A DNA stretch of 64,000 nt from Fidelibacterota bacterium (GTDB taxonomy: Bacteria > Fidelibacterota > Marinisomatia > Marinisomatales > TCS55), in contig JAPYRG010000004.1 of NCBI GenBank assembly GCA_029936965.1, forward strand, positions 1-64,000, read 5' to 3'. Below the pieces are notes generated by a model. It was not told the origin of the DNA and ran no database searches. It saw nothing but the letters and a program-made list of their open reading frames with translations. This document shows positions 1 to 64,000 of the stretch, in pieces. The translations under genes and the position numbers were made by a program. Numbering within the stretch: the first letter of the stretch is position 1; each line of letters starts with the position of its first letter.

Positions 1-1
1 G

Positions 2-910
2 GAGATACTTACTATTGCCAATACAGGTGGTAGCGATCTGGATTTTGACGTTGAGGTTGAATATACCAATCGCGATCAAGATGGCGGTGGACATGATGGC
101 TTACTTACAAATACTGTGTTACAAATATCGATTATAACAGATGATTGGCCAACTGAAACTTCATGGGATTTGTATACCAGTTCAGGTGAATATATTGATG
201 GGATAGTCCAAGGTGATTTACAGTGGACAAATACTGAAACTACATGGGATGTTGAATTGCAACCCGGTGATTATGTTTTCACGATCTATGATGCATATAG
301 TGATGGAATTTGCTGTGGTTACGGTAATGGAGAATACAATCTATATTTAGATGGTAGTTTAATAGCCTCTGGTGGAGAATTCGGAGCATCTGAGTCTGTA
401 CCATTCTCATCCGGCGGTTCTGCATGGTTGAGCATAGACCCTTCATCGGGAGTAGTGGCAGCAGATGCATCAATTGATATTATGCTCAATGTAGATGCCT
501 CATCATTAGAGGCTGATAATTATAATAGTGAGATTTTTATAATCAGTAACGACCCTGATAATGGATATGTAACGATCCCATTAAGTGTAACAGTAAATGG
601 AATGAGTTCTGAGGATGATGCATTACTCCCAGAAGAGTTTGCTCTTCATCAAAATTATCCTAATCCATTTAATCCTGTAACAACTCTTAGATATGATTTG
701 CCAGAGAATAGTATGGTTAATATTAAGGTTTATGATATGCTAGGTAGAGAAGTAAGGACGCTAGTGAATCAAGTGCAAGATGCTGGTTTCAAATCCATTA
801 TGTGGGATGCAGCGAATGATTATGGTAAATCAGTAAGTGCAGGTATTTATTTATATCAGATTCAGGCTGGTGATTTTATTCAAACCGAAAAGATGGTGCT
901 GTTGAAATAG
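2..910 (+). CDS. Secreted protein with C-terminal sorting domain (5' partial)
   Basis: The reading frame is open from the left edge, so the start lies outside the window; about 302 residues are visible. The first visible residues (LTIANTGGSDLDF) look like the end of an immunoglobulin-like 'choice-of-anchor' repeat. Next comes a beta-rich module with a Cys-Cys motif (DGICCGYGNG, near 302-331), a module often seen in secreted marine and Bacteroidota proteins, then another Ig-like stretch. The C-terminus has YPNPFNP at 656-676 followed by VNIKVYDMLGREV and a final KMVLLK, typical of FlgD-like/type IX (Por) sorting domains. It is therefore likely exported and cell-surface attached or released. 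The enzymatic or binding part, if any, is upstream and cannot be judged. Confidence 0.85.
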   Translation, partial: EILTIANTGGSDLDFDVEVEYTNRDQDGGGHDGLLTNTVLQISIITDDWPTETSWDLYTSSGEYIDGIVQGDLQWTNTETTWDVELQPGDYVFTIYDAYSDGICCGYGNGEYNLYLDGSLIASGGEFGASESVPFSSGGSAWLSIDPSSGVVAADASIDIMLNVDASSLEADNYNSEIFIISNDPDNGYVTIPLSVTVNGMSSEDDALLPEEFALHQNYPNPFNPVTTLRYDLPENSMVNIKVYDMLGREVRTLVNQVQDAGFKSIMWDAANDYGKSVSAGIYLYQIQAGDFIQTEKMVLLK

Positions 911-929
911 AATTTAAATAAACATTAAG

Positions 930-952
930 CCTCACTAACTAGAGAGGTTTTT
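930..952 (+). terminator. Probable intrinsic terminator
   Basis: CCTC-A-CT (930-936) pairs with AG-A-GAGG (941-947) around an AACT loop, with one A/A mismatch, and is followed directly by a T run at 948-952. It sits 20 bases after the stop codon of the secreted-protein gene. The stem is short, so this is a moderate-strength call. Confidence 0.5.
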
Positions 953-975
953 ATGTTTATTTGATAATGGGTATA

Positions 976-1009
976 TTTTATCATGGATAAGCTTTTATCA
1001 TGGATAAGC
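976..1009 (+). repeat. Perfect 17-bp tandem duplication spanning a start codon
   Basis: TTTTATCATGGATAAGC occurs twice back to back (976-992 and 993-1009). Each copy contains an ATG inside a small dyad (TTATC-ATG-GATAA). The second ATG (1000) begins the ADP-ribosylglycohydrolase gene. The first ATG (983) is out of frame, because 17 is not a multiple of 3, and opens a 12-codon frame ending at TAA 1019-1021, inside the real gene. Confidence 0.9.
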
Positions 1010-2421
1010 GCAGCACGCTAATATTTGTATTTATAGCTATAATACCTGTTATATTAATTATTTTATTCTATTTTAAAAAACAAGACTCAATCACTTACAG
1101 CAACATTCATGGTGAGATTATAATTGATGCAAATTATGAGTATAAAGAATACTCACCTAGCTCCACTGACTTGATTATATCTCGATCAGATTATGCGAAT
1201 AAGTTGTATGGTTTCTGGCTTGGTCAATGTATAGCCAATTGGACAGGTTTAGTAACGGAAATGGATAAAATTGGAGATATTGGTGAAATAAAGACAGGAA
1301 AATTTTATACTCGGGATGATTGGGGAAAACCTGATCATCCAAATATCTGGAGTGGGGTTGAGCCAAGCGAATTATCACCTACAATTGACTTTGTTTCTGA
1401 AGATGTAAATGGTATTTGGGGGGCAGATGATGATACAGACATAGAATATATGTACCAATATCTTATGTATAAAAATCAAACTAGTATTTTAACTGGAGAA
1501 CAAATAAGAGAGGGTTGGTTAAACCATATTAAAAAGGATGAAGAAAACTATTTATGGGTGTCAAATCAAACTGCTTTTGATCTAATGCTTGAAGGGATGT
1601 CTCCTCCAGAAACTAGTCTCCCTGAAAATAATCCTAATTATGAGATGATTGATGCACAACTTACAACCGAGATTTTTGGATTCTTTGCCCCTGCTCGCCC
1701 TGATATAGCACTGAAACTTGCTCATTTACCGATACGTACCACTGCAAGATTTGACGCGGAATGGATTTCTGAATTTTATGTTATCATGTATTCACTAGCA
1801 TCATATGTAGATGAAAATAAATCAATTAAAGATAATATTTTTTGGATGGCTGACTATGCACGTAAACGATTACCTAATAATTCTTATTCAGCAAAAATGT
1901 TTGATTATGTTAAAAGTAGTTACGATGCCAATATAGCTTGGGAGCAAGTACGTGATGAGATTTATAATAAGTATCAGGTAAACCAGGATGATGGATACAA
2001 TCTTACATCGAAAGAGTTATATTGTAATGCTTGTTTTGCAGCTGGTATAAATTATGCTGCAAGTATTGTTAGCTTATTCTATGGTCAAGGTGATATAAAA
2101 GAAACCATCAAGATTGGAACTCTTGCTGGTTGGGACTCTGATAATCCGACATCCACATGGGGAGGCCTATTAGGTTTTATGATAGGTAAGGATGGTATTG
2201 AGAAAGTTTTCGGGAAGCAATTCTCTTCACGATATAATATCCATAGAACTAGACAGAGGTTTACAAATAATGGCATAGATACATTTTTTCATATGGCGGA
2301 AGTAGGTGTCTATATTATTGATCGTGTAGTTCAGGATCAGATGGGAGGAGGGATTAATCTTGAAAAAGATATATGGTATATTCCTGATAAGAATATTGAA
2401 ATAAAGGTAGGCGTTAAATAG
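1000..2421 (+). CDS. Membrane-anchored ADP-ribosylglycohydrolase family protein
   Basis: This 473-residue protein has an N-terminal hydrophobic anchor (residues about 7-25), suggesting a periplasmic or extracytoplasmic enzyme. The body matches the ADP-ribosyl-glycohydrolase (DraG/ARH) fold. A Gly-rich start reads KLYGFWLGQC (about 68-77), an Asp-rich metal motif reads GADDDTDIEY (141-150), and a late metal motif reads GWDSDNPTST (377-386). Known family members hydrolyse ADP-ribose from proteins or small molecules using a dinuclear metal site; the substrate here is not predictable. The ATG at 1000 is chosen because it precedes a normal signal anchor. An identical upstream ATG at 983, from a tandem duplication, is out of frame. 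A second, non-enzymatic role cannot be excluded. Confidence 0.85.
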   Translation: MDKRSTLIFVFIAIIPVILIILFYFKKQDSITYSNIHGEIIIDANYEYKEYSPSSTDLIISRSDYANKLYGFWLGQCIANWTGLVTEMDKIGDIGEIKTGKFYTRDDWGKPDHPNIWSGVEPSELSPTIDFVSEDVNGIWGADDDTDIEYMYQYLMYKNQTSILTGEQIREGWLNHIKKDEENYLWVSNQTAFDLMLEGMSPPETSLPENNPNYEMIDAQLTTEIFGFFAPARPDIALKLAHLPIRTTARFDAEWISEFYVIMYSLASYVDENKSIKDNIFWMADYARKRLPNNSYSAKMFDYVKSSYDANIAWEQVRDEIYNKYQVNQDDGYNLTSKELYCNACFAAGINYAASIVSLFYGQGDIKETIKIGTLAGWDSDNPTSTWGGLLGFMIGKDGIEKVFGKQFSSRYNIHRTRQRFTNNGIDTFFHMAEVGVYIIDRVVQDQMGGGINLEKDIWYIPDKNIEIKVGVK

Positions 2422-2487
2422 TTTTGATACAAACATTCGCAAGTTTTTTTGTATGCAGATATAGTTTATCATTATTTATATAACAAA

Positions 2488-3153
2488 ATGAAAAGCCTTT
2501 TAGTTTTTGTATTAATTCATATCTCACTATTTGCCCATGGTGTCACTACGGGAGACCAGGGATATATTCAGCAAATTAATGGAGTTAATTTTATTCCATT
2601 TATGTATTTGGGTGCAAAACATATGGTAACTGGATATGACCATATTCTTTTTCTTATCGGTGTTATTTTTTTTCTTTACCGATTAAAAGATATAGGTATA
2701 TATGTTAGCCTATTTGCAATCGGTCATTCATCTACACTGATATTTGGTGTATTCGAAGATATTCATATTAACGCGTTTATTATTGATGCAATTATTGGAT
2801 TATCTGTTGTTTATAAAGCATTAGATAATTTAGGTGCGTATCAACAATGGTTTGGAATTCAACCAAATACAAAAATTTCAACTTTAATTTTTGGTTTATT
2901 CCATGGATTTGGTTTAGCAACAAAAATTATTGAATTTGATATGGATCCTAGTGGATTATTAACAAACTTAATAGCCTTTAATATTGGAGTAGAAATTGGT
3001 CAGTTATTGGCGTTATCCGCAATTTTGATCTTAATAAGTTACTGGCGCAAAAAACCTAGTTTTATTATTTATTCTTATTCAACAAATGTTGTATTAATGA
3101 TGCTAGGATTTCTACTTGCGGGATATCAACTATTTGGATATTTTAATTCTTAA
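2488..3153 (+). CDS. HupE/UreJ-like integral membrane protein
   Basis: The protein has a signal peptide (MKSLLVFVLIHISLFAHG) and about six further hydrophobic segments. GYDHILFLIGV and the later GLFHGFGLA motif are typical of the HupE/UreJ_2 family, where conserved His and Asp residues are thought to handle nickel or another divalent metal. I start at the ATG at 2488 and not at an in-frame ATG at 2449, because only the former gives a clean signal peptide. No hydrogenase or urease genes are nearby, so the classic Ni-supply role is not supported by context. It is followed after 9 bases by the anchor protein that accompanies this family in many genomes, so the two probably act together. Confidence 0.8.
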   Translation: MKSLLVFVLIHISLFAHGVTTGDQGYIQQINGVNFIPFMYLGAKHMVTGYDHILFLIGVIFFLYRLKDIGIYVSLFAIGHSSTLIFGVFEDIHINAFIIDAIIGLSVVYKALDNLGAYQQWFGIQPNTKISTLIFGLFHGFGLATKIIEFDMDPSGLLTNLIAFNIGVEIGQLLALSAILILISYWRKKPSFIIYSYSTNVVLMMLGFLLAGYQLFGYFNS

Positions 3154-3162
3154 TGAGATAAA

Positions 3163-3774
3163 ATGATGTTTAATGCACAACCACCACCTGAAAAAGATTT
3201 ACCTACATCTGCACAGCTTCTGAAATCCACAGTAATAGCTATTGTTGTGGCATTCATGATATTAATAGTTATGGTTTTACCTGCAGAATATGGATCTGAT
3301 CCAACAGGTGTTGGTAACATATTGGGTTTGAAAGAAATGGGTGAAATTAAAATGAGCCTTTTGGATGAATCTCATAAAGAATCCTCACAGCAAAATACTA
3401 CATCTTCAATAGAGATTGATCACACAGAAGAAGTAATGGTAAATAATACTATAAATAAAGATGTAGTAGAGATTACAATTGAACCAGGGCAAGCAATTGA
3501 AATTAAATTAGAGATGAACAGTGGATCTCTAGTACAATACGAATGGAAAACAACAAAGGGTGGATTAAATTATAATTTACATGGGGATGGATATAAAGGA
3601 TCTCAACAATTTATAAGTTATAAAAAAGGGAGAATGGTTCCATCAGATAGTGGAGAGTTAAAAGCAGAGTTCGATGGGTACCATGGGTGGTTTTGGAGAA
3701 ACCGTGAAAATTTTTTAGTTACAGTCAGTCTTCAAACTTCTGGAGATTATATTCAAATTAAACAAATGTTATAA
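3163..3774 (+). CDS. Transmembrane anchor protein partnered with HupE-like protein
   Basis: This 203-residue protein has a short cytoplasmic N-terminus, one strong transmembrane helix (about residues 23-41) and then an extracytoplasmic domain. The sequence around the helix (PTSAQLLKSTVIAI ... VLPAEYGSDPTGVG ... LGLKEMGEIKM) is the recognisable signature of a 'transmembrane anchor protein' family that I recall being encoded beside HupE-type genes. The C-terminal half is beta-rich and ends with aromatic-rich FDGYHGWFWRNRE, resembling a small ligand-binding sandwich. The biochemical function is unknown; with its neighbour it may form a metal-related membrane complex. The gene order is the only functional clue. 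Confidence 0.7.
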   Translation: MMFNAQPPPEKDLPTSAQLLKSTVIAIVVAFMILIVMVLPAEYGSDPTGVGNILGLKEMGEIKMSLLDESHKESSQQNTTSSIEIDHTEEVMVNNTINKDVVEITIEPGQAIEIKLEMNSGSLVQYEWKTTKGGLNYNLHGDGYKGSQQFISYKKGRMVPSDSGELKAEFDGYHGWFWRNRENFLVTVSLQTSGDYIQIKQML

Positions 3775-3782
3775 AAATTTCT

Positions 3783-4655
3783 TTATGATTTAGGAAGGAA
3801 TACGTTTTTTCCTTCAAATAATTTTGTTCCATTAACATAGCTATAGTATTTCCTACACTCACATGAAAGGTATTCAATATCGATTGGTTGAAACTTTCGT
3901 TTTGCTTCTGGCCAATATTCTTCTTGTATTTTGATCATACGATCGCATGTTTGTTGATGAGTATCAAGACTAAAATATTGTTGTAGTCTATCTAAATAGG
4001 CTACTGCCCCAATTCCTGTTGGAACATGGCTAGTTGGATCAATTATATCTGGTCTATACCAAGAAATATCGATAACGGCCATAAAAATTGGAAAATCATT
4101 TTTCATTCGAAATTGATCATTGACCAATTTTGTAGCAACAATTACATCTCCATTTGCTTCAATAATAATATTTGTCAATGGTTCTTTAATATTTTCAAAA
4201 AGAATAGTGGCGGTATCCAGACGATTATATTCTTTTCCATTCCATTGGACTGGTTCAACAGGATAAGCAGTTGTGTTACACCAAGGATCAAGAGCATGTA
4301 AAGTATCTACCAATTTATTTGTTTTGGATAATATTGATGATGTCAATTGATTAAGTGTTTCGTGTCTATTGCACCATCTAGAAAAGAATAAAGCATGAAT
4401 TAATGTAGGCAAATCTTTACTTAAATTCTTGGCAAACTGTAGTATTGCCTTACTTCCGCGGTCATCTTCTCGAAAAACATTTAGAAATCTACCTTGTTGA
4501 AAGATGGGATCATCAGACCAAGGAAACGCATCCCCATTTTCTTTTTTTAAACGGATACTTTCTCTTTCTTTGCAAAAATTAAAGAAAGACATTACCGGAT
4601 CTTTCAATATTAGCCCATCAAGTGCTGATGCATAGGGATTATCTAATTGATTCAT
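3783..4655 (-). CDS. aGPT-pyrophosphorylase / 5-hmdU DNA kinase helical-domain family protein
   Basis: Residues 45-64 read PWSDDPIFQQGRFLNVFRED, the family hallmark of the alpha-glutamyl/putrescinyl-thymine pyrophosphorylase and hydroxymethyl-dU DNA kinase helical domain group. Other family-like segments are RESIRLKKENG (31-41), a conserved Asp-containing helix near 196-206, PTGIGAVAYLDRL (212-224), and a C-terminal IEYLSCECRKYYSYVNG (260-276). Known members in phages act in thymine hypermodification, on 5-hydroxymethyl-dU or its pyrophosphate in DNA. The role of cellular members is not established to my knowledge. The gene overlaps the upstream TagF-like gene by an ATGA, so the two are translationally coupled. 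It ends an operon with inositol-phosphate and CDP-inositol enzymes. Whether the substrate is DNA, a nucleotide or a glycan is open. Confidence 0.7.
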   Translation of the reverse strand: MNQLDNPYASALDGLILKDPVMSFFNFCKERESIRLKKENGDAFPWSDDPIFQQGRFLNVFREDDRGSKAILQFAKNLSKDLPTLIHALFFSRWCNRHETLNQLTSSILSKTNKLVDTLHALDPWCNTTAYPVEPVQWNGKEYNRLDTATILFENIKEPLTNIIIEANGDVIVATKLVNDQFRMKNDFPIFMAVIDISWYRPDIIDPTSHVPTGIGAVAYLDRLQQYFSLDTHQQTCDRMIKIQEEYWPEAKRKFQPIDIEYLSCECRKYYSYVNGTKLFEGKNVFLPKS

Positions 4656-5704
4656 ATTTTTAACGATTTTATAAAATCTGCTGCTCTATCGGCACTTTTT
4701 CCATCATTAAAATAAAAGCAGTTGTGTAACATGTTTTCATATTGATCAAAATTGTTATTACTAAGTTCAATATCTATCATTGAGCAGATATCATTCTTGT
4801 TACTTTGATAGGTTTGTACAATATCTAATATATTCAAATCTGCAGGCATATTATGAAGTTGATCATAATTGTTATCTACAATTATGATTGGTTTGCATGT
4901 TATTAAATATTCATAATTTATCGATGATGTGTCACTGATCAAAAGATCAGATATTGCAAAGTCATTCATTGTGTTATTTTTAATTATTTTTGCAGGATTC
5001 GAGAAATACACATGTTTTAAACCATTTAATTTTGCCCATATCTTTAATTTAACAATATGACTTCTATCTTGAAAATGAGGTCTTATTATAAGATTATGCT
5101 CTCTATTAATTTCTCTACAAAATTTCTTACCGAATCTTTTAAGTGTTCCATTACCCCACTCCCAAGTTGGAGCGTATAATATATTTTTTCTCGTTTTATC
5201 TTTTATACCCAAATATTGTGAATATTCATCTTTATTGATATTGTTATTTAAGTATTCATCAAATTTTGGATATCCTATTTTAATAAGTTTTTCATCAGGA
5301 ATTTTAATTCCCACATCTTTTATTTTATGTAAATGTTTTTCACCAGAAATAAAATGATAATCATATGTTTCTAGGGAATGTGCAGAACCACCATATTTTT
5401 TATCTCCAGCACCATGACCAATAAAAATAGAAATAGATATATCCTTATTATTCTTTATAATAGTATTGGAACATGATACAATAATACCCTTTAGATCTAA
5501 TTCCTTTTTGAGGTCTCTGATTATCACATCAGGAGTATTTATAAATCTATTTTCTGTTGAATTGGTTGCTGAATTAGCCATATAGAATTTGAACCTTAGA
5601 AAACGATTTAATTTATTTACTACAAAGGTACCGCCTGTTTGTGTAAAAACTGGTTTTATATGAGCATATTGATATACTTGATTTGCGTAATAGTATATAT
5701 TCAA
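4652..5704 (-). CDS. CDP-glycerol glycerophosphotransferase (TagF/TagB)-like transferase
   Basis: This 350-residue GT-B-like protein carries the polyol-phosphate transferase landmarks: GHGAG (96-100, in the position of HGTPLK in TagF), ISGEKH (119-124), YPKFDEY (145-151), ILYAPTWEW (175-183), RPH (208-210) and ISDTSSINYEY (256-266) followed by KPIIIVD. Family enzymes move an alcohol phosphate from a CDP-alcohol to an acceptor glycan or lipid. No CDP-glycerol synthase is visible nearby. Instead the two genes immediately upstream should make inositol-1-phosphate and CDP-inositol, so CDP-inositol is the inferred donor. The family call is firm; the donor is inference. It overlaps the downstream gene by four bases. 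Confidence 0.75.
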   Translation of the reverse strand: MNIYYYANQVYQYAHIKPVFTQTGGTFVVNKLNRFLRFKFYMANSATNSTENRFINTPDVIIRDLKKELDLKGIIVSCSNTIIKNNKDISISIFIGHGAGDKKYGGSAHSLETYDYHFISGEKHLHKIKDVGIKIPDEKLIKIGYPKFDEYLNNNINKDEYSQYLGIKDKTRKNILYAPTWEWGNGTLKRFGKKFCREINREHNLIIRPHFQDRSHIVKLKIWAKLNGLKHVYFSNPAKIIKNNTMNDFAISDLLISDTSSINYEYLITCKPIIIVDNNYDQLHNMPADLNILDIVQTYQSNKNDICSMIDIELSNNNFDQYENMLHNCFYFNDGKSADRAADFIKSLKI

Positions 5705-5726
5705 TTATCAGAACCTAATCTTTTAT

Positions 5727-6449
5727 TTATTCAAATAATTTTCGATTCTTATTTATATAAACCAATGCTTCTGGAGTATCAATATCAAGCCAAAGACTAT
5801 CATCGATATTTACACCTCCAAGATCTTGATTATTTATTAATACGTTGCAAGCATCGGATAATGAATATTTTCCATTATCTTTAGCTTCTTGTAAAATTGA
5901 GAAGAATTCATATTTACACTTAAATAAACCACAATCTACTGCATTGTATATGAGCAAATCTTTTGACATTGCACTTACTAAATTAGATCTTTTTTCAATT
6001 ATTAATTTCATGGCGTCATCGGGATCATGAATAATATTAGTTTTATAGTCAGCTCCAACGTTTACTAATGTATTTGATAAATCACTATTCTTTATTTTTA
6101 ATAATAACTCATCGTTATAAAAGTGATCACTCATAGATATCATAAAATCATAGTTTTTAGGAATATTATTTTTTGATGCTAAAACACTGATTCCATTTGG
6201 TAAATCCCAATCATCATTATATGCTAACTCAATATTTATATTGAATTCATTTTTTGTTATATAATCATGTATCATCTCAGATTTGTGGCCTGTAACTATA
6301 ACTATCTCTGAAATCCCTGCAGATACACAATTTTCTATGAGATGTTCTAATAAAGTTTGATTAAAAACTTCAATTAATATTTTTGGTATACCATTTGATA
6401 TAGATGATAATCTTGACCCTCTACCTGCAGCGATAATAACTAATTTCAA
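5727..6449 (-). CDS. CTP:inositol-1-phosphate cytidylyltransferase-like nucleotidyltransferase
   Basis: This is a sugar-nucleotidyltransferase fold of 240 residues. The nucleotide loop is AAGRGSRL (7-14) with the following Lys in GIPKILIEV. The segments LPNGISVLAS (83-92) and ISMSDHFY (104-111) resemble the NG-S-L and MSDH motifs of the inositol-1-phosphate cytidylyltransferase (IPCT) branch rather than glucose or mannose pyrophosphorylases. LWLDIDTPEA (218-227) is the usual C-terminal metal-site motif. It stands alone and is not fused to a CDP-alcohol phosphatidyltransferase as in archaeal DIPP synthases. Adjacency to inositol-phosphate synthase (4 bases) supports CDP-inositol formation. Another CDP- or NDP-polyol product is possible. 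Confidence 0.7.
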   Translation of the reverse strand: MKLVIIAAGRGSRLSSISNGIPKILIEVFNQTLLEHLIENCVSAGISEIVIVTGHKSEMIHDYITKNEFNINIELAYNDDWDLPNGISVLASKNNIPKNYDFMISMSDHFYNDELLLKIKNSDLSNTLVNVGADYKTNIIHDPDDAMKLIIEKRSNLVSAMSKDLLIYNAVDCGLFKCKYEFFSILQEAKDNGKYSLSDACNVLINNQDLGGVNIDDSLWLDIDTPEALVYINKNRKLFE

Positions 6450-6453
6450 TTAT

Positions 6454-7755
6454 TTAACTTTTATAATAATCCAAACCTAGATGAGTTATAAGATCTTCAC
6501 CCATTATATGGCGTAAGGTATTTTTCAATTTTGCAAGCTGAACAAAAAGATCATGTTCAGGATCAAGAGTTGGTAAGCACATAGGACTCTTAAAATAAAA
6601 AGATAACCATTCTTGAATCCCGCCCATTTCAGATCTTTTTGCTAGATCAAGAAAAAGCACTAAATCAAGAACAATGGGTGCGGCTAGAATACTATCTCTA
6701 CATAAAAAGTCGACTTTAATTTGCATGGGATATCCTAACCAACCAAATATATCTATATTATCCCAACCTTCTTTATCATCACCCCTTGGAGGATAATAAT
6801 TAATTCTTACTTTATGATATAAATCATTATATAGATCTGGATTTTTATCAGGTTCTAGTATTGAATCTAAAACGCTAAGCTTACTTTCTTCTTTAGTTTT
6901 AAATGCATCTGGATCATCAAGAACTTCTCCATCTCTATTGCCAAGTATATTTGTTGAAAACCATCCCTTAATTCCTAATTGTCTGGCTTTTAAACCAGGA
7001 GCTAAAATTGTCTTCATTAACGTTTGACCAGTTTTAAAATCCTTACCAGCAATTGGGCAATTAGTTTGTTGGGAAAGCTCTTCAAGAGCTGGTATGTCAG
7101 CTGATAAATTTGGCGCACCATTTGCATATGGAATACCTAGTTTTATTGCTGCATAGGCATAAATCATACTTGGAGATATATCGGGATCATTATTTTCAAG
7201 ACCTTCTTCAAACTTGGATAGACTAGAATGAACATCGGAGGGGAGCAGATATATTTCTGTACTTCCACACCAGATCATTACATTGGAGGTTGCACCAGAT
7301 TTCTTATTAAAATGCTTTATATCATCCCTTACCTGTTCAGCAAGGTCCATCTTATTTTTTCCAGTCTTTACCCAATCGCCAGATAATCTTCTTACAAATC
7401 TTTTATCAAATACAGCTTTATAAACATTTATCGACTCAAGGTCTGATTTAAGATCATTCAATAGATTTGTATCTAAAACCTCAGATCGAAGACTGATTTC
7501 ATAAACATTTTCATCAGCGATATCCCATCCCCCAAAAACTAAATTATTTAAATCAGCTAGGGGCGCAAAATCCTTGATTATTGGAGATCGATCTTCAGTT
7601 CTTTTTCCTAATCGAATGGAGCCCATTTGGGTCATACTCCCAATGGGTTTGGCTAATCCTTTATTGCAAGCTATCACTCCACAAATAAATGTACTTGCAA
7701 CGGCTCCCATACCGGGAATAAGCACTCCTAATTTTTCATTATTATTATTTTTCAT
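6454..7755 (-). CDS. ino1: myo-inositol-1-phosphate synthase
   Basis: The 433-residue protein converts glucose-6-phosphate to inositol-phosphate using bound NAD. It shows the NAD-binding motif GMGAVASTF (15-23), NGAPNLSAD (212-220), the active-site Lys segment IAGKDFKTGQT (235-245) and NILGNRDG (269-276), all characteristic of the MIPS/INO1 family. Length fits prokaryotic members. It lies 101 bases downstream of asnB with an AT-only dyad between, and 4 bases before the cytidylyltransferase gene. This is a direct supply line for activated inositol. Regulation is probably shared with asnB if transcription reads through the gap. Confidence 0.9.
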   Translation of the reverse strand: MKNNNNEKLGVLIPGMGAVASTFICGVIACNKGLAKPIGSMTQMGSIRLGKRTEDRSPIIKDFAPLADLNNLVFGGWDIADENVYEISLRSEVLDTNLLNDLKSDLESINVYKAVFDKRFVRRLSGDWVKTGKNKMDLAEQVRDDIKHFNKKSGATSNVMIWCGSTEIYLLPSDVHSSLSKFEEGLENNDPDISPSMIYAYAAIKLGIPYANGAPNLSADIPALEELSQQTNCPIAGKDFKTGQTLMKTILAPGLKARQLGIKGWFSTNILGNRDGEVLDDPDAFKTKEESKLSVLDSILEPDKNPDLYNDLYHKVRINYYPPRGDDKEGWDNIDIFGWLGYPMQIKVDFLCRDSILAAPIVLDLVLFLDLAKRSEMGGIQEWLSFYFKSPMCLPTLDPEHDLFVQLAKLKNTLRHIMGEDLITHLGLDYYKS

Positions 7756-7794
7756 ACCTACAAATATTTTATGATTATTAATTAGAACAAGATT

Positions 7795-7821
7795 TTAAGA
7801 ATTTATAATTATAATTCTTAA
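7795..7821 (-). repeat. AT-only inverted repeat between asnB and ino1
   Basis: TTAAGAATT (7795-7803) and AATTCTTAA (7813-7821) form a perfect 9-bp dyad around TATAATTAT. It has no GC stem and no clear T-run, so it is a poor terminator; an operator or simple AT-rich coincidence is possible. It is the only structure I see in the 101-base asnB-ino1 gap. Confidence 0.35.
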
Positions 7822-7856
7822 TTATTTAAAGTTTCTAATAATTAAAAAAGTGCTAA

Positions 7857-9446
7857 TTATTCTGAATATCCTTCCAATTCTCTTGCAGATGGGTCTGTAG
7901 TGGAAGACCATTTTGGCATCCAGTAATGTGGGATTAATTTATTTTGATTTGCAAAAAACGAATCAAATACTTTCCGATAGTAATAACTTTCTTTCAATTG
8001 AGGTGGACAATGTTCATAATTATCTTTTTGTTCTAAAAATTCCCTATCTGTAATTATATCATCTACATGATTTTGAATAATTTTATGCCAAGATTTCTTT
8101 TGGGGGCTTACACCATCAGAAAAAGCACATTTACGTCGCCAAAGAACTTCATCTGGTAGAACGTTTTGATTATCAAAGGCCTTTCTAAGTATATGCTTTT
8201 CTAATCTATCAATACCATTGAATTGTTTCAATTCAGGTGGTATTGATAGATAATATTTTACAAATGCTTTATCTAAAAATGGTGTCCGAGCGTCTAAGCC
8301 ATTAGAGCTTATACTTCGATCCGATCGTAATACATCAAAATAATGTATTTCTTTTATTAAGCGCTTACTCTCACTTTGCAGACTATTTTTTGAAGGGGCA
8401 TTTTTAAGATACACGTATCCGCAGCAAACTTCATCGCTTCCATCTCCATTAAAAATTACTTTACAATCCGTATTTTCCTTAATGTATTTGGATACTAGAT
8501 AATTTCCTACACTTGCTCTAACTGTAGTAGTATCATAGGATTCAATATTATAAATAACAGTTTCTATTGCATTTAAAAATTCATTTTCAGAAATTTCAAT
8601 TTGATGATGCTTTGTATTAAGATAATTAGCAACAATTTCTGAATATTCTAAATCAATACTTCCTTTCATTCCAATTGAAAACGTATTTAGTTGGCCACTT
8701 TGTTGGTATTTTGATACTAGACTAGTAATTAAGCTTGAATCAAGACCTCCAGATAAAAGGCAGCCTATTTCTCTTTCGGACATTAGCCGCTTTTCTATGG
8801 CATTAGTTAGAAGACCATTAATTTTTTTACATATAACTTTTTCATCGATTTCATCTATCAATTTTGCTTGATAATAAAAATATCTATTATATTTATTTAT
8901 ATCTACTGAACCCCACCAAGTTCCTGGAGGGAAGGGTGAAACTTCATCGCAAAATTGTATAATTGGTTTTGCTTCCGAAGAAATAAAAATTTCATTTCCT
9001 TTTTTACCTAAAAAACCTGGTCGTACTCCCATTGGATCTCTTGATGCAAATAATTCATTAGTGTTCGCATCATGTAAAACAAACATGAAGACACCATCAA
9101 GTTCTTGCACTGTTTTTTCAATACCCATTTTTCTATACATCTGTAATATGATTTCAGAGTCGGATCCAGTTTTCAAATTAAAACTATATTTATTTGCAAG
9201 TTCTAAATAATTATATATTTCACCATTACATATTAGCGTTAATGATTTATCATCTGGGTGCTTCATTGGTTGATCACCAGAATTACTTATACCCATGATT
9301 GCTAAACGATGAAAACCAAATAAGATATCCGTACCAATCTTTTTATGATGGGTATTGTCAGGTCCACGATAACTAATTAAATCAAAAGCATCAGCAAGAT
9401 CTGACCAATTATATCTATTACCACTATATGAGAATATTCCACACAT
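7857..9446 (-). CDS. asnB: Asparagine synthetase B (glutamine-hydrolysing)
   Basis: This 529-residue two-domain enzyme makes asparagine from aspartate, glutamine and ATP. The N-terminal Ntn amidotransferase has the Cys2 nucleophile (MCGIF), RGPD (27-30), NGEIYN (74-79) and GSDSE (94-98). The synthetase domain has the PP-loop SGGLDSS (232-238) and NGDGSDEVCCGY. Length and motifs match AsnB of the E. coli/eukaryotic type rather than the longer glycan-associated AsnB homologues. The start is fixed by a good Shine-Dalgarno, AAGGTGA, ending 4 bases upstream. Its leader carries an Asn-codon-rich peptide and an intrinsic terminator, which points to control by charged tRNA-Asn and therefore to a true asparagine-making role. 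It heads the inositol/TagF-like operon. Confidence 0.93.
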   Translation of the reverse strand: MCGIFSYSGNRYNWSDLADAFDLISYRGPDNTHHKKIGTDILFGFHRLAIMGISNSGDQPMKHPDDKSLTLICNGEIYNYLELANKYSFNLKTGSDSEIILQMYRKMGIEKTVQELDGVFMFVLHDANTNELFASRDPMGVRPGFLGKKGNEIFISSEAKPIIQFCDEVSPFPPGTWWGSVDINKYNRYFYYQAKLIDEIDEKVICKKINGLLTNAIEKRLMSEREIGCLLSGGLDSSLITSLVSKYQQSGQLNTFSIGMKGSIDLEYSEIVANYLNTKHHQIEISENEFLNAIETVIYNIESYDTTTVRASVGNYLVSKYIKENTDCKVIFNGDGSDEVCCGYVYLKNAPSKNSLQSESKRLIKEIHYFDVLRSDRSISSNGLDARTPFLDKAFVKYYLSIPPELKQFNGIDRLEKHILRKAFDNQNVLPDEVLWRRKCAFSDGVSPQKKSWHKIIQNHVDDIITDREFLEQKDNYEHCPPQLKESYYYRKVFDSFFANQNKLIPHYWMPKWSSTTDPSARELEGYSE

Positions 9447-9457
9447 ACTATCACCTT

Positions 9458-9495
9458 AAAAAAAACCCCCAAGTCAATTAAGGCTTAGGGGTTTT
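9458..9495 (-). terminator. Intrinsic terminator in the asnB leader (attenuator)
   Basis: Read on the minus strand, AAAACCCCTAAG (9495-9484) pairs with CTTGGGGGTTTT (9473-9462) over 12 bp with one G-T wobble, loop of 10, then a continuous T run to 9458. It lies only about 11 bases before the asnB ATG and overlaps the spacing to its ribosome-binding site. It must therefore act on transcripts entering asnB, not on transcripts leaving a gene. Confidence 0.9.
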
Positions 9496-9519
9496 AAATC
9501 TTTTTCTTATCTCAGTTTT

Positions 9520-9591
9520 TTAAATGAGACACCCCATGCCAAACCTAGTGGCATTATTATAATTATTATTAATTATATTATATTGTCTCAT
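9520..9591 (-). CDS. Asn-rich leader peptide of asnB operon
   Basis: This is a 23-codon open frame, ATG 9591-9589 to TAA 9522-9520. It contains six Asn codons, all AAT, at codons 5, 8-10 and 12-13 (MRQYNIINNNYNN then ATRFGMGCLI). An in-frame ATG five codons earlier (9606) would add one more Asn. AAAGG at 9612-9608 is the only Shine-Dalgarno-like stretch, somewhat far (about 16 bases) from the 9591 start. The peptide is followed by the terminator and asnB. Asn is common in AT-rich random frames, so the call rests on codon clustering plus the matched RNA structures, not on codon content alone. Confidence 0.8.
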   Translation of the reverse strand: MRQYNIINNNYNNATRFGMGCLI

Positions 9592-9679
9592 AATCTTGTT
9601 AAACATACCTTTAATTATTACTTTTTCAAAAAAGAATATTTATCTTATTATTTATAGTTTGTTGTTCCGTTCAAATAGC

Positions 9680-11689
9680 ATGTTTTATCAATCACGAAGA
9701 ATAAATTTTATTTTTAAAAATATTTTAATATTTTTTTTGTTATTCACAATATTCAGAACATTCTTTTTTGTATTCTTTAATTCTACATCTGAAAATTATA
9801 CATTTCTGATGCTATTTAAGGCATTATTAATTGGAATAAAATTTGATCTCCGTTTAGCGGTTATATTATGTTTCCCACAAATCATTTTATCAGTATTACC
9901 ATATATAAATATTACTAATTCCACTTTGAATAAAAATATTTCCAAAATTTATAATTATACATCTATAGTAATTCTACTTTTATTTTATTCAGTTGATTTT
10001 GGCCATTATTCATATCTTGGAAGGAGAGTCGATGTTAGTGTTCTAAGATTCTTAGAAAATCCTCAGATTTCTGCCCAAATGATATGGGAAAGTTATCCTG
10101 TGCTATTAATACTAATTCTTTTATCATTTATCTTTTTTGGGTTTAAACTACTTTTTGAATTATCATATACGAAATTATTAACAAATCAAAATATTATAGC
10201 AATAAGGAAAAAAATATTTATCATCAATATTAGTGGCTTGATTATCCTATTTAGTTTATGGGGAACGTTTAAGCAATACCCATTGCGATGGAGTGATGCT
10301 TTCTTTTCAAATAACCCGTTTATTTCTGCTCTTGGGTTGAATCCTTTGCTATACTATAATGATACTAGACGTTTTGCTAAAGATGATTATAATCTGGAAA
10401 GAACCAAACAATATTATCCGCTGCTATCTGAATATTTTTCAATAAAAAAACCTGATTCTAAAGAGTTCAATTATGGTAGACCTTTTACAAGGACTACTCA
10501 TTCTAATCAACGGCCGAACATTATAATTATATTTTTAGAATCAGTTGGTTCGAATAGATTAAGCGCTCTTGGGAACCCTTTAAATGTTACTCCTAATCTT
10601 GATCACATAATTGAAAATGGTATTCTATTTGATCAGTTTTATGTTCCATTTATAGGGACTGCCCGATCTTTATTTACAATGGTGACTGGAATTCCTGATG
10701 TTGCAAGAATTAAAACATCTTCACGCAATCCAAGAATAAATAAACAATATTCTATTATTAATGATTTTAAAGATTATGAAAAACATTATATAATGGGTGG
10801 CAGTGCAGGATGGGCAAATATTCGGGGATTTTTACAGCTTAATATTCATGATTTAACTATTACCGAGCTACATGATTTGGAAAGTCCAAGATTAGATGTT
10901 TGGGGAATATCTGATCATGATCTATTTAATGAATCACACCAAATCTTTGAAAACATTAATAAAGATAAACCTTTTTTTGCAATTATACAAACAGCAACAA
11001 ACCACAGACCATATTCAATACCAAAAGATGTTAAAGAATTTCAAATACAAAATCTTTCAAAGAAAGATGTTAACCGTGCAGGATTTAATTCGGTGGATCA
11101 ATATAATGCAATGAGATTACTTGATCATGCAATAGGAGAATATTTTTCATATGCTAAAAACTCCAAATATTTTGAAAACACCATTTTCTTTCTATTTGGA
11201 GATCATGGAACATCTGATCCCTGGGCGGAACATATGCCACTTTCTGATTATGAACTTTTATTACGATCTTATCATGTCCCCTTTATTATTTATGGTCCTG
11301 GATTGAAAGAAAAAGGCGTTATTCGTAGTGATATCTCTATGTTGCCTGATTTAATGCCCACTGTAGCCGGTTTCGCCGGGATTAGCTATCATAACCAAAC
11401 TTTAGGACATGACCTAATGTCACTTAAAGATAATCAAGAAAGTTATGCGCTAATTGTAGATAATGATCGTGCATATCCTACAATAGGTATAATCGGTAAG
11501 CAGTATTACTTAACAATGTACCATGATGGTACAAATATAAAATTGTATGATTTGCAATCATTGGGATCTCCTAATGATATAAAAGGCAATCATCCTGATG
11601 TTACAATGAATTATAGTAAATTAGTTCAAGCTCTCTATGAAACCTCAAAATATATGCTTTATCATAATAGTGAATTATTACAACCTTAA
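9680..11689 (+). CDS. LTA synthase-like sulfatase-fold membrane enzyme
   Basis: About 670 residues: several N-terminal transmembrane helices (first third), then an extracytoplasmic sulfatase/alkaline-phosphatase domain of the LtaS group. Visible landmarks are the metal-ligand Glu in IIFLESVG (about residue 286), the nucleophile Thr in GTARSLFTMVTG (about 329), and GDHGTSD (about 509) supplying Asp/His ligands. LtaS enzymes transfer phosphoglycerol or related groups onto glycolipids or glycans. I prefer the ATG at 9680; a TTG at 9596 would add 28 residues and overlap the divergent asnB leader. It is divergent from the inositol/TagF-like operon, suggesting related envelope phosphopolymer chemistry. 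The exact donor is unknown. Confidence 0.85.
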   Translation: MFYQSRRINFIFKNILIFFLLFTIFRTFFFVFFNSTSENYTFLMLFKALLIGIKFDLRLAVILCFPQIILSVLPYINITNSTLNKNISKIYNYTSIVILLLFYSVDFGHYSYLGRRVDVSVLRFLENPQISAQMIWESYPVLLILILLSFIFFGFKLLFELSYTKLLTNQNIIAIRKKIFIINISGLIILFSLWGTFKQYPLRWSDAFFSNNPFISALGLNPLLYYNDTRRFAKDDYNLERTKQYYPLLSEYFSIKKPDSKEFNYGRPFTRTTHSNQRPNIIIIFLESVGSNRLSALGNPLNVTPNLDHIIENGILFDQFYVPFIGTARSLFTMVTGIPDVARIKTSSRNPRINKQYSIINDFKDYEKHYIMGGSAGWANIRGFLQLNIHDLTITELHDLESPRLDVWGISDHDLFNESHQIFENINKDKPFFAIIQTATNHRPYSIPKDVKEFQIQNLSKKDVNRAGFNSVDQYNAMRLLDHAIGEYFSYAKNSKYFENTIFFLFGDHGTSDPWAEHMPLSDYELLLRSYHVPFIIYGPGLKEKGVIRSDISMLPDLMPTVAGFAGISYHNQTLGHDLMSLKDNQESYALIVDNDRAYPTIGIIGKQYYLTMYHDGTNIKLYDLQSLGSPNDIKGNHPDVTMNYSKLVQALYETSKYMLYHNSELLQP

Positions 11690-11710
11690 ACATATTGTAG
11701 GGATATTTAT

Positions 11711-11968
11711 GTGTATAAAGAATCAAAGGCACCAAAAAAATATACTTTTAATAAAGGGCATGCTTATTCTTTTTATAATAAAGGTTAATACTTACATAAA
11801 AGATATTTAGATTTAATTTCTGAAATGAAAAGTAGAGGGTTTTCACCAGCGGAGACTAGAATCTTTCCCGATAAAATCTCTATTAGTAATAATCTTTATA
11901 ATGATTGGGTTCCAGATAATGATGATCTTTTATTATTAAGAAAAGGATTAATTAAAAAATACAAATGA
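11711..11968 (+). pseudogene. Remnant of pyrimidine-dimer DNA glycosylase (T4 DenV-like)
   Basis: One frame carries NKGHAYSFYNKG, a stop (TAA 11786-11788), then YLHKRYLDLISEM, RGFSPAETRIFP and LYNDWVPDNDDLL, ending at TGA 11966-11968. These match the C-terminal two thirds of the small pyrimidine-dimer glycosylase/AP-lyase family (T4 endonuclease V type). The N-terminal catalytic part, which should begin with the Met-Thr/Arg catalytic residue, is absent, and an in-frame stop interrupts the rest. This fills most of the 332-base gap between the LtaS-like gene and the K+ channel gene; nothing else is seen there. Recoding of the stop is unlikely because the N-terminus is also missing. Confidence 0.65.
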
Positions 11969-12021
11969 AGCCGAATTGGCATAGAAAAACAATATATATA
12001 ATTAGTAATTAACCAAGCTTT

Positions 12022-12828
12022 ATGAATCCTATACGTGAAAAGATTAAAATAATTATTTTTGGCACTGATACAAAAGCTGGAAGAATATTTGATCTATTAT
12101 TAATTATTACAATTGTATTAAGTATCATAACAGTTATGATAGATAGCGTTGATGATTATCAATTAAGATATGGTGCCCTGTTTAACATTGCTGAATGGAC
12201 ATTTACTATATTGTTTACCATTGAATATTTGCTTCGTATTTATTCTATTCGAAAACCACTTAGTTATATTTTTAGTTTTTTTGGAATAATTGATTTACTT
12301 GCAGTACTTCCTACATACATAAGTCTTCTCATGCCAGGTACTGAAGTGTTTGCTGTAATACGAGTTTTAAGAGTGTTACGAATATTTCGAGTATTAAAAC
12401 TTGTTCAGTTTACGGGGGAGGCAGATTTACTTAAGAAAGCCATGATTGCTAGTCGAAGGAAAATTTTTGTCTTTTTATTTGCGGTAATGAATATTGTAAT
12501 CATTTTAGGATCTATAATGTATTTGGTTGAAGGAGAGGCTGCTGGTTTTGATAGTATTCCAAGGAGTATTTATTGGGCCATTGTTACTTTAACTACGGTT
12601 GGATATGGAGATATATCTCCCATTACAAACTTGGGCCAGGCAATTGCGGCTGCGGTAATGATTATGGGATATGGACTTATAGCAGTCCCAACAGGGATTG
12701 TAACATCAGAAATCACTTTCGCTGCAAAAGGGAAAAAAGGACAAAAATGTGTTGTTTGTAATAAAGATGGGATTGAACATAATGCCAAGTTTTGTAGTGA
12801 TTGTGGCTCCAAATTAATAAAATCATAG
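12022..12828 (+). CDS. Voltage-gated K+ channel with C-terminal zinc ribbon
   Basis: The 268-residue protein has six transmembrane segments. The S4 voltage sensor is clear as Arg repeats (RVLRVLRIFRVLK, 114-126), and the selectivity filter is TVGYGD (192-197) between S5 and S6. A short cytoplasmic tail carries two CxxC pairs (C243/C246 and C258/C261), forming a zinc-ribbon-like knuckle. It is a homotetrameric K+ channel of the Kv type. The zinc ribbon could serve assembly or redox/metal sensing; that is inference. It is followed after 18 bases by an MFS gene. Confidence 0.9.
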   Translation: MNPIREKIKIIIFGTDTKAGRIFDLLLIITIVLSIITVMIDSVDDYQLRYGALFNIAEWTFTILFTIEYLLRIYSIRKPLSYIFSFFGIIDLLAVLPTYISLLMPGTEVFAVIRVLRVLRIFRVLKLVQFTGEADLLKKAMIASRRKIFVFLFAVMNIVIILGSIMYLVEGEAAGFDSIPRSIYWAIVTLTTVGYGDISPITNLGQAIAAAVMIMGYGLIAVPTGIVTSEITFAAKGKKGQKCVVCNKDGIEHNAKFCSDCGSKLIKS

Positions 12829-12846
12829 TTACACAAATTTCTCATT

Positions 12847-14151
12847 ATGCTACGTAATCTAATTCGTAGTTATTTGAATCTTCCAAGAATGATTCACATG
12901 TTGATCATGTTGGAATTCACTCTTAGTTTAATTCATGTTGCATTTATATTAGTTCTAAATATTTTTCTTAGGAAGCAGGGCTATAGTGATCCTGAAATAG
13001 CATCTTTTAATTCACTCAGATTTATTGGCGCTTTAGCGTTTGCATTACCTTTGGGTATATATATAAGGGGAAAAAAGTTAAAACCATTCTTTATTTTAGC
13101 CGCATTGATCGTTCCCTTGACTAGTGCATTAATAATAGAATCAGTTTATAGAGAGATAGTCCCTTTAATCAAATTGTCTTTTTTATTATGGGGATTAGGA
13201 ATGATGCTCATGAGAGTATGTTCATTGCCATTTATCATTCGAAATACTTCATCAGATAACAGCACGGAAGCATTATCTTTAAGTGCGTCGACTTGGGCTT
13301 TAGCAACGATATTTTCTGGTATTATTATTAGTGGGTTAGATTGGATCAATAATTTTTCATTAGGAAGTTGGATTCTATATTTTAATGAACGGAGCATACT
13401 ATGGATAATTACATTTCTTGGTGTTTCATCAATATTTTTTGCACTTAGGATTACTGAAAAAGAACATGATTCTAGTGATAGAGATGCAAATATTTTTTCT
13501 CTATATAAAAACTATGATTGGATAATTATTATTAAAGCTTTATCTCCATTGATAATGATATCTATTGGAGCGGGTCTTACAATACCATATGTAAATCTTT
13601 TTTTTAACTCTGTTTTTAATTTATCATCAAGTGAATTCAGTATCCTTGGCAGCATAACTGCATTTCTTGTTTTTACTTTTTCATTATTGGTTCCATCTAT
13701 AAGAAAGAAATATGGTTATTGGTTGACAATAGTTGTAGTACAAGCGTTATCCATATGTTGTTTAGTAATAATGGCGTTAATGGAATTATATGTTACTTAT
13801 TCTTTTGCATTAATTATTGCACTTATAGCTTATATATTTAGACAGCCTCTTATGCATATGGCTCATCCTGCATCTAATGAATTATTAATGAATTATGTTG
13901 GAAAAAGAAATCAAGAACTTATTAGTGCTTTAAGTTCAAGTCTTTGGAGTGCGTCCTGGTTTATTAGTGCAAAAGTATTTGAATGGTTACGACTATTAGA
14001 TTTTCGATACTATGAAATATTTTTGATTACGGCTGGTCTATATATTATTGGAAATATTCTTTTTGCTTTATTGATTAGAGAATATGAATCAAATAAAAGA
14101 GCATCATCTATAAATTCAATTCCAATCGAAGATGAATTAACAATGGATTAG
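12847..14151 (+). CDS. Major facilitator superfamily-like transporter
   Basis: The 434-residue protein is strongly hydrophobic, with about twelve predicted transmembrane segments and a charged central loop (EKEHDSSDRDAN, near residue 205). Short basic loops such as IYIRGKKLKP after the second to third helix fit the MFS fold. No substrate-specific motif is recognisable, so the cargo is unknown. It is probably co-transcribed with the K+ channel upstream (18-base gap) and the small secreted protein downstream (5-base gap). Confidence 0.7.
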   Translation: MLRNLIRSYLNLPRMIHMLIMLEFTLSLIHVAFILVLNIFLRKQGYSDPEIASFNSLRFIGALAFALPLGIYIRGKKLKPFFILAALIVPLTSALIIESVYREIVPLIKLSFLLWGLGMMLMRVCSLPFIIRNTSSDNSTEALSLSASTWALATIFSGIIISGLDWINNFSLGSWILYFNERSILWIITFLGVSSIFFALRITEKEHDSSDRDANIFSLYKNYDWIIIIKALSPLIMISIGAGLTIPYVNLFFNSVFNLSSSEFSILGSITAFLVFTFSLLVPSIRKKYGYWLTIVVVQALSICCLVIMALMELYVTYSFALIIALIAYIFRQPLMHMAHPASNELLMNYVGKRNQELISALSSSLWSASWFISAKVFEWLRLLDFRYYEIFLITAGLYIIGNILFALLIREYESNKRASSINSIPIEDELTMD

Positions 14152-14156
14152 ATATT

Positions 14157-14717
14157 ATGAGAATTGTATTCATTATATTCTCATTCTGTTTTGCTTTACT
14201 AGGTCAGAAGTATCAACTAAATGATACTTTATTATTCAGAGGTTTTAATAAAATCGTATGTATAAATGCCCCTGAAGATCCCGTTGCGTTGCACTTTTCT
14301 GATAGACAGATAGATGATATTAATTATGCTATTATGTTAGTCATGGATGAGCTATTACCTGTAGAAATTAGTTATGCTTATTCAGGAAAATGTATTGATG
14401 AAGTATTTTACCCTGGAATTAATTATGCTTTACAACTTGATTGGGAGGCATGGACTGTTGAGCCTGATATTACCGGTGAGAAGTTTACTGGATACTTAAG
14501 AATTATAGTTTATAGAATAGCAAATTCACACTTTTTAGAATACAAAGATCCTAAATCAACATATGATGTTTGGCTGGGCGTCCCTTTTGAAGAGATATTT
14601 TATGAGGACGGAAGCTTAGTGATTAATTATTCCTTTAAAGAAATCAAAGACAAGATGATTGATATGAGTAATGGAATTTGTGAGCGTATAGCGATTGATA
14701 GAAGACAAAGTCCCTAG
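14157..14717 (+). CDS. Hypothetical secreted protein
   Basis: The 186-residue protein has a signal peptide (MRIVFIIFSFCFALLGQ) and no membrane helix afterwards. The mature part has two cysteines and a mix of predicted helix and strand. I do not recognise the family. It follows the MFS gene by 5 bases, so it is likely part of the channel/MFS transcription unit. It converges on the DUF4294 gene with only 5 bases between stop codons. Confidence 0.6.
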   Translation: MRIVFIIFSFCFALLGQKYQLNDTLLFRGFNKIVCINAPEDPVALHFSDRQIDDINYAIMLVMDELLPVEISYAYSGKCIDEVFYPGINYALQLDWEAWTVEPDITGEKFTGYLRIIVYRIANSHFLEYKDPKSTYDVWLGVPFEEIFYEDGSLVINYSFKEIKDKMIDMSNGICERIAIDRRQSP

Positions 14718-14722
14718 ATTAA

Positions 14723-15472
14723 TTATTTATTGATTTTATTAACAATAATATATTCAATTAATTTATCCTCACCTCTGTCAGAATTATATTTTGATTTTAA
14801 ATTATGGCCAAATAAAACTGCAGTAATCTGCCAAAAACCTGCCACGAAAAAACCTCTAAAATCTTTTATGATTTGATGGGAAGTATATTCTGTTTCTCTA
14901 TCAACAAGTTTTATTAAAATACGACCTTGATCTTTTGAAAGTTTTTTTACTTTTCTACCATATTTACTGATTAATTCTTTTTCAATTAAAGTAAAAATTT
15001 TTTTCTTTCCCTTTCTTTTTTTAAAATAGGATAATCCATTAATGCTATCCATAACAGTTGAATATTCAATAAGAAGTTTAGCAACTAGACCTGCGTATGG
15101 ATAAACACGAATAACATCACGTTCAAGTTTATTATACCTTTTTCGCTCTTTCTTTGATTTAAAACTGATAACACTTACCCCACCAATCGGCACATTAGAT
15201 CTTGTTAAAAGTATAAGATCATGAATTTTAGATTTATTTATTTTTATTACTTTATATCCAATATGAGATATAATTATTTCATCATTAAGATTAAATTTTA
15301 AAAGATTACATCCCCCACTAGAATCCGTAGTTGTTCCATAATGATCTGAATAGATATTCACTCCCGGCAAAGGTAAATGCGTATCTTTATCTTTAATTAA
15401 TATAGATTGTGAATATCCAGCAAAGGGAAGCATTATTAATAATTGAAAAATAATATTTTTTGTTCTATTCAT
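14723..15472 (-). CDS. CarboxypepD_reg-like / DUF4294 secreted protein
   Basis: The 249-residue protein starts with a signal peptide (MNRTKNIIFQLLIMLPFAGYSQ), then a carboxypeptidase-regulatory-like beta-sandwich (PLPGVNIYSDHYGTTTDSSG, about 34-53). The C-terminal half has the DUF4294 signature: KERKRYNKLERDVIRVYPYA (about 107-126), GRILIKLVDRET and FWQITAVLFGHNLKSKY. The combination is typical of Bacteroidota and relatives. The function is unknown; it is periplasmic or outer-membrane associated. It lies 24 bases after the acyltransferase gene on the same strand. Confidence 0.8.
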   Translation of the reverse strand: MNRTKNIIFQLLIMLPFAGYSQSILIKDKDTHLPLPGVNIYSDHYGTTTDSSGGCNLLKFNLNDEIIISHIGYKVIKINKSKIHDLILLTRSNVPIGGVSVISFKSKKERKRYNKLERDVIRVYPYAGLVAKLLIEYSTVMDSINGLSYFKKRKGKKKIFTLIEKELISKYGRKVKKLSKDQGRILIKLVDRETEYTSHQIIKDFRGFFVAGFWQITAVLFGHNLKSKYNSDRGEDKLIEYIIVNKINK

Positions 15473-15496
15473 ATATTGGAATAGAATTAATTAGAA

Positions 15497-16150
15497 TTAA
15501 ACTTTAAAAATCCTGTTATAACCAACTACACCATCAAATAATTTTTTCACCTCTAAAGAATCTTTTTCAAAAGAATCTAACGCTTTTCTTGGTTTATGTA
15601 TTTTAAAGCATCTATTCTTATAATCAATCTTAATAGGCACATAAGGTATATCCAGTTCTTTTGATATATAATAATATCCGCTCCTAAGCGTATTTACATG
15701 TTCTAATCCTCCTTCAGGAGCTACACATAATATAAAACTACTTAATCCTTCTAGCACTTCAGACACAGAGCCTATCAGGCCTTTATTTACTTCTCTGAAT
15801 ACAGGTATTCCGCCTAATCTCAATAGAAGATATTTTTGTAGCCAACCAAAAGGCCATGGTATTCCTTGTCTATCCAAGTTTTTTGAGAAATGTATGGGGC
15901 TAGGTAAGCGTGAAAAAATCCATTTTGCTCCGAAGAACTTTATTTTTATATCAAGTGATAGAATTGCAAGTAAACCGAACCATGCATCTCTGTATGCAGT
16001 GTGTGGGGCACCGATTAATACCATTTTATTAATATTTGGTATCTCACCAATAATATTCCACTTTTGTTTTTTTAATAAGTATCTAGCTATTGGGCCAAGT
16101 ATTTTCCGCCTTTTTTGAGGAATATGATTAGGTATATCTTTTGTTTGCAT
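15497..16150 (-). CDS. Lysophospholipid acyltransferase (PlsC-like)
   Basis: The 217-residue protein has the acyltransferase HX4D motif as PHTAYRD (H50, D55) and a second motif APEGGL (144-149) in place of PEGTR. GIPVFRE (114-120) supplies the usual Arg-containing block III. It belongs to the divergent PlsC branch without clear transmembrane helices, found in many marine bacteria. The acceptor is unknown, most likely a lysophospholipid or ornithine-type lipid precursor. The start ATG at 16150 is followed closely by typical family sequence. Confidence 0.8.
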   Translation of the reverse strand: MQTKDIPNHIPQKRRKILGPIARYLLKKQKWNIIGEIPNINKMVLIGAPHTAYRDAWFGLLAILSLDIKIKFFGAKWIFSRLPSPIHFSKNLDRQGIPWPFGWLQKYLLLRLGGIPVFREVNKGLIGSVSEVLEGLSSFILCVAPEGGLEHVNTLRSGYYYISKELDIPYVPIKIDYKNRCFKIHKPRKALDSFEKDSLEVKKLFDGVVGYNRIFKV

Positions 16151-16187
16151 AGGAATATCTACTAATGAATTTATATAAAGCCAGATG

Positions 16188-16204
16188 ATTACATTTCATG
16201 TAAT
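16188..16204. repeat. Short perfect dyad in divergent promoter region
   Basis: ATTACAT-TTC-ATGTAAT lies in the 176-base gap between the divergent acyltransferase and hypothetical genes. Size and location suit a regulator-binding site, but nothing else supports that. The rest of the gap is AT-rich with no recognisable structure. Confidence 0.35.
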
Positions 16205-16326
16205 TTGAAATATCAGAAAATATTTTAAAATTTCAGCAATTAAATATCTAAAAATTTTCTTTTACCTTTCATGATGATAACACAATATTATGATTGTAAA
16301 AATGCAGGAAGAGGTTAATACAGTAA

Positions 16327-16881
16327 GTGAATGATAATTTTATTCTTTTAGTCAATGGTAAACCTGTTTTTGATTCTAAATGGCTTGATCCAGATGATCC
16401 TACCTATATTAACTCCCAAAGTAAAATAATTCGCAATCCTAATCCTCCAGATTATTTTATTGATACACTTCCAAAGAATTTTATTGTAGTGGGATTTGCT
16501 GAAATGGGATTTGATAAAATTGTTTCTTGGTTAGAAAAAATATTGAAAAATGATATTATTCTACCAATAAATATGAGTGAATTATTATATAAAGCAAAAT
16601 CTAATGTTTTAATTGATCTAAATAGAATGGAATGGTCTGATATAATAAAAAACTCCCAACGTTGTATTATTATAGATATATGGGCTGAAGCTATACAGAT
16701 TGCTACAAAAGATTTAAATTCGATTGTTCTTAAGGACTGGAAATGTTTTATTAGTTCTGACTTTTATAACACATTTAAGGAAGAGTTTTTTAGTCTAGAA
16801 GGAATAGATAATTGGCATTTATTCAAAAGTGTAAAGAACTGGTATCAAAAAAATAATAAACAGTTAAAATTATCAAATTAA
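16327..16881 (+). CDS. Hypothetical cytoplasmic protein
   Basis: The 184-residue soluble protein begins at GTG (16327), with GGAAGAGG about 10 bases upstream as a likely ribosome-binding site. It lacks a signal peptide and has no motif I recognise. It is rich in Trp, Asp and Asn (KWLDPDDPTY, VSWLEKILKN, NRMEWSDIIKNS). It is followed after 11 bases by a small membrane protein and then MORN-repeat and other secreted proteins on the same strand, so it may belong to a small envelope operon. Confidence 0.55.
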   Translation: MNDNFILLVNGKPVFDSKWLDPDDPTYINSQSKIIRNPNPPDYFIDTLPKNFIVVGFAEMGFDKIVSWLEKILKNDIILPINMSELLYKAKSNVLIDLNRMEWSDIIKNSQRCIIIDIWAEAIQIATKDLNSIVLKDWKCFISSDFYNTFKEEFFSLEGIDNWHLFKSVKNWYQKNNKQLKLSN

Positions 16882-16892
16882 AGGAGATATAA

Positions 16893-17147
16893 ATGAAAGA
16901 ATATATTATAGGTATGATAACAGGAGCTTCATTAATTGTTGCTGCTTTTATTTTTATGGGTCAAACAAATATTAACAATGAAAATGATTATGAATATGTT
17001 GGTACTTACGGTAGTTCCAATGCTATGATGGTATTGAATCGTAAAACAGGAGTGATGCTAACGCGTTTTGTTTCTGATATGTCAAATGACAATACTTTCC
17101 ATGAAATAGATTGGGCAAAACAGAGTGAACGATGGATTGCTAAATAA
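16893..17147 (+). CDS. Small single-pass membrane-anchored protein
   Basis: The 84-residue protein has a strong Shine-Dalgarno (AAAGGAGAT, 5 bases before ATG) and an N-terminal hydrophobic anchor (IIGMITGASLIVAAFIFMG, residues 5-23). A short extracytoplasmic tail follows, with a beta-hairpin-like GTYGSSNAMMVLNRKTG. The family is unknown to me. The good ribosome-binding site and tight spacing to neighbours (11 and 5 bases) support a real gene. Confidence 0.65.
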   Translation: MKEYIIGMITGASLIVAAFIFMGQTNINNENDYEYVGTYGSSNAMMVLNRKTGVMLTRFVSDMSNDNTFHEIDWAKQSERWIAK

Positions 17148-17152
17148 ATCTA

Positions 17153-17728
17153 ATGTATCATTTCCTTTTAATTTATTTATTTATAATAAAAATTATTTTA
17201 GGTCAGTATGAAGTTGATATTAATAACCTGCTAATAAAAGATGGTATTTATTACCAACCTTTGGATGCAAAACCTTATACTGGAAGGATAATTGATCTTA
17301 ATGAGGATGGAAATATTATATTAGAGACTAATTGTAGTAGAGGGAAAATAAATGGTTCCTGGATGGCATGGTATGATAATGGCGAGAAAAAATATGAAGG
17401 ATATTATGAGAATGGGTATAGAAATGGACTATGGAAAGGTTGGCATGGTTCCGGTCAATTATGGAAAGAAGGTTTTTATTTTTATGATAAAAAAGAAGGA
17501 ACATGGATATATTGGTATTTAAATGGTAAAAAACAAGAATTAAAGACATATCGTAATGGAAAGCTGAATGGGCCTATAAAAAAATGGTATTTAAATGGTC
17601 AACAGAAAATGGAAGGCCTATATAAGGAATTAAGTGAGTACGGGATTTCATCAAAATATGGTAAATGGGTGTATTACCTTAATGAATCTGGAACAGCGAG
17701 AATTGCTAAACACTATGCAAACTATTAA
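17153..17728 (+). CDS. Secreted MORN-variant repeat protein
   Basis: The protein has a signal peptide (LLIYLFIIKIILGQ), then tandem about 22-residue repeats of the type W-x-x-W-Y-x-N-G-x-K/Q-x-x-E-G-x-Y (for example NGSWMAWYDNGEKKYEGYY and NGLWKGWHGSGQLWKEGFY). These are the MORN_2/YwqK-like repeats. Such proteins are usually beta-rich and extracytoplasmic in this group; the ligand is unknown. The 3' end overlaps the next gene by 14 bases. Confidence 0.75.
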   Translation: MYHFLLIYLFIIKIILGQYEVDINNLLIKDGIYYQPLDAKPYTGRIIDLNEDGNIILETNCSRGKINGSWMAWYDNGEKKYEGYYENGYRNGLWKGWHGSGQLWKEGFYFYDKKEGTWIYWYLNGKKQELKTYRNGKLNGPIKKWYLNGQQKMEGLYKELSEYGISSKYGKWVYYLNESGTARIAKHYANY

Positions 17729-18245
17729 ACAGTTTATATTTATACATATTATAATAATTGTATTATCTACTATTCCAATTTATGGTAAGAGTCATTTTCA
17801 TTATAAAGCAATCGCTAAAGAAAGCGTGTTTCTTAATTTTAATTTTGGCGAGCACTATGTTGACGTTAAAGAAAAAAGAAACTATTATATTGATACTGGG
17901 GAGTTAACCTGGTATAGGTATCCAGCATTCAGTTATACTAAGCCGACTTATTGGTATTTTATTGATGGAGTTAATGAACCTTTTGCTTTAAATATGAGGT
18001 ATATCAATAATGAGCTGTATGATATAAAATTAATTTCTTCAAATAATTATGAAAATGTAGAGGAGATTAAAGAAATCTATATAAGAAAATATGGTTTAGA
18101 ATACGTTAAAGAAGCCTCAGGGTTAGGATATTCATATACCTGGATGGTAAACAATATAAAAATTACAATTGATAGAAAGAATAAAGGACGAGGTGATTGT
18201 ATAATTCATTATTCCATTGTAGATAATTATAATGAAATTTATTGA
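17715..18245 (+). CDS. Hypothetical secreted protein
   Basis: I start at the ATG at 17715 because it gives a clean signal peptide (QFIFIHIIIIVLSTIPIYG); an in-frame ATG at 17634 would put 27 unlikely residues first, inside the MORN gene. The mature part of about 150 residues is rich in Tyr and predicted strands, with no recognised family. It overlaps the preceding gene by 14 bases, suggesting translational coupling. It converges on gabT with an 8-base gap. Confidence 0.6.
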   Translation: MQTIKQFIFIHIIIIVLSTIPIYGKSHFHYKAIAKESVFLNFNFGEHYVDVKEKRNYYIDTGELTWYRYPAFSYTKPTYWYFIDGVNEPFALNMRYINNELYDIKLISSNNYENVEEIKEIYIRKYGLEYVKEASGLGYSYTWMVNNIKITIDRKNKGRGDCIIHYSIVDNYNEIY

Positions 18246-18253
18246 AGAATATC

Positions 18254-19525
18254 TTAATGATGCATAAGAGCATTTACTAATATATCTACACCTTCATGAA
18301 GAGTATCTTCATCAATAGTTAGCGGCATTAATGTTCGTATAACATTACCAAAGGTTCCTGCTGTAATCATTATTAATCCATTTGCAAGTGCTGTCTGATG
18401 TATCCTGTTAGTTCGTTCTTTATCAGGTTTCCCCGTTTTATCATTAATAATTTCAATTCCTATCATTGCACCCAGCCCTCTAATCTCTTTTATCCAAGGA
18501 CATTTAGGGAGAATGCTGTTAATTCTAGATCGAAGAGTGTTACCAATCCTATTAGCATTTTTTGGCAACTGTTCTTCTTCCATAATTTCAAGGACTGCTA
18601 AAGCAGCTTCACATGACACTGGATTTCCGCTATAAGTACCACCAATTCCGCCTATATGTACAGAATCAATAACTTCTCCTTTGCCAACAACGCCACTTAA
18701 AGGAAGCCCTCCTGCAATAGATTTTGCTATAGTTATCATATCTGGTTCAACATCAAATTGTTCAATTGCAAATAATGATCCTGTCCTTCCAAAGCCGGTT
18801 TGTACTTCATCGGAAATGAATAAAATCTCATTTTGTGTACAGTATTCTTTTAGTTCTATCATTCCCGATTTAGAAGCGGGAATGAATCCACCTTCTCCAA
18901 GCACTGGCTCAATCACTGCGCAAGCAATATCTTTTGGATCAAAATTAGCATTATCAAAATTTATTCCATTTTCATCATTTGGATAGGGTAATGTGTATAC
19001 TTCGGGAGCAAATGGACCAAAGCCTTTCTTATATGGATCTTCTTTATATGTCATTGACATAGTCATTAATGTTCTCCCATGAAAAGCATGACTAAATACT
19101 AAAATTCCTTTTCTTTTTGTATATGATCTTGCAATTTTTATAGCATTTTCTACAGCTTCTGCGCCAGAATTAAAAAATGCGGCTTTACAGTGATTATTTA
19201 TGGGTGCAAGGCTAGATAATTTTTCAGCAAGTTTAATATAGCTTTCATAAGGAGCTACAGTAAAACATGTATGTAAATAATTTTTGACCTGGTTGTTTAT
19301 TGCATTTATTACTTTAGGATGGGAATGTCCAATATTGACAGTTCCAATTCCTCCTGCAAAATCAATAAAAACATTATTATCAACATCGGTTAAAAAAGGT
19401 CCTTCGCCCTTTCTTATATATACATTACACACCGTTCCATGTCCCTGAGCTACACTATTTGATCTTCTTTCAGCCAATTCTAATGAGCGTGGTCCAGGAA
19501 TATTTGTTAAGATTTTTACTGACAT
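18254..19525 (-). CDS. gabT: 4-aminobutyrate aminotransferase
   Basis: This 423-residue class-III PLP aminotransferase has SGAEAVENA (120-128), HAFHGRTLM (146-154), the cofactor-binding Asp in ISDEVQTGFGRTG (237-249), and the Schiff-base Lys268 in IAKSIAGGLPLSG. The overall sequence is of the bacterial GabT type (GABA + 2-oxoglutarate to succinate semialdehyde + glutamate). A 5-aminovalerate or related omega-aminotransferase activity is possible. No succinate-semialdehyde dehydrogenase gene is adjacent. Confidence 0.9.
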   Translation of the reverse strand: MSVKILTNIPGPRSLELAERRSNSVAQGHGTVCNVYIRKGEGPFLTDVDNNVFIDFAGGIGTVNIGHSHPKVINAINNQVKNYLHTCFTVAPYESYIKLAEKLSSLAPINNHCKAAFFNSGAEAVENAIKIARSYTKRKGILVFSHAFHGRTLMTMSMTYKEDPYKKGFGPFAPEVYTLPYPNDENGINFDNANFDPKDIACAVIEPVLGEGGFIPASKSGMIELKEYCTQNEILFISDEVQTGFGRTGSLFAIEQFDVEPDMITIAKSIAGGLPLSGVVGKGEVIDSVHIGGIGGTYSGNPVSCEAALAVLEIMEEEQLPKNANRIGNTLRSRINSILPKCPWIKEIRGLGAMIGIEIINDKTGKPDKERTNRIHQTALANGLIMITAGTFGNVIRTLMPLTIDEDTLHEGVDILVNALMHH

Positions 19526-19621
19526 ATATCAACACTATTTATTAATTGAATTTACTTTTATTTTGTTAGATAAAAATTATTCAAAAGTAATTTATGAACT
19601 ATCAAGTTATATTTATTAAAG

Positions 19622-20107
19622 GTGTTCAAGAGATATAATAGAATGTTTGGTTCAGGTCCTACAGGAATAGCAATAACTATTTTGACATGGATTGTCGCTA
19701 TACAAATCAGTTCTTTCTGTTCAATTCCAGAAATGAATATATCTTCATTATTTCGAAAGATTCTTATTGTGTTATTTACTATAGATGCTGTTATTCTTAT
19801 TGTTTGGAGCTTGATAGTTTTGCCTATTGGTAGTAGAGGGAACAAATTTATTTCTATAGGCCCATATCAATATGTTCGACACCCTCTTTATGCTGCATTT
19901 ATTTGGAGTGGCACTGGTATTGTATCTATGATTTACAAGTCTTGGTTATTGTTAATTTTTATAATACCAATACATATTTTTTGGGTATGGCATATACAAA
20001 AAGAAGAGAAGTTTTTACTAGATCAGTTTGGCTTTGAATATGAGCAATATATGAGGAAGACACCTCAATTTTTTCCAAAATATATATCATCAAAAGTAGA
20101 CGAATGA
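19622..20107 (+). CDS. Isoprenylcysteine carboxyl methyltransferase-like membrane protein
   Basis: The 161-residue protein has four or so transmembrane segments. ICMT/PEMT-family landmarks are GPYQYVRHPLYAAF (about 79-92) and EEKFLLDQFGFEYEQYMRKT (about 126-145). Bacterial members methylate small molecules, lipids or cysteine-like groups with SAM; the substrate is unknown. The start may be GTG 19622 or ATG 19643 (MFGSGPTG); the family does not decide. The next gene begins inside its last codons (overlap of 4 bases). Confidence 0.75.
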   Translation: MFKRYNRMFGSGPTGIAITILTWIVAIQISSFCSIPEMNISSLFRKILIVLFTIDAVILIVWSLIVLPIGSRGNKFISIGPYQYVRHPLYAAFIWSGTGIVSMIYKSWLLLIFIIPIHIFWVWHIQKEEKFLLDQFGFEYEQYMRKTPQFFPKYISSKVDE

Positions 20108-21138
20108 AAAATCTCCATATTATACTTTTCATTAATTTTTTAATCGCTCAGGATACTACATTTAATTGTAATGACTGGTCTCAGTTTTTATTTAGTGAAT
20201 ATATTGTGGAGAACAACGTTTGGGGACAAGGAGAGATTGATGATTTTATTCAATGTATTTATCGTACTGGAAGTGGAGATAATATTCATTTTGGTTGGAA
20301 TTGGGATTGGCCAAATGTAAATAATGATGTCAAATCATACCCTGAAGTAATATATGGAAAGAAGCCATGGAGTAGTACTTCAACCGCTCAAGAATTACCT
20401 ATCAAAATTCAAAATATTGATGAAATATATGTGGATTATGATTTAAGTATGAATGCTAGTGGGTCTTATAATTTGGCTTTTGAATTTTGGGTAACAACTG
20501 ACTCTTTGTCTTCACAAACAGGAATTACAACTGAGGTAATGGTTTGGATGGATAATAATATCATCAACCCTGCTGGAAATTTGATTGCATCCGTTAATTT
20601 TGATGGTTTTGAATATAAGGTATATAGAGCAAATTGGGATTCGTGGACATATATAGCTTTTTTATCTATTGAGCGCCAGTATAGTGGAGTATTAGCAGTT
20701 CATAATTTTGTCCATTATCTTGTCAATGAGGGGATACTAAATGCCGATGAATATTTTGCAGATTTTGAAATGGGCAATGAGGTTATTTATGGAACAGGGC
20801 AAACAGATATAAGAAAATATGATCTTTATGTAAATACAAATCCTTTGTCAACTAATAATTATTCTGCCAGTTCAAATACATATCATTTATCAACAAATTA
20901 TCCTAATCCATTTAATGCAACAACTAGGATTGATTTTTTTATACCAATAGATCAATTTGTAAACATTAAGGTTTATGATATTTTAGGAAATGAAATATCA
21001 ACTTTAATAAATGATAAGTTATCTACTGGAAAGCATAGTATTCAGTGGGATGCATCAAATCATTCCACTGGTATGTATTTTATAAAATTAGAATGTGCAA
21101 ATTATTTTAAGATAAGGAAAATGCTATTATTAAAGTAA
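20104..21138 (+). CDS. Secreted GH12 family endoglucanase/xyloglucanase
   Basis: The protein has a signal peptide, a glycoside hydrolase family 12 domain (about 20-245) and a C-terminal sorting domain (YPNPFN near 266-271, ending KMLLLK). GH12 features: VWGQG, FGWNWDWP, SYPEVIYG, the likely nucleophile Glu144 in TEVMVW, and FEMGNEVIYGTG with Glu226 as probable acid/base. Retaining GH12 enzymes cut beta-1,4-glucans such as cellulose, xyloglucan or mixed-linkage glucan. The export signal suggests extracellular polysaccharide use, yet no other glycosidase or SusCD pair is nearby. Family assignment is by motif; substrate specificity is not deducible. Confidence 0.8.
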   Translation: MKNLHIILFINFLIAQDTTFNCNDWSQFLFSEYIVENNVWGQGEIDDFIQCIYRTGSGDNIHFGWNWDWPNVNNDVKSYPEVIYGKKPWSSTSTAQELPIKIQNIDEIYVDYDLSMNASGSYNLAFEFWVTTDSLSSQTGITTEVMVWMDNNIINPAGNLIASVNFDGFEYKVYRANWDSWTYIAFLSIERQYSGVLAVHNFVHYLVNEGILNADEYFADFEMGNEVIYGTGQTDIRKYDLYVNTNPLSTNNYSASSNTYHLSTNYPNPFNATTRIDFFIPIDQFVNIKVYDILGNEISTLINDKLSTGKHSIQWDASNHSTGMYFIKLECANYFKIRKMLLLK

Positions 21139-21206
21139 TATTTTATATTCAATTAAAAATTAATACCATCTCTATACTTATCTAATATGAAGATAAAGGA
21201 CTAATA

Positions 21207-22097
21207 ATGAAAATTTTACGTACACCTGATGAAAGATTTTCCAATTTGCAGGATTATCCATTTAAGTCCAATTACATCCATCATGAAAATATTAGAATTC
21301 ATTATGTGGATGAAGGGGAATCTAATGAGGAAGTTGTATTATTAATTCATGGTGAACCCTCATGGTCTTATTTATATAGAAAAATGATCCCTATTATAGC
21401 AGAATCTGGATATCGAGTTATTGTACCTGACCTTGTTGGATTTGGGATGTCAGATAAACCAATAAATCAGGAAGATTATACTTATGAGAAACATGTAGAA
21501 TGGATTACATCTTTCATAGAAAGCTTGGATTTGATGGATATTACTCTATTTTGTCAAGACTGGGGCGGATTAATTGGTTTGCGAATAGCGTCAGAACAAG
21601 AATATAGATTTAAACGCATTATTGCCTCAAACACCTCTCTTCCAACCGGAGATTACAGAGTTCCTGAAGCATTTATAAATTGGCAGAATTATTCACAGAG
21701 CACATCAGTATTTAATGTTGGGAAGATCATTAAATCAAGTTGTGTAAATGGTATAAGCCAAGAAGTACAACAAGCATATGATGCCCCTTTTCCTGATGAA
21801 GATTATAAAGCTGGTGCGCGCCGGTTCCCTATGTTAGTACCAACTAAGCCAGACGACCCTTCTTCAGAACCTAATCGCGAAGCTTGGGAAAAATTAAAAC
21901 ATTGGGAGAAGCCTTTCTTAACCGCTTTTAGTGATTCAGACCCAATAACTACAGGAGGGGATAGGCTATTTCAAAAACTTATACCTGGTTGTAAGGGGAT
22001 GCCTCACAAAACTATTGTTGGTGCCGGCCATTTTTTGCAAGAAGATAAGGGCCCAGAGTTAGGGCAAATGATTGTAGACTTTATAAATAATTATTAA
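21207..22097 (+). CDS. dhmA: Haloalkane dehalogenase (DhlA-like, HLD-I)
   Basis: The 296-residue alpha/beta hydrolase is collinear with Xanthobacter DhlA from its first residues (RTPDERFSNLQDYPF). It shows HGEPSWSYLYRKM (Glu50 in the HLD-I oxyanion position), the nucleophile Asp118 with halide-binding Trp119 in CQDWGG, the catalytic acid around FSDSDP (Asp243/245), and His275 in GAGHFLQED. HLD-I enzymes hydrolyse terminally halogenated alkanes to alcohols. Natural substrates in marine bacteria are not certain. A single-gene transcription unit is likely (AAGGA upstream of the ATG). Confidence 0.88.
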   Translation: MKILRTPDERFSNLQDYPFKSNYIHHENIRIHYVDEGESNEEVVLLIHGEPSWSYLYRKMIPIIAESGYRVIVPDLVGFGMSDKPINQEDYTYEKHVEWITSFIESLDLMDITLFCQDWGGLIGLRIASEQEYRFKRIIASNTSLPTGDYRVPEAFINWQNYSQSTSVFNVGKIIKSSCVNGISQEVQQAYDAPFPDEDYKAGARRFPMLVPTKPDDPSSEPNREAWEKLKHWEKPFLTAFSDSDPITTGGDRLFQKLIPGCKGMPHKTIVGAGHFLQEDKGPELGQMIVDFINNY

Positions 22098-22158
22098 GTG
22101 ATTTATCTAAATTAGAGTAAGAAGTAACTGATAGATTAATGAGGGTTAAATAATACTA

Positions 22159-22749
22159 ATGAAGAATATTCCACTTTTTCCATTGAATATTGTTGCACTT
22201 CCAAAAGAGAAAATACCTTTACATATCTTTGAACCTCGATATAAGAGAATGATTAATAATAGCATTAATTCAGGAGAACACTTTGGCATTATTCATCAGG
22301 ACCAAGATGGTTTTAAAAGTATTGGTTGTTCAGTGAAAATAGTAAATGTTATTAAAGAATATCCATCTGGTGAATTTGATATTATTGTTGAAGGGCAACA
22401 GTGCTTCCAGATTGAAACCAAAGTTCAAGAGGATGATAATTTATGGATTGGGACTGTTTCATTTTTAAAAGATCAAAACCAGATTAATGTAGATTTATTA
22501 GATAAAATAAGAGATCAGTATTTGCATATTATTTTGAAACTTGGAATTAATGAAGATATGGAGCGGCATATAAATAAAAAAAAATCATTTGATTTTATTG
22601 AGTTTGTTAATCTTCCTAATAAGATAAAACAAGATCTTCTTGAAGAGGATGATGAGAACAAGAGATTGAAAATTATTAATCGAATATTTACAGCTGTAAT
22701 GTCAATATCAAATTTTGGTTCAATTGGACAGCAAATATCTGAAGCTTAA
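22159..22749 (+). CDS. LON N-terminal (substrate-binding) domain protein
   Basis: The 196-residue stand-alone Lon N-domain begins IPLFPLNIVALPKEKIPLHI, followed by FEPRYKRMI, the signature of the LON/PUA-like domain. There is no ATPase or protease part. Stand-alone members are widespread and are thought to bind unfolded peptides or act as adaptors; the exact role is unknown. The downstream gap of 321 bases before the next large gene contains one small charged gene and otherwise AT-rich sequence. Confidence 0.85.
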   Translation: MKNIPLFPLNIVALPKEKIPLHIFEPRYKRMINNSINSGEHFGIIHQDQDGFKSIGCSVKIVNVIKEYPSGEFDIIVEGQQCFQIETKVQEDDNLWIGTVSFLKDQNQINVDLLDKIRDQYLHIILKLGINEDMERHINKKKSFDFIEFVNLPNKIKQDLLEEDDENKRLKIINRIFTAVMSISNFGSIGQQISEA

Positions 22750-22844
22750 TTGATATAATAACTAGAGATGAAAATGTGATTAGGATTTCCTTTAAATTAA
22801 ATTAATCAATATGAATATAATTAAAAATAAATAGAGGTAATAAA

Positions 22845-22976
22845 ATGCAAAAAAAACGAGCAAATAATGACAGAAGAAATGATCATAGAAGAAAAGATGA
22901 TCAGGAAAAAAATAATGATAAAAGAACGAGTGGAGATAGAAGGACAGTTAAAGATAGAAGAGATCAGAATGAATAG
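22845..22976 (+). CDS. Small highly charged protein with D/K-R-R repeats
   Basis: The 43-residue open frame has a plausible ribosome-binding site (AGAGGT, 6 bases before the ATG at 22845). More than half the residues are Arg, Lys, Asp, Glu or Asn, arranged as repeated RR/D units (NDRRNDHRRKDD, SGDRRTVKDRRDQ). There is no signal peptide or hydrophobic stretch. Short DRR-repeat proteins occur in other bacteria without known function; nucleic-acid or ribosome association would be a guess. Confidence 0.5.
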   Translation: MQKKRANNDRRNDHRRKDDQEKNNDKRTSGDRRTVKDRRDQNE

Positions 22977-23070
22977 ATCTCAATTTATATTTATGTTTCT
23001 AGCAATAATCTTATAAGCCTAATTAAATGAAACTTTGCATGAAACAATATTCTAAATAGAATACATCCTG

Positions 23071-25368
23071 ATGAAAAAAATATTAATAATTATTTTATTT
23101 GTGATTAGCGTTTATCTCCTTTTTCTAATTATTCCAGTATCTTCACTAGATAAAAATATGGGAGGTAATTATAATAATCCCGCGCAACATGCTTTTATTA
23201 ATGAATTTTTTGGAACCATTGTCTCATCTGCTAATTTGAATAGAGCCTTTCCTGCAATGCAAAAGCGAGTAAATAATCCCATAACATCGAAAAAAGAGAA
23301 ATTAGGGGAATTATTATACTTTGATCCGTTATTATCTGGAGATAATAATATCTCTTGTGCTCATTGTCACCATCCAGATCTTGGATTTACAGATAATAGA
23401 GCATTATCAATGGGTCATGGCGGTTCAGGCGTTGGTCAAAATAGAACAGGAGGTACAGTCCTTCGTAGAGGTTCTCCTACTATATGGAATTCAGGATATA
23501 ATCATAAGCAGTTTTGGGATGGACGAGCAGATGATCTTGAGCATCAAGCTTCTTTTCCAATTCAAGATAAAAAAGAGATGGCTCAGGATAAAGATGAACT
23601 TATCAAGGAACTGATAATCATACCCGAATATGTGCAATTATTTAATGAAGCTTTTGAAAGCCATGATAAAACTTCCCCAGTCACCTTTGAAAATGTTACT
23701 TTTGCAATTGCAGCATTTGAAAGAACAATAACTGCCAATAACACTCGATTTGATCAATATAGTCGTGGGAATCATTTGGCTTTATCTAAATCTGAAAGAA
23801 AAGGACTAAATCTATTTCGCTCATTGAAAACTCGATGCTTTGAATGTCATAATTTTCCAACATTTAATAATCCTGATTTTAAAGCTATTGGTGTTCCACA
23901 TATCGAAAATAAGGAACCTGACTTAGGTCGTGCTGAGATAGTAGGAAAGGGATATGAAAATGCTTTTAAAGTTCCAACTTTAAGAAATATCGTTTTAACA
24001 GCACCATATATGCATAATGGAATATTTAAGACCTTGGATGAAGTTATAGACTTTTACGCGGGAGGCGGTGGTAGAGCTCACGGATTTAAGGGTTCAGAGC
24101 TTGATGATAAAATAAGAAAATTTGAATTAAGCCACGAAGAACGGAAAGACTTAGTTGCGTTTATGCATGCGCTTACGGATGAATCAAATAAGCCAACTAT
24201 TCCCGATAGAGTCCCTTCTTCTTTATCCGTTGTCCCTTCTTTAGATAATCAGTCTTTAGAAATGGTTGGAGAAAAGATTGAATATCTTGAACCAGAACAA
24301 ATAAATATTAATAAAGTTGGAAAAAAGTTAATTGTTAATGCTGGACAGAGTATTCAAGATGGAATTGATATCGCAGAAGATGGCGATACAGTCTTAGTAA
24401 AATCAGGTGAATATTTTGAGACTCTTATGATTGATAAATCAAACATTACTATTATGGGCGATGGAAAGAATGGAGATTTACCAGTTTTAAATGGTAAGAA
24501 TATATTACCGGATGCTGGCGTAGGTACCGGTAGCAATATTGAAATCAATGGATTTATAATAAAGGATTATACAGCGAACGGTTTAATGTTAAATAGATCC
24601 AGTGAAGTCACTTTCAGAAACGTACATTGTAAGAATACCGGTTTGTACGGGTTGTATCCAGTGGAATGCGTTGGTGTACTTGTTGAGGATTGTAGTGTTA
24701 CAGGGATCAGTGATGCTGGTATATATGTTGGTCAATCTAAAGATATTGTAGTTAGTAATAATGTTACATATGGCAATGTTACAGGTATAGAAATTGAAAA
24801 TTCAGTAAACGTATTAGTTGAGAATAATGAAGTATATGATAACGCTGGAGGAATTTTAGTGTTTCTTTTACCAAATAATCCGTCAAAGGTCTCTCTAAAT
24901 TGTAGAATCAAAAATAATTATATATATGAAAATAATCATGTGAACTTTGGTGAACCTGGATCAATTGTAAGTAATGTTCCGCAAGGGACAGGGCTTATGA
25001 TAATGGCTGGAGATAGCGTGGAAGTGACAGGAAATCGTTTCCATGACAATCAATCTTTTGGGGCATCAGTTATAGGTCTTGATTTGTTTTTTGGCAAAAA
25101 TTTTTCTTATGATGTTGATCCAATTCCCGATGCGTGTTGGTTGCATGATAATGATTATAGAAATAACGGATATAACCCCGCAAAGATTGTTATTGAATCT
25201 GGACTAGATGGAGCTGATTTACTTTGGGATGTAACTGGTTATAATAATAATTGGGACGAGGAAAATGTAACTAGTATTCCACCAACTTTACCTAATAGTG
25301 ATTGGTCATGGTTTTATAGAAAAACCAATTATAGAATATGGCGTTTAATATTTAATATATTTGGTTAA
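23071..25368 (+). CDS. Di-heme cytochrome c peroxidase fused to parallel beta-helix
   Basis: The 765-residue exported protein has an N-terminal signal anchor and a MauG/CcpA-type di-heme peroxidase (about 60-375) with CAHCH (96-100), CFECH (256-260) and a likely axial Met314 in APYMHNG. A right-handed parallel beta-helix follows (about 405-700) with short NosD-like repeats such as VLVENNEVYDNAGG. The peroxidase part reduces H2O2 or carries out MauG-like oxidation; the beta-helix often binds glycans or other surface polymers. No frameshift or stop separates the halves, so this is a genuine fusion in the sequence. Function of the combined protein is unknown. Confidence 0.88.
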   Translation: MKKILIIILFVISVYLLFLIIPVSSLDKNMGGNYNNPAQHAFINEFFGTIVSSANLNRAFPAMQKRVNNPITSKKEKLGELLYFDPLLSGDNNISCAHCHHPDLGFTDNRALSMGHGGSGVGQNRTGGTVLRRGSPTIWNSGYNHKQFWDGRADDLEHQASFPIQDKKEMAQDKDELIKELIIIPEYVQLFNEAFESHDKTSPVTFENVTFAIAAFERTITANNTRFDQYSRGNHLALSKSERKGLNLFRSLKTRCFECHNFPTFNNPDFKAIGVPHIENKEPDLGRAEIVGKGYENAFKVPTLRNIVLTAPYMHNGIFKTLDEVIDFYAGGGGRAHGFKGSELDDKIRKFELSHEERKDLVAFMHALTDESNKPTIPDRVPSSLSVVPSLDNQSLEMVGEKIEYLEPEQININKVGKKLIVNAGQSIQDGIDIAEDGDTVLVKSGEYFETLMIDKSNITIMGDGKNGDLPVLNGKNILPDAGVGTGSNIEINGFIIKDYTANGLMLNRSSEVTFRNVHCKNTGLYGLYPVECVGVLVEDCSVTGISDAGIYVGQSKDIVVSNNVTYGNVTGIEIENSVNVLVENNEVYDNAGGILVFLLPNNPSKVSLNCRIKNNYIYENNHVNFGEPGSIVSNVPQGTGLMIMAGDSVEVTGNRFHDNQSFGASVIGLDLFFGKNFSYDVDPIPDACWLHDNDYRNNGYNPAKIVIESGLDGADLLWDVTGYNNNWDEENVTSIPPTLPNSDWSWFYRKTNYRIWRLIFNIFG

Positions 25369-25385
25369 TTATAGTTCTAATAAGA

Positions 25386-27791
25386 ATGCATTTTAAAAAT
25401 ATAATTTTAGCTATACTCTTTTCCCATCTGTTTGGTCAAGAATTATATGATCCATATACAGTTCATAATATGAATATTGAATTCTACAACTCTAACTACG
25501 ATTCCATTTTACAGACGAGATGGTATGCAGATGATAAAAGCTATCTGTTAGCTGATATAACTGTTAATGGAGTCGTTTATGATAGTGTTGGCGTTAGATA
25601 TAAAGGAAACTCATCATTTGTTGAACCTAATGAAAGTGGGAACCCAAAACTCCCTTTTAATATAGATGTAGAATTTGTCCATGATGACCAAAATGTGATG
25701 GGTTATGAAAAACTTAAACTATCAAATTCTATCTTTGATCCAACATTTGTACGAGAAACAATTGGTTATTTATCCTCTGGTTTTTATTTACCCACACCAA
25801 AAGTCGGATATATGAATGTATCTATTTATGGTGAGGATTTAGGTTTATATGTAAATGCTGAATCCATCAATAAACAATTTCTCCGTAAGCATTTTGGTAA
25901 TGATGAAGGAACATTTTTTAAGTGCGAACCTCAATTCCAATATGGTGAAGATTATTTAGCATGGCCAGATTTGGTTTGGCATGGGGCGGACTCTAACGCA
26001 TTTGAATATCAAAAAGGGTATGAATTAAAGTCAGAAAATGGATGGTCTGATTTAATAGAATTAATATCAAAACTTAATTATGATATAGAAAATATTGAAC
26101 ACATATTAAATGTTGATCGAGTATTATGGTATTTTGCTTCATCAGTAGTAATACCTGATCTTGATAGTTATATATTTCCATTTTTACCTCATAATTATTA
26201 TTTGTATCAAAATGCTAGTGGACAGTTTGAAGTTATTCCATGGGATAAAGACCAATCATTTGGGGGAAGTGTAATTAATTTATTTCTACTTATTGGCGGG
26301 AATGCTTATTGGGTATATAATCATCCACCATTCTATTATGAAAACAATTTAACTAGGCCACTTTTCAGTAAACTAATGCAGGTTCCACTTTATAAGATGA
26401 TATATACTGCGCATATGCGCACAATAATCGATGAAATATATAATACAGACTATTATTATAATTGGGCAACAGAGATTCAGGATAGCATTGAAATATATGC
26501 TTTAGATGATCCTAATTTATTTTACCCTTTTACATTAGGAGATTATTTTCGTTACAATGTCACCAACTATTTAAGTACCAACTATATACATATTTGCGGA
26601 ATTGTTTCTACTGTTGGTCCTAGGAGAGAATATTTATTAAATCATCCCGAAATTGCTAAATCAGCACCAATGATCTCTTCCGTTAGTCAAAATAACCCTA
26701 ATCCATTTCCAGGTGATTCTGTATTTATTAATGCTACAGTTGAAAATGTAACACAAGTTGAACTTATGGTTACAATTAATGAGTACTCGACTTTTTTCCA
26801 ATCCATAGAAATGTATGATGATGGCTTACATCATGATGGAGAAGAAAATGATAATGTATATGGTGCTCTTGTTCCATATTTTTCGAATGGAGAAAATGTA
26901 AAGTACTATGTTAGAGCTAGAGATAATGATGCAATTATTCTTGAGCCAAGAAAAGCAGAACGAGACTTCTTTGAATATTTAATTGGTTCACTACCACTAA
27001 CTGGTTCCGTGCCAATAATTAATGAAATCAATTATAATTCGAGCGATTCATTTAATCCTGATGACTGGGTAGAAATTTATAATCCAACTGATTCAATTTT
27101 TAATATAGGCAATTGGATATTTAAAGATGAAGCGGATGACCATATTTTTACGATTCCTGGAGGGACTATAATTAACCCTGGAGAATTTCTAGTATTATGT
27201 AGAGATACGGTTTCATTTAAGAATTATTTTCCAAATGCGAATTCATATGTAGGAGATCTTGGTTTTGGGCTCAGTGGAGGTGGAGAGTTAATACGTTTAT
27301 ATAATAATAGTGATATGTTAATGGATTCATTAACATATGATGATGATGATCCATGGCCACCAGAGCCAGATGGTGACGGACCAACTTTAGAACTTATAAA
27401 TCCATTAATTGATAATGGAATATATAGTAATTGGACAGCATCCTTAGTAAATGGTACTCCTGGGGAGCAAAATAGTAATTATCTTGGGAGTACCCAGAAT
27501 AATTTATTAGCTGAAGATTATCGTTTGTATCAAAATTATCCTAATCCATTTAATCCGCTAACTAAAATTATGTATTATCTCCCAAAGCGAAGTGAGATCT
27601 CATTAACAATATATGATTCTATGGGTAGAGAAATCAGATTATTAGAAGGCGGTCTAAAAGATCCTGGATACCATACATTAGAATGGGATAGTAAAGATAA
27701 TTTTGGTAACAAAGTAAGTTCTGGTATTTATCTGTATCAGTTGCAAACAGAAGGTTATATAAAGAATAATAAAATGGTCTTGATTAAGTAG
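25386..27791 (+). CDS. Secreted CotH kinase-like / lamin-tail-domain protein with sorting domain
   Basis: The 801-residue exported protein has a CotH-type atypical kinase fold (about 30-400: VGVRYKGNSSF, then FEVIPWDKDQSFGG as the Asp-containing active loop) and an Ig-like segment. A lamin tail domain follows (about 540-680: INEINYNSSD, DDWVEIYNPT, IPGGTIINPGEFLVL), then a C-terminal sorting domain (YPNPFNP, final KMVLIK). CotH homologues phosphorylate proteins in Bacillus spore coats; here it is likely a surface protein of unknown target. It begins 18 bases after the peroxidase gene and is probably co-transcribed with it. Confidence 0.85.
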   Translation: MHFKNIILAILFSHLFGQELYDPYTVHNMNIEFYNSNYDSILQTRWYADDKSYLLADITVNGVVYDSVGVRYKGNSSFVEPNESGNPKLPFNIDVEFVHDDQNVMGYEKLKLSNSIFDPTFVRETIGYLSSGFYLPTPKVGYMNVSIYGEDLGLYVNAESINKQFLRKHFGNDEGTFFKCEPQFQYGEDYLAWPDLVWHGADSNAFEYQKGYELKSENGWSDLIELISKLNYDIENIEHILNVDRVLWYFASSVVIPDLDSYIFPFLPHNYYLYQNASGQFEVIPWDKDQSFGGSVINLFLLIGGNAYWVYNHPPFYYENNLTRPLFSKLMQVPLYKMIYTAHMRTIIDEIYNTDYYYNWATEIQDSIEIYALDDPNLFYPFTLGDYFRYNVTNYLSTNYIHICGIVSTVGPRREYLLNHPEIAKSAPMISSVSQNNPNPFPGDSVFINATVENVTQVELMVTINEYSTFFQSIEMYDDGLHHDGEENDNVYGALVPYFSNGENVKYYVRARDNDAIILEPRKAERDFFEYLIGSLPLTGSVPIINEINYNSSDSFNPDDWVEIYNPTDSIFNIGNWIFKDEADDHIFTIPGGTIINPGEFLVLCRDTVSFKNYFPNANSYVGDLGFGLSGGGELIRLYNNSDMLMDSLTYDDDDPWPPEPDGDGPTLELINPLIDNGIYSNWTASLVNGTPGEQNSNYLGSTQNNLLAEDYRLYQNYPNPFNPLTKIMYYLPKRSEISLTIYDSMGREIRLLEGGLKDPGYHTLEWDSKDNFGNKVSSGIYLYQLQTEGYIKNNKMVLIK

Positions 27792-27823
27792 GCTTTTTTA
27801 TAATTAAGATAGAGAGATAATTT

Positions 27824-28297
27824 ATGAAATCTGTACATAATTGGTTGGATGAGTATGGTGAAAGCCACCAGAATCCATTAAACAAGAAGATCCATTGGGT
27901 ATGTGTGCCTGCAATTATGTTTAGTGTTATGGGATTGTGGTGGTCCATACCTCATGGGTATATGCCTTTTATTATCAATAATCTCCAACTAAACTGGGCA
28001 ATTATAATTACTGCTCTTATTCTTCTATATTATATACGCCTTTCTCCAGTGATGGCAATAGGTATGTTCATTATTGGTTTCTCACTTCTAGCTGGAAATT
28101 CTTATATCAATACAAATTTTTATACCCCATTATGGAAAACTTCATTAATGATATTTATTGTTGCATGGATTGGACAATTTATTGGTCATAAGATTGAAGG
28201 GAAGAGACCATCATTTTTTCAAGATTTACAATTTCTCCTTATTGGCCCAGCTTGGTTGTTATCATTCATTTATAATAAGTTGGGGATTAAATATTAA
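27824..28297 (+). CDS. Mpo1-like (DUF962) membrane protein
   Basis: The 157-residue protein has about four transmembrane helices. NWLDEYGESHQNPLNKKIHW at 6-25 (His15, His24) and the later FIGHKIEGKRPSFF contain the conserved His residues of the DUF962/Mpo1 family. Yeast Mpo1 is an Fe-dependent dioxygenase that alpha-oxidises 2-hydroxy fatty acids. A bacterial role in fatty-acid or sphingolipid-like turnover is plausible but untested. Confidence 0.85.
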   Translation: MKSVHNWLDEYGESHQNPLNKKIHWVCVPAIMFSVMGLWWSIPHGYMPFIINNLQLNWAIIITALILLYYIRLSPVMAIGMFIIGFSLLAGNSYINTNFYTPLWKTSLMIFIVAWIGQFIGHKIEGKRPSFFQDLQFLLIGPAWLLSFIYNKLGIKY

Positions 28298-28322
28298 ACT
28301 TAAACTATATATAAGGTAAAAT

Positions 28323-29090
28323 ATGATAGCAGTTATTTCACCAGCAAAAAAACTAAACTTCAACGCTGAATCACCAATAAAAGCATTCACTCAATGTGAT
28401 TTTTTAGATGAATCAAAAAAACTTGTTGATAAAGCAAAAGACTACACGTTTGATGATATAATGAAATTAATGAGCGTAAGTGAAAACATTGCAAATTTAA
28501 CAGTCCAACGCTTTCAAGATTGGAAGCTGCCTTTTGATGAACAGAATGCCAAACAAGCAGCTTTAGCATTTAATGGGGATACATATACAGGGTTAGACGC
28601 AGAAACATTCAGTCAGGATGACTTTAACTATTCTCAAGAACATTTACGTATCTTATCAGGTCTTTATGGTTTATTACGTCCATTAGATCTTATTCAACCT
28701 TATCGATTAGAGATGGGAACAACGATGAATAATTCAAAGGGAAAAAATTTATATGAATTTTGGGGAACAAAAATTTCAGAACAATTAAATAGAGATATCA
28801 ATAATAATAAAAGTAAGTATATAGTGAATTGCGCTTCGGATGAATATTTTAAAGTGATTGATTTTCCAACTCTAAATGTTCCTGTAATAAAACCAATTTT
28901 TAAAGATTTAAAAAATGGTGTTCCTAAGGTTATATCATTTTTTGCTAAGCGCGCAAGAGGAATGATGTCTAAGTATATCATTAAGAATAGAGTGCAATCT
29001 ATAGATGATTTACATGGTTTTAATGATAATGGTTATGAGTTTCAACCTGATCAATCAGAAAATCATGAACTAGTATATATTCGCGGTTAG
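28323..29090 (+). CDS. yaaA: Peroxide stress protein YaaA
   Basis: The 255-residue protein begins MIAVISPAKKLNF and contains the conserved ALAFNGDTYTGLDA, LSGLYGLLRPLDLIQPYRLEMG (from about residue 110) and late FFAKRARGMMSKYI blocks of the YaaA/DUF328 family. In E. coli YaaA lowers free iron and protects DNA during peroxide stress; it has a DNA-binding fold. A rhodanese gene follows after a 41-base gap. Confidence 0.93.
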   Translation: MIAVISPAKKLNFNAESPIKAFTQCDFLDESKKLVDKAKDYTFDDIMKLMSVSENIANLTVQRFQDWKLPFDEQNAKQAALAFNGDTYTGLDAETFSQDDFNYSQEHLRILSGLYGLLRPLDLIQPYRLEMGTTMNNSKGKNLYEFWGTKISEQLNRDINNNKSKYIVNCASDEYFKVIDFPTLNVPVIKPIFKDLKNGVPKVISFFAKRARGMMSKYIIKNRVQSIDDLHGFNDNGYEFQPDQSENHELVYIRG

Positions 29091-29131
29091 TTTTATTCTT
29101 GTATCTCTAATAAGTAGCACCTCTTTTTAAT

Positions 29132-29431
29132 ATGAGTTATAAATGTATTAGTATGGATGAAGCTCAATTGCTATTAGACAACCATGATACTGTTATAGTT
29201 GATATTAGGGATAGGCAATCTTATGAAGATGGAAGCATTCCTAAATCAATCAATATTTCTAAGGAGAATATTGATAATTTTATGGAAAAGACTGATCGAG
29301 ACATAAGCCTTTTGGTATATTGTTATGTTGGTAATAGCAGTAAAGGGGCATCTGAGTATTTTGTTCAAAAGGGATTCAAAACCGTATTTAGTCTTGATGG
29401 TGGGTATGAAGAATATTCAAGAAAAAAATGA
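29132..29431 (+). CDS. glpE: Single-domain rhodanese (GlpE-like)
   Basis: The 99-residue rhodanese domain has an active-site loop around Cys64 (VYCYVGNSSKG) and the structural motifs VDIRDRQSYEDGSIPKSINI and FSLDGGYEEY. It moves sulfane sulfur from thiosulfate or persulfides to thiols. The stop overlaps the next start (ATGA), so it is translationally coupled to a DCC-family thiol protein. Confidence 0.88.
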   Translation: MSYKCISMDEAQLLLDNHDTVIVDIRDRQSYEDGSIPKSINISKENIDNFMEKTDRDISLLVYCYVGNSSKGASEYFVQKGFKTVFSLDGGYEEYSRKK

Positions 29432-29778
29432 ATAATTATGATAAACGACCATTATTAATCTATGATGGTGAGTGCCAATTTTGTATTAAGTGGGCCAATA
29501 AATTCAAAACTTTTACTGGTAATTATGTAACATTTATTCCACTTCAAAATATTCCATTAGATTATGAATATGTTACTAGATCAGCATGTTTACAATCGGT
29601 TCACTTTATAAATATTAATGATAAGGTTTCCAAAGGAGCTGAAGCAATTTTTCAATTATTTTATACTTCTAACAAAGCCAAGTTATTATTCATTTTATAT
29701 AAATGGGTGCCACCTTTTCGATTTACATCAGAATTAATATATAATTGGATAGCAAAAAACCGACATTTATTTTTATAA
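29428..29778 (+). CDS. DCC-family (DUF393) thiol-disulfide oxidoreductase-like protein
   Basis: The 116-residue protein has the namesake motif YDGECQFC (12-19; Cys16 and Cys19) at the end of the first strand, as in thioredoxin-like DUF393 proteins, then a helix and FIPLQN. It probably acts as a small redox partner. The four-base overlap with the rhodanese gene suggests a joint sulfur or redox role. Confidence 0.85.
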   Translation: MNNYDKRPLLIYDGECQFCIKWANKFKTFTGNYVTFIPLQNIPLDYEYVTRSACLQSVHFININDKVSKGAEAIFQLFYTSNKAKLLFILYKWVPPFRFTSELIYNWIAKNRHLFL

Positions 29779-29797
29779 CAATTGATAGGATCACCGA

Positions 29798-30799
29798 TTG
29801 ATCAACTTGCTTAATAATTATTTCAAATCTTTTTCCATAATTATTTTTAGTTTATCTATTACTATGGGGGGTAATAATTCAAATTCAGTGAAAGAATTTA
29901 TTAATAATGACGAATGGTTTGCTGAGATAAACAATGGTGAATATATACTGAATTGTAGAATAGGGGGGATGGAGAATGGCGGTGAGACAGTAATATTATT
30001 ACATGGATTCCCAGAAACATCTTATATGTGGGTCAGTCTTATGGATTTATTAGTGAAAAAAGGCTATCGTGTTATTGCACCTGATCAGCGTGGCTATAGC
30101 CCAAAAGCAAGACCGACGCTTATTAAGGAATATACTCTTAAGCATACAGTAAGCGATGTTCTTGCTATTGTTAATGCATATAAATTAAAACGATTCCATC
30201 TTGTCGGTCATGATTGGGGATCTTCCGTTGGATGGGCATTTATTGCTGAATATCCAGATATGATATATAGTTGGACTTCCTTATCAATACCTCATATGAG
30301 AGCATTTCAAGAAGCATACAACAATGATTTTGATCAAAAGGAAAAGAGCAAATATATAGGATTCTTTAATATGCCATTCTTTCCAGAATTATATATGTCA
30401 TTTAATAATTATAAGAACCTTAGAAGAGTATGGAAAGTGCATGGAGATGAAGAAATAAACGCTTATTTAAATGTTTTTAGGCAACGAGGAGCTCTTCGTT
30501 CAGCTTTAAATTGGTATCGAGCAAATATAGGCAATAGAAGAAAGCCTAGTGATTATATACAATTTGGAAATGTTAAGGTACCTACTTTATTTATCTGGGG
30601 TAATATGGATATGGCCATTGGTAGGAAATCTGTAGAATTAAGCGAGAAGTATATGAATGGTCCATATAATTTTGTAGAGCTTTATGCTGGTCACTGGCTT
30701 ATTCAGGAAGAATTTGATAAAGTTTCAAATGAAATAATTAAACATTTGAAAAAATATTCATCTTCATTTTATGAGCCGCATCTAGGTAGAAAAAAATAA
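29798..30799 (+). CDS. Epoxide hydrolase-like alpha/beta hydrolase
   Basis: About 333 residues from a TTG start, with a hydrophobic N-terminus that may be a signal peptide. Catalytic features are HGFPE (69-73), DQRGYSPKARP, an Asp nucleophile (Asp139) in GHDWGSS, and a late His in AGHWLIQEE. An Asp rather than Ser nucleophile places it with epoxide hydrolases and haloalkane dehalogenases. The HGFPE oxyanion motif favours epoxide hydrolase. The true start is uncertain; the mature enzyme may be periplasmic. Confidence 0.8.
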   Translation: MINLLNNYFKSFSIIIFSLSITMGGNNSNSVKEFINNDEWFAEINNGEYILNCRIGGMENGGETVILLHGFPETSYMWVSLMDLLVKKGYRVIAPDQRGYSPKARPTLIKEYTLKHTVSDVLAIVNAYKLKRFHLVGHDWGSSVGWAFIAEYPDMIYSWTSLSIPHMRAFQEAYNNDFDQKEKSKYIGFFNMPFFPELYMSFNNYKNLRRVWKVHGDEEINAYLNVFRQRGALRSALNWYRANIGNRRKPSDYIQFGNVKVPTLFIWGNMDMAIGRKSVELSEKYMNGPYNFVELYAGHWLIQEEFDKVSNEIIKHLKKYSSSFYEPHLGRKK

Positions 30800-30834
30800 T
30801 AAAAAAGGGGCTGTATAGCCCCTTTTTTATTATT
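30795..30834. terminator. Bidirectional intrinsic terminator
   Basis: AATAATAAAAAAGGGGCT (30795-30812) and AGCCCCTTTTTTATTATT (30817-30834) are perfect inverted arms with a GTAT loop. T-runs occur on both strands. It lies between the convergent epoxide-hydrolase-like and lipoprotein genes and should stop transcripts from both sides; the dyad begins just inside the hydrolase stop codon. Confidence 0.95.
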
Positions 30835-30846
30835 CAATACTACTAA

Positions 30847-31791
30847 TTAACCTTTATGTCCCCATCGTGAGTGTTTCATAAAACGTCGCGCTAAAGCACG
30901 ATGTATTTCAATTATTTCTAATTGAACTGTATCAAAAATAGATATCTTATCTTCATGAAATGAATCGGTAATGCTTCCAACATTCTGTATGTATTGCTCC
31001 GGCGTATAATCCACAATACCATCTACAAAGTTATTATGTAATGATTCTAAGGATGATTTAAATGATTCTTCAAGTGTTTCAAGTGTAGAGATTTGTTCTG
31101 TTGTCATACCAAGAACATCATACATTTCTTGGCGCATCTTATCTTGATTTTTTGCATGTTTGCCATATCCGCCTCTATTTTTGCGCCAATGATCATCTCT
31201 TTGTTTACGCATTTCTTCTAAAATAGATTTTTGTTCGTCCATTAATAGTTTATCCATTGCAGCTCTAAACCACTCCATTACACCCATCATTTCTCTATGG
31301 GCTTCTTGTTTTGTTTGTGTCTCCATTTTTAATGAGTTGAATATTTCTTCTAATGTCGTCTTTTTATAATTAACTATCTCATCATAATCAGATAATTGAT
31401 CTTCATTTAAGATTGAGCGTATGAATTCATCCATACGATGATGATGACGAAGTCGCTTATGATGTTGATCATTTTCTTCAGATATTTCTTCAGCTATAAG
31501 ATATTCTGGTGGTGAAAGAAGTCTTTCTTTTTGCTCTTCTGTTAAATTTTGTTGAAGATATAAAGCAAGTTTCCACAAAGATGCATTATCAGGAAAGTAA
31601 TCACGCCCGCCCCTTAAAAAATCTTTACTATCAGATATTTGTTTTTCAGATAACGCTAAATCCTGCTCTAAATCATATAGCAACATATCATTTGCATACG
31701 GATCACCTGAATCATTTCCAATACCAAAAAAGTTTTCACAACCTATTGTAAATAAAAAACTAAAAATTATTATTGGTAGTATTTTATTCAT
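30847..31791 (-). CDS. Helical lipoprotein with Spy/CpxP-like LTxxQ features
   Basis: The 314-residue protein has a lipoprotein signal (FLFTIGC, Cys18), then an almost wholly helical, charged protein rich in Met, His, Glu and Lys. Short motifs such as LTEEQKERLL, LNEDQLSDYDEI, MDEQKSILEEMRKQR and GMTTEQISTLETL resemble the LTxxQ pattern of Spy/CpxP periplasmic chaperones, repeated here. A His-rich patch (HHKRLRHHHRMDE, about 109-121) may bind metal. Function is inferred only: a metal- or stress-related periplasmic chaperone is possible. Confidence 0.65.
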   Translation of the reverse strand: MNKILPIIIFSFLFTIGCENFFGIGNDSGDPYANDMLLYDLEQDLALSEKQISDSKDFLRGGRDYFPDNASLWKLALYLQQNLTEEQKERLLSPPEYLIAEEISEENDQHHKRLRHHHRMDEFIRSILNEDQLSDYDEIVNYKKTTLEEIFNSLKMETQTKQEAHREMMGVMEWFRAAMDKLLMDEQKSILEEMRKQRDDHWRKNRGGYGKHAKNQDKMRQEMYDVLGMTTEQISTLETLEESFKSSLESLHNNFVDGIVDYTPEQYIQNVGSITDSFHEDKISIFDTVQLEIIEIHRALARRFMKHSRWGHKG

Positions 31792-31872
31792 TATTTTCTC
31801 CTTTGTTGAATTTAGTATTTAGACTAACAATAAGTAAAGAAAGTTAAAATATTTTATACTTTTATTCGTTTT

Positions 31873-32436
31873 ATGAGATTAAATAAAATATATTATTTCA
31901 TTCTAATATTATGTTCATTATTAAATGCGGAGATAGGACTAACTATAATTGGTGGATTCAATCATTCAAATGTTGTTCATCAAAATAAGCAAATGCAGAA
32001 ATGGTCTGGAGACGTTAAATCACTTTCATTTGCAATTGAACGTAAACTTGGTCCGGTTAAAACTAGTATTGGATATATGAATGGAGGATTTATTAATGGG
32101 CGTTCAGATATCGATACTACTTTAAATGTATCTTTTTTAAATATCGAATCTTATTATCCAATAAATATTGGGAAAATGAAGTTTCTTGGAGGTATTTATA
32201 TTGCCGGTCCATTAAGTGCAAATGAAACATACTCTACGGGAAGTTCTATAACTATTAATCCTGAAGCACTTAACATTGATTATGGAGCGCTAATGGGAGG
32301 ATCTTTCGGTTTGAATGAAAAGATTGGGATTCGAATTATTATTCACTATGGTTTAGTAGATTTATGGAAAGACCCCCTTCAACGTGCTAGTGTTTCAACT
32401 ATTTTAAGTGGTGTAAATATTTATTACAATTTGTAA
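31873..32436 (+). CDS. Hypothetical outer-membrane beta-barrel-like protein
   Basis: The 187-residue protein has a signal peptide (YYFILILCSLLNAE) followed by alternating hydrophobic/polar segments with glycine turns (LTIIGGFNHSN, TSIGYMNGGFINGRSD, LGGIYIAGPLS, ALMGGSFGLN), ending in a strand with a C-terminal aromatic region (GVNIYYNL). This fits a small outer-membrane barrel. No family is recognised. It is divergent from the lipoprotein gene across an 81-base promoter gap. Confidence 0.6.
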   Translation: MRLNKIYYFILILCSLLNAEIGLTIIGGFNHSNVVHQNKQMQKWSGDVKSLSFAIERKLGPVKTSIGYMNGGFINGRSDIDTTLNVSFLNIESYYPINIGKMKFLGGIYIAGPLSANETYSTGSSITINPEALNIDYGALMGGSFGLNEKIGIRIIIHYGLVDLWKDPLQRASVSTILSGVNIYYNL

Positions 32437-32477
32437 TAGAATAATGAAACAACTCTTTTATCTAGAGGTATAATAAA

Positions 32478-33140
32478 ATGAGCAATCAAACAATTTCAAT
32501 AACAGACTCTATTTATAAATATTTATGTGAAAACTCGCTAAGAGAAGATGAAAACTTATCTTCTTTACGTGCATATACATACAGAATGGAACAGCATAAT
32601 ATGCAAATTTCTCCTGAACAGGGTCAATTTATGCAACTACTTATAAAACTAATGGGAGCAACAAAAACAATTGAGGTTGGTGTATTTACTGGATATAGCT
32701 CATTATGTGTTGCGCTTGCTTTACCAGTTGATGGGAAAATAATTGCTTGTGATATAAGTACAAAATATACTGATATAGCTGAAAAATATTGGGAGGATGC
32801 AAAAGTGATGGATAAAATTGATTTAAAAATTGGTCCTGCAATAGATACGCTTCAAAAATTAATTGATAATGGATTGTCGAATACATTTGATTTCACATTT
32901 ATTGATGCCGATAAAATAAATTATGATAATTATTATGAGTTATGTTTGAAATTATTACGTCCTGGAGGATTAATTGCAATAGATAACGTTTTATGGAGTG
33001 GAGACGTTGTTGATGAACGCATCAATGATATTGATACAGAAGCGATTAGGGCTTTAAATAAAAAATTACACATAGATTTAAGAGTTGACATTAGTATTGT
33101 TCCTATAGGAGATGGGTTAACGTTGGCATTAAAGAAATGA
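32478..33140 (+). CDS. Class I SAM-dependent O-methyltransferase (CCoAOMT-like)
   Basis: The 220-residue protein is of the cation-dependent caffeoyl-CoA O-methyltransferase family. It shows QGQFMQLLIKL, the SAM loop IEVGVFTGYSSLCVALALP (about 65-83), the metal-site segment FDFTFIDADKINYDNYYE (about 139-156) and LRPGGLIAIDNVLWSG. Bacterial members methylate catechol-type or other hydroxyl acceptors; the substrate is unknown. A good AGAGGT ribosome-binding site precedes the ATG. Confidence 0.88.
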   Translation: MSNQTISITDSIYKYLCENSLREDENLSSLRAYTYRMEQHNMQISPEQGQFMQLLIKLMGATKTIEVGVFTGYSSLCVALALPVDGKIIACDISTKYTDIAEKYWEDAKVMDKIDLKIGPAIDTLQKLIDNGLSNTFDFTFIDADKINYDNYYELCLKLLRPGGLIAIDNVLWSGDVVDERINDIDTEAIRALNKKLHIDLRVDISIVPIGDGLTLALKK

Positions 33141-33246
33141 TATTTCTTTAATTCTTTGATAAAATAACTTGCCCATGTATTATTACTTAAATATCTTATA
33201 TACTGAATTAAATGGAATGTAGAATAAGAAATTTAGGTTATTAATA

Positions 33247-33627
33247 ATGGCAAAGAAATCACCTTATAAAGGAAATAAACCAAAAGTTGAGGCTTTGGTG
33301 AATAAAATGATACAAGATAATATGTATGATCCCAATGAAGAGGAATTATGGCTAATTAATGAATATGAACGTTTTTCATTCTATTCAAAGCCACTATTAC
33401 AAAGTTTTGAAAAGTATTATGATAAAGTTTGGGAAGAATTAAAAAAATTAAGACGAATGGATGCTGATGTTTTGGAGGATCTCGTTGGGAATCCTAATAT
33501 TTACCTTCTTGATCTTCTTATTGAACCTTTTACCGAATATATACGGAAAAAGAAGGAATCAAAATCAATGTTAATGCTACAAAAACTGAATATTGTTTTT
33601 GTGGATGACCGTTTAATACTTAATTAA
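33247..33627 (+). CDS. Hypothetical protein, 126 aa
   Basis: A soluble, mostly helical, charged protein (KPKVEALVNKMIQDNMYDPNEEE at its start, VWEELKKLRRMDADVLEDLV in the middle; quoted in parts). There is no signal peptide and no motif I recognise. It ends 10 bases before the cupin gene, with which it is probably co-transcribed. Confidence 0.55.
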   Translation: MAKKSPYKGNKPKVEALVNKMIQDNMYDPNEEELWLINEYERFSFYSKPLLQSFEKYYDKVWEELKKLRRMDADVLEDLVGNPNIYLLDLLIEPFTEYIRKKKESKSMLMLQKLNIVFVDDRLILN

Positions 33628-33637
33628 TCATCCAATT

Positions 33638-34111
33638 ATGCCGGGTTATAAAAAAACAAGCCTGGATCTTGCAAATCTTCCTAATTGGTTAACTTACTTA
33701 AAAGATGATCTTGAGCTTAGCGCTGTTGGATTAACAGTAATTCGTCTTCCTGCTGGGAAAGGGTATACTTTCATGCACCAGCATAAAGAACAAGAAGAAG
33801 TTTATATTGTTATTGATGGTAAAGGTATTATTCATATAAATGGAGAAGATATCCCATTATCAAAAGGTGATTTTATTAATGTTTTTCCGCAGAGTAAACG
33901 CGCATTAAAAGCAAGTGAGGATATAGATTTAGTTTATATATGCGCTGGTGCGGTAAAGAGTGAAAAGTATCCTGATGATAAAACCAAAAAAACATTAATT
34001 AATGATGGGATCCCTGATTTTGATAATTTACCACCATGGTATGTTGGAAATTCAAAAATTGCTGAATTGAATAACAGATTAAAGAATGATCGAAAAGGAA
34101 AAAAGAAATAA
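33638..34111 (+). CDS. Cupin domain protein
   Basis: The 157-residue single cupin has motif 1 as FMHQHKEQEEVYIVIDGKG (about 46-64) with the usual two His and one Glu metal ligands, and motif 2 around PLSKGDFINVFPQSKR. A second half follows with conserved-looking PDFDNLPPWYVG. Such small cupins may be isomerases, dioxygenases or sensors; the substrate is unknown. The last base overlaps the first of the penicillin-acylase gene. Confidence 0.75.
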   Translation: MPGYKKTSLDLANLPNWLTYLKDDLELSAVGLTVIRLPAGKGYTFMHQHKEQEEVYIVIDGKGIIHINGEDIPLSKGDFINVFPQSKRALKASEDIDLVYICAGAVKSEKYPDDKTKKTLINDGIPDFDNLPPWYVGNSKIAELNNRLKNDRKGKKK

Positions 34112-36222
34112 TGATAAGATATAGCCTATTAACTGTTATGATATATTCAATAATATCTGCAAATGATATGACCCTGGAAGCGCCTGATGGCTCAACTATA
34201 TTTATTCATCGTGACGAATATGGAGTGCCTCATATTGTTGCAGATCATGATTATGCAGTTTCCTATGGGCAAGGTTTTGCTGAAGCGCAAGATCGTCTTT
34301 TTCAAATGGATTTAAATAGAAGAGGAGCTTTGGGAAGGTTAAGTGAATGGTTTGGCGATCAGACAATGAGTTTTGATAAGGATATACGTCGGTTAGGATA
34401 TACCAAATCAGAGTACGATGAAATGTTTTCCGAATTAGATATTGGAGTACAACAATTAATTACTGCTTATGTTGGAGGGATAAATGCGTATGTGGATTCA
34501 ATGTCAGTGAATTCTTCTAAATATAAACCTTCCGAATATATTGGAAGACAATTTGAGCCTTGGGAAGTATCTCATTCATTAGCCTTTGCAGTTTATTTTG
34601 TTAGGCTATTTGGTATGTTTGGTGGGGAAGAGTTAATACGCTTAACTGAATTACAAAATAATGGTTTGGAATGGTTTAATCAAAATCGTCCTGTTAATGA
34701 TAGCACATGTACTACAACTCTAATAGATGATGGAACGGTCTTAAATCGTAATTGGAATTATTCTGGCATGGTTATTCCTGATCATATTGCTGAGGAAATT
34801 GAATCCCATAGACAGGAAATACGACAATTTGCTGAAGAGAATGGTTTAATATTTAAATTAGGTAGTTTTTCTGCTGCAATTAGTTCATCAAAATCTTCAA
34901 GTGGTAACGCTATGATCCTTGGATGCCCACAAATGGGAGGTCCAAATTATGATGAAACATCTAGGACGATGGAAGTTGAGCTTCAATCACCAGATTTACA
35001 TGTTGGAGGATTAAGTATACCAGGATTTCCAGGAGTAGTCATTGGTCATTCAGATTATATGGGATGGACAAATACCAGCGGGGTTAGTGATAATGTAGAT
35101 GTATATATAGATTCGACCCAAAGCCAGAATTTTGATGACGGATATTGGCATAATGGAGAATGGTTAGAATTTGAAGCAATTACTGATACAATATACACCT
35201 TTACAGGGTATGAAATTTTTACGCATTATAGGACAATCCATGGGCCAGTATTTTCAGCACATATGCCATCACATCAAGTCTATTCATATAAAATGACATT
35301 TTGGAAAAAGGAAATTGAGAGTACTAGCTATATCTATAATGCAATGAAAGCCACGAATATGGAAGAGTTTGAAAATGCGATAAAACTTGCACCAATGTCA
35401 TTTAATTATATTGTTATTGATCATAATGGAAATATTGGCTATTGGCATGGAGGGTTGCATCAGGACCGCAGTGATAATGTGCATCCATATTTACCTCATA
35501 AAGGAGACGGATCGGAAGAGTGGGGAGGGTTCTTAGACTTTGAAGATCTTCCGCAGGGTGATAACTCTTCTATTGGGTATTTTGCAAATTTTAATAATAA
35601 ACCTGTTTCATGGTGGAATAATGGTGATTTTGGTCCTTGGATAAATGGGATTTCTTTATGTGATCGTAATGACTTAATTACTGATTATATTGCTTCTTTA
35701 AACTTAATGACCCTTGAAGATGTAAAGAATATTCCATACACAATAAATGATCATGGTACATATCAATACGCTCTTGAACTAAGTTCGAATGAAGCTATTG
35801 ATTATAATATTAATCCACCAGGGCAAAGTGCTTTTATTAATATGATGGGAGTTCATAGCGAACATACATATGATCAATGGCCATTACATGAAGAATGGGA
35901 GTTTAAAGATCAGTTGTTTGGTGGAACTGTAGTAAATGTTAATCAGGAAACAATACCTCAAATCTTTTCTATTAGGGATCCTTATCCAAACCCGTTTAAT
36001 CCAATAGTAAATATTATTTTTACATTAAATCATGGAACAAAAGTGACAGCAGAAATAATTGACATGAATGGTAAGATAGTTGATACATTGATTAATCATA
36101 ATCTTATGCAAGGTAAGCATAAAATTTCTTGGGTTTCAGACTCTCATTCCAGCGGAATATATTTTATTCGAATCACTACTCCAGATCTAATTGAAACAAA
36201 AAAACTATTGTTACTTAAGTGA
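34111..36222 (+). CDS. Secreted penicillin acylase family (S45) hydrolase with sorting domain
   Basis: The 703-residue Ntn-hydrolase precursor has a signal peptide, an A-chain with DEYGVPHIVADHDYAVSYGQ and GFAEAQDRLFQMDLNRRGAL, and a probable autocleavage site before Ser252 (LGSFSAAISSSK). The B-chain contains VIGHSDYMGWTNT and NYIVIDHNGNIGYWHGG. Members cleave acyl amides, including beta-lactams and acyl-homoserine lactones. The region after the cleavage site lacks the common SNNW form, so activity should not be assumed. The C-terminus is a sorting domain (YPNPFNP ... KLLLLK). It overlaps the cupin gene by one base. Confidence 0.8.
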   Translation: MIRYSLLTVMIYSIISANDMTLEAPDGSTIFIHRDEYGVPHIVADHDYAVSYGQGFAEAQDRLFQMDLNRRGALGRLSEWFGDQTMSFDKDIRRLGYTKSEYDEMFSELDIGVQQLITAYVGGINAYVDSMSVNSSKYKPSEYIGRQFEPWEVSHSLAFAVYFVRLFGMFGGEELIRLTELQNNGLEWFNQNRPVNDSTCTTTLIDDGTVLNRNWNYSGMVIPDHIAEEIESHRQEIRQFAEENGLIFKLGSFSAAISSSKSSSGNAMILGCPQMGGPNYDETSRTMEVELQSPDLHVGGLSIPGFPGVVIGHSDYMGWTNTSGVSDNVDVYIDSTQSQNFDDGYWHNGEWLEFEAITDTIYTFTGYEIFTHYRTIHGPVFSAHMPSHQVYSYKMTFWKKEIESTSYIYNAMKATNMEEFENAIKLAPMSFNYIVIDHNGNIGYWHGGLHQDRSDNVHPYLPHKGDGSEEWGGFLDFEDLPQGDNSSIGYFANFNNKPVSWWNNGDFGPWINGISLCDRNDLITDYIASLNLMTLEDVKNIPYTINDHGTYQYALELSSNEAIDYNINPPGQSAFINMMGVHSEHTYDQWPLHEEWEFKDQLFGGTVVNVNQETIPQIFSIRDPYPNPFNPIVNIIFTLNHGTKVTAEIIDMNGKIVDTLINHNLMQGKHKISWVSDSHSSGIYFIRITTPDLIETKKLLLLK

Positions 36223-36232
36223 CAATAGTTTT
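36201..36232. terminator. Bidirectional terminator overlapping the acylase stop codon
   Basis: AAAACTATTGT-T-A-C (36201-36214) pairs with G-T-G-ACAATAGTTTT (36219-36232), 14 bp with one wobble and loop TTAA. The stem includes the last codons and the stop of the acylase gene. T-rich tails lie on both strands, and the next gene converges from 36243. Confidence 0.8.
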
Positions 36233-36242
36233 AATAATTAGA

Positions 36243-37331
36243 TTAAGAACCATTAGAATCATGTCTTTTTAAATAGAGAAGAAATGATCTAGAAGCAGAG
36301 CTAGAGACCAACCCGTATCCATTAACAATATTTGAATTCGGCATCACAAATTGGTTGAATTCTGGAAGCCCTTGAAAATAATTGAAAGTTGCATCATCTG
36401 TTGCCTGAAAAGTCATTAGTTGTAATCCATAATAATCAAAGAATAACCAAGTCATACTTACGGGTGAAGTTTCTACATTCCAAGGCCAGGGATTATATCT
36501 GAATGGTGTATTTTTTCCCCATCCTGATTCTTCAATTGAACCACGTGGATATGTTTCTTTCCATAATTCATATACGTCTTTGTACGTTGTGTCATAAATT
36601 AAATTAATAAAACAACTATCACGTAACCCATTTTGATTCCAATCATCAAAAAACTCATCTTCATTCCATATACCGTCATTATTTGTATCTGTAAATGGTT
36701 CAAGATCTATTGAATCTGCATCTATTGCATATGTCATAATGCGAACAGTTTGATAGTCTTCTTCATTAAAATTTATTTTAAATAGTGGATAACTTGCAAA
36801 ACTCTCAGTAAAACAATCGCCTTGTTTGAGATCTAAAGTATCTATTGATCCTGTTATCGGAGGGTATGACCAGGGGTCATAATTATTTATATTAATTTGT
36901 GGGACATTGTAACTATTACCGTTGCATGCATAAATAGATTGAGGTTCTGAACTGATCTCTATTTTTTCAGGAATTGTTGTGACTCCAGATACTGTATCAT
37001 TACCAATAATAGCCGCAACTCTATAGGTTACACCTCCTTGAAAGATATAATCTGAATCTGCGAAATATCTTCCTGGGGATCCTGAGACTGGATCCAGGTG
37101 CATATTAACTGTATCTCCGATTATATAAACTTGCGCATCTTCAATCCATAAATCTTTTGAACTAATTTTTTCATTCAAACTTGCAGATCTAGCAACAAAT
37201 ACTGTATCAATTAATGGAAAATTAGATCGAAGATTTGCCCACAATACAAGTTTTTCTTCATAGGTGGCTTGACCATCATTAATTGAACATGAAAAGAATA
37301 TAAAAGTGAAAATTATTAATATTTTTTTCAT
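36243..37331 (-). CDS. DUF4249-like lipoprotein paired with TonB receptor
   Basis: The 362-residue protein has a lipoprotein signal (FIFFSC, Cys15), then a beta-sandwich N-terminal part with VFVARSASLNEK and VYIIGDTVNMHLDPVSGSPGRY, typical of DUF4249 proteins encoded directly after TonB-dependent receptors in Bacteroidota relatives. It contains Asp-rich Ca-binding-like loops (DTNNDGIWNEDEFFDDWNQN). It probably caps or assists substrate delivery to the receptor two bases upstream. The substrate is unknown. Confidence 0.7.
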   Translation of the reverse strand: MKKILIIFTFIFFSCSINDGQATYEEKLVLWANLRSNFPLIDTVFVARSASLNEKISSKDLWIEDAQVYIIGDTVNMHLDPVSGSPGRYFADSDYIFQGGVTYRVAAIIGNDTVSGVTTIPEKIEISSEPQSIYACNGNSYNVPQININNYDPWSYPPITGSIDTLDLKQGDCFTESFASYPLFKINFNEEDYQTVRIMTYAIDADSIDLEPFTDTNNDGIWNEDEFFDDWNQNGLRDSCFINLIYDTTYKDVYELWKETYPRGSIEESGWGKNTPFRYNPWPWNVETSPVSMTWLFFDYYGLQLMTFQATDDATFNYFQGLPEFNQFVMPNSNIVNGYGLVSSSASRSFLLYLKRHDSNGS

Positions 37332-37333
37332 AA

Positions 37334-39697
37334 TTAAAAATAGACAGTAATTCCTAAGCTTGGTATGGCTGGAAATAGGCTTAAAGGTTTTTCTTGAATA
37401 CGGCCTTCATCTTCCTCATCAACATTTGTTTCGCCAACATCAGGAACACCATTTCCATTAGCATCATGATCTAATTCGACCCAATCTCCATCATCATCCT
37501 TACCGTTATTTATACTACCTAAATTATAAATATACGTAAATATATTTTTTTTATTATATGTATTAATAATCTGAAAAAAGAAATCTGCATTTCTTCCAAA
37601 TAATTTTCCATGACGCACAATGCCAAAATCTAATCGGTCATATACTGGATAACGACCACTATTTCGTGACCCAGGAATAGTACTAAATGTTGAACTTGGA
37701 TCTCCAGGTAATTTTTCTACATAATATCCTAATATTGGTGTAAATGCTTGCCCAGATTGCCATGTCCATTTCCAGTTTAATTCCCACTTTATGTTAAAAG
37801 AATAATTTCCTAAGATATTAAGAACGTGAGTACGATCCCAATTTGTATAATATTCACTTTTAACATTGTTTAGTTGGCTAGTCATAATTTTTCTAGCAAC
37901 AGAATTTGTATATGCAACCCATCCAGTTAGTTTACCAAATGTTTTTTGGGCAAATAGTTCAATCCCATATGCATACCCATCTGCTGGAGTAAAAGTATCA
38001 ATTAATTTATCTTCTGAAACATCTGCATCCGTAGAAGAAGTTAGGTTTTCAAAGGTTAGCATATTTTGCAATTCTTTATAATAAACTTCAATCTGAATTT
38101 TATATATATCATTTATATATTCTTCATAACCAACTACTGCTTGTTGAGCTTTTGCAGGATCAACCGAATTATCTACAGCTAGCCAATTATCTAAAATTGT
38201 GGGGTTATAATCATCTTGCGCTGTTTGGATAAATTGGTGATAATTACCAAATGCTAAATTTATATATCGATCATCTGTTAGAAGAAACTTTAATCCCATT
38301 CGTAAGTCGATATATGGGGTGCTTGAGTATACGCTATAATAATTATATCTTATGCCGGGCTCAAATATAAAACTCGGAGAAACCTTCCATTTAAGTTTTG
38401 TATATAAACTAGCTTCTAGCGGTCTTTCTCTTATATAAAAAGATGTATCCTCTAAAAAAGTATTTAGATATTTGAAATCAAGTTGTTTTACCTGTACGCC
38501 TGAGCGGAACTCAGTTTTTGATGATTGAAAAAGTGTTAGATTAGATGAAAGGGTGTGATCAACAATCTTATTAGCACTTTTCAATCCATCTTCACCACCT
38601 AGATTAAAATTTGTAAAAAACTCGCTGGACGCAGCAAGAAAATTCCCAACTAGTTTTTCATTAAATACTCTACGAAATGACATACTATAAGTATTGTTTC
38701 CCCAGTCTGCAGTTAACCCAAGTGTATTAAAGATTAAATCATCTATTCCTCTATAAATACTAAATGAAATACGATCTTTATCATTTAAATCTGAAAATAA
38801 ATGTCCTTGTAAATCATAAAAATAATAGGGAGGAATATTCTCAGAAGTTTTTGGAGGTAGAATTTTAGGCAATAAATAATCAAAATATGTTCTACGAGCA
38901 GATAATAACCATGCTCCTTTATAGAACGGGCCTTCCATAGTAGTTTGAGCAGATAATAATGATATACTAGTTTTTCCTTGAAAGTAATTGCGATTTCCTT
39001 CTCTACTTAGGACATTTAATACTGCAGATAATCTCCCACCGTACTCTGCATTAAATCCTCCTTTAATAAGTTCAGCTTCTTTAACTGCATCCACTATAAA
39101 ATTTGAGAATATCCCACCAAAATGTGTTGGGTTATAAACGGTAATTCCATCTAAAAGAATTAAATTTTGATCTGTATTACCACCGCGAATTACTAAGCCA
39201 GTACTAGCTTCATTATTTGTAAGAACACCAGGTAATGCTTGGATAGTACGAAAGATATCTGGTTCTGCAAGGGCAGGCGCAGCTTTTATAATTCGAGGAG
39301 ACAAGTTTATTGTACTTGGTTGAATATTGTTCTTACGTTGCAACTTTTCTGCTGATACCTCAACTTCGCTAATTTCAAGAGCTTCTACTTCAAGTGATAA
39401 ATTCATTTTAATAGATTCATTTTGTGTAACATTTATTTCCTTTTTGGATGTATTATATCCGATGTAAGAGACAATTAAGTTATAATTACCTGGATTAATA
39501 TTCTGTATAACATAATAACCATTTCTATCTGTCGACATTCCATTACCAGTTTCTTGGATAAATACATTTGCGCCAATTAAAGCCTCACCTGTCTCTTGAT
39601 CCGTTATAAATCCAGAAACACTATTATTTTGGGCATATAGAAGCCCATTAATAAATAACAAAAATAATATATTGATAAATCTATAATGAGTAATCAT
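37334..39697 (-). CDS. TonB-dependent receptor with carboxypeptidase-regulatory domain
   Basis: The 787-residue protein has a signal peptide, then a carboxypeptidase-regulatory-like domain (about 26-105: VSGFITDQETGEALIGANVF, GYYVIQNINPGNY). A TonB plug follows (about 140-225: DIFRTIQALPGVLTNNEAST, GLVIRGGNTDQNLILLDGIT, GGRLSAVL), then a beta-barrel to the C-terminal Phe. It imports an unknown substrate across the outer membrane with TonB energy. It has the FecA/Oar-like architecture without the SusC hallmark. The DUF4249 lipoprotein follows at 2 bases; DUF523-DUF1722 overlaps its start by one base. Confidence 0.9.
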   Translation of the reverse strand: MITHYRFINILFLLFINGLLYAQNNSVSGFITDQETGEALIGANVFIQETGNGMSTDRNGYYVIQNINPGNYNLIVSYIGYNTSKKEINVTQNESIKMNLSLEVEALEISEVEVSAEKLQRKNNIQPSTINLSPRIIKAAPALAEPDIFRTIQALPGVLTNNEASTGLVIRGGNTDQNLILLDGITVYNPTHFGGIFSNFIVDAVKEAELIKGGFNAEYGGRLSAVLNVLSREGNRNYFQGKTSISLLSAQTTMEGPFYKGAWLLSARRTYFDYLLPKILPPKTSENIPPYYFYDLQGHLFSDLNDKDRISFSIYRGIDDLIFNTLGLTADWGNNTYSMSFRRVFNEKLVGNFLAASSEFFTNFNLGGEDGLKSANKIVDHTLSSNLTLFQSSKTEFRSGVQVKQLDFKYLNTFLEDTSFYIRERPLEASLYTKLKWKVSPSFIFEPGIRYNYYSVYSSTPYIDLRMGLKFLLTDDRYINLAFGNYHQFIQTAQDDYNPTILDNWLAVDNSVDPAKAQQAVVGYEEYINDIYKIQIEVYYKELQNMLTFENLTSSTDADVSEDKLIDTFTPADGYAYGIELFAQKTFGKLTGWVAYTNSVARKIMTSQLNNVKSEYYTNWDRTHVLNILGNYSFNIKWELNWKWTWQSGQAFTPILGYYVEKLPGDPSSTFSTIPGSRNSGRYPVYDRLDFGIVRHGKLFGRNADFFFQIINTYNKKNIFTYIYNLGSINNGKDDDGDWVELDHDANGNGVPDVGETNVDEEDEGRIQEKPLSLFPAIPSLGITVYF

Positions 39698-40665
39698 TAA
39701 TCTAATACTCTTCCTTTTGCATAATCTGATGGATCGATTAATTCTTGTGGAAATGGTTGAAAAAATATCTGTTTTGATAAATAAGGTTGGTCATATCTTG
39801 CCATCCAAGATTCTAGAATACTGTTAACTCCACTCACGGGTATAATTTTAGATCGTACTTTTTCTAAAGTATTTAGAAAATATTTCTTTTCTTTAGAATT
39901 TAAATCTTTTGAAAAATATCCCAATGCATGCATATGAACATTAATTACTGAATGTTTATTAGGTCTCCTTGAAAATAATTCTTTTAACATTTCAAAATAT
40001 AATTCTACAGTATCTTCTATTTTTTGGTCAGTTAAAGAAGCCAATAATTTACCCATTTTTTTTAAAATTGTCTGATTATACATCATGAATAAATACTTAT
40101 TTTTACTATGATATTCAATGAGTTTTCCTCTAGTCGGCTTTGTTACCTCATCTCTAAAGTTAGCAATTGCAAATATTGCCGTGAAAAAATGTTCTCTAAC
40201 TTCCGTATTTTTTAATCGACCTTCCTCCTCAATAGGAAAATTAGAAAAGTGATGCAATATCGATTTAGCAAATAATCCCTTATCTTTGAATTTTACTGAA
40301 GGTTTATCTATGTCATCAAATACTCTAATACCATAAATGCCACAAGATGGAGATCTATTTTTTAATATAAAACCATCAATCGTACCCAAATTATTAACAA
40401 ATTGATCACTAAACTTTTTCATTTTAACTGTTATATCTTTTTTTGTGTTAGGTTGGACCAATATTATTTCTTTGTTTTTATAGATTAATCGAATTGGATC
40501 TCGAGGTGTGCCTAGCCCTATTTCTACTTCAGGACATATGGGAATAAATTCAACATAATCTTTTAATGAGCGTATGATTGAATCATTAATTGATAGGCCA
40601 TTATACCTACATTGATCAAATTCTAAACATTTGCTTACAACAATTCTCGGCTTAGAAATTTTCAT
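39697..40665 (-). CDS. DUF523 - DUF1722 (YbgA-like) fusion protein
   Basis: The N-terminal DUF523 shows VSKCLEFDQCRYNG and FILKNRSPSCGIYG with conserved Cys residues that may bind a metal or cluster. The C-terminal DUF1722 shows EVREHFFTAIFAIANFRD, LIEYHSKNKYLFMMYNQ and HVMGYF-like HMHALGYFSKDL. This fusion is common in bacteria and is often beside photolyase genes, but no photolyase is in this window. The molecular function is unknown. It overlaps the TonB receptor gene by one base and lies in a long minus-strand run. Confidence 0.88.
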   Translation of the reverse strand: MKISKPRIVVSKCLEFDQCRYNGLSINDSIIRSLKDYVEFIPICPEVEIGLGTPRDPIRLIYKNKEIILVQPNTKKDITVKMKKFSDQFVNNLGTIDGFILKNRSPSCGIYGIRVFDDIDKPSVKFKDKGLFAKSILHHFSNFPIEEEGRLKNTEVREHFFTAIFAIANFRDEVTKPTRGKLIEYHSKNKYLFMMYNQTILKKMGKLLASLTDQKIEDTVELYFEMLKELFSRRPNKHSVINVHMHALGYFSKDLNSKEKKYFLNTLEKVRSKIIPVSGVNSILESWMARYDQPYLSKQIFFQPFPQELIDPSDYAKGRVLD

Positions 40666-40707
40666 ATTTGATCAGATGATTTATTAATTACTAGTTTAAT
40701 AGGTAAG

Positions 40708-41634
40708 CTAGTTCGTTGATAAATAGGACAAATTTTCAACAGTGAACTCTGTCGGTTGAATATCAAACTCATCAAAAGCAGTGCTTGAATTACAAGTATT
40801 ACCTTCTAATAACATTGTTAATTGATCTTTTGTGATGGGGAAAATTGGAAGCCATTCAAGCAACATAGCGGCCATTTTAATTGGTTCCACAGGTGCAGGT
40901 ATTTTCCATTTGTTTTTTTCTGATGCTTTGGAAATAGTATCAATAAGTTCTATCCAGTTATAAGAATATAGACCCCCAAGATTATATATTTTTTTGTATG
41001 TGTTTTCCATCTCTATGCATTTAACAAAACATTTAGCTACATCAGTTATATGTATTGGAGACATGGAAAATTTTCCTGCGTTAATTACATTAAGTTTTTC
41101 AAAAAAGAGTGGTGCGGGCAATGGAAGATTTAACATATCATTTCTCAATTGAGTGCAAAATTCAATTGAACCCTTTGGATCGCCAAAAATTAAAGATGGA
41201 CGAAATATTGTCCAGTTAAGATTAGAACTTTTGAGATATTGATCAGCTAAAAATTTTGTAGATTGATATTTTGTGCCTTCATATTTAACCCCATTTGCAC
41301 TCATAAGAATAAATCGTTTTACTCCTAATTCTTTAGCAATATCTATGCAACACTTTGCTCCTTCAAAATGTGTCTTTTCAAAAGTAATCCCTTTTTTGGG
41401 ATATTGTCTGATTAACCCGATATTATAAATTATCGCATCAGATTCTTTAATTGTATTCTCGATTATTTCTTTATCAGAAATATCACCAATCTTTAAGGTA
41501 CAATCATTTGCTCTAGATACTTTATTTTCTGATCCTGGCCTAACTAACAGAAGAGGATTATGTCCATTATTCAATAGCTCATCTGTTATATATGTTCCTA
41601 CGAAGCCAGTTCCGCCAAACAATGCTACTTTCAT
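40708..41634 (-). CDS. NAD(P)-binding atypical SDR (complex I NDUFA9-like)
   Basis: The 308-residue Rossmann protein begins VALFGGTGFVGTYITDELL (3-21), followed by GDISDKEIIENTIKESDAIIYNIG and HFEGAKCCIDIAKELGVKRFILMS. The match is to the NDUFA9-like atypical short-chain dehydrogenases. These often act as assembly or quinone-related factors, or as NAD(P)H-dependent isomerases. It is followed closely upstream by an SRPBCC protein gene (2 bases), a pairing often seen in bacteria. Confidence 0.85.
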   Translation of the reverse strand: MKVALFGGTGFVGTYITDELLNNGHNPLLLVRPGSENKVSRANDCTLKIGDISDKEIIENTIKESDAIIYNIGLIRQYPKKGITFEKTHFEGAKCCIDIAKELGVKRFILMSANGVKYEGTKYQSTKFLADQYLKSSNLNWTIFRPSLIFGDPKGSIEFCTQLRNDMLNLPLPAPLFFEKLNVINAGKFSMSPIHITDVAKCFVKCIEMENTYKKIYNLGGLYSYNWIELIDTISKASEKNKWKIPAPVEPIKMAAMLLEWLPIFPITKDQLTMLLEGNTCNSSTAFDEFDIQPTEFTVENLSYLSTN

Positions 41635-41636
41635 AA

Positions 41637-42080
41637 TTATTTCTCCATTATTGAATCTTTAGTATATGATTTGTAATCATCATTTTCAAAATGTTTATCT
41701 ATAACTCTTTTACGATAATAGAATATATTTTGTAGATCTTTTCTTATCCAAAGATAATTTAATATACGACCTAAGATGCTAAACGGTATTGAATATACGA
41801 CTCTATCTTTAATTTCTACTCTACCATCCATTTCATGAAATGTATGCGTATGATGCCACATAGTATATAGTCCTTTAATTTGCTGATCAATAAACATATG
41901 AGGCAACTCAAAGTCAGTTATTAAACTTCTCCAATGGATTGGTATCCCCATTAAATAAATCTTACAATCAATTAATCTACCAGTATCCATTTTGATCGGA
42001 GCTGGTGTTAATATTATAAATCCTAATCTTGTCGGAGTAATTATAGATAAATTTTCTGCTTTAGAAAAGAATTCAAACAC
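41637..42080 (-). CDS. SRPBCC (START-like) protein, start codon uncertain
   Basis: The first conventional start is GTG 42080, giving 147 residues beginning VFEFFSKAENLSIITP. The frame is open for 16 more codons upstream (YEVIYSVQFINKPIED), right up to the TGA of the pirin gene in the same frame. Those residues complete the first strand and helix expected of an SRPBCC domain. No ATG, GTG or TTG occurs in those codons; only ATA and ATT triplets could serve. The domain body (ITDFELPHMF, HHTHTFHEMDG, RVVYSIPFS) is typical of cyclase/dehydrase-type ligand binders. A near-cognate start, stop readthrough from pirin, or a sequence error would each fit. Confidence 0.75.
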   Translation of the reverse strand: MFEFFSKAENLSIITPTRLGFIILTPAPIKMDTGRLIDCKIYLMGIPIHWRSLITDFELPHMFIDQQIKGLYTMWHHTHTFHEMDGRVEIKDRVVYSIPFSILGRILNYLWIRKDLQNIFYYRKRVIDKHFENDDYKSYTKDSIMEK

Positions 42081-42128
42081 ATCTTCAATCGGTTTATTAA
42101 TAAATTGTACAGAGTATATAACTTCATA

Positions 42129-42956
42129 TCATTTCACTAATTCACCATTTTGATAATCAGTAAAAGCCTGTAATACTTCTTTTTTAGTATTCATTACAAA
42201 TGGTCCACCACGAGCGACAGATTCATTTAGAGGCTTACCTCCAACAACAATAAATTTTGATCCATTCTTTTCTGTACTTAATTCTAAATCACCTAAGTCA
42301 TTGAGAACTGCTAAGTTATTTTTTGATACATTTCTATCCATAATAATATTCCCTTCATATACATAAATAAACACATTCCATCCATCTATTAATGGCAAAT
42401 TAAAATTTGCATCATGCTTTAAATTAACATCATGATAAAACATCTCAGTATGGGATCTCCCCGGGCCTTTAATATCATTATATTTTCCTGCAATAATCTT
42501 TATTTCACCACCAGGAAAATTAATTTGAGGTATTTTATCTTTAGGTATATCCCTGTAGGCAGGCTTAATCATTTTCAATTCTTTTGGAAGATTAAGCCAT
42601 AGTTGAAATCCCCGAACTAACCCTTCAGTCTGCTCTGGCATCTCACTATGTATTACTCCTCTACCAGCTGTCATCCATTGTACCGATCCATCTGATAGAA
42701 CCCCTTCATTACCATTTGAATCTTTATGACGAAATTTACCATTTAACATGTAGGTTATTGTTTCAAACCCTCTGTGTGGATGCGAAGGGAAACCAGCTAT
42801 ATAGTCTTTAGGATGATCGCTTCCGAATTCATCAAGTAATAAAAAAGGATCTAACATATCTAATTCTGAGGTGCCAATAATTCGTGTAAGATTGACACCT
42901 GCGCCATCAGATGTTTGAACTCCCTTAAAAATATTCTTAATTTTTCGAACTTTCAT
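42129..42956 (-). CDS. Pirin family protein
   Basis: The 275-residue bicupin has the pirin N-terminal signature SHPHRGFETITYMLNGKFRH (about 57-76) with His metal ligands, GSVQWMTAGRGVIHSE, and EGLVRGFQLWLNLP. The C-terminal cupin ends with a conserved RGGPFVMNT. Bacterial pirins can act as quercetinases or interact with metabolic enzymes; the role here is unknown. The stop TGA is followed in the same frame by the SRPBCC coding region. Confidence 0.92.
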   Translation of the reverse strand: MKVRKIKNIFKGVQTSDGAGVNLTRIIGTSELDMLDPFLLLDEFGSDHPKDYIAGFPSHPHRGFETITYMLNGKFRHKDSNGNEGVLSDGSVQWMTAGRGVIHSEMPEQTEGLVRGFQLWLNLPKELKMIKPAYRDIPKDKIPQINFPGGEIKIIAGKYNDIKGPGRSHTEMFYHDVNLKHDANFNLPLIDGWNVFIYVYEGNIIMDRNVSKNNLAVLNDLGDLELSTEKNGSKFIVVGGKPLNESVARGGPFVMNTKKEVLQAFTDYQNGELVK

Positions 42957-43014
42957 TTTATTGGAACCATTATTTCATTTAATGAAAAATAATTTGACCC
43001 AAGGTGTTGTTACA

Positions 43015-43236
43015 CTAAAATTCACTCGTCTCATATTTTTTAAAAAAAACATTACCGTTTGAACCATCAAAAATCATTACGAATGTAGTTTTATTGTTTG
43101 TTTGTCCACTTTCATAAATGCCAGGAATGATGACCAAAGATCTATTATCTTTAGTTGTTAGTTTATGATACCATCCCTCAAAGAAAGGTCGTTTATTTTT
43201 ATGGCCATGATATGCACTAGGATTATGAATTATCAT
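43015..43236 (-). pseudogene. N-terminal fragment of tocopherol cyclase family protein
   Basis: The 73-residue frame reads NPSAYHGHKNKRPFFEGWYHKL, then SLVIIPGIYES and FVMIFDGSNGNVFF. This is the start of the tocopherol-cyclase family (normally about 300 residues or more), with the FEGWY motif. It stops at EF, only 58 bases before the pirin gene, so the rest of the protein is gone. It begins 4 bases after the acetoacetyl-CoA synthetase stop, in an operon-like position. A functional small protein is possible but less likely. Confidence 0.6.
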
Positions 43237-43240
43237 AACA

Positions 43241-45187
43241 TTATTCTTGAAGTTCCTTTATATCACGATATAGTTCAAGAGATTGAGGATTCGCAAGGGC
43301 ATCTTTATTTTTAACATTTTCACCTTTAATAATCTTCTTTACAGCTATTTCTACTTTTTTACCACTAATAGTATATGGGATGTCATCTATCATCAGAATT
43401 TTTGCAGGTACATGTCTTGGAGAACAAGATTTTTTTATTGTCGAATTTATCTTATTAATTAATTCATCACTTAGTGTTTTATTTGGCGCTAGTTTAATAA
43501 ATAATATAATCCGTTCATCCTCACCCCATTCTTGACCCACCACCAAGCTATCAGATACCTCACTAAAATTATCAACTACACGATAAATTTCTGCAGTACC
43601 TATACGTACACCTCCAGGGTTAAGTGTGGCGTCACTCCGTCCATAAATAATAATTCCACCATGATTATTTATTAATATATAATCGCCATGATGCCAAATA
43701 TTAGGGTAAGTGGAAAAATATGCTTGATAATATTTTTCACCATTCTCATCATTCCAAAAGTAAATCGGCATAGATGGGAACGCAATTTTGCAAACTAATT
43801 CACCTTTTTGATTAAAATGAAATTTTCCATTTATATCATAAGATTCTACAGCCATTCCAAGACCTCTGCATTGAAGCTCTCCACGATAAACGGGGAGCAT
43901 CGGATTTCCAAGAACAAAGCAAGATATTAAATCTGTACCACCTGAAATAGAAGATAGCATTACATCATTTTTCACATCATTATAAATATAATCATAGCTC
44001 TCTTCTACCAAAGGCGAACCCGTAGATAGTATAGCTCTCATTTTATTTAGATTTTGATTCTGTTTAGGTTTGACTTCTGCTTCCTGACATGCAGCAATAA
44101 ATTTTGCACTTGTTCCAAAAACAGTAATATTGAGATCTTCTGCAAGTTTCCATAAACTACTAGAATTCGGATAAAATGGGGATCCATCGTATAGTACAAT
44201 TGTTGATCCTACCGCCAGTGATGATACAAGCCAATTCCACATCATCCATCCACAGGTAGTAAAATAAAATATGGAGTCTTTTCTGTCTAAATCGACATGG
44301 AGCATGAGCTCTTTCAAATGTTGAATTAATGTACCTCCGGCACTATGAACAATGGATTTTGGTAATCCAGTGGTGCCAGATGAATACATAATATATAATG
44401 GGTGGTCAAAGGGTAACTGTTCAAAGACTAAGGAATCAAAATCTTTTCGATCAATAAAATCATCATAATAACATGTTTCTTTTTTGATTGATGCTTTTGA
44501 TATATCATCAATAAAGGGAACTATGACAACCTGTTCTATACTGGGCAGATCATCTAATATGCCATTTAATTTATTAGTCAAATCAAAAACTTTTCCATTA
44601 TAGTGATATCCATTTGCACTAATTAATAATTTTGGTTTTATTTGTTTGAATCGATCCAATACTCCTTTAATCCCAAAATCAGGTGAGCAAGAACTCCAAA
44701 TTGCACCAATGGATGCTGTTGCAAGCATAGCTATTATAGTTTCGGGAATATTTGGAAGAAAGCCAACAACACGATCTCCTTTTTTTAGACCGTTATTTTT
44801 AAATGAGCTGGCTAATACTTCAACTTCCTGATACAATTCTTTGTATGTTAATGAGCGGACTGAAAGATTCTCTCCTTTAAACTGAATAGCAGTTTGATCG
44901 TCTTTATATCGTAATAGGTTTTCAGAAAAATTTAATCTTGATCCATCGAACCATTTTGCTCCAGGCATTTTTTTAATATCATCAACTACTTCAATGTAAT
45001 TCTTTGAGTAAATAAGATCACTAAAACTCCATATAGCAGACCAAAAGTCACCAGCATTATTGATAGACCATTCATATAACTCATCATAAGAAATAAAACT
45101 TGTTCCTTTCGAGTTATTAACATAGTCAATAAACTGATGCATATTAGTCGATCTAACAGATTGCGGTTTCCAGAGTATTTTTGACAT
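43241..45187 (-). CDS. aacS: Acetoacetate--CoA ligase
   Basis: The 648-residue ANL-superfamily enzyme begins with the acetoacetyl-CoA synthetase type WKPQSVRSTNMHQFIDYVN, followed by DFWSAIWSF and WFDGSRLNFSENLL. The AMP-binding core has MYSSGTTGLPKSIVHSAGG (P-loop) and SGGTDLISCFVLGNP; the C-terminal part has NPGGVRIGTAEIYRVVD and ISGKKVEIAVKKI with the catalytic Lys. It activates acetoacetate for ketone-body, polyhydroxyalkanoate or leucine-catabolism use. It is divergent from pfp across a 138-base gap that carries a long perfect palindrome. Confidence 0.92.
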   Translation of the reverse strand: MSKILWKPQSVRSTNMHQFIDYVNNSKGTSFISYDELYEWSINNAGDFWSAIWSFSDLIYSKNYIEVVDDIKKMPGAKWFDGSRLNFSENLLRYKDDQTAIQFKGENLSVRSLTYKELYQEVEVLASSFKNNGLKKGDRVVGFLPNIPETIIAMLATASIGAIWSSCSPDFGIKGVLDRFKQIKPKLLISANGYHYNGKVFDLTNKLNGILDDLPSIEQVVIVPFIDDISKASIKKETCYYDDFIDRKDFDSLVFEQLPFDHPLYIMYSSGTTGLPKSIVHSAGGTLIQHLKELMLHVDLDRKDSIFYFTTCGWMMWNWLVSSLAVGSTIVLYDGSPFYPNSSSLWKLAEDLNITVFGTSAKFIAACQEAEVKPKQNQNLNKMRAILSTGSPLVEESYDYIYNDVKNDVMLSSISGGTDLISCFVLGNPMLPVYRGELQCRGLGMAVESYDINGKFHFNQKGELVCKIAFPSMPIYFWNDENGEKYYQAYFSTYPNIWHHGDYILINNHGGIIIYGRSDATLNPGGVRIGTAEIYRVVDNFSEVSDSLVVGQEWGEDERIILFIKLAPNKTLSDELINKINSTIKKSCSPRHVPAKILMIDDIPYTISGKKVEIAVKKIIKGENVKNKDALANPQSLELYRDIKELQE

Positions 45188-45256
45188 CGTTTGTAAGAAA
45201 TAGTTACTTATAAATTATCGCAAACCCTTGGATAGAAAAAAAGAATAATAAATAAG

Positions 45257-45294
45257 AATTTATCAACAAATTATTTCATATTTGTTGATAAATT
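45257..45294. promoter_or_regulatory. Perfect 15-bp inverted repeat between aacS and pfp (putative operator)
   Basis: AATTTATCAACAAAT (45257-45271) and ATTTGTTGATAAATT (45280-45294) are exact inverted arms around an 8-base spacer. The genes on either side start away from it, so it is not placed to terminate either. A dimeric regulator site controlling both genes is the simplest reading. No regulator gene is adjacent. Confidence 0.6.
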
Positions 45295-45325
45295 TGCGTT
45301 ATTCATTTAACCTAGAAAATAATTT

Positions 45326-46519
45326 TTGAAAGTAGCAATTCTAACTGCCGGTGGTTTAGCGCCATGTTTATCTGCATCTATTGGTGCATTATTAGACAAT
45401 TATTCAAAAGAAATGCCACAAACTGAACTGTATGGTTATTTATATGGATATCAAGGACTTTTAAAAGGGGATTTGTTTCAGTTTCCTCCGACTAATGAAA
45501 TTGATGTAAATCAGTTGGTTGAATTTGGTGGTAGTTTATTAGGTAATAGTAGAGTCAAGCTTACAAATAAAGATGACTGCGTACGCAGAGGTTTAGTATC
45601 TGAAGGCGATCTCCCTTTAGAAATAGCAGCAAAACAATTACAAAAAGATGAGATCAATATTTTACACACGATTGGTGGGGATGATACTAATACAATGGCA
45701 TCAGCATTATCTAATTATCTTTCAGAAAATAACTATGACCTTACAGTTATAGGATTACCAAAGACTGTTGATAATGACATTATTCCAATTAAACAATCAT
45801 TGGGTGCTGATACTGCGGCTCATCAAGGGTCTATTTTCTTTAAAAATATTGTAAATGAAAATACTTCAAACCCAAAGACTTTAATTATTCATGAAGTAAT
45901 GGGCCGCCATTGTGGATGGTTGACAGCAGCAACTGCAAGAAAGTATCGCTCATCTTTATTGGAAAAAGAATTTAATAGTGAGGTCTTATTAAATAGAGAA
46001 AGTTGGGATATTGACGCTGTCTATATACCAGAGATGAAAATTGATTTAAATCATGAAGCGAAGAGATTGCAACATACAATGGAACATAAAGGCAGTGTGA
46101 ATATTTTTCTTAGTGAAGGATCCTGCCAGGAAGAAATATTAAGCGATATGAAGAGGAATAATAAAGAAATTGAAAAAGATGCGTTTGGGCATGTTCGTTT
46201 TGATAAGATTAAACCTGGCGAATGGTTTTCTAATCAATTTTCCTTAACTATAGGAGCTGAAAAAACTTTAGTTCAAAAGAGCGGTTATTTTTCACGATCA
46301 GCGGCACCAAATAAATTTGATCTGGATTTGATTAAAAAATCTGCATCGTATGCTGTCCAATGCGCATTGAATAATCAATCAGGAGTTGTCGGATTAGATG
46401 AAGAAGAGAATGACGTACTTAGTATTATTAGTTTTGACAGGATAAAAGGTGGTAAACCATTTGATACTAATAATCCTTGGTTCCAAGAAATGCTGTATGA
46501 TATTGGACAAAGTCATTAA
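45326..46519 (+). CDS. pfp: Pyrophosphate-dependent phosphofructokinase
   Basis: The 397-residue PFK-family protein starts at TTG (45326), the only start giving the N-terminal nucleotide strand VAILTAGGLAPCLSASIG. The active site has GGDDTNT (117-123), where the second Asp in place of Gly is the known marker of PPi rather than ATP use, and LPKTVDND (144-151) with the catalytic Asp. It interconverts fructose-6-P and fructose-1,6-bisphosphate, reversibly. The TAA overlaps the ATG of glpX, so the two are translationally coupled. Confidence 0.92.
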   Translation: MKVAILTAGGLAPCLSASIGALLDNYSKEMPQTELYGYLYGYQGLLKGDLFQFPPTNEIDVNQLVEFGGSLLGNSRVKLTNKDDCVRRGLVSEGDLPLEIAAKQLQKDEINILHTIGGDDTNTMASALSNYLSENNYDLTVIGLPKTVDNDIIPIKQSLGADTAAHQGSIFFKNIVNENTSNPKTLIIHEVMGRHCGWLTAATARKYRSSLLEKEFNSEVLLNRESWDIDAVYIPEMKIDLNHEAKRLQHTMEHKGSVNIFLSEGSCQEEILSDMKRNNKEIEKDAFGHVRFDKIKPGEWFSNQFSLTIGAEKTLVQKSGYFSRSAAPNKFDLDLIKKSASYAVQCALNNQSGVVGLDEEENDVLSIISFDRIKGGKPFDTNNPWFQEMLYDIGQSH

Positions 46520-47478
46520 TGTCACAATCAGCTAATTTAAAAGATTTATCTCCTCACTTTTTACGCGCTACCGAACAAGCAGCAATTGCAAGTGGTAAGC
46601 TCAGAGGATGTAACGATAAAAATAAAGCAGATGATGCTGCCGTGAATGCAATGAGACAAGCATTTGACAGTATTCCAGTTCATGCGAGAGTTGCAATCGG
46701 TGAGGGAGAGATGGATAAAGCACCTATGTTATATAATGGTGAAGAATTGGGAATGGGTGTCCATGATCCATCGATGCCAAAAGTTGATATTGCCGTTGAC
46801 CCATTAGAATGCACAGCACATTGTGCGGAAAATTTACCAAACTCAATTTGTGTTCTATCTGTTGCACCAAGGGGACATTTATTACATGCACCTGAGTGCT
46901 ATATGGATAAAATTGCAGGATCAGCTGAACTGAAAAGTCATATATCATTAGATAAGTCAGTTGAAGATAATATAAGATCTATTTCTTCAGTAACAGGGAA
47001 GGAATTAAAAGACATAAAAGTGATTGTTCTTAATCGACCAAGAAATAAAGATACAATAAATACTTTAATTGATTTAGGAGTAGAGTTAGACTTGATTCAA
47101 AATGGAGATATCGTTGGTGCAATGCGCGCAGTTAATGGTGATGCAGATTTATTGCTAGGTATTGGCTCAGCTCCTGAAGGAGTGATTTCTTCTGTAGCAG
47201 TAAAAGGTTCAAATGGAGTATTTCAAGGGAAAATGTGGTTTCATAAAAAGAGCTATCAAGAAAAAGTTGAAAAAGTTTTAAAAAATGATGCACATAAAAT
47301 TTGGGATGAAGATAATTTATGCACCTCAAAGAATGCTATTTTTATAGCAACAGGCGTTTGTGATGGTTGGATACCCGGTGTTCATTATAATGATGATTCA
47401 GCAAAGACATGGAGCAGAATTATTTATGTTGAAACTGGTGAAGTAAAAACCATCGAATCAGTTCACAGGTTAAAATAA
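46519..47478 (+). CDS. glpX: Class II fructose-1,6-bisphosphatase
   Basis: The 319-residue GlpX-type enzyme shows RVAIGEGEMDKAPMLYNGEE (about 57-76), VDPLECT (93-99) as the metal-binding loop (usually DPLEGT or DPIDGT; here Cys replaces Gly), and GSAPEGVISSVAVKGSNG. It hydrolyses FBP to F6P for gluconeogenesis. It shares one base with pfp and is followed 9 bases later by aldolase. Confidence 0.92.
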   Translation: MSQSANLKDLSPHFLRATEQAAIASGKLRGCNDKNKADDAAVNAMRQAFDSIPVHARVAIGEGEMDKAPMLYNGEELGMGVHDPSMPKVDIAVDPLECTAHCAENLPNSICVLSVAPRGHLLHAPECYMDKIAGSAELKSHISLDKSVEDNIRSISSVTGKELKDIKVIVLNRPRNKDTINTLIDLGVELDLIQNGDIVGAMRAVNGDADLLLGIGSAPEGVISSVAVKGSNGVFQGKMWFHKKSYQEKVEKVLKNDAHKIWDEDNLCTSKNAIFIATGVCDGWIPGVHYNDDSAKTWSRIIYVETGEVKTIESVHRLK

Positions 47479-47487
47479 GAGGAGAAT

Positions 47488-48504
47488 ATGGATCACACAT
47501 CATTAGTAGATATCGCAAATTCAATGGTACAAAAAGGTAAAGGAATTTTAGCTGCAGATGAAAGTACGCCTACATGCAAAAAGAGATTTGATAGTATTAA
47601 TGTGGAAAGCACAGAAGAAAATCGTAATAAGTATCGTAATATGTTATTTACTGCAGATGGTATAGAGAATTATATCAGCGGGGTTATACTTTTTGATGAA
47701 ACTCTTCGACAAAGCACTATGGAAGGTGGTGTTCCTTTTCCAGATCATTTAACCAAGTTAGGTATTCTACCTGGTATTAAAGTTGATAAAGGAGCAAAAC
47801 AGTTAGCAAATACAGGAGATGAAAAGATTACGGAAGGATTGGATGGCTTACGAGATCGTTTAAAAGAATATTATGATCTTGGTGCACGATTTACTAAATG
47901 GCGTGCAGTGATTACAATTGGTGAAAATATGCCAACAGCTTATTGTATGTCCGCAAATGCACATGCTCTAGCACGGTATGCTTCCTTATGTCAGGAACAA
48001 GGCCTTGTGCCAATTGTGGAGCCAGAAATTTTAATGGATGGAACTCATACCATCGATGAAAGCTATCAACTTACTACAGAAACACTCTATAATGTTTTCT
48101 ATGAATTAGTCTCTCAAGGTGTAGAACTCGAAGGAATGGTTTTAAAACCTAATATGGTTTTATCAGGATATGATTGTTCTGAGCAAGCTTCTGTGGAACA
48201 AGTTGCTGAAATGACTGTGGACTGTTTTTTAAATACGGTTCCTGCAGCAGTACCCGGAATTGCTTTTTTATCTGGTGGACAAAGTGATGAATTAGCGACT
48301 GCTCATCTTAATGCAATGAATCAGATCGATAACACACCTTGGAATCTTACATTTTCATATGGTCGAGCTTTACAAGCTCCTGCTCTTAAATCCTGGTCAG
48401 GAAAAGACGAAAATATATTAAGTGCGCAAGATGCGTTTATGAAAAGGGCAAAGTTTAATAGCCTTGCTACTAAAGGTGATTTTTCTGCTGATATGGAAAA
48501 TTAA
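47488..48504 (+). CDS. Class I fructose-bisphosphate aldolase
   Basis: The 338-residue metal-independent aldolase is of the eukaryote/proteobacterial class I type. It shows GILAADESTPTCKKRF (19-34), LFDETLRQST, FTKWRAVI (135-142), IVEPEIL and the Schiff-base Lys220 in GMVLKPNMVLSG, then FLSGGQSDE. It cleaves FBP to triose phosphates or the reverse. A strong ribosome-binding site (AGAGGAGA) precedes the ATG. It completes a three-gene F6P-to-triose operon with pfp and glpX. Confidence 0.93.
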   Translation: MDHTSLVDIANSMVQKGKGILAADESTPTCKKRFDSINVESTEENRNKYRNMLFTADGIENYISGVILFDETLRQSTMEGGVPFPDHLTKLGILPGIKVDKGAKQLANTGDEKITEGLDGLRDRLKEYYDLGARFTKWRAVITIGENMPTAYCMSANAHALARYASLCQEQGLVPIVEPEILMDGTHTIDESYQLTTETLYNVFYELVSQGVELEGMVLKPNMVLSGYDCSEQASVEQVAEMTVDCFLNTVPAAVPGIAFLSGGQSDELATAHLNAMNQIDNTPWNLTFSYGRALQAPALKSWSGKDENILSAQDAFMKRAKFNSLATKGDFSADMEN

Positions 48505-48523
48505 TAGTAAATGAATGGTGTAT

Positions 48524-49144
48524 TTAGAAACTAATTTTTATCCCTAAAACACCAATTGTATCCCATTTATTATTTTTCAGATTGCGTTGTTGCATAAAAT
48601 ATATTGTAGGCTTAAATCTCGTTAAGTTTTTTATTTTGCAACCAATATAAAATCGATTCCTATTCATTCCATTATTAGAAAGATCATAAAACATTTCATC
48701 TGCAAGGTATGGAATGATTTTTAAAGATGTCCATCCATTTCCAAGATTTACAGAAACCATATTACGATTCCGAAATGATGATCCGGAATCCTTGATTCGA
48801 TATTCTAAACGAGAACGACCCGTAGCAGAAATTAATCCTCGTTTAAATTTTATTGTAACTGATCCATGAGGTCGATGTTCTTGTATCCATCCTGAAGATT
48901 TTTCTTCAAATATTTCACGAAAATTTGCATATAATGATATTGATGAATTAAGAGAATATTTTAGTCCAATATCACCATGAAAATAATAGTTATTTTTTCC
49001 AAAACCTTCTGATCGGAAATCATCTTCAAAAGAAATGGATAGTTTATCAGAAAAAGAATGGGAAACTTTTTCTGCATGCCAAAATTGACTTGCAGATAGA
49101 TTGCATATAATAGTAATTAATATGATTATAATATTCATTTTCAA
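48524..49144 (-). CDS. DUF2490-like outer-membrane protein
   Basis: The 206-residue protein has a signal peptide (IIIILITIICNLSAS) followed by QFWHAEKVSHSFSDKLSISFEDDF, then many short amphipathic strands with an Arg-rich segment (SATGRSRLEYRIKDS), ending in LGIKISF with a C-terminal Phe. The layout fits the DUF2490 family of outer-membrane barrels. The function is unknown. It converges on the aldolase gene at 19 bases with no clear terminator. Confidence 0.7.
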   Translation of the reverse strand: MKMNIIIILITIICNLSASQFWHAEKVSHSFSDKLSISFEDDFRSEGFGKNNYYFHGDIGLKYSLNSSISLYANFREIFEEKSSGWIQEHRPHGSVTIKFKRGLISATGRSRLEYRIKDSGSSFRNRNMVSVNLGNGWTSLKIIPYLADEMFYDLSNNGMNRNRFYIGCKIKNLTRFKPTIYFMQQRNLKNNKWDTIGVLGIKISF

Positions 49145-49221
49145 TACAATATGGTTTTTTAGATTAAACCCTATTTAAATAATATGTAAATAAATAATTA
49201 AGAAATGTTTTAGAGTAAGAT

Positions 49222-49683
49222 CTATTTTTGAAATGGGTGTTTTGATAAATACGCATTGTAATAATGAATTTCTCCAGTTACTTCCTTTCCAGCCCAAGAG
49301 GGAATACTTACTTCTTCTTCTTCATGTTCTAATTCAACTTCTGCTAACCATAAACCATTATTATCCCCATGAAATTCATCTACATCCCAAACTTTACCTT
49401 TATAGGGTAGCTTATACCGAGTTTTTTCTATGATTCCACTTTCACATAAATTATTCATCAAATAAGCGGCATCCTCTAGAGGGATTTCATATTCATGTTC
49501 AGATCTACTTATGCCAATTTCATTTGATTTTATAGTGATTGTAGCTATCTCACCTTTAATCCGTACGCGAACAACATTTTTATCATTGATCGCAAGATAA
49601 CCCTGTCGATAAGGTATACCTTCAATATCTGTATCCCAATTTTCTAATTTAACTAAAAATTTACGTTCTATCTCTAATGGCAT
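49222..49683 (-). CDS. CYTH domain triphosphatase-like protein
   Basis: The 153-residue CYTH/TTM fold begins with the signature EIERKFLVK (4-12), then RQGYLA, VRVRIKGEIATITIKS, YEIPLEDA, KTRYKLPYKGKVWDVDEFHG and LAEVELEHEEEEV with paired acidic metal ligands. Family members hydrolyse inorganic or organic triphosphates (tripolyphosphate, thiamine triphosphate) or make cAMP. It overlaps the Na+ symporter gene by 23 bases, and that gene abuts thiN. Thiamine-triphosphate or tripolyphosphate hydrolysis is therefore plausible. Confidence 0.9.
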   Translation of the reverse strand: MPLEIERKFLVKLENWDTDIEGIPYRQGYLAINDKNVVRVRIKGEIATITIKSNEIGISRSEHEYEIPLEDAAYLMNNLCESGIIEKTRYKLPYKGKVWDVDEFHGDNNGLWLAEVELEHEEEEVSIPSWAGKEVTGEIHYYNAYLSKHPFQK

Positions 49684-51055
49684 AATTAATATTCAATAAA
49701 TATATGGTTAATGAAGTTAATAGTCCTGGATAGAAAGGCTCAAGACCTAAAGGATAACCGCCAGTTATATTCCCCATTATAAACCAAACAATTGCAACAA
49801 GTACAGGATGGACCATTAACTGGATAATATTTTTGGGTAGATTACTTTGATTATGAAAAGTAACTAAAAATGGTATAAGTAATCCTGGAACTATAATTGA
49901 TCCTGTTACATACCATAATTGTACAACAGATGGAATAGTTATCGCTAAAAGAAGAGCTAAAAATCCCATTACGAATAAACCTTGTTGTACAAAATGAGTT
50001 GAATCTTGGACTGTTTTCTCATTTTTGATTGTTGAAGATGTTTTTATTCGCCACATGATATCTCTTCCAAAAGTAATAGCGCTTATAAAACCTAAAGAAT
50101 CAACCGTTGACATAATTGTAGATAAAATTGCAACTAAGAATAAGCCAAAAAATATAGGTGGAAGTATTTCATTTCCTAATAGCGGAAATGTATATAATGG
50201 TGATGATACTTCCATTGCTACTTTAGCATATAAACCAGTAGTTATCATTAAAATATCAAAAACAAACCAAAACAATATTGATATTAAAACCCCCTTTTTT
50301 GCCGTGTCTGGGGATTGGACTGCAGAGCACCTCTGGTAAAAACCAGGATCAACAAATGTCCACATAGCGATAAAAAACCATACCAGTATATATTGTGGTT
50401 CCATTCCGCCTAATGGATCCAAGTGTATTGGTGGTAGTTTATCTATTAAATCAATAGGGGACCCATATTCTATCCAACAAAAGATTAATAGAATAATGAA
50501 TCCACTATACATAAGAATAAACTGGAAGATATCTGTGCGAATAATTGATTTAAGACCTCCAGACCAAATGTAGCTTAGGCTTATTACTATGGATAGAATC
50601 AGAGACCAACTAAATGAGATATCGGTAAACATTTGCAATAAAATGCTAAGACTTAATATATATGGTGCGGGGCTAGCAATAACTAGGATGAATAATGCAC
50701 TTAAAATTCCTGCAGTATTCCCATAATAATTATGAAAATGATCTGGTATTGAAATGAATTTCTCTAAAGAAATCTTTTTTGCAAGAAACAAAGCAAATAT
50801 CAATCCAAATACATAATAAGGCATTGCAAGTATAAACCAGGTCTGAATTCCATATAGATAAGTATTTTCTCCAAGTCCAAGAATTCCACCATACCAAGTA
50901 GCTACTAAACTAGCAACAAATCCCGGGAGGCTTAATCGTCTACCCATGAGCAAATATTCTTCAGGAGAAGATCTACTTTTCTTGGTTCGGTTGAAGCCTA
51001 TATATATTAATGTGATAATATATATTCCAATAATTATTGAATCAAATAAGTGCAT
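49661..51055 (-). CDS. Sodium:solute symporter family transporter, possibly for thiamine
   Basis: The 464-residue protein has about 13 transmembrane segments. SSS-family features are SPEEYLLMGRRLSLPGFVAS (about 30-49), GGILGLGENTY, LSYIWSGGLKSIIRTD (about 159-174, typical of TM5-6) and STVDSLGFISAITFGRD. Its substrate cannot be read from sequence. It starts 2 bases after thiN and overlaps the CYTH gene. Known SSS-type thiamine-precursor transporters (ThiV in SAR11) make thiamine or a precursor a reasonable guess. Confidence 0.85.
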   Translation of the reverse strand: MHLFDSIIIGIYIITLIYIGFNRTKKSRSSPEEYLLMGRRLSLPGFVASLVATWYGGILGLGENTYLYGIQTWFILAMPYYVFGLIFALFLAKKISLEKFISIPDHFHNYYGNTAGILSALFILVIASPAPYILSLSILLQMFTDISFSWSLILSIVISLSYIWSGGLKSIIRTDIFQFILMYSGFIILLIFCWIEYGSPIDLIDKLPPIHLDPLGGMEPQYILVWFFIAMWTFVDPGFYQRCSAVQSPDTAKKGVLISILFWFVFDILMITTGLYAKVAMEVSSPLYTFPLLGNEILPPIFFGLFLVAILSTIMSTVDSLGFISAITFGRDIMWRIKTSSTIKNEKTVQDSTHFVQQGLFVMGFLALLLAITIPSVVQLWYVTGSIIVPGLLIPFLVTFHNQSNLPKNIIQLMVHPVLVAIVWFIMGNITGGYPLGLEPFYPGLLTSLTIYLLNINYAIRDRT

Positions 51056-51057
51056 AA

Positions 51058-51690
51058 TTATTCAGGGTGCGAACGAAAAACCCATATTTTACTAGAGCTA
51101 TTAATAGAAAAATTATCATTAAGGGAGCGATTGCTAATTCCTCTTGATGAAATTGGTAATTCCTCATCAGATAAATTATATTTCAGATTTTCAGTTGATA
51201 TATGTTGTATATGCTCTACTGGTAAAATGGATACAAGCTGATTATTAAATGATGAAAATATTTTATTTCCTTCATGGCATGTAATGGAAAAGTAATCAGT
51301 AACATAAGTCAAATTAAGTAAATCACAATATTTTGATAGAAGGCATAGGTTCCCCATTGAATGATCTTCTCTTTTTTGTGAAGCTCCCAATACATTAATT
51401 GTTTTAATCTTATTTTTAATGCTCCATTCAAACGCTTTTTCAATATCAGTATTTTCTTGATTGGAATCTTTAATCAATTGACCAGAGAATATTTTATTAT
51501 CAATCAATAATGAATCCATGTCTCCTATTATTACGTTTGGATTTATTCCTTTATCAATTAACGAATTCGCACTACCGTCTGTGCAAATAATTGTTCGGGA
51601 ATTATGGAGTATATCCAAGGGAAATGGATGAACAGGGAACTGTCCATTTACAAGAATAGTATATGGTTTCATTAGAGTAGAGTTTTCCAT
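51058..51690 (-). CDS. thiN: Thiamine pyrophosphokinase
   Basis: The 210-residue protein has NGQFP near the N-terminus, TDGSANSLIDKGINPNVIIGD (quoted region about 37-57) with the catalytic Asp in IGDMDSL, and DSNQENTDIEKAFEWSI and LGASQKREDHSMGNL, all typical of ThiN/TPK. It converts thiamine and ATP to thiamine diphosphate. It heads a tight minus-strand cluster with an Na+ symporter and a CYTH protein. No TPP riboswitch consensus is seen in the 151-base upstream gap. Confidence 0.88.
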   Translation of the reverse strand: MENSTLMKPYTILVNGQFPVHPFPLDILHNSRTIICTDGSANSLIDKGINPNVIIGDMDSLLIDNKIFSGQLIKDSNQENTDIEKAFEWSIKNKIKTINVLGASQKREDHSMGNLCLLSKYCDLLNLTYVTDYFSITCHEGNKIFSSFNNQLVSILPVEHIQHISTENLKYNLSDEELPISSRGISNRSLNDNFSINSSSKIWVFRSHPE

Positions 51691-51841
51691 AAGGTGTTTA
51701 ATTTTATATTGAAATTACTTCAATTGTTATATTGGAAACTTATAAGAAATTGGTTTGTCGTTACAATAATAGGTACTTAATATGTTTTATAGAAAATTAT
51801 AATAACCCAATCGCTTCGCAGTTTAATTTTATACTCTCAAT

Positions 51842-54157
51842 ATGATCTCCAGATTTAAAAACTTTGCGGTTCAACAATCGATTAACCACCCTAAACGAAC
51901 CTTAATTATTTCTTTAGTTACTACTTTTATAATGGCTACAGGACTAAAGCATTTTGTTATTGAAGATGATATGATGAAAATGATTCCAAAAACAGTCAAA
52001 ACAAGAATAGTATGGGAGGAAGTAAAAGATGAATTTGGTAATACAGAATTAGTTTTTGTTGCTTTTGGAAATGATAGTATTGATTTGTTTAATAGTAAAT
52101 CCCTTGCTGATTTATGGGATTTTACTACTCAGTTAGAATTATTACCGGAAGTAGAAGATGTTCGAAGTCTAACAAACTTAAATAAAATGGAAAATGATAA
52201 CGGGTTTTTATTAATTGATGACTTAGTTGCTAGTCGAGACCTTTCTCAACAACAGATTCAAGAAATAAAGGATTATTTAAATAGAAATGATGATCAGAGA
52301 AAGAGAGTCATTTCATCAAAAGATAATTATTTTAATATTGTAGTCATTCCTGATAAGAATATAGCAGATCGTGATGCGGTAGCAAAAATTGTTGAAACGG
52401 CTGATAATCTATTAAATAATTATAGTGTTCATTTTGGCGGGCCATCGTATTTAATTGGTGTAGTCGGTGATTTAGTTCGAGGTGATGCGTTATTTTTGAT
52501 TCGCATTGGTTTGCTTTTTATGGTAATTATACTTTTAGCAAGTCTTAGAACTTTTGCGGGAGTAATGATGGTTCTCATGGTTATTATATTTTCATTGGTA
52601 GGGATGATGGGCTCAATGGGTTGGATTAGGGTATTGACAGGTTCTGATCGGTTTGTGTTCTCAATAATGAATACATCGATGCCAATTATTTTAATGACAA
52701 TAGCAAATTCAGACAGCGTTCATTTCCTGACAAAGTTCTTTAAAAAACTTAGGTTAACTGGTGATAAAAAAATAGCCATCGAACAAAGCATAGATTCATT
52801 AATGTTACCTATATTTTTAACAAGTTTAACTACCGCAGTTGCTTTTCTTTCATTGGTATTTGCGCCATTAGAATACATGACGGGATATGGGGTTTCAATT
52901 GCAATAGGAATATGTTGGGCTTGGATTTTATCAGTGACGTTGCTTCCTTCATTAATTATGTTGAAAAAATGGCCCTTGAATTCAATGGCTGTTATAAAAC
53001 CGAGTTTTCTTGAAAAACTAGTCAAAAAAATAGGATTTAAAATAGTCAAAATCCCTCGAACAATATTAATAAGTAGTTTGCTTATTGTTTCTATTGGAGT
53101 GTATGGAATTAAACTGATTACAACTGAAGTAAATTTGGTTACTTTTTTTTCTAAGGGAAATAAGATACGAAATAGTCTTGAGTTTCTTGATGACAATATG
53201 CTTGGATCAATGGATCTTGAATTTTTGATTAATGGAGATTTAAAAGATCCTGTATTATTAGAGCAAATTAGTCAATTGCAAGATTACATAGAGCAAAATA
53301 ATCCTTATGTTTCAACAAGTTTTTCTATTGCTGATGTAATTAAGCAAATGCATCGAACCGTTATGGATGATAATCCTGACTTTGAGGTTATACCTAAGGA
53401 TCAGCAAAAAGTAAACAATCTATATACAATGTATTCTATGTCTGGTGACCCTGAAGATTTATCATCATTAGTAGATTACGAATATTCCAAAGCATTAATA
53501 ACAGCAATATTAAAAAATCATTCAACAAATGAAAGTGTAGAATTTGTAAATGAAATTGATGATTATGTTGAACAAAACTTTACTAAATACAATAATATTA
53601 CTCCCACTGGACAATATGTTGTATTGAGAGATATGGTAGATTTAGTTATAAAATCGTCCATAATTAGTATTGGTGTTTCAATAGTATTGATTTCATTTAT
53701 AGCAGCTTTATTTTTTCGACATTATGGTTGGGGATTGCTAGGTATTATACCCTTATCTGCTGCAGTAATAATGAATTTTGGTTTTATGGGTATTTTAGGT
53801 GTCCATCTGAATCATGTAACGGCTTTATTATCATCTGTAATTATTGGTGTAGGAGTTGATTTTGCAATACATTATATATCACAATATCGACGATTAGCAA
53901 ATCAAGGCCTATCAATTTCAAAACGCACATCAGGAACCATTGATGAAGTTGGATATCCTATTGTATTGGATGCTTTATCAAATATGGCATTTGGAGCATT
54001 GTTATTTTCTGAGTTCATTCCATTAATTCATATGGGTGGATTGATGGTTTTCGCTATGGTGTCAACATCTTTTGGAACATTAACGATATTAGCATGTTTG
54101 CTTGAATTAATAGGTCGAAAAGAAACATGGATTAGTTCATTAATTGGAGATTATTAA
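51842..54157 (+). CDS. MMPL/RND superfamily exporter
   Basis: The 771-residue protein has one TM helix followed by a periplasmic loop (DDMMKMIPKTVKTRIVWEEV), then TM2-6. A second copy of that layout follows: TM7 near residue 408, a periplasmic domain to about 590, then TM8-12. The TM4-like segment has MTIANSDSVHF and its repeat has IIGVGVDFAIHY, the Asp-bearing proton-relay positions of MMPL transporters. Likely cargo is a lipid or hydrophobic compound. The following genes encode a LolA-like protein (1 base later) and an outer-membrane barrel, forming an export set. Confidence 0.9.
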   Translation: MISRFKNFAVQQSINHPKRTLIISLVTTFIMATGLKHFVIEDDMMKMIPKTVKTRIVWEEVKDEFGNTELVFVAFGNDSIDLFNSKSLADLWDFTTQLELLPEVEDVRSLTNLNKMENDNGFLLIDDLVASRDLSQQQIQEIKDYLNRNDDQRKRVISSKDNYFNIVVIPDKNIADRDAVAKIVETADNLLNNYSVHFGGPSYLIGVVGDLVRGDALFLIRIGLLFMVIILLASLRTFAGVMMVLMVIIFSLVGMMGSMGWIRVLTGSDRFVFSIMNTSMPIILMTIANSDSVHFLTKFFKKLRLTGDKKIAIEQSIDSLMLPIFLTSLTTAVAFLSLVFAPLEYMTGYGVSIAIGICWAWILSVTLLPSLIMLKKWPLNSMAVIKPSFLEKLVKKIGFKIVKIPRTILISSLLIVSIGVYGIKLITTEVNLVTFFSKGNKIRNSLEFLDDNMLGSMDLEFLINGDLKDPVLLEQISQLQDYIEQNNPYVSTSFSIADVIKQMHRTVMDDNPDFEVIPKDQQKVNNLYTMYSMSGDPEDLSSLVDYEYSKALITAILKNHSTNESVEFVNEIDDYVEQNFTKYNNITPTGQYVVLRDMVDLVIKSSIISIGVSIVLISFIAALFFRHYGWGLLGIIPLSAAVIMNFGFMGILGVHLNHVTALLSSVIIGVGVDFAIHYISQYRRLANQGLSISKRTSGTIDEVGYPIVLDALSNMAFGALLFSEFIPLIHMGGLMVFAMVSTSFGTLTILACLLELIGRKETWISSLIGDY

Positions 54158-54158
54158 C

Positions 54159-54911
54159 ATGAAAAATCCTTTTAGAATCCTGACTTTATTTTTATCAATC
54201 ATCTATGCTCAAAATGGTTTGGAAATAGCAACAATGGTAGATGAAAGGGACGTTCCTAAAGATATCATATCAAAGACAACGATGTTGTTAACAAATAGAA
54301 AGGGGAAAACAAGAACTTCAACAATCCTTTCAAAGTCATCTAATAATGGTTCCAAACAAATTTTATGGTTTTTAGCTCCATTAGATGATAAAGGTGTTGC
54401 TTTTTTAAAGATTGAACATGATAACAAAGCTGATGAAATGCGTATGTGGTTACCTGCCTTTAAAAAAGTTCGAAGAATATCTTCATCAAAAAAAGGAGAT
54501 TCTTTTATGGGGTCTGATCTTAGCTATGAAGATATGACTAGTAGGTCTTTAGAAGAGAATAGATATAAAAGATTAGAAGATGAAACGTTAGATGGAAAAG
54601 ATTGTTTTGTTTTAGAAGTATTGCCAAATGAAGATATAAAATCAACATATTCAAAACATATTACATGGATTGTTAAGGAATCATTAATTGCAGTCAAAGA
54701 AGAATCTTATGATTTAGGTGGTGGGTTACGCAAAAAAAAGAAATTCTTTATTGATTCCATTTCCGATTATCATGTAATCAATAAAATATTTGTTGAAGAT
54801 GTACAAAAAAACCACACCACTACTTTAACGATGGAAGATATAAAAGTTGACTCAGGATTAGATCATAGCCTTTTTCAGGAAAAAAATTTAAAACGCTTGC
54901 CTCGTAATTAA
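54159..54911 (+). CDS. LolA-like outer membrane lipoprotein-sorting protein
   Basis: I start at the ATG at 54159, preceded by TTGGAG, giving a signal peptide (PFRILTLFLSIIYAQ); a TTG 15 bases upstream is less likely. The 250-residue mature protein has the LolA/LolB half-barrel pattern: KTTMLLTNRKGKTRTSTIL, LWFLAPLDDKGVAFLKIEH, MRMWLPAFKKVRRISSS, GDSFMGSDLSYEDM. These lines are typical of the 'outer membrane lipoprotein-sorting protein' family encoded with MMPL exporters. It probably carries the exported lipid across the periplasm. Confidence 0.85.
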   Translation: MKNPFRILTLFLSIIYAQNGLEIATMVDERDVPKDIISKTTMLLTNRKGKTRTSTILSKSSNNGSKQILWFLAPLDDKGVAFLKIEHDNKADEMRMWLPAFKKVRRISSSKKGDSFMGSDLSYEDMTSRSLEENRYKRLEDETLDGKDCFVLEVLPNEDIKSTYSKHITWIVKESLIAVKEESYDLGGGLRKKKKFFIDSISDYHVINKIFVEDVQKNHTTTLTMEDIKVDSGLDHSLFQEKNLKRLPRN

Positions 54912-54926
54912 CTTATTAAAATAATA

Positions 54927-56189
54927 ATGATTCTAAAATGTTCATTATTTTTTGTGATATGTCCATTTATTCTAGGGCAGTTATCCTTTAATGGCACCAT
55001 TAAGCCAATGATCATGTTTAATATTTCAGACCAAGACCAAATGGAGCTTCCATTTAGGTTTGCTCAGTTACGAATGGGATATACTAAGGGAGATTTTGAT
55101 TTATTAGTTAACTCAGCATTGGAACATAGGTGGGGAGAGAATCAAAGCCCAAAATTTAAATTAAGAGAAGCATATGTAACTTGGTTTCCATCTTGGGGAG
55201 AGGTCAAGTTTGGCAGACAGATTCATGCTTGGGGTGTAGCTGATGGGAACAATCCGACAGATAATTTAAATCCTTATGATTATTATTATATGTTTTTGCA
55301 AGGTGCTGATAGAAAAATAGGCTCTGTATCCGCATCTATAATTTCTTATTGGAATAATTGGCAGTTAGAATGTGTGATTATCCCAAACCACGTTTCAAAC
55401 AGATTGCCATTTAATGAGCCAGAATTCCCATTCCAAATTCCAATAGAACCTACTGAATATGAAGAAAGAGAAAATTCATTAGAATATGGATTGCAGCTTA
55501 AGACCATTATAGGAGAAACAGATATAGGAATATCTTATTTTAATGGATATGATCGTTCGTTTAGTCTTCTTGGGATTGATACATTTAATATTATACAAGT
55601 AAGTCCAAAATTTGGTTATCGTTCTACCTCTGTTATTGGATTGAATATGGTGACTTTTATAAAAGATTTTACTATACGTGCGGAATCAGCATTGTTTAGC
55701 ACTATTAATGATTATGAAGCTAAATGGTATAATTATTTAGATGCCAAGGCAGATTATTTACAATATGTAATTCAGATTGAATATAGGATGGAAAGTTCAA
55801 AGACTATAGGAGCTCAGATAATTGGTAATAATGTTCTTAAAGCATCAGGAAATACTTTGGATTTATCAAGCAAGAATATGACAACATTAAATACCGACAA
55901 TTTCATTCCTGGGATGGGTACGCCTTTTGCAATGATTTCAAATAAATCGTTGTTAATTATTGGAAGCAATAGATTCTTTGATGATGATCTCGAACTAAAT
56001 TATAATCTATTATTTAACTTGGAGGACCCCGGACAATTATTAGGATTTAGTCTTGAGTATCTATTAAGTGATAATTGGTTTATTAATGTATATGCAAGTT
56101 ATTTTATTGGAAATGATGACCCCATTAATAGATTTGAACAACTAGAAGATTTTTCAAATACACAGTTTCAGTTATCATATACATTCTAA
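54927..56189 (+). CDS. Outer-membrane beta-barrel (DUF1302-like) of the MMPL export set
   Basis: The 420-residue protein has a signal peptide (LFFVICPFILGQ), then beta-barrel sequence with FRFAQLRMGY, KLREAYVTWFPSWGEVKFGR and GRQIHAWGVADGNNPTDNLN, strongly like DUF1302/porin-type proteins paired with MMPL and LolA-like partners. It ends in QLSYTF with a C-terminal Phe. It is likely the outer-membrane end of the lipid export path. It lies 15 bases after the LolA-like gene. Confidence 0.8.
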   Translation: MILKCSLFFVICPFILGQLSFNGTIKPMIMFNISDQDQMELPFRFAQLRMGYTKGDFDLLVNSALEHRWGENQSPKFKLREAYVTWFPSWGEVKFGRQIHAWGVADGNNPTDNLNPYDYYYMFLQGADRKIGSVSASIISYWNNWQLECVIIPNHVSNRLPFNEPEFPFQIPIEPTEYEERENSLEYGLQLKTIIGETDIGISYFNGYDRSFSLLGIDTFNIIQVSPKFGYRSTSVIGLNMVTFIKDFTIRAESALFSTINDYEAKWYNYLDAKADYLQYVIQIEYRMESSKTIGAQIIGNNVLKASGNTLDLSSKNMTTLNTDNFIPGMGTPFAMISNKSLLIIGSNRFFDDDLELNYNLLFNLEDPGQLLGFSLEYLLSDNWFINVYASYFIGNDDPINRFEQLEDFSNTQFQLSYTF

Positions 56190-56235
56190 TAAATATTTAC
56201 TATCTATATTTCCAATTAAATAGTTAAAATAAGTT

Positions 56236-56925
56236 GTGAAGAAAGCAATTGTACTACTTAGTGGAGGCCTAGATTCAACTACTGTTTTAGCTGCAGTAAC
56301 AAACAAAGGATTTGATATTATAGCATTATCATTCAATTATGGCCAACGACATAATTATGAAATTGAATGTGCAAAAGAAATTGCCACTTCCTATAATATA
56401 ACTAAGCATCAAATTGCAAATATAGATTTAGGAGCTATTGGTGGTTCTGCATTAACAGACGATATTGATGTTCCCAAAAATCGTGATTCAGGTGAAATGA
56501 ATTCAGAAATTCCTATTACTTATGTACCTGCAAGAAATACCATATTCTTATCATATGCGTTAGCACTAGCCGAGGTGGAAAATTCTTTTAATATTTTTAT
56601 TGGTGTCAATGCGCTTGATTATAGCGGCTACCCTGATTGTAGACCAGAGTACATAGAATCTTTTCAAAAAATGGGAAGATTAGCCACAAAATCTGGTGTA
56701 GAAGAGATGGAACAATTACAAATACATACTCCGTTAATTGATTTAAAGAAATCAGAAATAATTAAACTAGGGATTGAGTTAGGAGTTGATTACTCTAAAA
56801 CGCACAGTTGTTATGATCCTTTAGGTAAAGATGAACCATGCGGGCAATGTGATGCATGTTTATTGCGAATTAAAGGATTCTTAGATGCAGGAACTTCTGA
56901 CCCTTTGCATTATCCAGATATTTGA
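56236..56925 (+). CDS. queC: 7-cyano-7-deazaguanine synthase
   Basis: The 229-residue protein starts at GTG (56236). It has the PP-loop LSGGLDSTT (7-15), [30 protein letters not shown] and the zinc-binding end [20 protein letters not shown]. It converts 7-carboxy-7-deazaguanine to preQ0. It is followed by queE and queD, so preQ0 supply from GTP-derived pterin is nearly complete here (folE is not in the window). No preQ1 riboswitch is seen in the 46-base leader. Confidence 0.94.
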
Positions 56926-56927
56926 TA

Positions 56928-57557
56928 ATGTCATATAAAATAAAAGAAACTTATTTAACGATTCAAGGTGAAGGTGCGCATGCTGGACGTGTGGCAATCT
57001 TTTGTAGGTTTACTGGTTGTAATTTATGGAGTGGGCATGAGAAGGATCGAGAAGAAGCAACTTGTAAATTTTGTGACACTGATTTTGTTGGAACAGATGG
57101 TGCCGGAGGTGGAACGTTTGAAAATCATCAACAGTTATCACATCATATTTTATCTTTTTGGAATTCCAATGGTAAACCTTTTATTGTTTTTACAGGAGGG
57201 GAGCCTTTACTCCAATTGGATAAAAAGTTGATTGTATATCTTAAAAGTAAAGAAGCTCAAATTGCTATTGAGACGAATGGTACAATAGATGCCCCTGAAG
57301 GAATTGATTGGATTTGCGTGAGTCCAAAAAAGGATACTGAATTATTAATAAAAAAAGGGAATGAATTAAAAATTGTTTACCCACAAGAAGATTTAGATCC
57401 AAGCAACTTTTTAGACTTAGATTTCGATGTATTTTCATTACAACCTATGGATGATTCAAATTATAATAATAACCTTAATAAAACATTAGAATACTGTACT
57501 GCTAACCCAAATTGGAGATTAAGTCTTCAGATGCACAAGTATTTACAGATTCCATGA
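56928..57557 (+). CDS. queE: 7-carboxy-7-deazaguanine synthase
   Basis: The 209-residue radical-SAM enzyme starts at the ATG at 56928, 2 bases after the queC stop. A TTG two codons upstream is also in frame. It begins YKIKETYLTIQGEGAHAG and has the cluster motif as CRFTGC, then a long insert to CKFCDTDF, the variant CX14CX2C spacing of one QueE group. FTGGEPLLQLD is the SAM-binding GGE motif. It rearranges carboxytetrahydropterin to CDG. Confidence 0.93.
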   Translation: MSYKIKETYLTIQGEGAHAGRVAIFCRFTGCNLWSGHEKDREEATCKFCDTDFVGTDGAGGGTFENHQQLSHHILSFWNSNGKPFIVFTGGEPLLQLDKKLIVYLKSKEAQIAIETNGTIDAPEGIDWICVSPKKDTELLIKKGNELKIVYPQEDLDPSNFLDLDFDVFSLQPMDDSNYNNNLNKTLEYCTANPNWRLSLQMHKYLQIP

Positions 57558-57564
57558 TCTAGAT

Positions 57565-57921
57565 ATGGATATATATAAAAAGTTTTCATTTGATTCTGCT
57601 CATTATTTGCCCAATCTGCCAGAAGATCATAAATGTAAACGCATGCATGGACATACTTTTAATGTAGAAATTCATATATCTGGCCCTATTGATGAAAAAA
57701 TAGGATGGATAATGGATTTTGGGGATGTAAAAGATGTCTGTGATCCAGTCATAAATCAGCTTGACCATATTGTATTAAATGAAGTACCAGGGCTTGAAAA
57801 TCCAACAAGTGAAAATTTAGCAGCATGGATATGGAAAAAAGTTCATCCTAAACTACCACAATTGAAAAAAATAATTGTAAGTGAGACTTGCAGCACAGGA
57901 TGTATTTATAAGGGAGATTAA
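57565..57921 (+). CDS. queD: 6-carboxytetrahydropterin synthase
   Basis: The 118-residue PTPS-family protein has zinc-binding His in FDSAHYL and MHGHTFNVEI, catalytic-type motif DFGDVKDV, and ENPTSENLAAWIWK, with a conserved late SETCSTGCIY. It makes 6-carboxytetrahydropterin from dihydroneopterin triphosphate, the queE substrate. It is the last gene of the queCED unit. Confidence 0.94.
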   Translation: MDIYKKFSFDSAHYLPNLPEDHKCKRMHGHTFNVEIHISGPIDEKIGWIMDFGDVKDVCDPVINQLDHIVLNEVPGLENPTSENLAAWIWKKVHPKLPQLKKIIVSETCSTGCIYKGD

Positions 57922-57974
57922 TTCTATTTTGCATATTTATAATTTATTTTCATACATACAATAATTTTTAGTAC

Positions 57975-58649
57975 ATGAAAAATATATTAATCGTAGATGA
58001 CGAACCAGATATTCGAGAAATCTTACGATATAATTTAGAAAAAGCTGGTTTTAATATCGCCGAAGCTGTAAGCGGTGATGATGCATTAAATAAATTATCA
58101 AAAGATCTTGATCTTGCTATCCTTGATATTATGATGCCAGGTAAAGATGGATACGAAGTTTGTAGAAAGATTCGTGAACAAGGTAATACGGTGCCAATAA
58201 TATTTTTAACTGCAATGGACCGTGAATTTGATGAAGTACGAGGACTGGAAGTTGGTGGTGATGATTATGTTAAAAAACCATTCAGTCCCAAAATGTTGAT
58301 TGCAAGGATTAATGCTATATTACGTAGAATTGATCAAATTAATTCTAAAGGAACCAATATTAGTTTTGGTGATCTTGAAATCAACACCTTAACCTACATC
58401 GCTAAATTAGAGGGTAATGAATTACATCTGCCTCGAAAAGAATTCGAATTATTGGCTTTTTTTATGAATCAACCAAATATCATTTTCACCCGTGAGGAAC
58501 TGCTATCAAGAATATGGGAAGAAGATGTATTTGTTGTTGATCGCACCATTGACGTGCATATTAACCGAATTAGATCCAAATTAGGTATATATAAAAATTG
58601 GATTGAAACGGTAAAAAGGGTCGGCTACCGATTCCGTCCAAAGATTTAA
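57975..58649 (+). CDS. phoB: OmpR/PhoB family response regulator
   Basis: The 224-residue protein has a receiver domain with acidic DDEPD (8-12), phosphoacceptor Asp51 in LAILDIMMPGKDG, Thr in IFLTAMD and Lys in YVKKPFSP. A winged-helix DNA-binding domain follows (about 125-224: LPRKEFELLAFFM, FVVDRTIDVHINRIRSKL). It is PhoB-like by its pairing with a PhoR-like kinase and phosphate genes downstream. Confidence 0.9.
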   Translation: MKNILIVDDEPDIREILRYNLEKAGFNIAEAVSGDDALNKLSKDLDLAILDIMMPGKDGYEVCRKIREQGNTVPIIFLTAMDREFDEVRGLEVGGDDYVKKPFSPKMLIARINAILRRIDQINSKGTNISFGDLEINTLTYIAKLEGNELHLPRKEFELLAFFMNQPNIIFTREELLSRIWEEDVFVVDRTIDVHINRIRSKLGIYKNWIETVKRVGYRFRPKI

Positions 58650-58669
58650 AGAAAATACCATATAATACT

Positions 58670-60100
58670 ATGAGACGGATTCAGTATAGATTACTGGCTA
58701 TAATTATCTTTATTGGTGTAATAGGGATGATTGCTCCTATTATGTATACAAAGTCACTGGCCTTAAATCAGGCCAAAGATTCAATAATTGAAAAACTTAG
58801 ATCTCATTCCAAGACATTTATGGTCTATGCTAATGGTAGTGAAAAAGATACTTTTCAAAAAATGGCAGAAGAGTATTCTATTGCATCCAAACTTAGAATG
58901 ACATTAATCGCAGCTGATGGAACAGTTATTGGTGAATCATCTATGCCAATGGATCAATTATCTCAGATGGACAACCATATATTTAGACCAGAGATTATTG
59001 AAGCAAAAGATAAAAACGAGGGTTTTTCTACAAGATATAGTAATACGTTAAGAACCGAGTTTATTTATTTTGCTAAACAGGTTGATCAAAATCAATTTGG
59101 ATTTAAATACGTTAGAGTTGCACAATCATTAAAATCAGTTGAAAATTTGGCTAGCAAGTATCGTGAATTTTATTATCTCATTATCGCCATTATTATTTTT
59201 GTAATAATAGTTGCATGGTTTGTTTTAAAAAGTTGGTTAACAGATCCAATATCGGAGCTTACAAAAGCAGCTAATGATATCAGTCAAGGAGATCTTAAAA
59301 GGAGAGTCGCTATAAGAACTGGAGTCATTGAGATTGATGAGTTAGCGGATAATATGAATAAAATGACAATTGCTCTTGAAAGAGGTTATACAGGGATTAA
59401 ACGGATGGAGAAAGTACGATCGGAGTTTCTTGGAAATGTTACACATGAATTAAAAACACCTATTTCATCCATTTCTGGTTATATAGAAACATTATTAGAG
59501 GGTGCGATAAATGATCAAACAGTGAATGTGGGTTTTCTAGAAAGGTCATTAGAGAATGCACATCGCTTAGAAGAATTAGTAACAGATCTAGTAGAAATAT
59601 CAAGAATAGAAACAGGTGAGTTGAAAATGAATTTCGAGTATTTTAATGTTTTCGATATTCTAAATAATCTCATAAAAGATGCTAAGCAGAGAAACGCGAA
59701 TAAAAAAATTAAGATTGATCTTGATATTCCTGATAAAAAACTTTTTATATATGGTGATAAAAGTCGATTAGATCAAGTTATATCCAATTTATTATCAAAT
59801 GCTTTGCGATATACTGATGAGGGCTATATTAAAATCAAAGCAAATCGAAGAGATGATGAAATCATTTTTTCAATTATTGATACAGGAATAGGAATTACTC
59901 AAAAAGCATTAAAAAGAGTATTTGAAAGATTTTATAGAACAGATAAAGCAAGAGATAGACAAAAGAGGGGAACAGGACTTGGGCTTTCAATAGCCAAACA
60001 TATTATTGAAGCTCACGGATCAAAAATCTATGTAGACACTGTAGAAGGGAAGGGGTCTTCTTTCTCTTTTGGGGTTACAACAATCAATCCTGAAGTATAA
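58670..60100 (+). CDS. phoR: PhoR-like sensor histidine kinase
   Basis: The 476-residue membrane kinase has TM1 (8-27), a periplasmic sensor, TM2 (168-186) and a HAMP domain (about 190-240: LTDPISELTKAANDISQGDL). The HisKA domain carries His259 in GNVTHELKTPISSISG. The HATPase domain has NLLSNALRYTD, DTGIGI and RGTGLGLSIAKHII. It signals to the response regulator 20 bases upstream. Convergent phosphate genes suggest phosphate sensing. Confidence 0.9.
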   Translation: MRRIQYRLLAIIIFIGVIGMIAPIMYTKSLALNQAKDSIIEKLRSHSKTFMVYANGSEKDTFQKMAEEYSIASKLRMTLIAADGTVIGESSMPMDQLSQMDNHIFRPEIIEAKDKNEGFSTRYSNTLRTEFIYFAKQVDQNQFGFKYVRVAQSLKSVENLASKYREFYYLIIAIIIFVIIVAWFVLKSWLTDPISELTKAANDISQGDLKRRVAIRTGVIEIDELADNMNKMTIALERGYTGIKRMEKVRSEFLGNVTHELKTPISSISGYIETLLEGAINDQTVNVGFLERSLENAHRLEELVTDLVEISRIETGELKMNFEYFNVFDILNNLIKDAKQRNANKKIKIDLDIPDKKLFIYGDKSRLDQVISNLLSNALRYTDEGYIKIKANRRDDEIIFSIIDTGIGITQKALKRVFERFYRTDKARDRQKRGTGLGLSIAKHIIEAHGSKIYVDTVEGKGSSFSFGVTTINPEV

Positions 60101-60127
60101 TTATTTTTTCAGGTATTCAGTTTATTA

Positions 60128-60811
60128 TTATATGTCTTTTAATTGATATCCAATAGAATCAATAGGATTAATTATAGTGGTTGTAATATTTTTTAAATGA
60201 CTACCAATACGTTTTAAATAACGTGCGTATAATACTATAGCTGCAGATTCTGAACCAGATTCAAGATTTAATTCACCAGAAATAATATTGTTAACGATAC
60301 GATCAGATGCAGTTGTAACCTGTTTTTTAAATCCCTTTATTAATTTGGATGCAAGCTCAACATCTTCCGTTTTAATTGCATCTACCGTTTTATCAAATCG
60401 GGATTTGACCACCTGTTCGATTTCATGTAATTCAGGATGTAGGATTTTAGTATTTAGCCTTTCAGGATAATAAATAGCTAGGTCAAGAATATTTTTTGAA
60501 TAATCACCAATTCTTTCTATATCAACGATCATATTCATAAGGACCATAATACTAGAGATATCATTGATGTTATTTTGCAAAGAAAAATGTGTTATGATTT
60601 TTCTTCTTACTTCTCGTTGGTATTTATTTATTTCCTTATCTCTGTTTTTCAATTGTTTCAATACGGATAAACTTTCTTGTTTTTTTGATTTTTTGACAGC
60701 CTTAACAAACATATTATGTGAAAGGTCAAGCATCTCTAAAGATTTTTCCCATGCTTCAGATAGCAAATCTTCTTTACGCCATACAGATAAAATTTCAGTA
60801 AATATTGACAT
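60128..60811 (-). CDS. PhoU-domain protein
   Basis: The 227-residue all-helical protein shows PhoU-like repeats with acidic motifs (VLMNMIVDIERIGDYSKNI about 88-106, and a second copy LYARYLKRIGSHLKNIT about 201-217). PhoU proteins bind metal clusters and restrain phosphate uptake and PhoR. It ends an operon with the Na/Pi transporter (3-base gap), so it probably regulates that transporter. Confidence 0.88.
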   Translation of the reverse strand: MSIFTEILSVWRKEDLLSEAWEKSLEMLDLSHNMFVKAVKKSKKQESLSVLKQLKNRDKEINKYQREVRRKIITHFSLQNNINDISSIMVLMNMIVDIERIGDYSKNILDLAIYYPERLNTKILHPELHEIEQVVKSRFDKTVDAIKTEDVELASKLIKGFKKQVTTASDRIVNNIISGELNLESGSESAAIVLYARYLKRIGSHLKNITTTIINPIDSIGYQLKDI

Positions 60812-60814
60812 AAT

Positions 60815-61912
60815 CTAACTCCCTAAAAAAATGATTAATAATGGTAAACCAAAGAAAATAATTAATAAATAAATTATTGGTATAAACTTATTTCGTAATG
60901 AAATATCTGCGATCCATTCAGCGGCTCTTATTGGTATATCTCTTAGCAACGGATTGGCGTATATAATCAAAATTCCAAATATATTAAAAAACAGATGACT
61001 AAACGCAGCAACCAAAGCAGTTACATTAAGAGTTAATGCGGCTAATAATGCTGTTACAGTTGTCCCAATATTTGCACCAAGAGTGAATGGATATATCTGT
61101 CTTAATGTCAGTACTCCAGCTCCAGCTAATGGCACCACAGTAGAGGTAGTGATTGATGAACTTTGAACTAAAATAGTCAATAATGCTCCAAATAATATTG
61201 CTCGGATTGGTGTCGTAAATATATACTTATCAAAAAAGTGTTCAACACGACTAAGGACCAAACTCCTAAGTAATTTAACAATCCCATAAAGCATACCAAA
61301 TGTTAATAAAACGCTAATTATTATTAAAAAAGTAGTATTATTAAAACTAATTGACTCTAATTGTATTGCACCCCATTTAATAGCCTTTTTAATGGGGCTA
61401 TTAAACACTTCATCAGCACTAATAGACCCAAAGAGCAACATGCCAAGACCGGTAGCTGCTTTTTCAAGAAAACCAAATGCTATTTCAAGTGGAAATAGAA
61501 TTAATACCGCGAGCATATTGAAAAAATCATGAACTGTTGAAGCAGAAAATGCTCTTTGAAATTCTTTATCGCGATTTACATAACCAATTGAAATAATTGT
61601 ATTTGTTACTGTTGTTCCAATATTTGCTCCCATAATCATTGGAATTGCACCAGATAAAGTCAACGCTCCTCCACTAACCATTCCCACGATAAGGGAAGTT
61701 GTAGTGGAAGAACTTTGAAATAATGTTGTTGTAAGAATACCTATAAATAATGCAGTTAAAGGATTGCTTGTTGTGGTCATTACAGTTTTTGCAAAATCGC
61801 CACCAAGTAATTTGATGCCCATTGATAACCCTTTAATGCCAACCAAGAATAAATATAGCGCAGTAAACACGCCGATAATTTTCAAAATTATTTTATATTT
61901 TTCGTTTTCCAA
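60815..61912 (-). CDS. Na+/phosphate cotransporter (NptA/PF02690-like)
   Basis: The 365-residue membrane protein has two inverted repeats carrying the QSSS signatures LFQSSSTTTSLIVGMVSGG (about 64-82) and LVQSSSITTSTVVPLAGAG (about 249-267), and GANIGTTVTNTIIS and GANIGTTVTALLAA. This is the classic Na/Pi cotransporter family. It imports phosphate with Na+. The PhoU-like gene follows by 3 bases. Confidence 0.93.
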   Translation of the reverse strand: MENEKYKIILKIIGVFTALYLFLVGIKGLSMGIKLLGGDFAKTVMTTTSNPLTALFIGILTTTLFQSSSTTTSLIVGMVSGGALTLSGAIPMIMGANIGTTVTNTIISIGYVNRDKEFQRAFSASTVHDFFNMLAVLILFPLEIAFGFLEKAATGLGMLLFGSISADEVFNSPIKKAIKWGAIQLESISFNNTTFLIIISVLLTFGMLYGIVKLLRSLVLSRVEHFFDKYIFTTPIRAILFGALLTILVQSSSITTSTVVPLAGAGVLTLRQIYPFTLGANIGTTVTALLAALTLNVTALVAAFSHLFFNIFGILIIYANPLLRDIPIRAAEWIADISLRNKFIPIIYLLIIFFGLPLLIIFLGS

Positions 61913-62057
61913 AATTTTAGGATCTTGATTAAAGATTTATGAAATATATCTTATCAAGTCGTTAAAGATATTATCTATCTTAGACAAACATTTATAATAA
62001 ACAAATTGTAAACAGATTTGCTTAACAGTTAATATAAATAATTCTTTTGATAGTGAT

Positions 62058-62903
62058 TTATTCGTGTGCTTTTATTTTAAAAAGAAACTCGTATTGTTCT
62101 TTTGTAAGATTATCAAATATGACGCCTTTTATTGTAATCTTGTATTCTTCAAGTTCTTTAAAATAGCGTTTAGCTTTCACTTTCTTTTTATCAGTATAAT
62201 CAACTCTTTTCAATACATAACGCATCGCATTTAGTCTTGCAATCATTTTATTCTCACTATTGATTAATATCCAAGGTGCATGATTTGTTGAAGTTTGTTC
62301 AAACATTTGTTCTTTATAGCGGGTATATAGATGCCATTGTTCCATCGCTTTTAAATCATTATTAGTAACTTTCCAATATTTCAATTCACTACTTTGTCTT
62401 AGGAAAAATCTATATTTTTGTGTTTCTTGGGAGACTGATAAATAAAATTTAAAAAGAGTCAATCCTTCATCGATTAAGTGTTTTTCCCAAGCATTAACGG
62501 TTTTCATAAAATAATAATACTGACTTTTAGTACAGTAACTCATCGTGGGTTGTATCACAGCACGTGAATACCAGGATCGATCAAAGAAAACTATTTCCCC
62601 TTCTTTGGGTAGGTGCTTTTTATAAGTATGCAACCAGTTTCTATGTTCTGTTTTTGTTGGCACACCTAATTCAACAACTCTTGTATTTCTAGGTATCATA
62701 TGCTGAATAAATCTTTTAATAGTTGATCCTTTACCTGCAGCATCACGACCCTCGAGTACAATCGCTATTTTCTTTTTTTCTTTAATCATCCACTCCTGCA
62801 TTTTCAGTAGTTCAACCTGCAGCCTGTATTTCTCTTTATTATACAGAGTTGATGGAATATCTTTGTATTCCGTATGGTTATATACTATAAGAGATTCTTT
62901 CAT
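62058..62903 (-). CDS. ppk2: Polyphosphate kinase 2
   Basis: The 281-residue protein has the PPK2 P-loop VLEGRDAAGKGSTIKRF (49-65), the lid/Walker B region EIVFFDRSWYSRAVIQP (about 103-119) and FFLRQSSELKYWKVTNNDLKA (quoted region about 187-207). It uses polyphosphate to phosphorylate nucleotides or the reverse; the subclass is not certain. It lies in a phosphate-acquisition region, upstream of the Na/Pi transporter on the same strand (145-base gap). Confidence 0.93.
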   Translation of the reverse strand: MKESLIVYNHTEYKDIPSTLYNKEKYRLQVELLKMQEWMIKEKKKIAIVLEGRDAAGKGSTIKRFIQHMIPRNTRVVELGVPTKTEHRNWLHTYKKHLPKEGEIVFFDRSWYSRAVIQPTMSYCTKSQYYYFMKTVNAWEKHLIDEGLTLFKFYLSVSQETQKYRFFLRQSSELKYWKVTNNDLKAMEQWHLYTRYKEQMFEQTSTNHAPWILINSENKMIARLNAMRYVLKRVDYTDKKKVKAKRYFKELEEYKITIKGVIFDNLTKEQYEFLFKIKAHE

Positions 62904-62925
62904 TAACTGCTCATTCTATTTGGAA

Positions 62926-63065
62926 CTAAAAAAATAGGATTATCCCTAATATTAATGCTATTAGTCCTTTATAAAAACCTAAATCATTGATGCAATATGT
63001 GATTCTTGTAATAAGGATAGTATTGCAAACATGATTCCAAAAGAAGAAAGCAACAATCGAAACAT
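62926..63065 (-). pseudogene. Possible frameshifted small two-helix membrane protein
   Basis: From ATG 63065 the minus strand reads MFRLLLSSFGIMFAILSLLQ, a hydrophobic helix, ending at TAG 62979. Shifting one frame near that point continues as INDLGFYKGLIALILGIILF to a stop at 62926-62928. The two pieces would make one about 46-residue protein with two hydrophobic helices. Nothing else explains the 235-base gap between ppk2 and the PhoX-like gene. The evidence is thin and chance is possible. Confidence 0.3.
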
Positions 63066-63138
63066 TTTTAATGTTTCCACATACTCAAACTATAAGGAAA
63101 TACTATTTTGTTTTAATTAATAAATTGTAAAAAAATAT

Positions 63139-64000
63139 TTACGCTTGCCAAGGTCCAGTAATTGCTAGTGTCAATCCAGGCAATTGAATATTTACAAATA
63201 GGATCTTTCCATCTGGGGAGAAAACTGATCCTGCGAATTCTTTACTATTTAAAGCGTTCTTAGCCAATTTATATATTGTTCCATCTGGTTTAATCCCAAG
63301 TAAAAAGTCTGTACCTTTTCCATCTTCACATATAATCATGTCGCCCCATGGTGCAACAGTGATATTATCGCACATATCCATAATTTCACTATCCACTGGT
63401 TCTACTAGAAGTTCTATTTTACCAGGATTATTATTTTCATTACTTTGTCCCTCATATGGGCTTGGTGTGTAAACGTATATTTGTCCTAGTTTCTTTTTTC
63501 CACCGCTCGTACATGTAAAATAAATTTTTCCCTTATCAAACCACATGCCTTCTCCACGAGCAAAGATTGCGGCACTATTTTTTGATCCTCGAAATCTTAA
63601 GTCATTTTCAGGGCTTTCTACATCATCAAGTGTGACCCATTCAATATCATATGATTTCTTTAATTGAATATTATTTTCTCTCCAATTTCTAGTATCCATT
63701 GAAGGTTTTGATTTAAAACAAAGTGCTTGTAAAACGCCTCCTTTATGAAATTTCCCATTCACATTTGGTATAAAACGATAGATGAGACCATTGCCTTCAT
63801 CTTCAGTTTGGTAGGCAATGCCAGTTTGTGGATCTATAGCAACTGCTTCATGACTAAAACGCCCCATGCTCTTTAAGGGAACTGGCTTTGTAATTTGAGG
63901 TGTCTCTGTTACTGGTACTTCAAAATTATAACCATGATCCTTTTTCCAGTCTTCACCTGCTTGTGTTTCAGTTTCTTCACAACTTATCCAACTTCTCCAT
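63139..64000 (-). CDS. PhoX-like (DUF839) phosphatase, 5' partial
   Basis: The frame stays open to the right edge, so the N-terminus is outside; 287 codons are visible. Family features are WRSWISCEET (at the very edge), GRFSHEAVAIDPQTG, AYQTEDEGNGLIYRF, GEGMWFDKGKIYFTCTSGG and DNITVAPWGDMIICEDG, the Ca/Fe-site regions of PhoX/DUF839 beta-propellers. It probably hydrolyses phosphate esters outside the cytoplasm to release phosphate, matching the phosphate genes nearby. The export signal is not visible here. Confidence 0.85.
   Translation of the reverse strand, partial: WRSWISCEETETQAGEDWKKDHGYNFEVPVTETPQITKPVPLKSMGRFSHEAVAIDPQTGIAYQTEDEGNGLIYRFIPNVNGKFHKGGVLQALCFKSKPSMDTRNWRENNIQLKKSYDIEWVTLDDVESPENDLRFRGSKNSAAIFARGEGMWFDKGKIYFTCTSGGKKKLGQIYVYTPSPYEGQSNENNNPGKIELLVEPVDSEIMDMCDNITVAPWGDMIICEDGKGTDFLLGIKPDGTIYKLAKNALNSKEFAGSVFSPDGKILFVNIQLPGLTLAITGPWQA

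Follow-up and report, generated by a model that had tools for sequence, protein, structure and literature searches.

What decides whether RNA polymerase reads through into asnB, the gene for asparagine synthetase, in this marine Neomarinimicrobiota bacterium? The question is raised by a short, asparagine-rich open reading frame and an intrinsic terminator that stand directly before the gene in the window, by which we mean the whole stretch of 64,000 nucleotides that was analysed. An earlier note on this DNA had read the region as an attenuator with the architecture of the trp and his leaders. Based on the gene, the leader, its pairings and their conservation among relatives, we consider it about 90% probable that asnB is preceded by a ribosome-mediated transcription attenuator specific for asparagine. 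The features are collected in Table 1.

Table 1. Features of the asnB leader region, with positions in the window, and leaders before other genes, with positions in their own loci
Feature	Position	Strand	Description and basis
Promoter-like site	9600..9629	-	TTGAAA 9629-9624, 16 nt, TATGTT(TA) 9607-9600
Leader ORF, MRQYNIINNNYNNATRFGMGCLI	9520..9591	-	23 codons, ATG 9591, TAA 9522-9520
Region 1, ATGAGACA	9584..9591	-	5' arm of P0, the 1:2 helix; in the minimum-energy fold, other clades have counterparts
Candidate stall zone, codons 8-13 (AAT AAT AAT TAT AAT AAT)	9553..9570	-	codon content and footprint folding
P1 hairpin, ATGCCA...TGGCAT	9536..9554	-	6 bp, right behind the Asn codons; fold and covariation
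Region 2, GGGG 9535-9532 and TGTCTCAT 9531-9524	9524..9535	-	partner of region 1 (P0) or of region 3 (antiterminator)
P2 3' arm, TGAGA	9510..9514	-	inner antiterminator helix with TCTCA 9529-9525; around the leader stop codon
Region 3, CCCC	9488..9491	-	common to antiterminator (with GGGG 9535-9532) and terminator
Intrinsic terminator (3:4), AAAACCCCTAAGCCTTAATTGACTTGGGGGTTTTTTTT	9458..9495	-	8-T tract 9465-9458; -16.7 kcal/mol
Shine-Dalgarno-like AAGGTGAT of asnB	9450..9457	-	outside the terminator; from sequence
asnB	7857..9446	-	glutamine-hydrolysing asparagine synthetase, 529 aa, N-terminal Met-Cys-Gly; gene proposed to be under control
Leader ORF and terminator before lysW-lysX	L098 482-618 (G057); L161 ~1500 (G008); L102 and L104 1501-1631 (G108, G109)		
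Leader with many Met and Cys codons (...MGIMMCLMCMYSS...) and terminator before thrC	L103 1501-1679 (G198)	-	covariance model

The product of the downstream gene scores 362 bits against TIGR01536 (cut-off 267) and carries the Pfam domains PF00733 and PF13537. Its nearest solved structure is the human-type ASNS 6gq3 (E 1e-125), and E. coli AsnB 1ct9 (E 2e-85) is more distant. asnB is the sole asparagine synthetase gene of the genome, present in one copy, and a search for asnA across the genome found none. An AsnRS is encoded as well (493 bits, well above its cut-off), so that charged tRNA-Asn should depend on the AsnB product. Neither trpE nor hisG was detected in this genome (G000), as in many relatives; since the assembly is 97% complete, the bacterium is probably auxotrophic for Trp and His, and asparagine synthesis would be a pathway that stays under control there. 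In the window's genus asnB is followed at 4652-7755 by genes for a myo-inositol-1-phosphate synthase, a nucleotidyltransferase and a CDP-glycerol transferase-like protein, possibly an inositol-phosphate polymer cluster that might share read-through from asnB. We considered whether asnB is itself a member of an inositol/polysaccharide cluster and rejected this, as these neighbours are common only within the genus; the leader is therefore not a feature of such a cluster. Neighbours and surrounding sequence otherwise differ between genera, indicating that the leader belongs to asnB.

The leader ORF begins 145 bases upstream of asnB. Six of its codons specify Asn, all as AAT (codons 5, 8, 9, 10, 12 and 13), bearing out the earlier description of six AAT codons with five of them in codons 8-13. 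At a G+C content of 31%, the window contains 704 short ATG ORFs, of which 12 have at least six Asn codons and 7 are followed by a terminator-like fold; only the asnB leader, taken in this count from the upstream in-frame ATG at 9606, combines both. The promoter-like site in front of it matches the consensus at 9 of 12 positions, which is weak when taken alone. In genera g1 and g6 (the window, L006 and L014-L018), exactly 8 nt separate the leader ATG from a TAnnTTT(A/G)-like element upstream of it, from which we infer that the transcript starts within a few bases of that ATG. No Shine-Dalgarno sequence is evident for the leader ORF, and together with the position of the element this suggests that the leader transcripts are near-leaderless. 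Conserved elements resembling a promoter were seen only upstream of the leader, with none downstream of 9520.

The predicted fold contains a 12-bp terminator stem, and the T tract ends 11 bases before the asnB ATG (9446), both as the earlier note had it. The 8-bp helix that it had drawn between the start and the end of the leader, ATGAGACA/TGTCTCAT (P0), lies in the minimum-energy fold together with the P1 hairpin (z -2.4; 2 of 200 shuffles as good) and serves as the predicted 1:2 competitor. P1 had been noticed too, and the hairpin stands; because it does not overlap the antiterminator, it is more probably an RNA polymerase pausing hairpin than the 1:2 competitor. The alternative pairing that had been proposed to disarm the terminator, GGC..GGGGT with ACCCC..GCC, holds in its GGGG:CCCC core, which is conserved, but its GGC..GCC extension is not the conserved part. 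What had been missed is the conserved inner helix P2 (TCTCA/TGAGA in the window) around the leader stop codon. A GGGG-CCCC-GGGGTTTTTT pattern, which reads antiterminator and terminator at once, has a single match in the 2.14-Mb genome, at the asnB leader. Its matches in relatives are mostly asnB or trpE leaders, and the reversed pattern used as a control gave no match in 41 genomes.

We looked for the arrangement in 61 near genomes and then in 245 genomes of the phylum. In 33 genomes there was a close asnB ortholog (58-89% identity) whose upstream DNA could be read, and in 22 of these, from six genera and two families, the gene is preceded by an Asn-rich leader with the mutually exclusive pairings of a trp/his-type attenuator. 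The leader-bearing genera are g1, g2, g3 and g6 of the window's family (f1) and g14 and g34 of a second family in the same order (f7). The other 11 genomes (g8, g23, g38 and g40) lack the whole element, and no relative was met that keeps the terminator without the leader. Three changes, such as a single gain and two losses, explain the presence of the leader on the AsnB tree, and by this distribution leader and asnB are co-inherited. Rows of g3 (f1) and g34 (f7) interleave in the tree, suggesting that asnB moved between families together with its leader. In one locus (L011, from G013) terminator and asnB are separated by an insertion of ~150 bp that has terminal inverted repeats (AACTCTTTGATAAACCTA...TAGGTTTATCAAAGAGTT). 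Outside the close orthologs, we saw no leader by eye in 17 readable upstream regions of distant AsnB paralogs (35-39% identity), and a covariance model of the asnB leader gave no asnB matches beyond the known ones. A general Asn regulon was also considered and rejected: no such leader precedes the four asnA loci or the three asnS loci with readable upstream DNA (asnS of L071 was left out, as the start of the gene is unresolved).

Alignment of the relatives' asnB upstream regions, which had been suggested as a check on the earlier reading, supports it on both of its parts, the codons and the pairings. Each leader keeps 6-12 Asn codons with synonymous swaps between AAT and AAC. Over the 560 in-frame codons of 20 scored leaders there are 170 Asn codons (118 AAT, 52 AAC) and 21 Lys codons, and the two other frames of the same leaders hold 12 and 11 Asn codons. 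This concentration in one frame indicates that selection acts on translation, and the free mixing of AAT and AAC fits a single tRNA-Asn isoacceptor, which we take to read both codons. The peptides are 22-35 residues long and differ widely between clades outside the Asn run, and the leader stop codon lies 73-89 nt from asnB.

The pairings recur along with the codons. The terminator was found in all 22 loci, with compensatory changes in alignment A1, and the antiterminator, GGGG(G):CCCC(C) plus an inner helix, is likewise present in 22 of 22. The GGGG:CCCC part hardly varies and so says little alone. The inner helix P2 is TCTCA/TGAGA in the window's genus, AAGCTTT/AAAGCTT in g3/g34, CTGTGT/ACACAG in g2, GTGTAA/TTACAC in g14, and CCCGT/ACGGG, TTCCGT/ACGGAA or CTCGT/ACGAG in g6. 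Column-wise covariation of P2 over all clades is moderate, because the helix shifts register between clades, and P2 was tested instead by per-sequence shuffles and cross-clade swaps. The segment enclosed by the antiterminator folds better than dinucleotide shuffles (combined z -10, a value that overstates independence, since the sequences are related), and an arm pairs better with a partner from its own clade than with one from another clade. P0 has counterparts in GGTTACAC/GTGTAACC (L018), AATTATA/TGTAATT (L019) and TTTACACAG/CTGTGTAGA (L012), and in g3/g34 in GAAGC/GCTTT plus UAUGG/CCAUA, UUCGG/CCGGA or UUUUG/CAAAA. It undergoes compensatory changes across clades and is weak in L006; counts from alignments A4 and A5, which were built from the two P0 arms, lean towards P0, which is judged more fairly by the slid controls and duplex energies. 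P1 occurs in g1, g2, g6 and g14 and is absent in g3/g34; its 14 sequences contain 8 doubly changed cells, a number reached by none of 500 shuffles. P0 (1:2), antiterminator (2:3) and terminator (3:4) are thus, on this comparative evidence, three mutually exclusive recurring pairings.

To place the ribosome on these structures, we folded the nascent RNA of 21 leaders with ribosome masks of -18 to +11 around the A site, in line with the earlier suggestion of folding under constrained ribosome positions, and the outcome agreed with that reading. With a ribosome at the stop codon the antiterminator probability was 0.00 in 21 of 21 leaders. This value follows from geometry, as the GGGG constantly lies 12-15 nt before the stop, a distance that is itself a conserved feature. 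With a ribosome at Asn codons the predicted probability was 0.5-1.0 at nearly all positions, failures being mostly at the last Asn, and 0.59-0.94 in the window leader. The antiterminator was also predicted in many leaders with no ribosome on the RNA (0.93 in the window), and an untranslated leader might therefore read through. In nearly all sequences the terminator exceeds the antiterminator in stability, so the choice between them must be kinetic, made during transcription. The choice in the E. coli trp leader is likewise kinetic.

Taken together, these features suggest the following course of events. RNA polymerase would start just upstream of the leader, with a ribosome trailing it through the leader ORF. 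When Asn-tRNA is ample, the ribosome would reach the stop codon and cover the GGGG and the 5' arm of P2; the antiterminator would be blocked, the terminator would fold, and transcription would end near 9458. When charged tRNA-Asn is scarce, we infer that the ribosome would stall on the Asn codons between positions 5 and 13 and mask region 1, so that the 1:2 helix could not form and region 2 would stay free. GGGG and P2 would then capture the CCCC of the emerging terminator, and the polymerase would read on into asnB, whose expression would thereby change with the supply of charged tRNA-Asn.

Could the terminator instead end a separate short transcript, with asnB expressed from its own promoter near its ATG and the leader exerting no control? 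The intergenic region is very A+T-rich and chance promoter-like sites abound, but with 11 bases between T tract and ATG, a promoter whose start site lies behind the terminator could not fit. Relative to asnB, moreover, leader and terminator have come and gone together, and the antiterminator pairing is conserved, which makes an arrangement of this kind very unlikely. We hold it to be still less probable that the conserved alternative helices, standing as they do before an amino-acid gene, belong to another leader-RNA switch, such as a T-box for tRNA-Asn or a riboswitch for a ligand or protein, with the Asn codons a product of A+T-richness. T-box control is common for asparagine genes of Firmicutes. 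Here, a T-box covariance model found nothing in 9300-9800 with an E value of 10 or below, and among Rfam families, T-box and riboswitches included, nothing scored above its gathering score. The best sub-threshold scores went to leader families such as PyrG_leader and His_leader; membership in the latter (RF00514) was rejected, as its gathering score is 49 and the region reaches 24.3 bits. Against such a switch also speak the single frame in which the Asn codons persist through synonymous T/C changes, and the fixed distances of the paired regions from the leader stop codon.

Conservation of the leader ORF would also be expected if the leader encoded a functional small Asn-rich peptide, or if its translation were coupled to that of asnB by reinitiation, with the hairpins secondary. 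Reinitiation at short leaders has been proposed (PMC4833913), at discussed distances of 10-16 nt. The asnB leaders end 73-89 nt away, with a terminator in between, and the peptide varies freely outside the Asn run while the RNA pairing is kept, so we give these options hardly any weight. Attenuation by a ribosome on the Asn codons remains the reading that we favour.

The proposed attenuator resembles those of the trp and his operons of E. coli and Salmonella in having a leader ORF rich in codons for the end product, 1:2, 2:3 and 3:4 pairings, a stop codon whose position lets a terminating ribosome cover region 2, and an intrinsic terminator before the first gene. It differs in its amino acid, in preceding a single-gene operon, in its phylum, in a promoter-like site that abuts an ATG lacking an evident Shine-Dalgarno sequence, and in the separate P1 of four genera that does not overlap the antiterminator. 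Another difference is that the antiterminator is often predicted without a ribosome, whereas trp shows strong superattenuation. With Rfam His_leader (RF00514) and other leader families it shares the type of architecture, but amino acid and sequence differ. The T-box of Firmicutes asn genes also responds to tRNA-Asn charging by a choice between terminator and antiterminator, but there the RNA itself binds the tRNA and a leader ORF is lacking, while the asnB leader has one and no T-box match. AsnC, which acts on E. coli asnA, exerts feedback control of asparagine synthesis as well; it is a DNA-binding protein that senses free asparagine, in contrast to the ribosome stalling proposed here.

Operons known to be under ribosome-mediated attenuation are those for Trp, His, Leu, Ile/Val, Thr and Phe, and most cases come from Proteobacteria and Actinobacteria. 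According to a 2010 survey (PMC2965389), leader-peptide systems had until then been shown in these two phyla alone, to which the survey itself added Firmicutes. In open-access full texts we found no ribosome-mediated attenuator with Asn specificity, in keeping with the earlier impression that it is rarely or never described, and none in Marinimicrobia; a prior report elsewhere is possible. The mechanism is thus a known one, and asparagine specificity and host phylum appear to be new. The asnB leader would extend ribosome-mediated attenuation to a further amino acid and to a marine phylum that is mostly uncultured, and the ratio of short leader RNA to asnB mRNA in metatranscriptomes could serve as a readout of amino-acid starvation in uncultured ocean bacteria.

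Further leaders in the phylum bear on how general the mechanism may be. The covariance model recovers the asnB leaders and also finds matches before trpE, lysW-lysX and thrC. The trpE leader of G015 has the same architecture (...LIWWYNYGGTL). By direct inspection, Trp-rich leaders (of the YSWYWFF or the MNTKNYYSWYWFF type) precede trpE in most of 15 loci of the order, and His-rich leaders (HHHHH) precede hisG in 8 of 8 (trpE and hisG loci L109-L122 and L139-L146). As read from their sequences, these Trp and His leaders are attenuators of the textbook kind, and we use them as positive controls for the mechanism in this lineage; their presence implies that transcription and translation are coupled in the order. 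The lysW-lysX matches are from G057, G108 and G109. Two lysW-lysX leaders are rich in Lys/Arg codons (MSKKNNRPLARNKNIARRAKMLSVGVTV in G057, and MNYKTDKSTLIKNIKRRKTFNKKWYL), which suggests Lys or Arg attenuators; those of G108 and G109 are without clear codon bias. It is possible, though we would put it somewhat below even odds, that Neomarinimicrobiota carry a set of attenuators (Asn/asnB, Trp/trpE, His/hisG, Lys/Arg/lysW-lysX and perhaps Met/thrC) with ORFs at or near the 5' end of the transcript and ribosome loading without a Shine-Dalgarno sequence. If so, the specificities for Asn and for Lys/Arg would be new, and the start geometry would count as a new variant as well. The thrC of G198 encodes a threonine synthase (TIGR00260, above cut-off), and attenuation in response to Met would be unexpected for a Thr gene.
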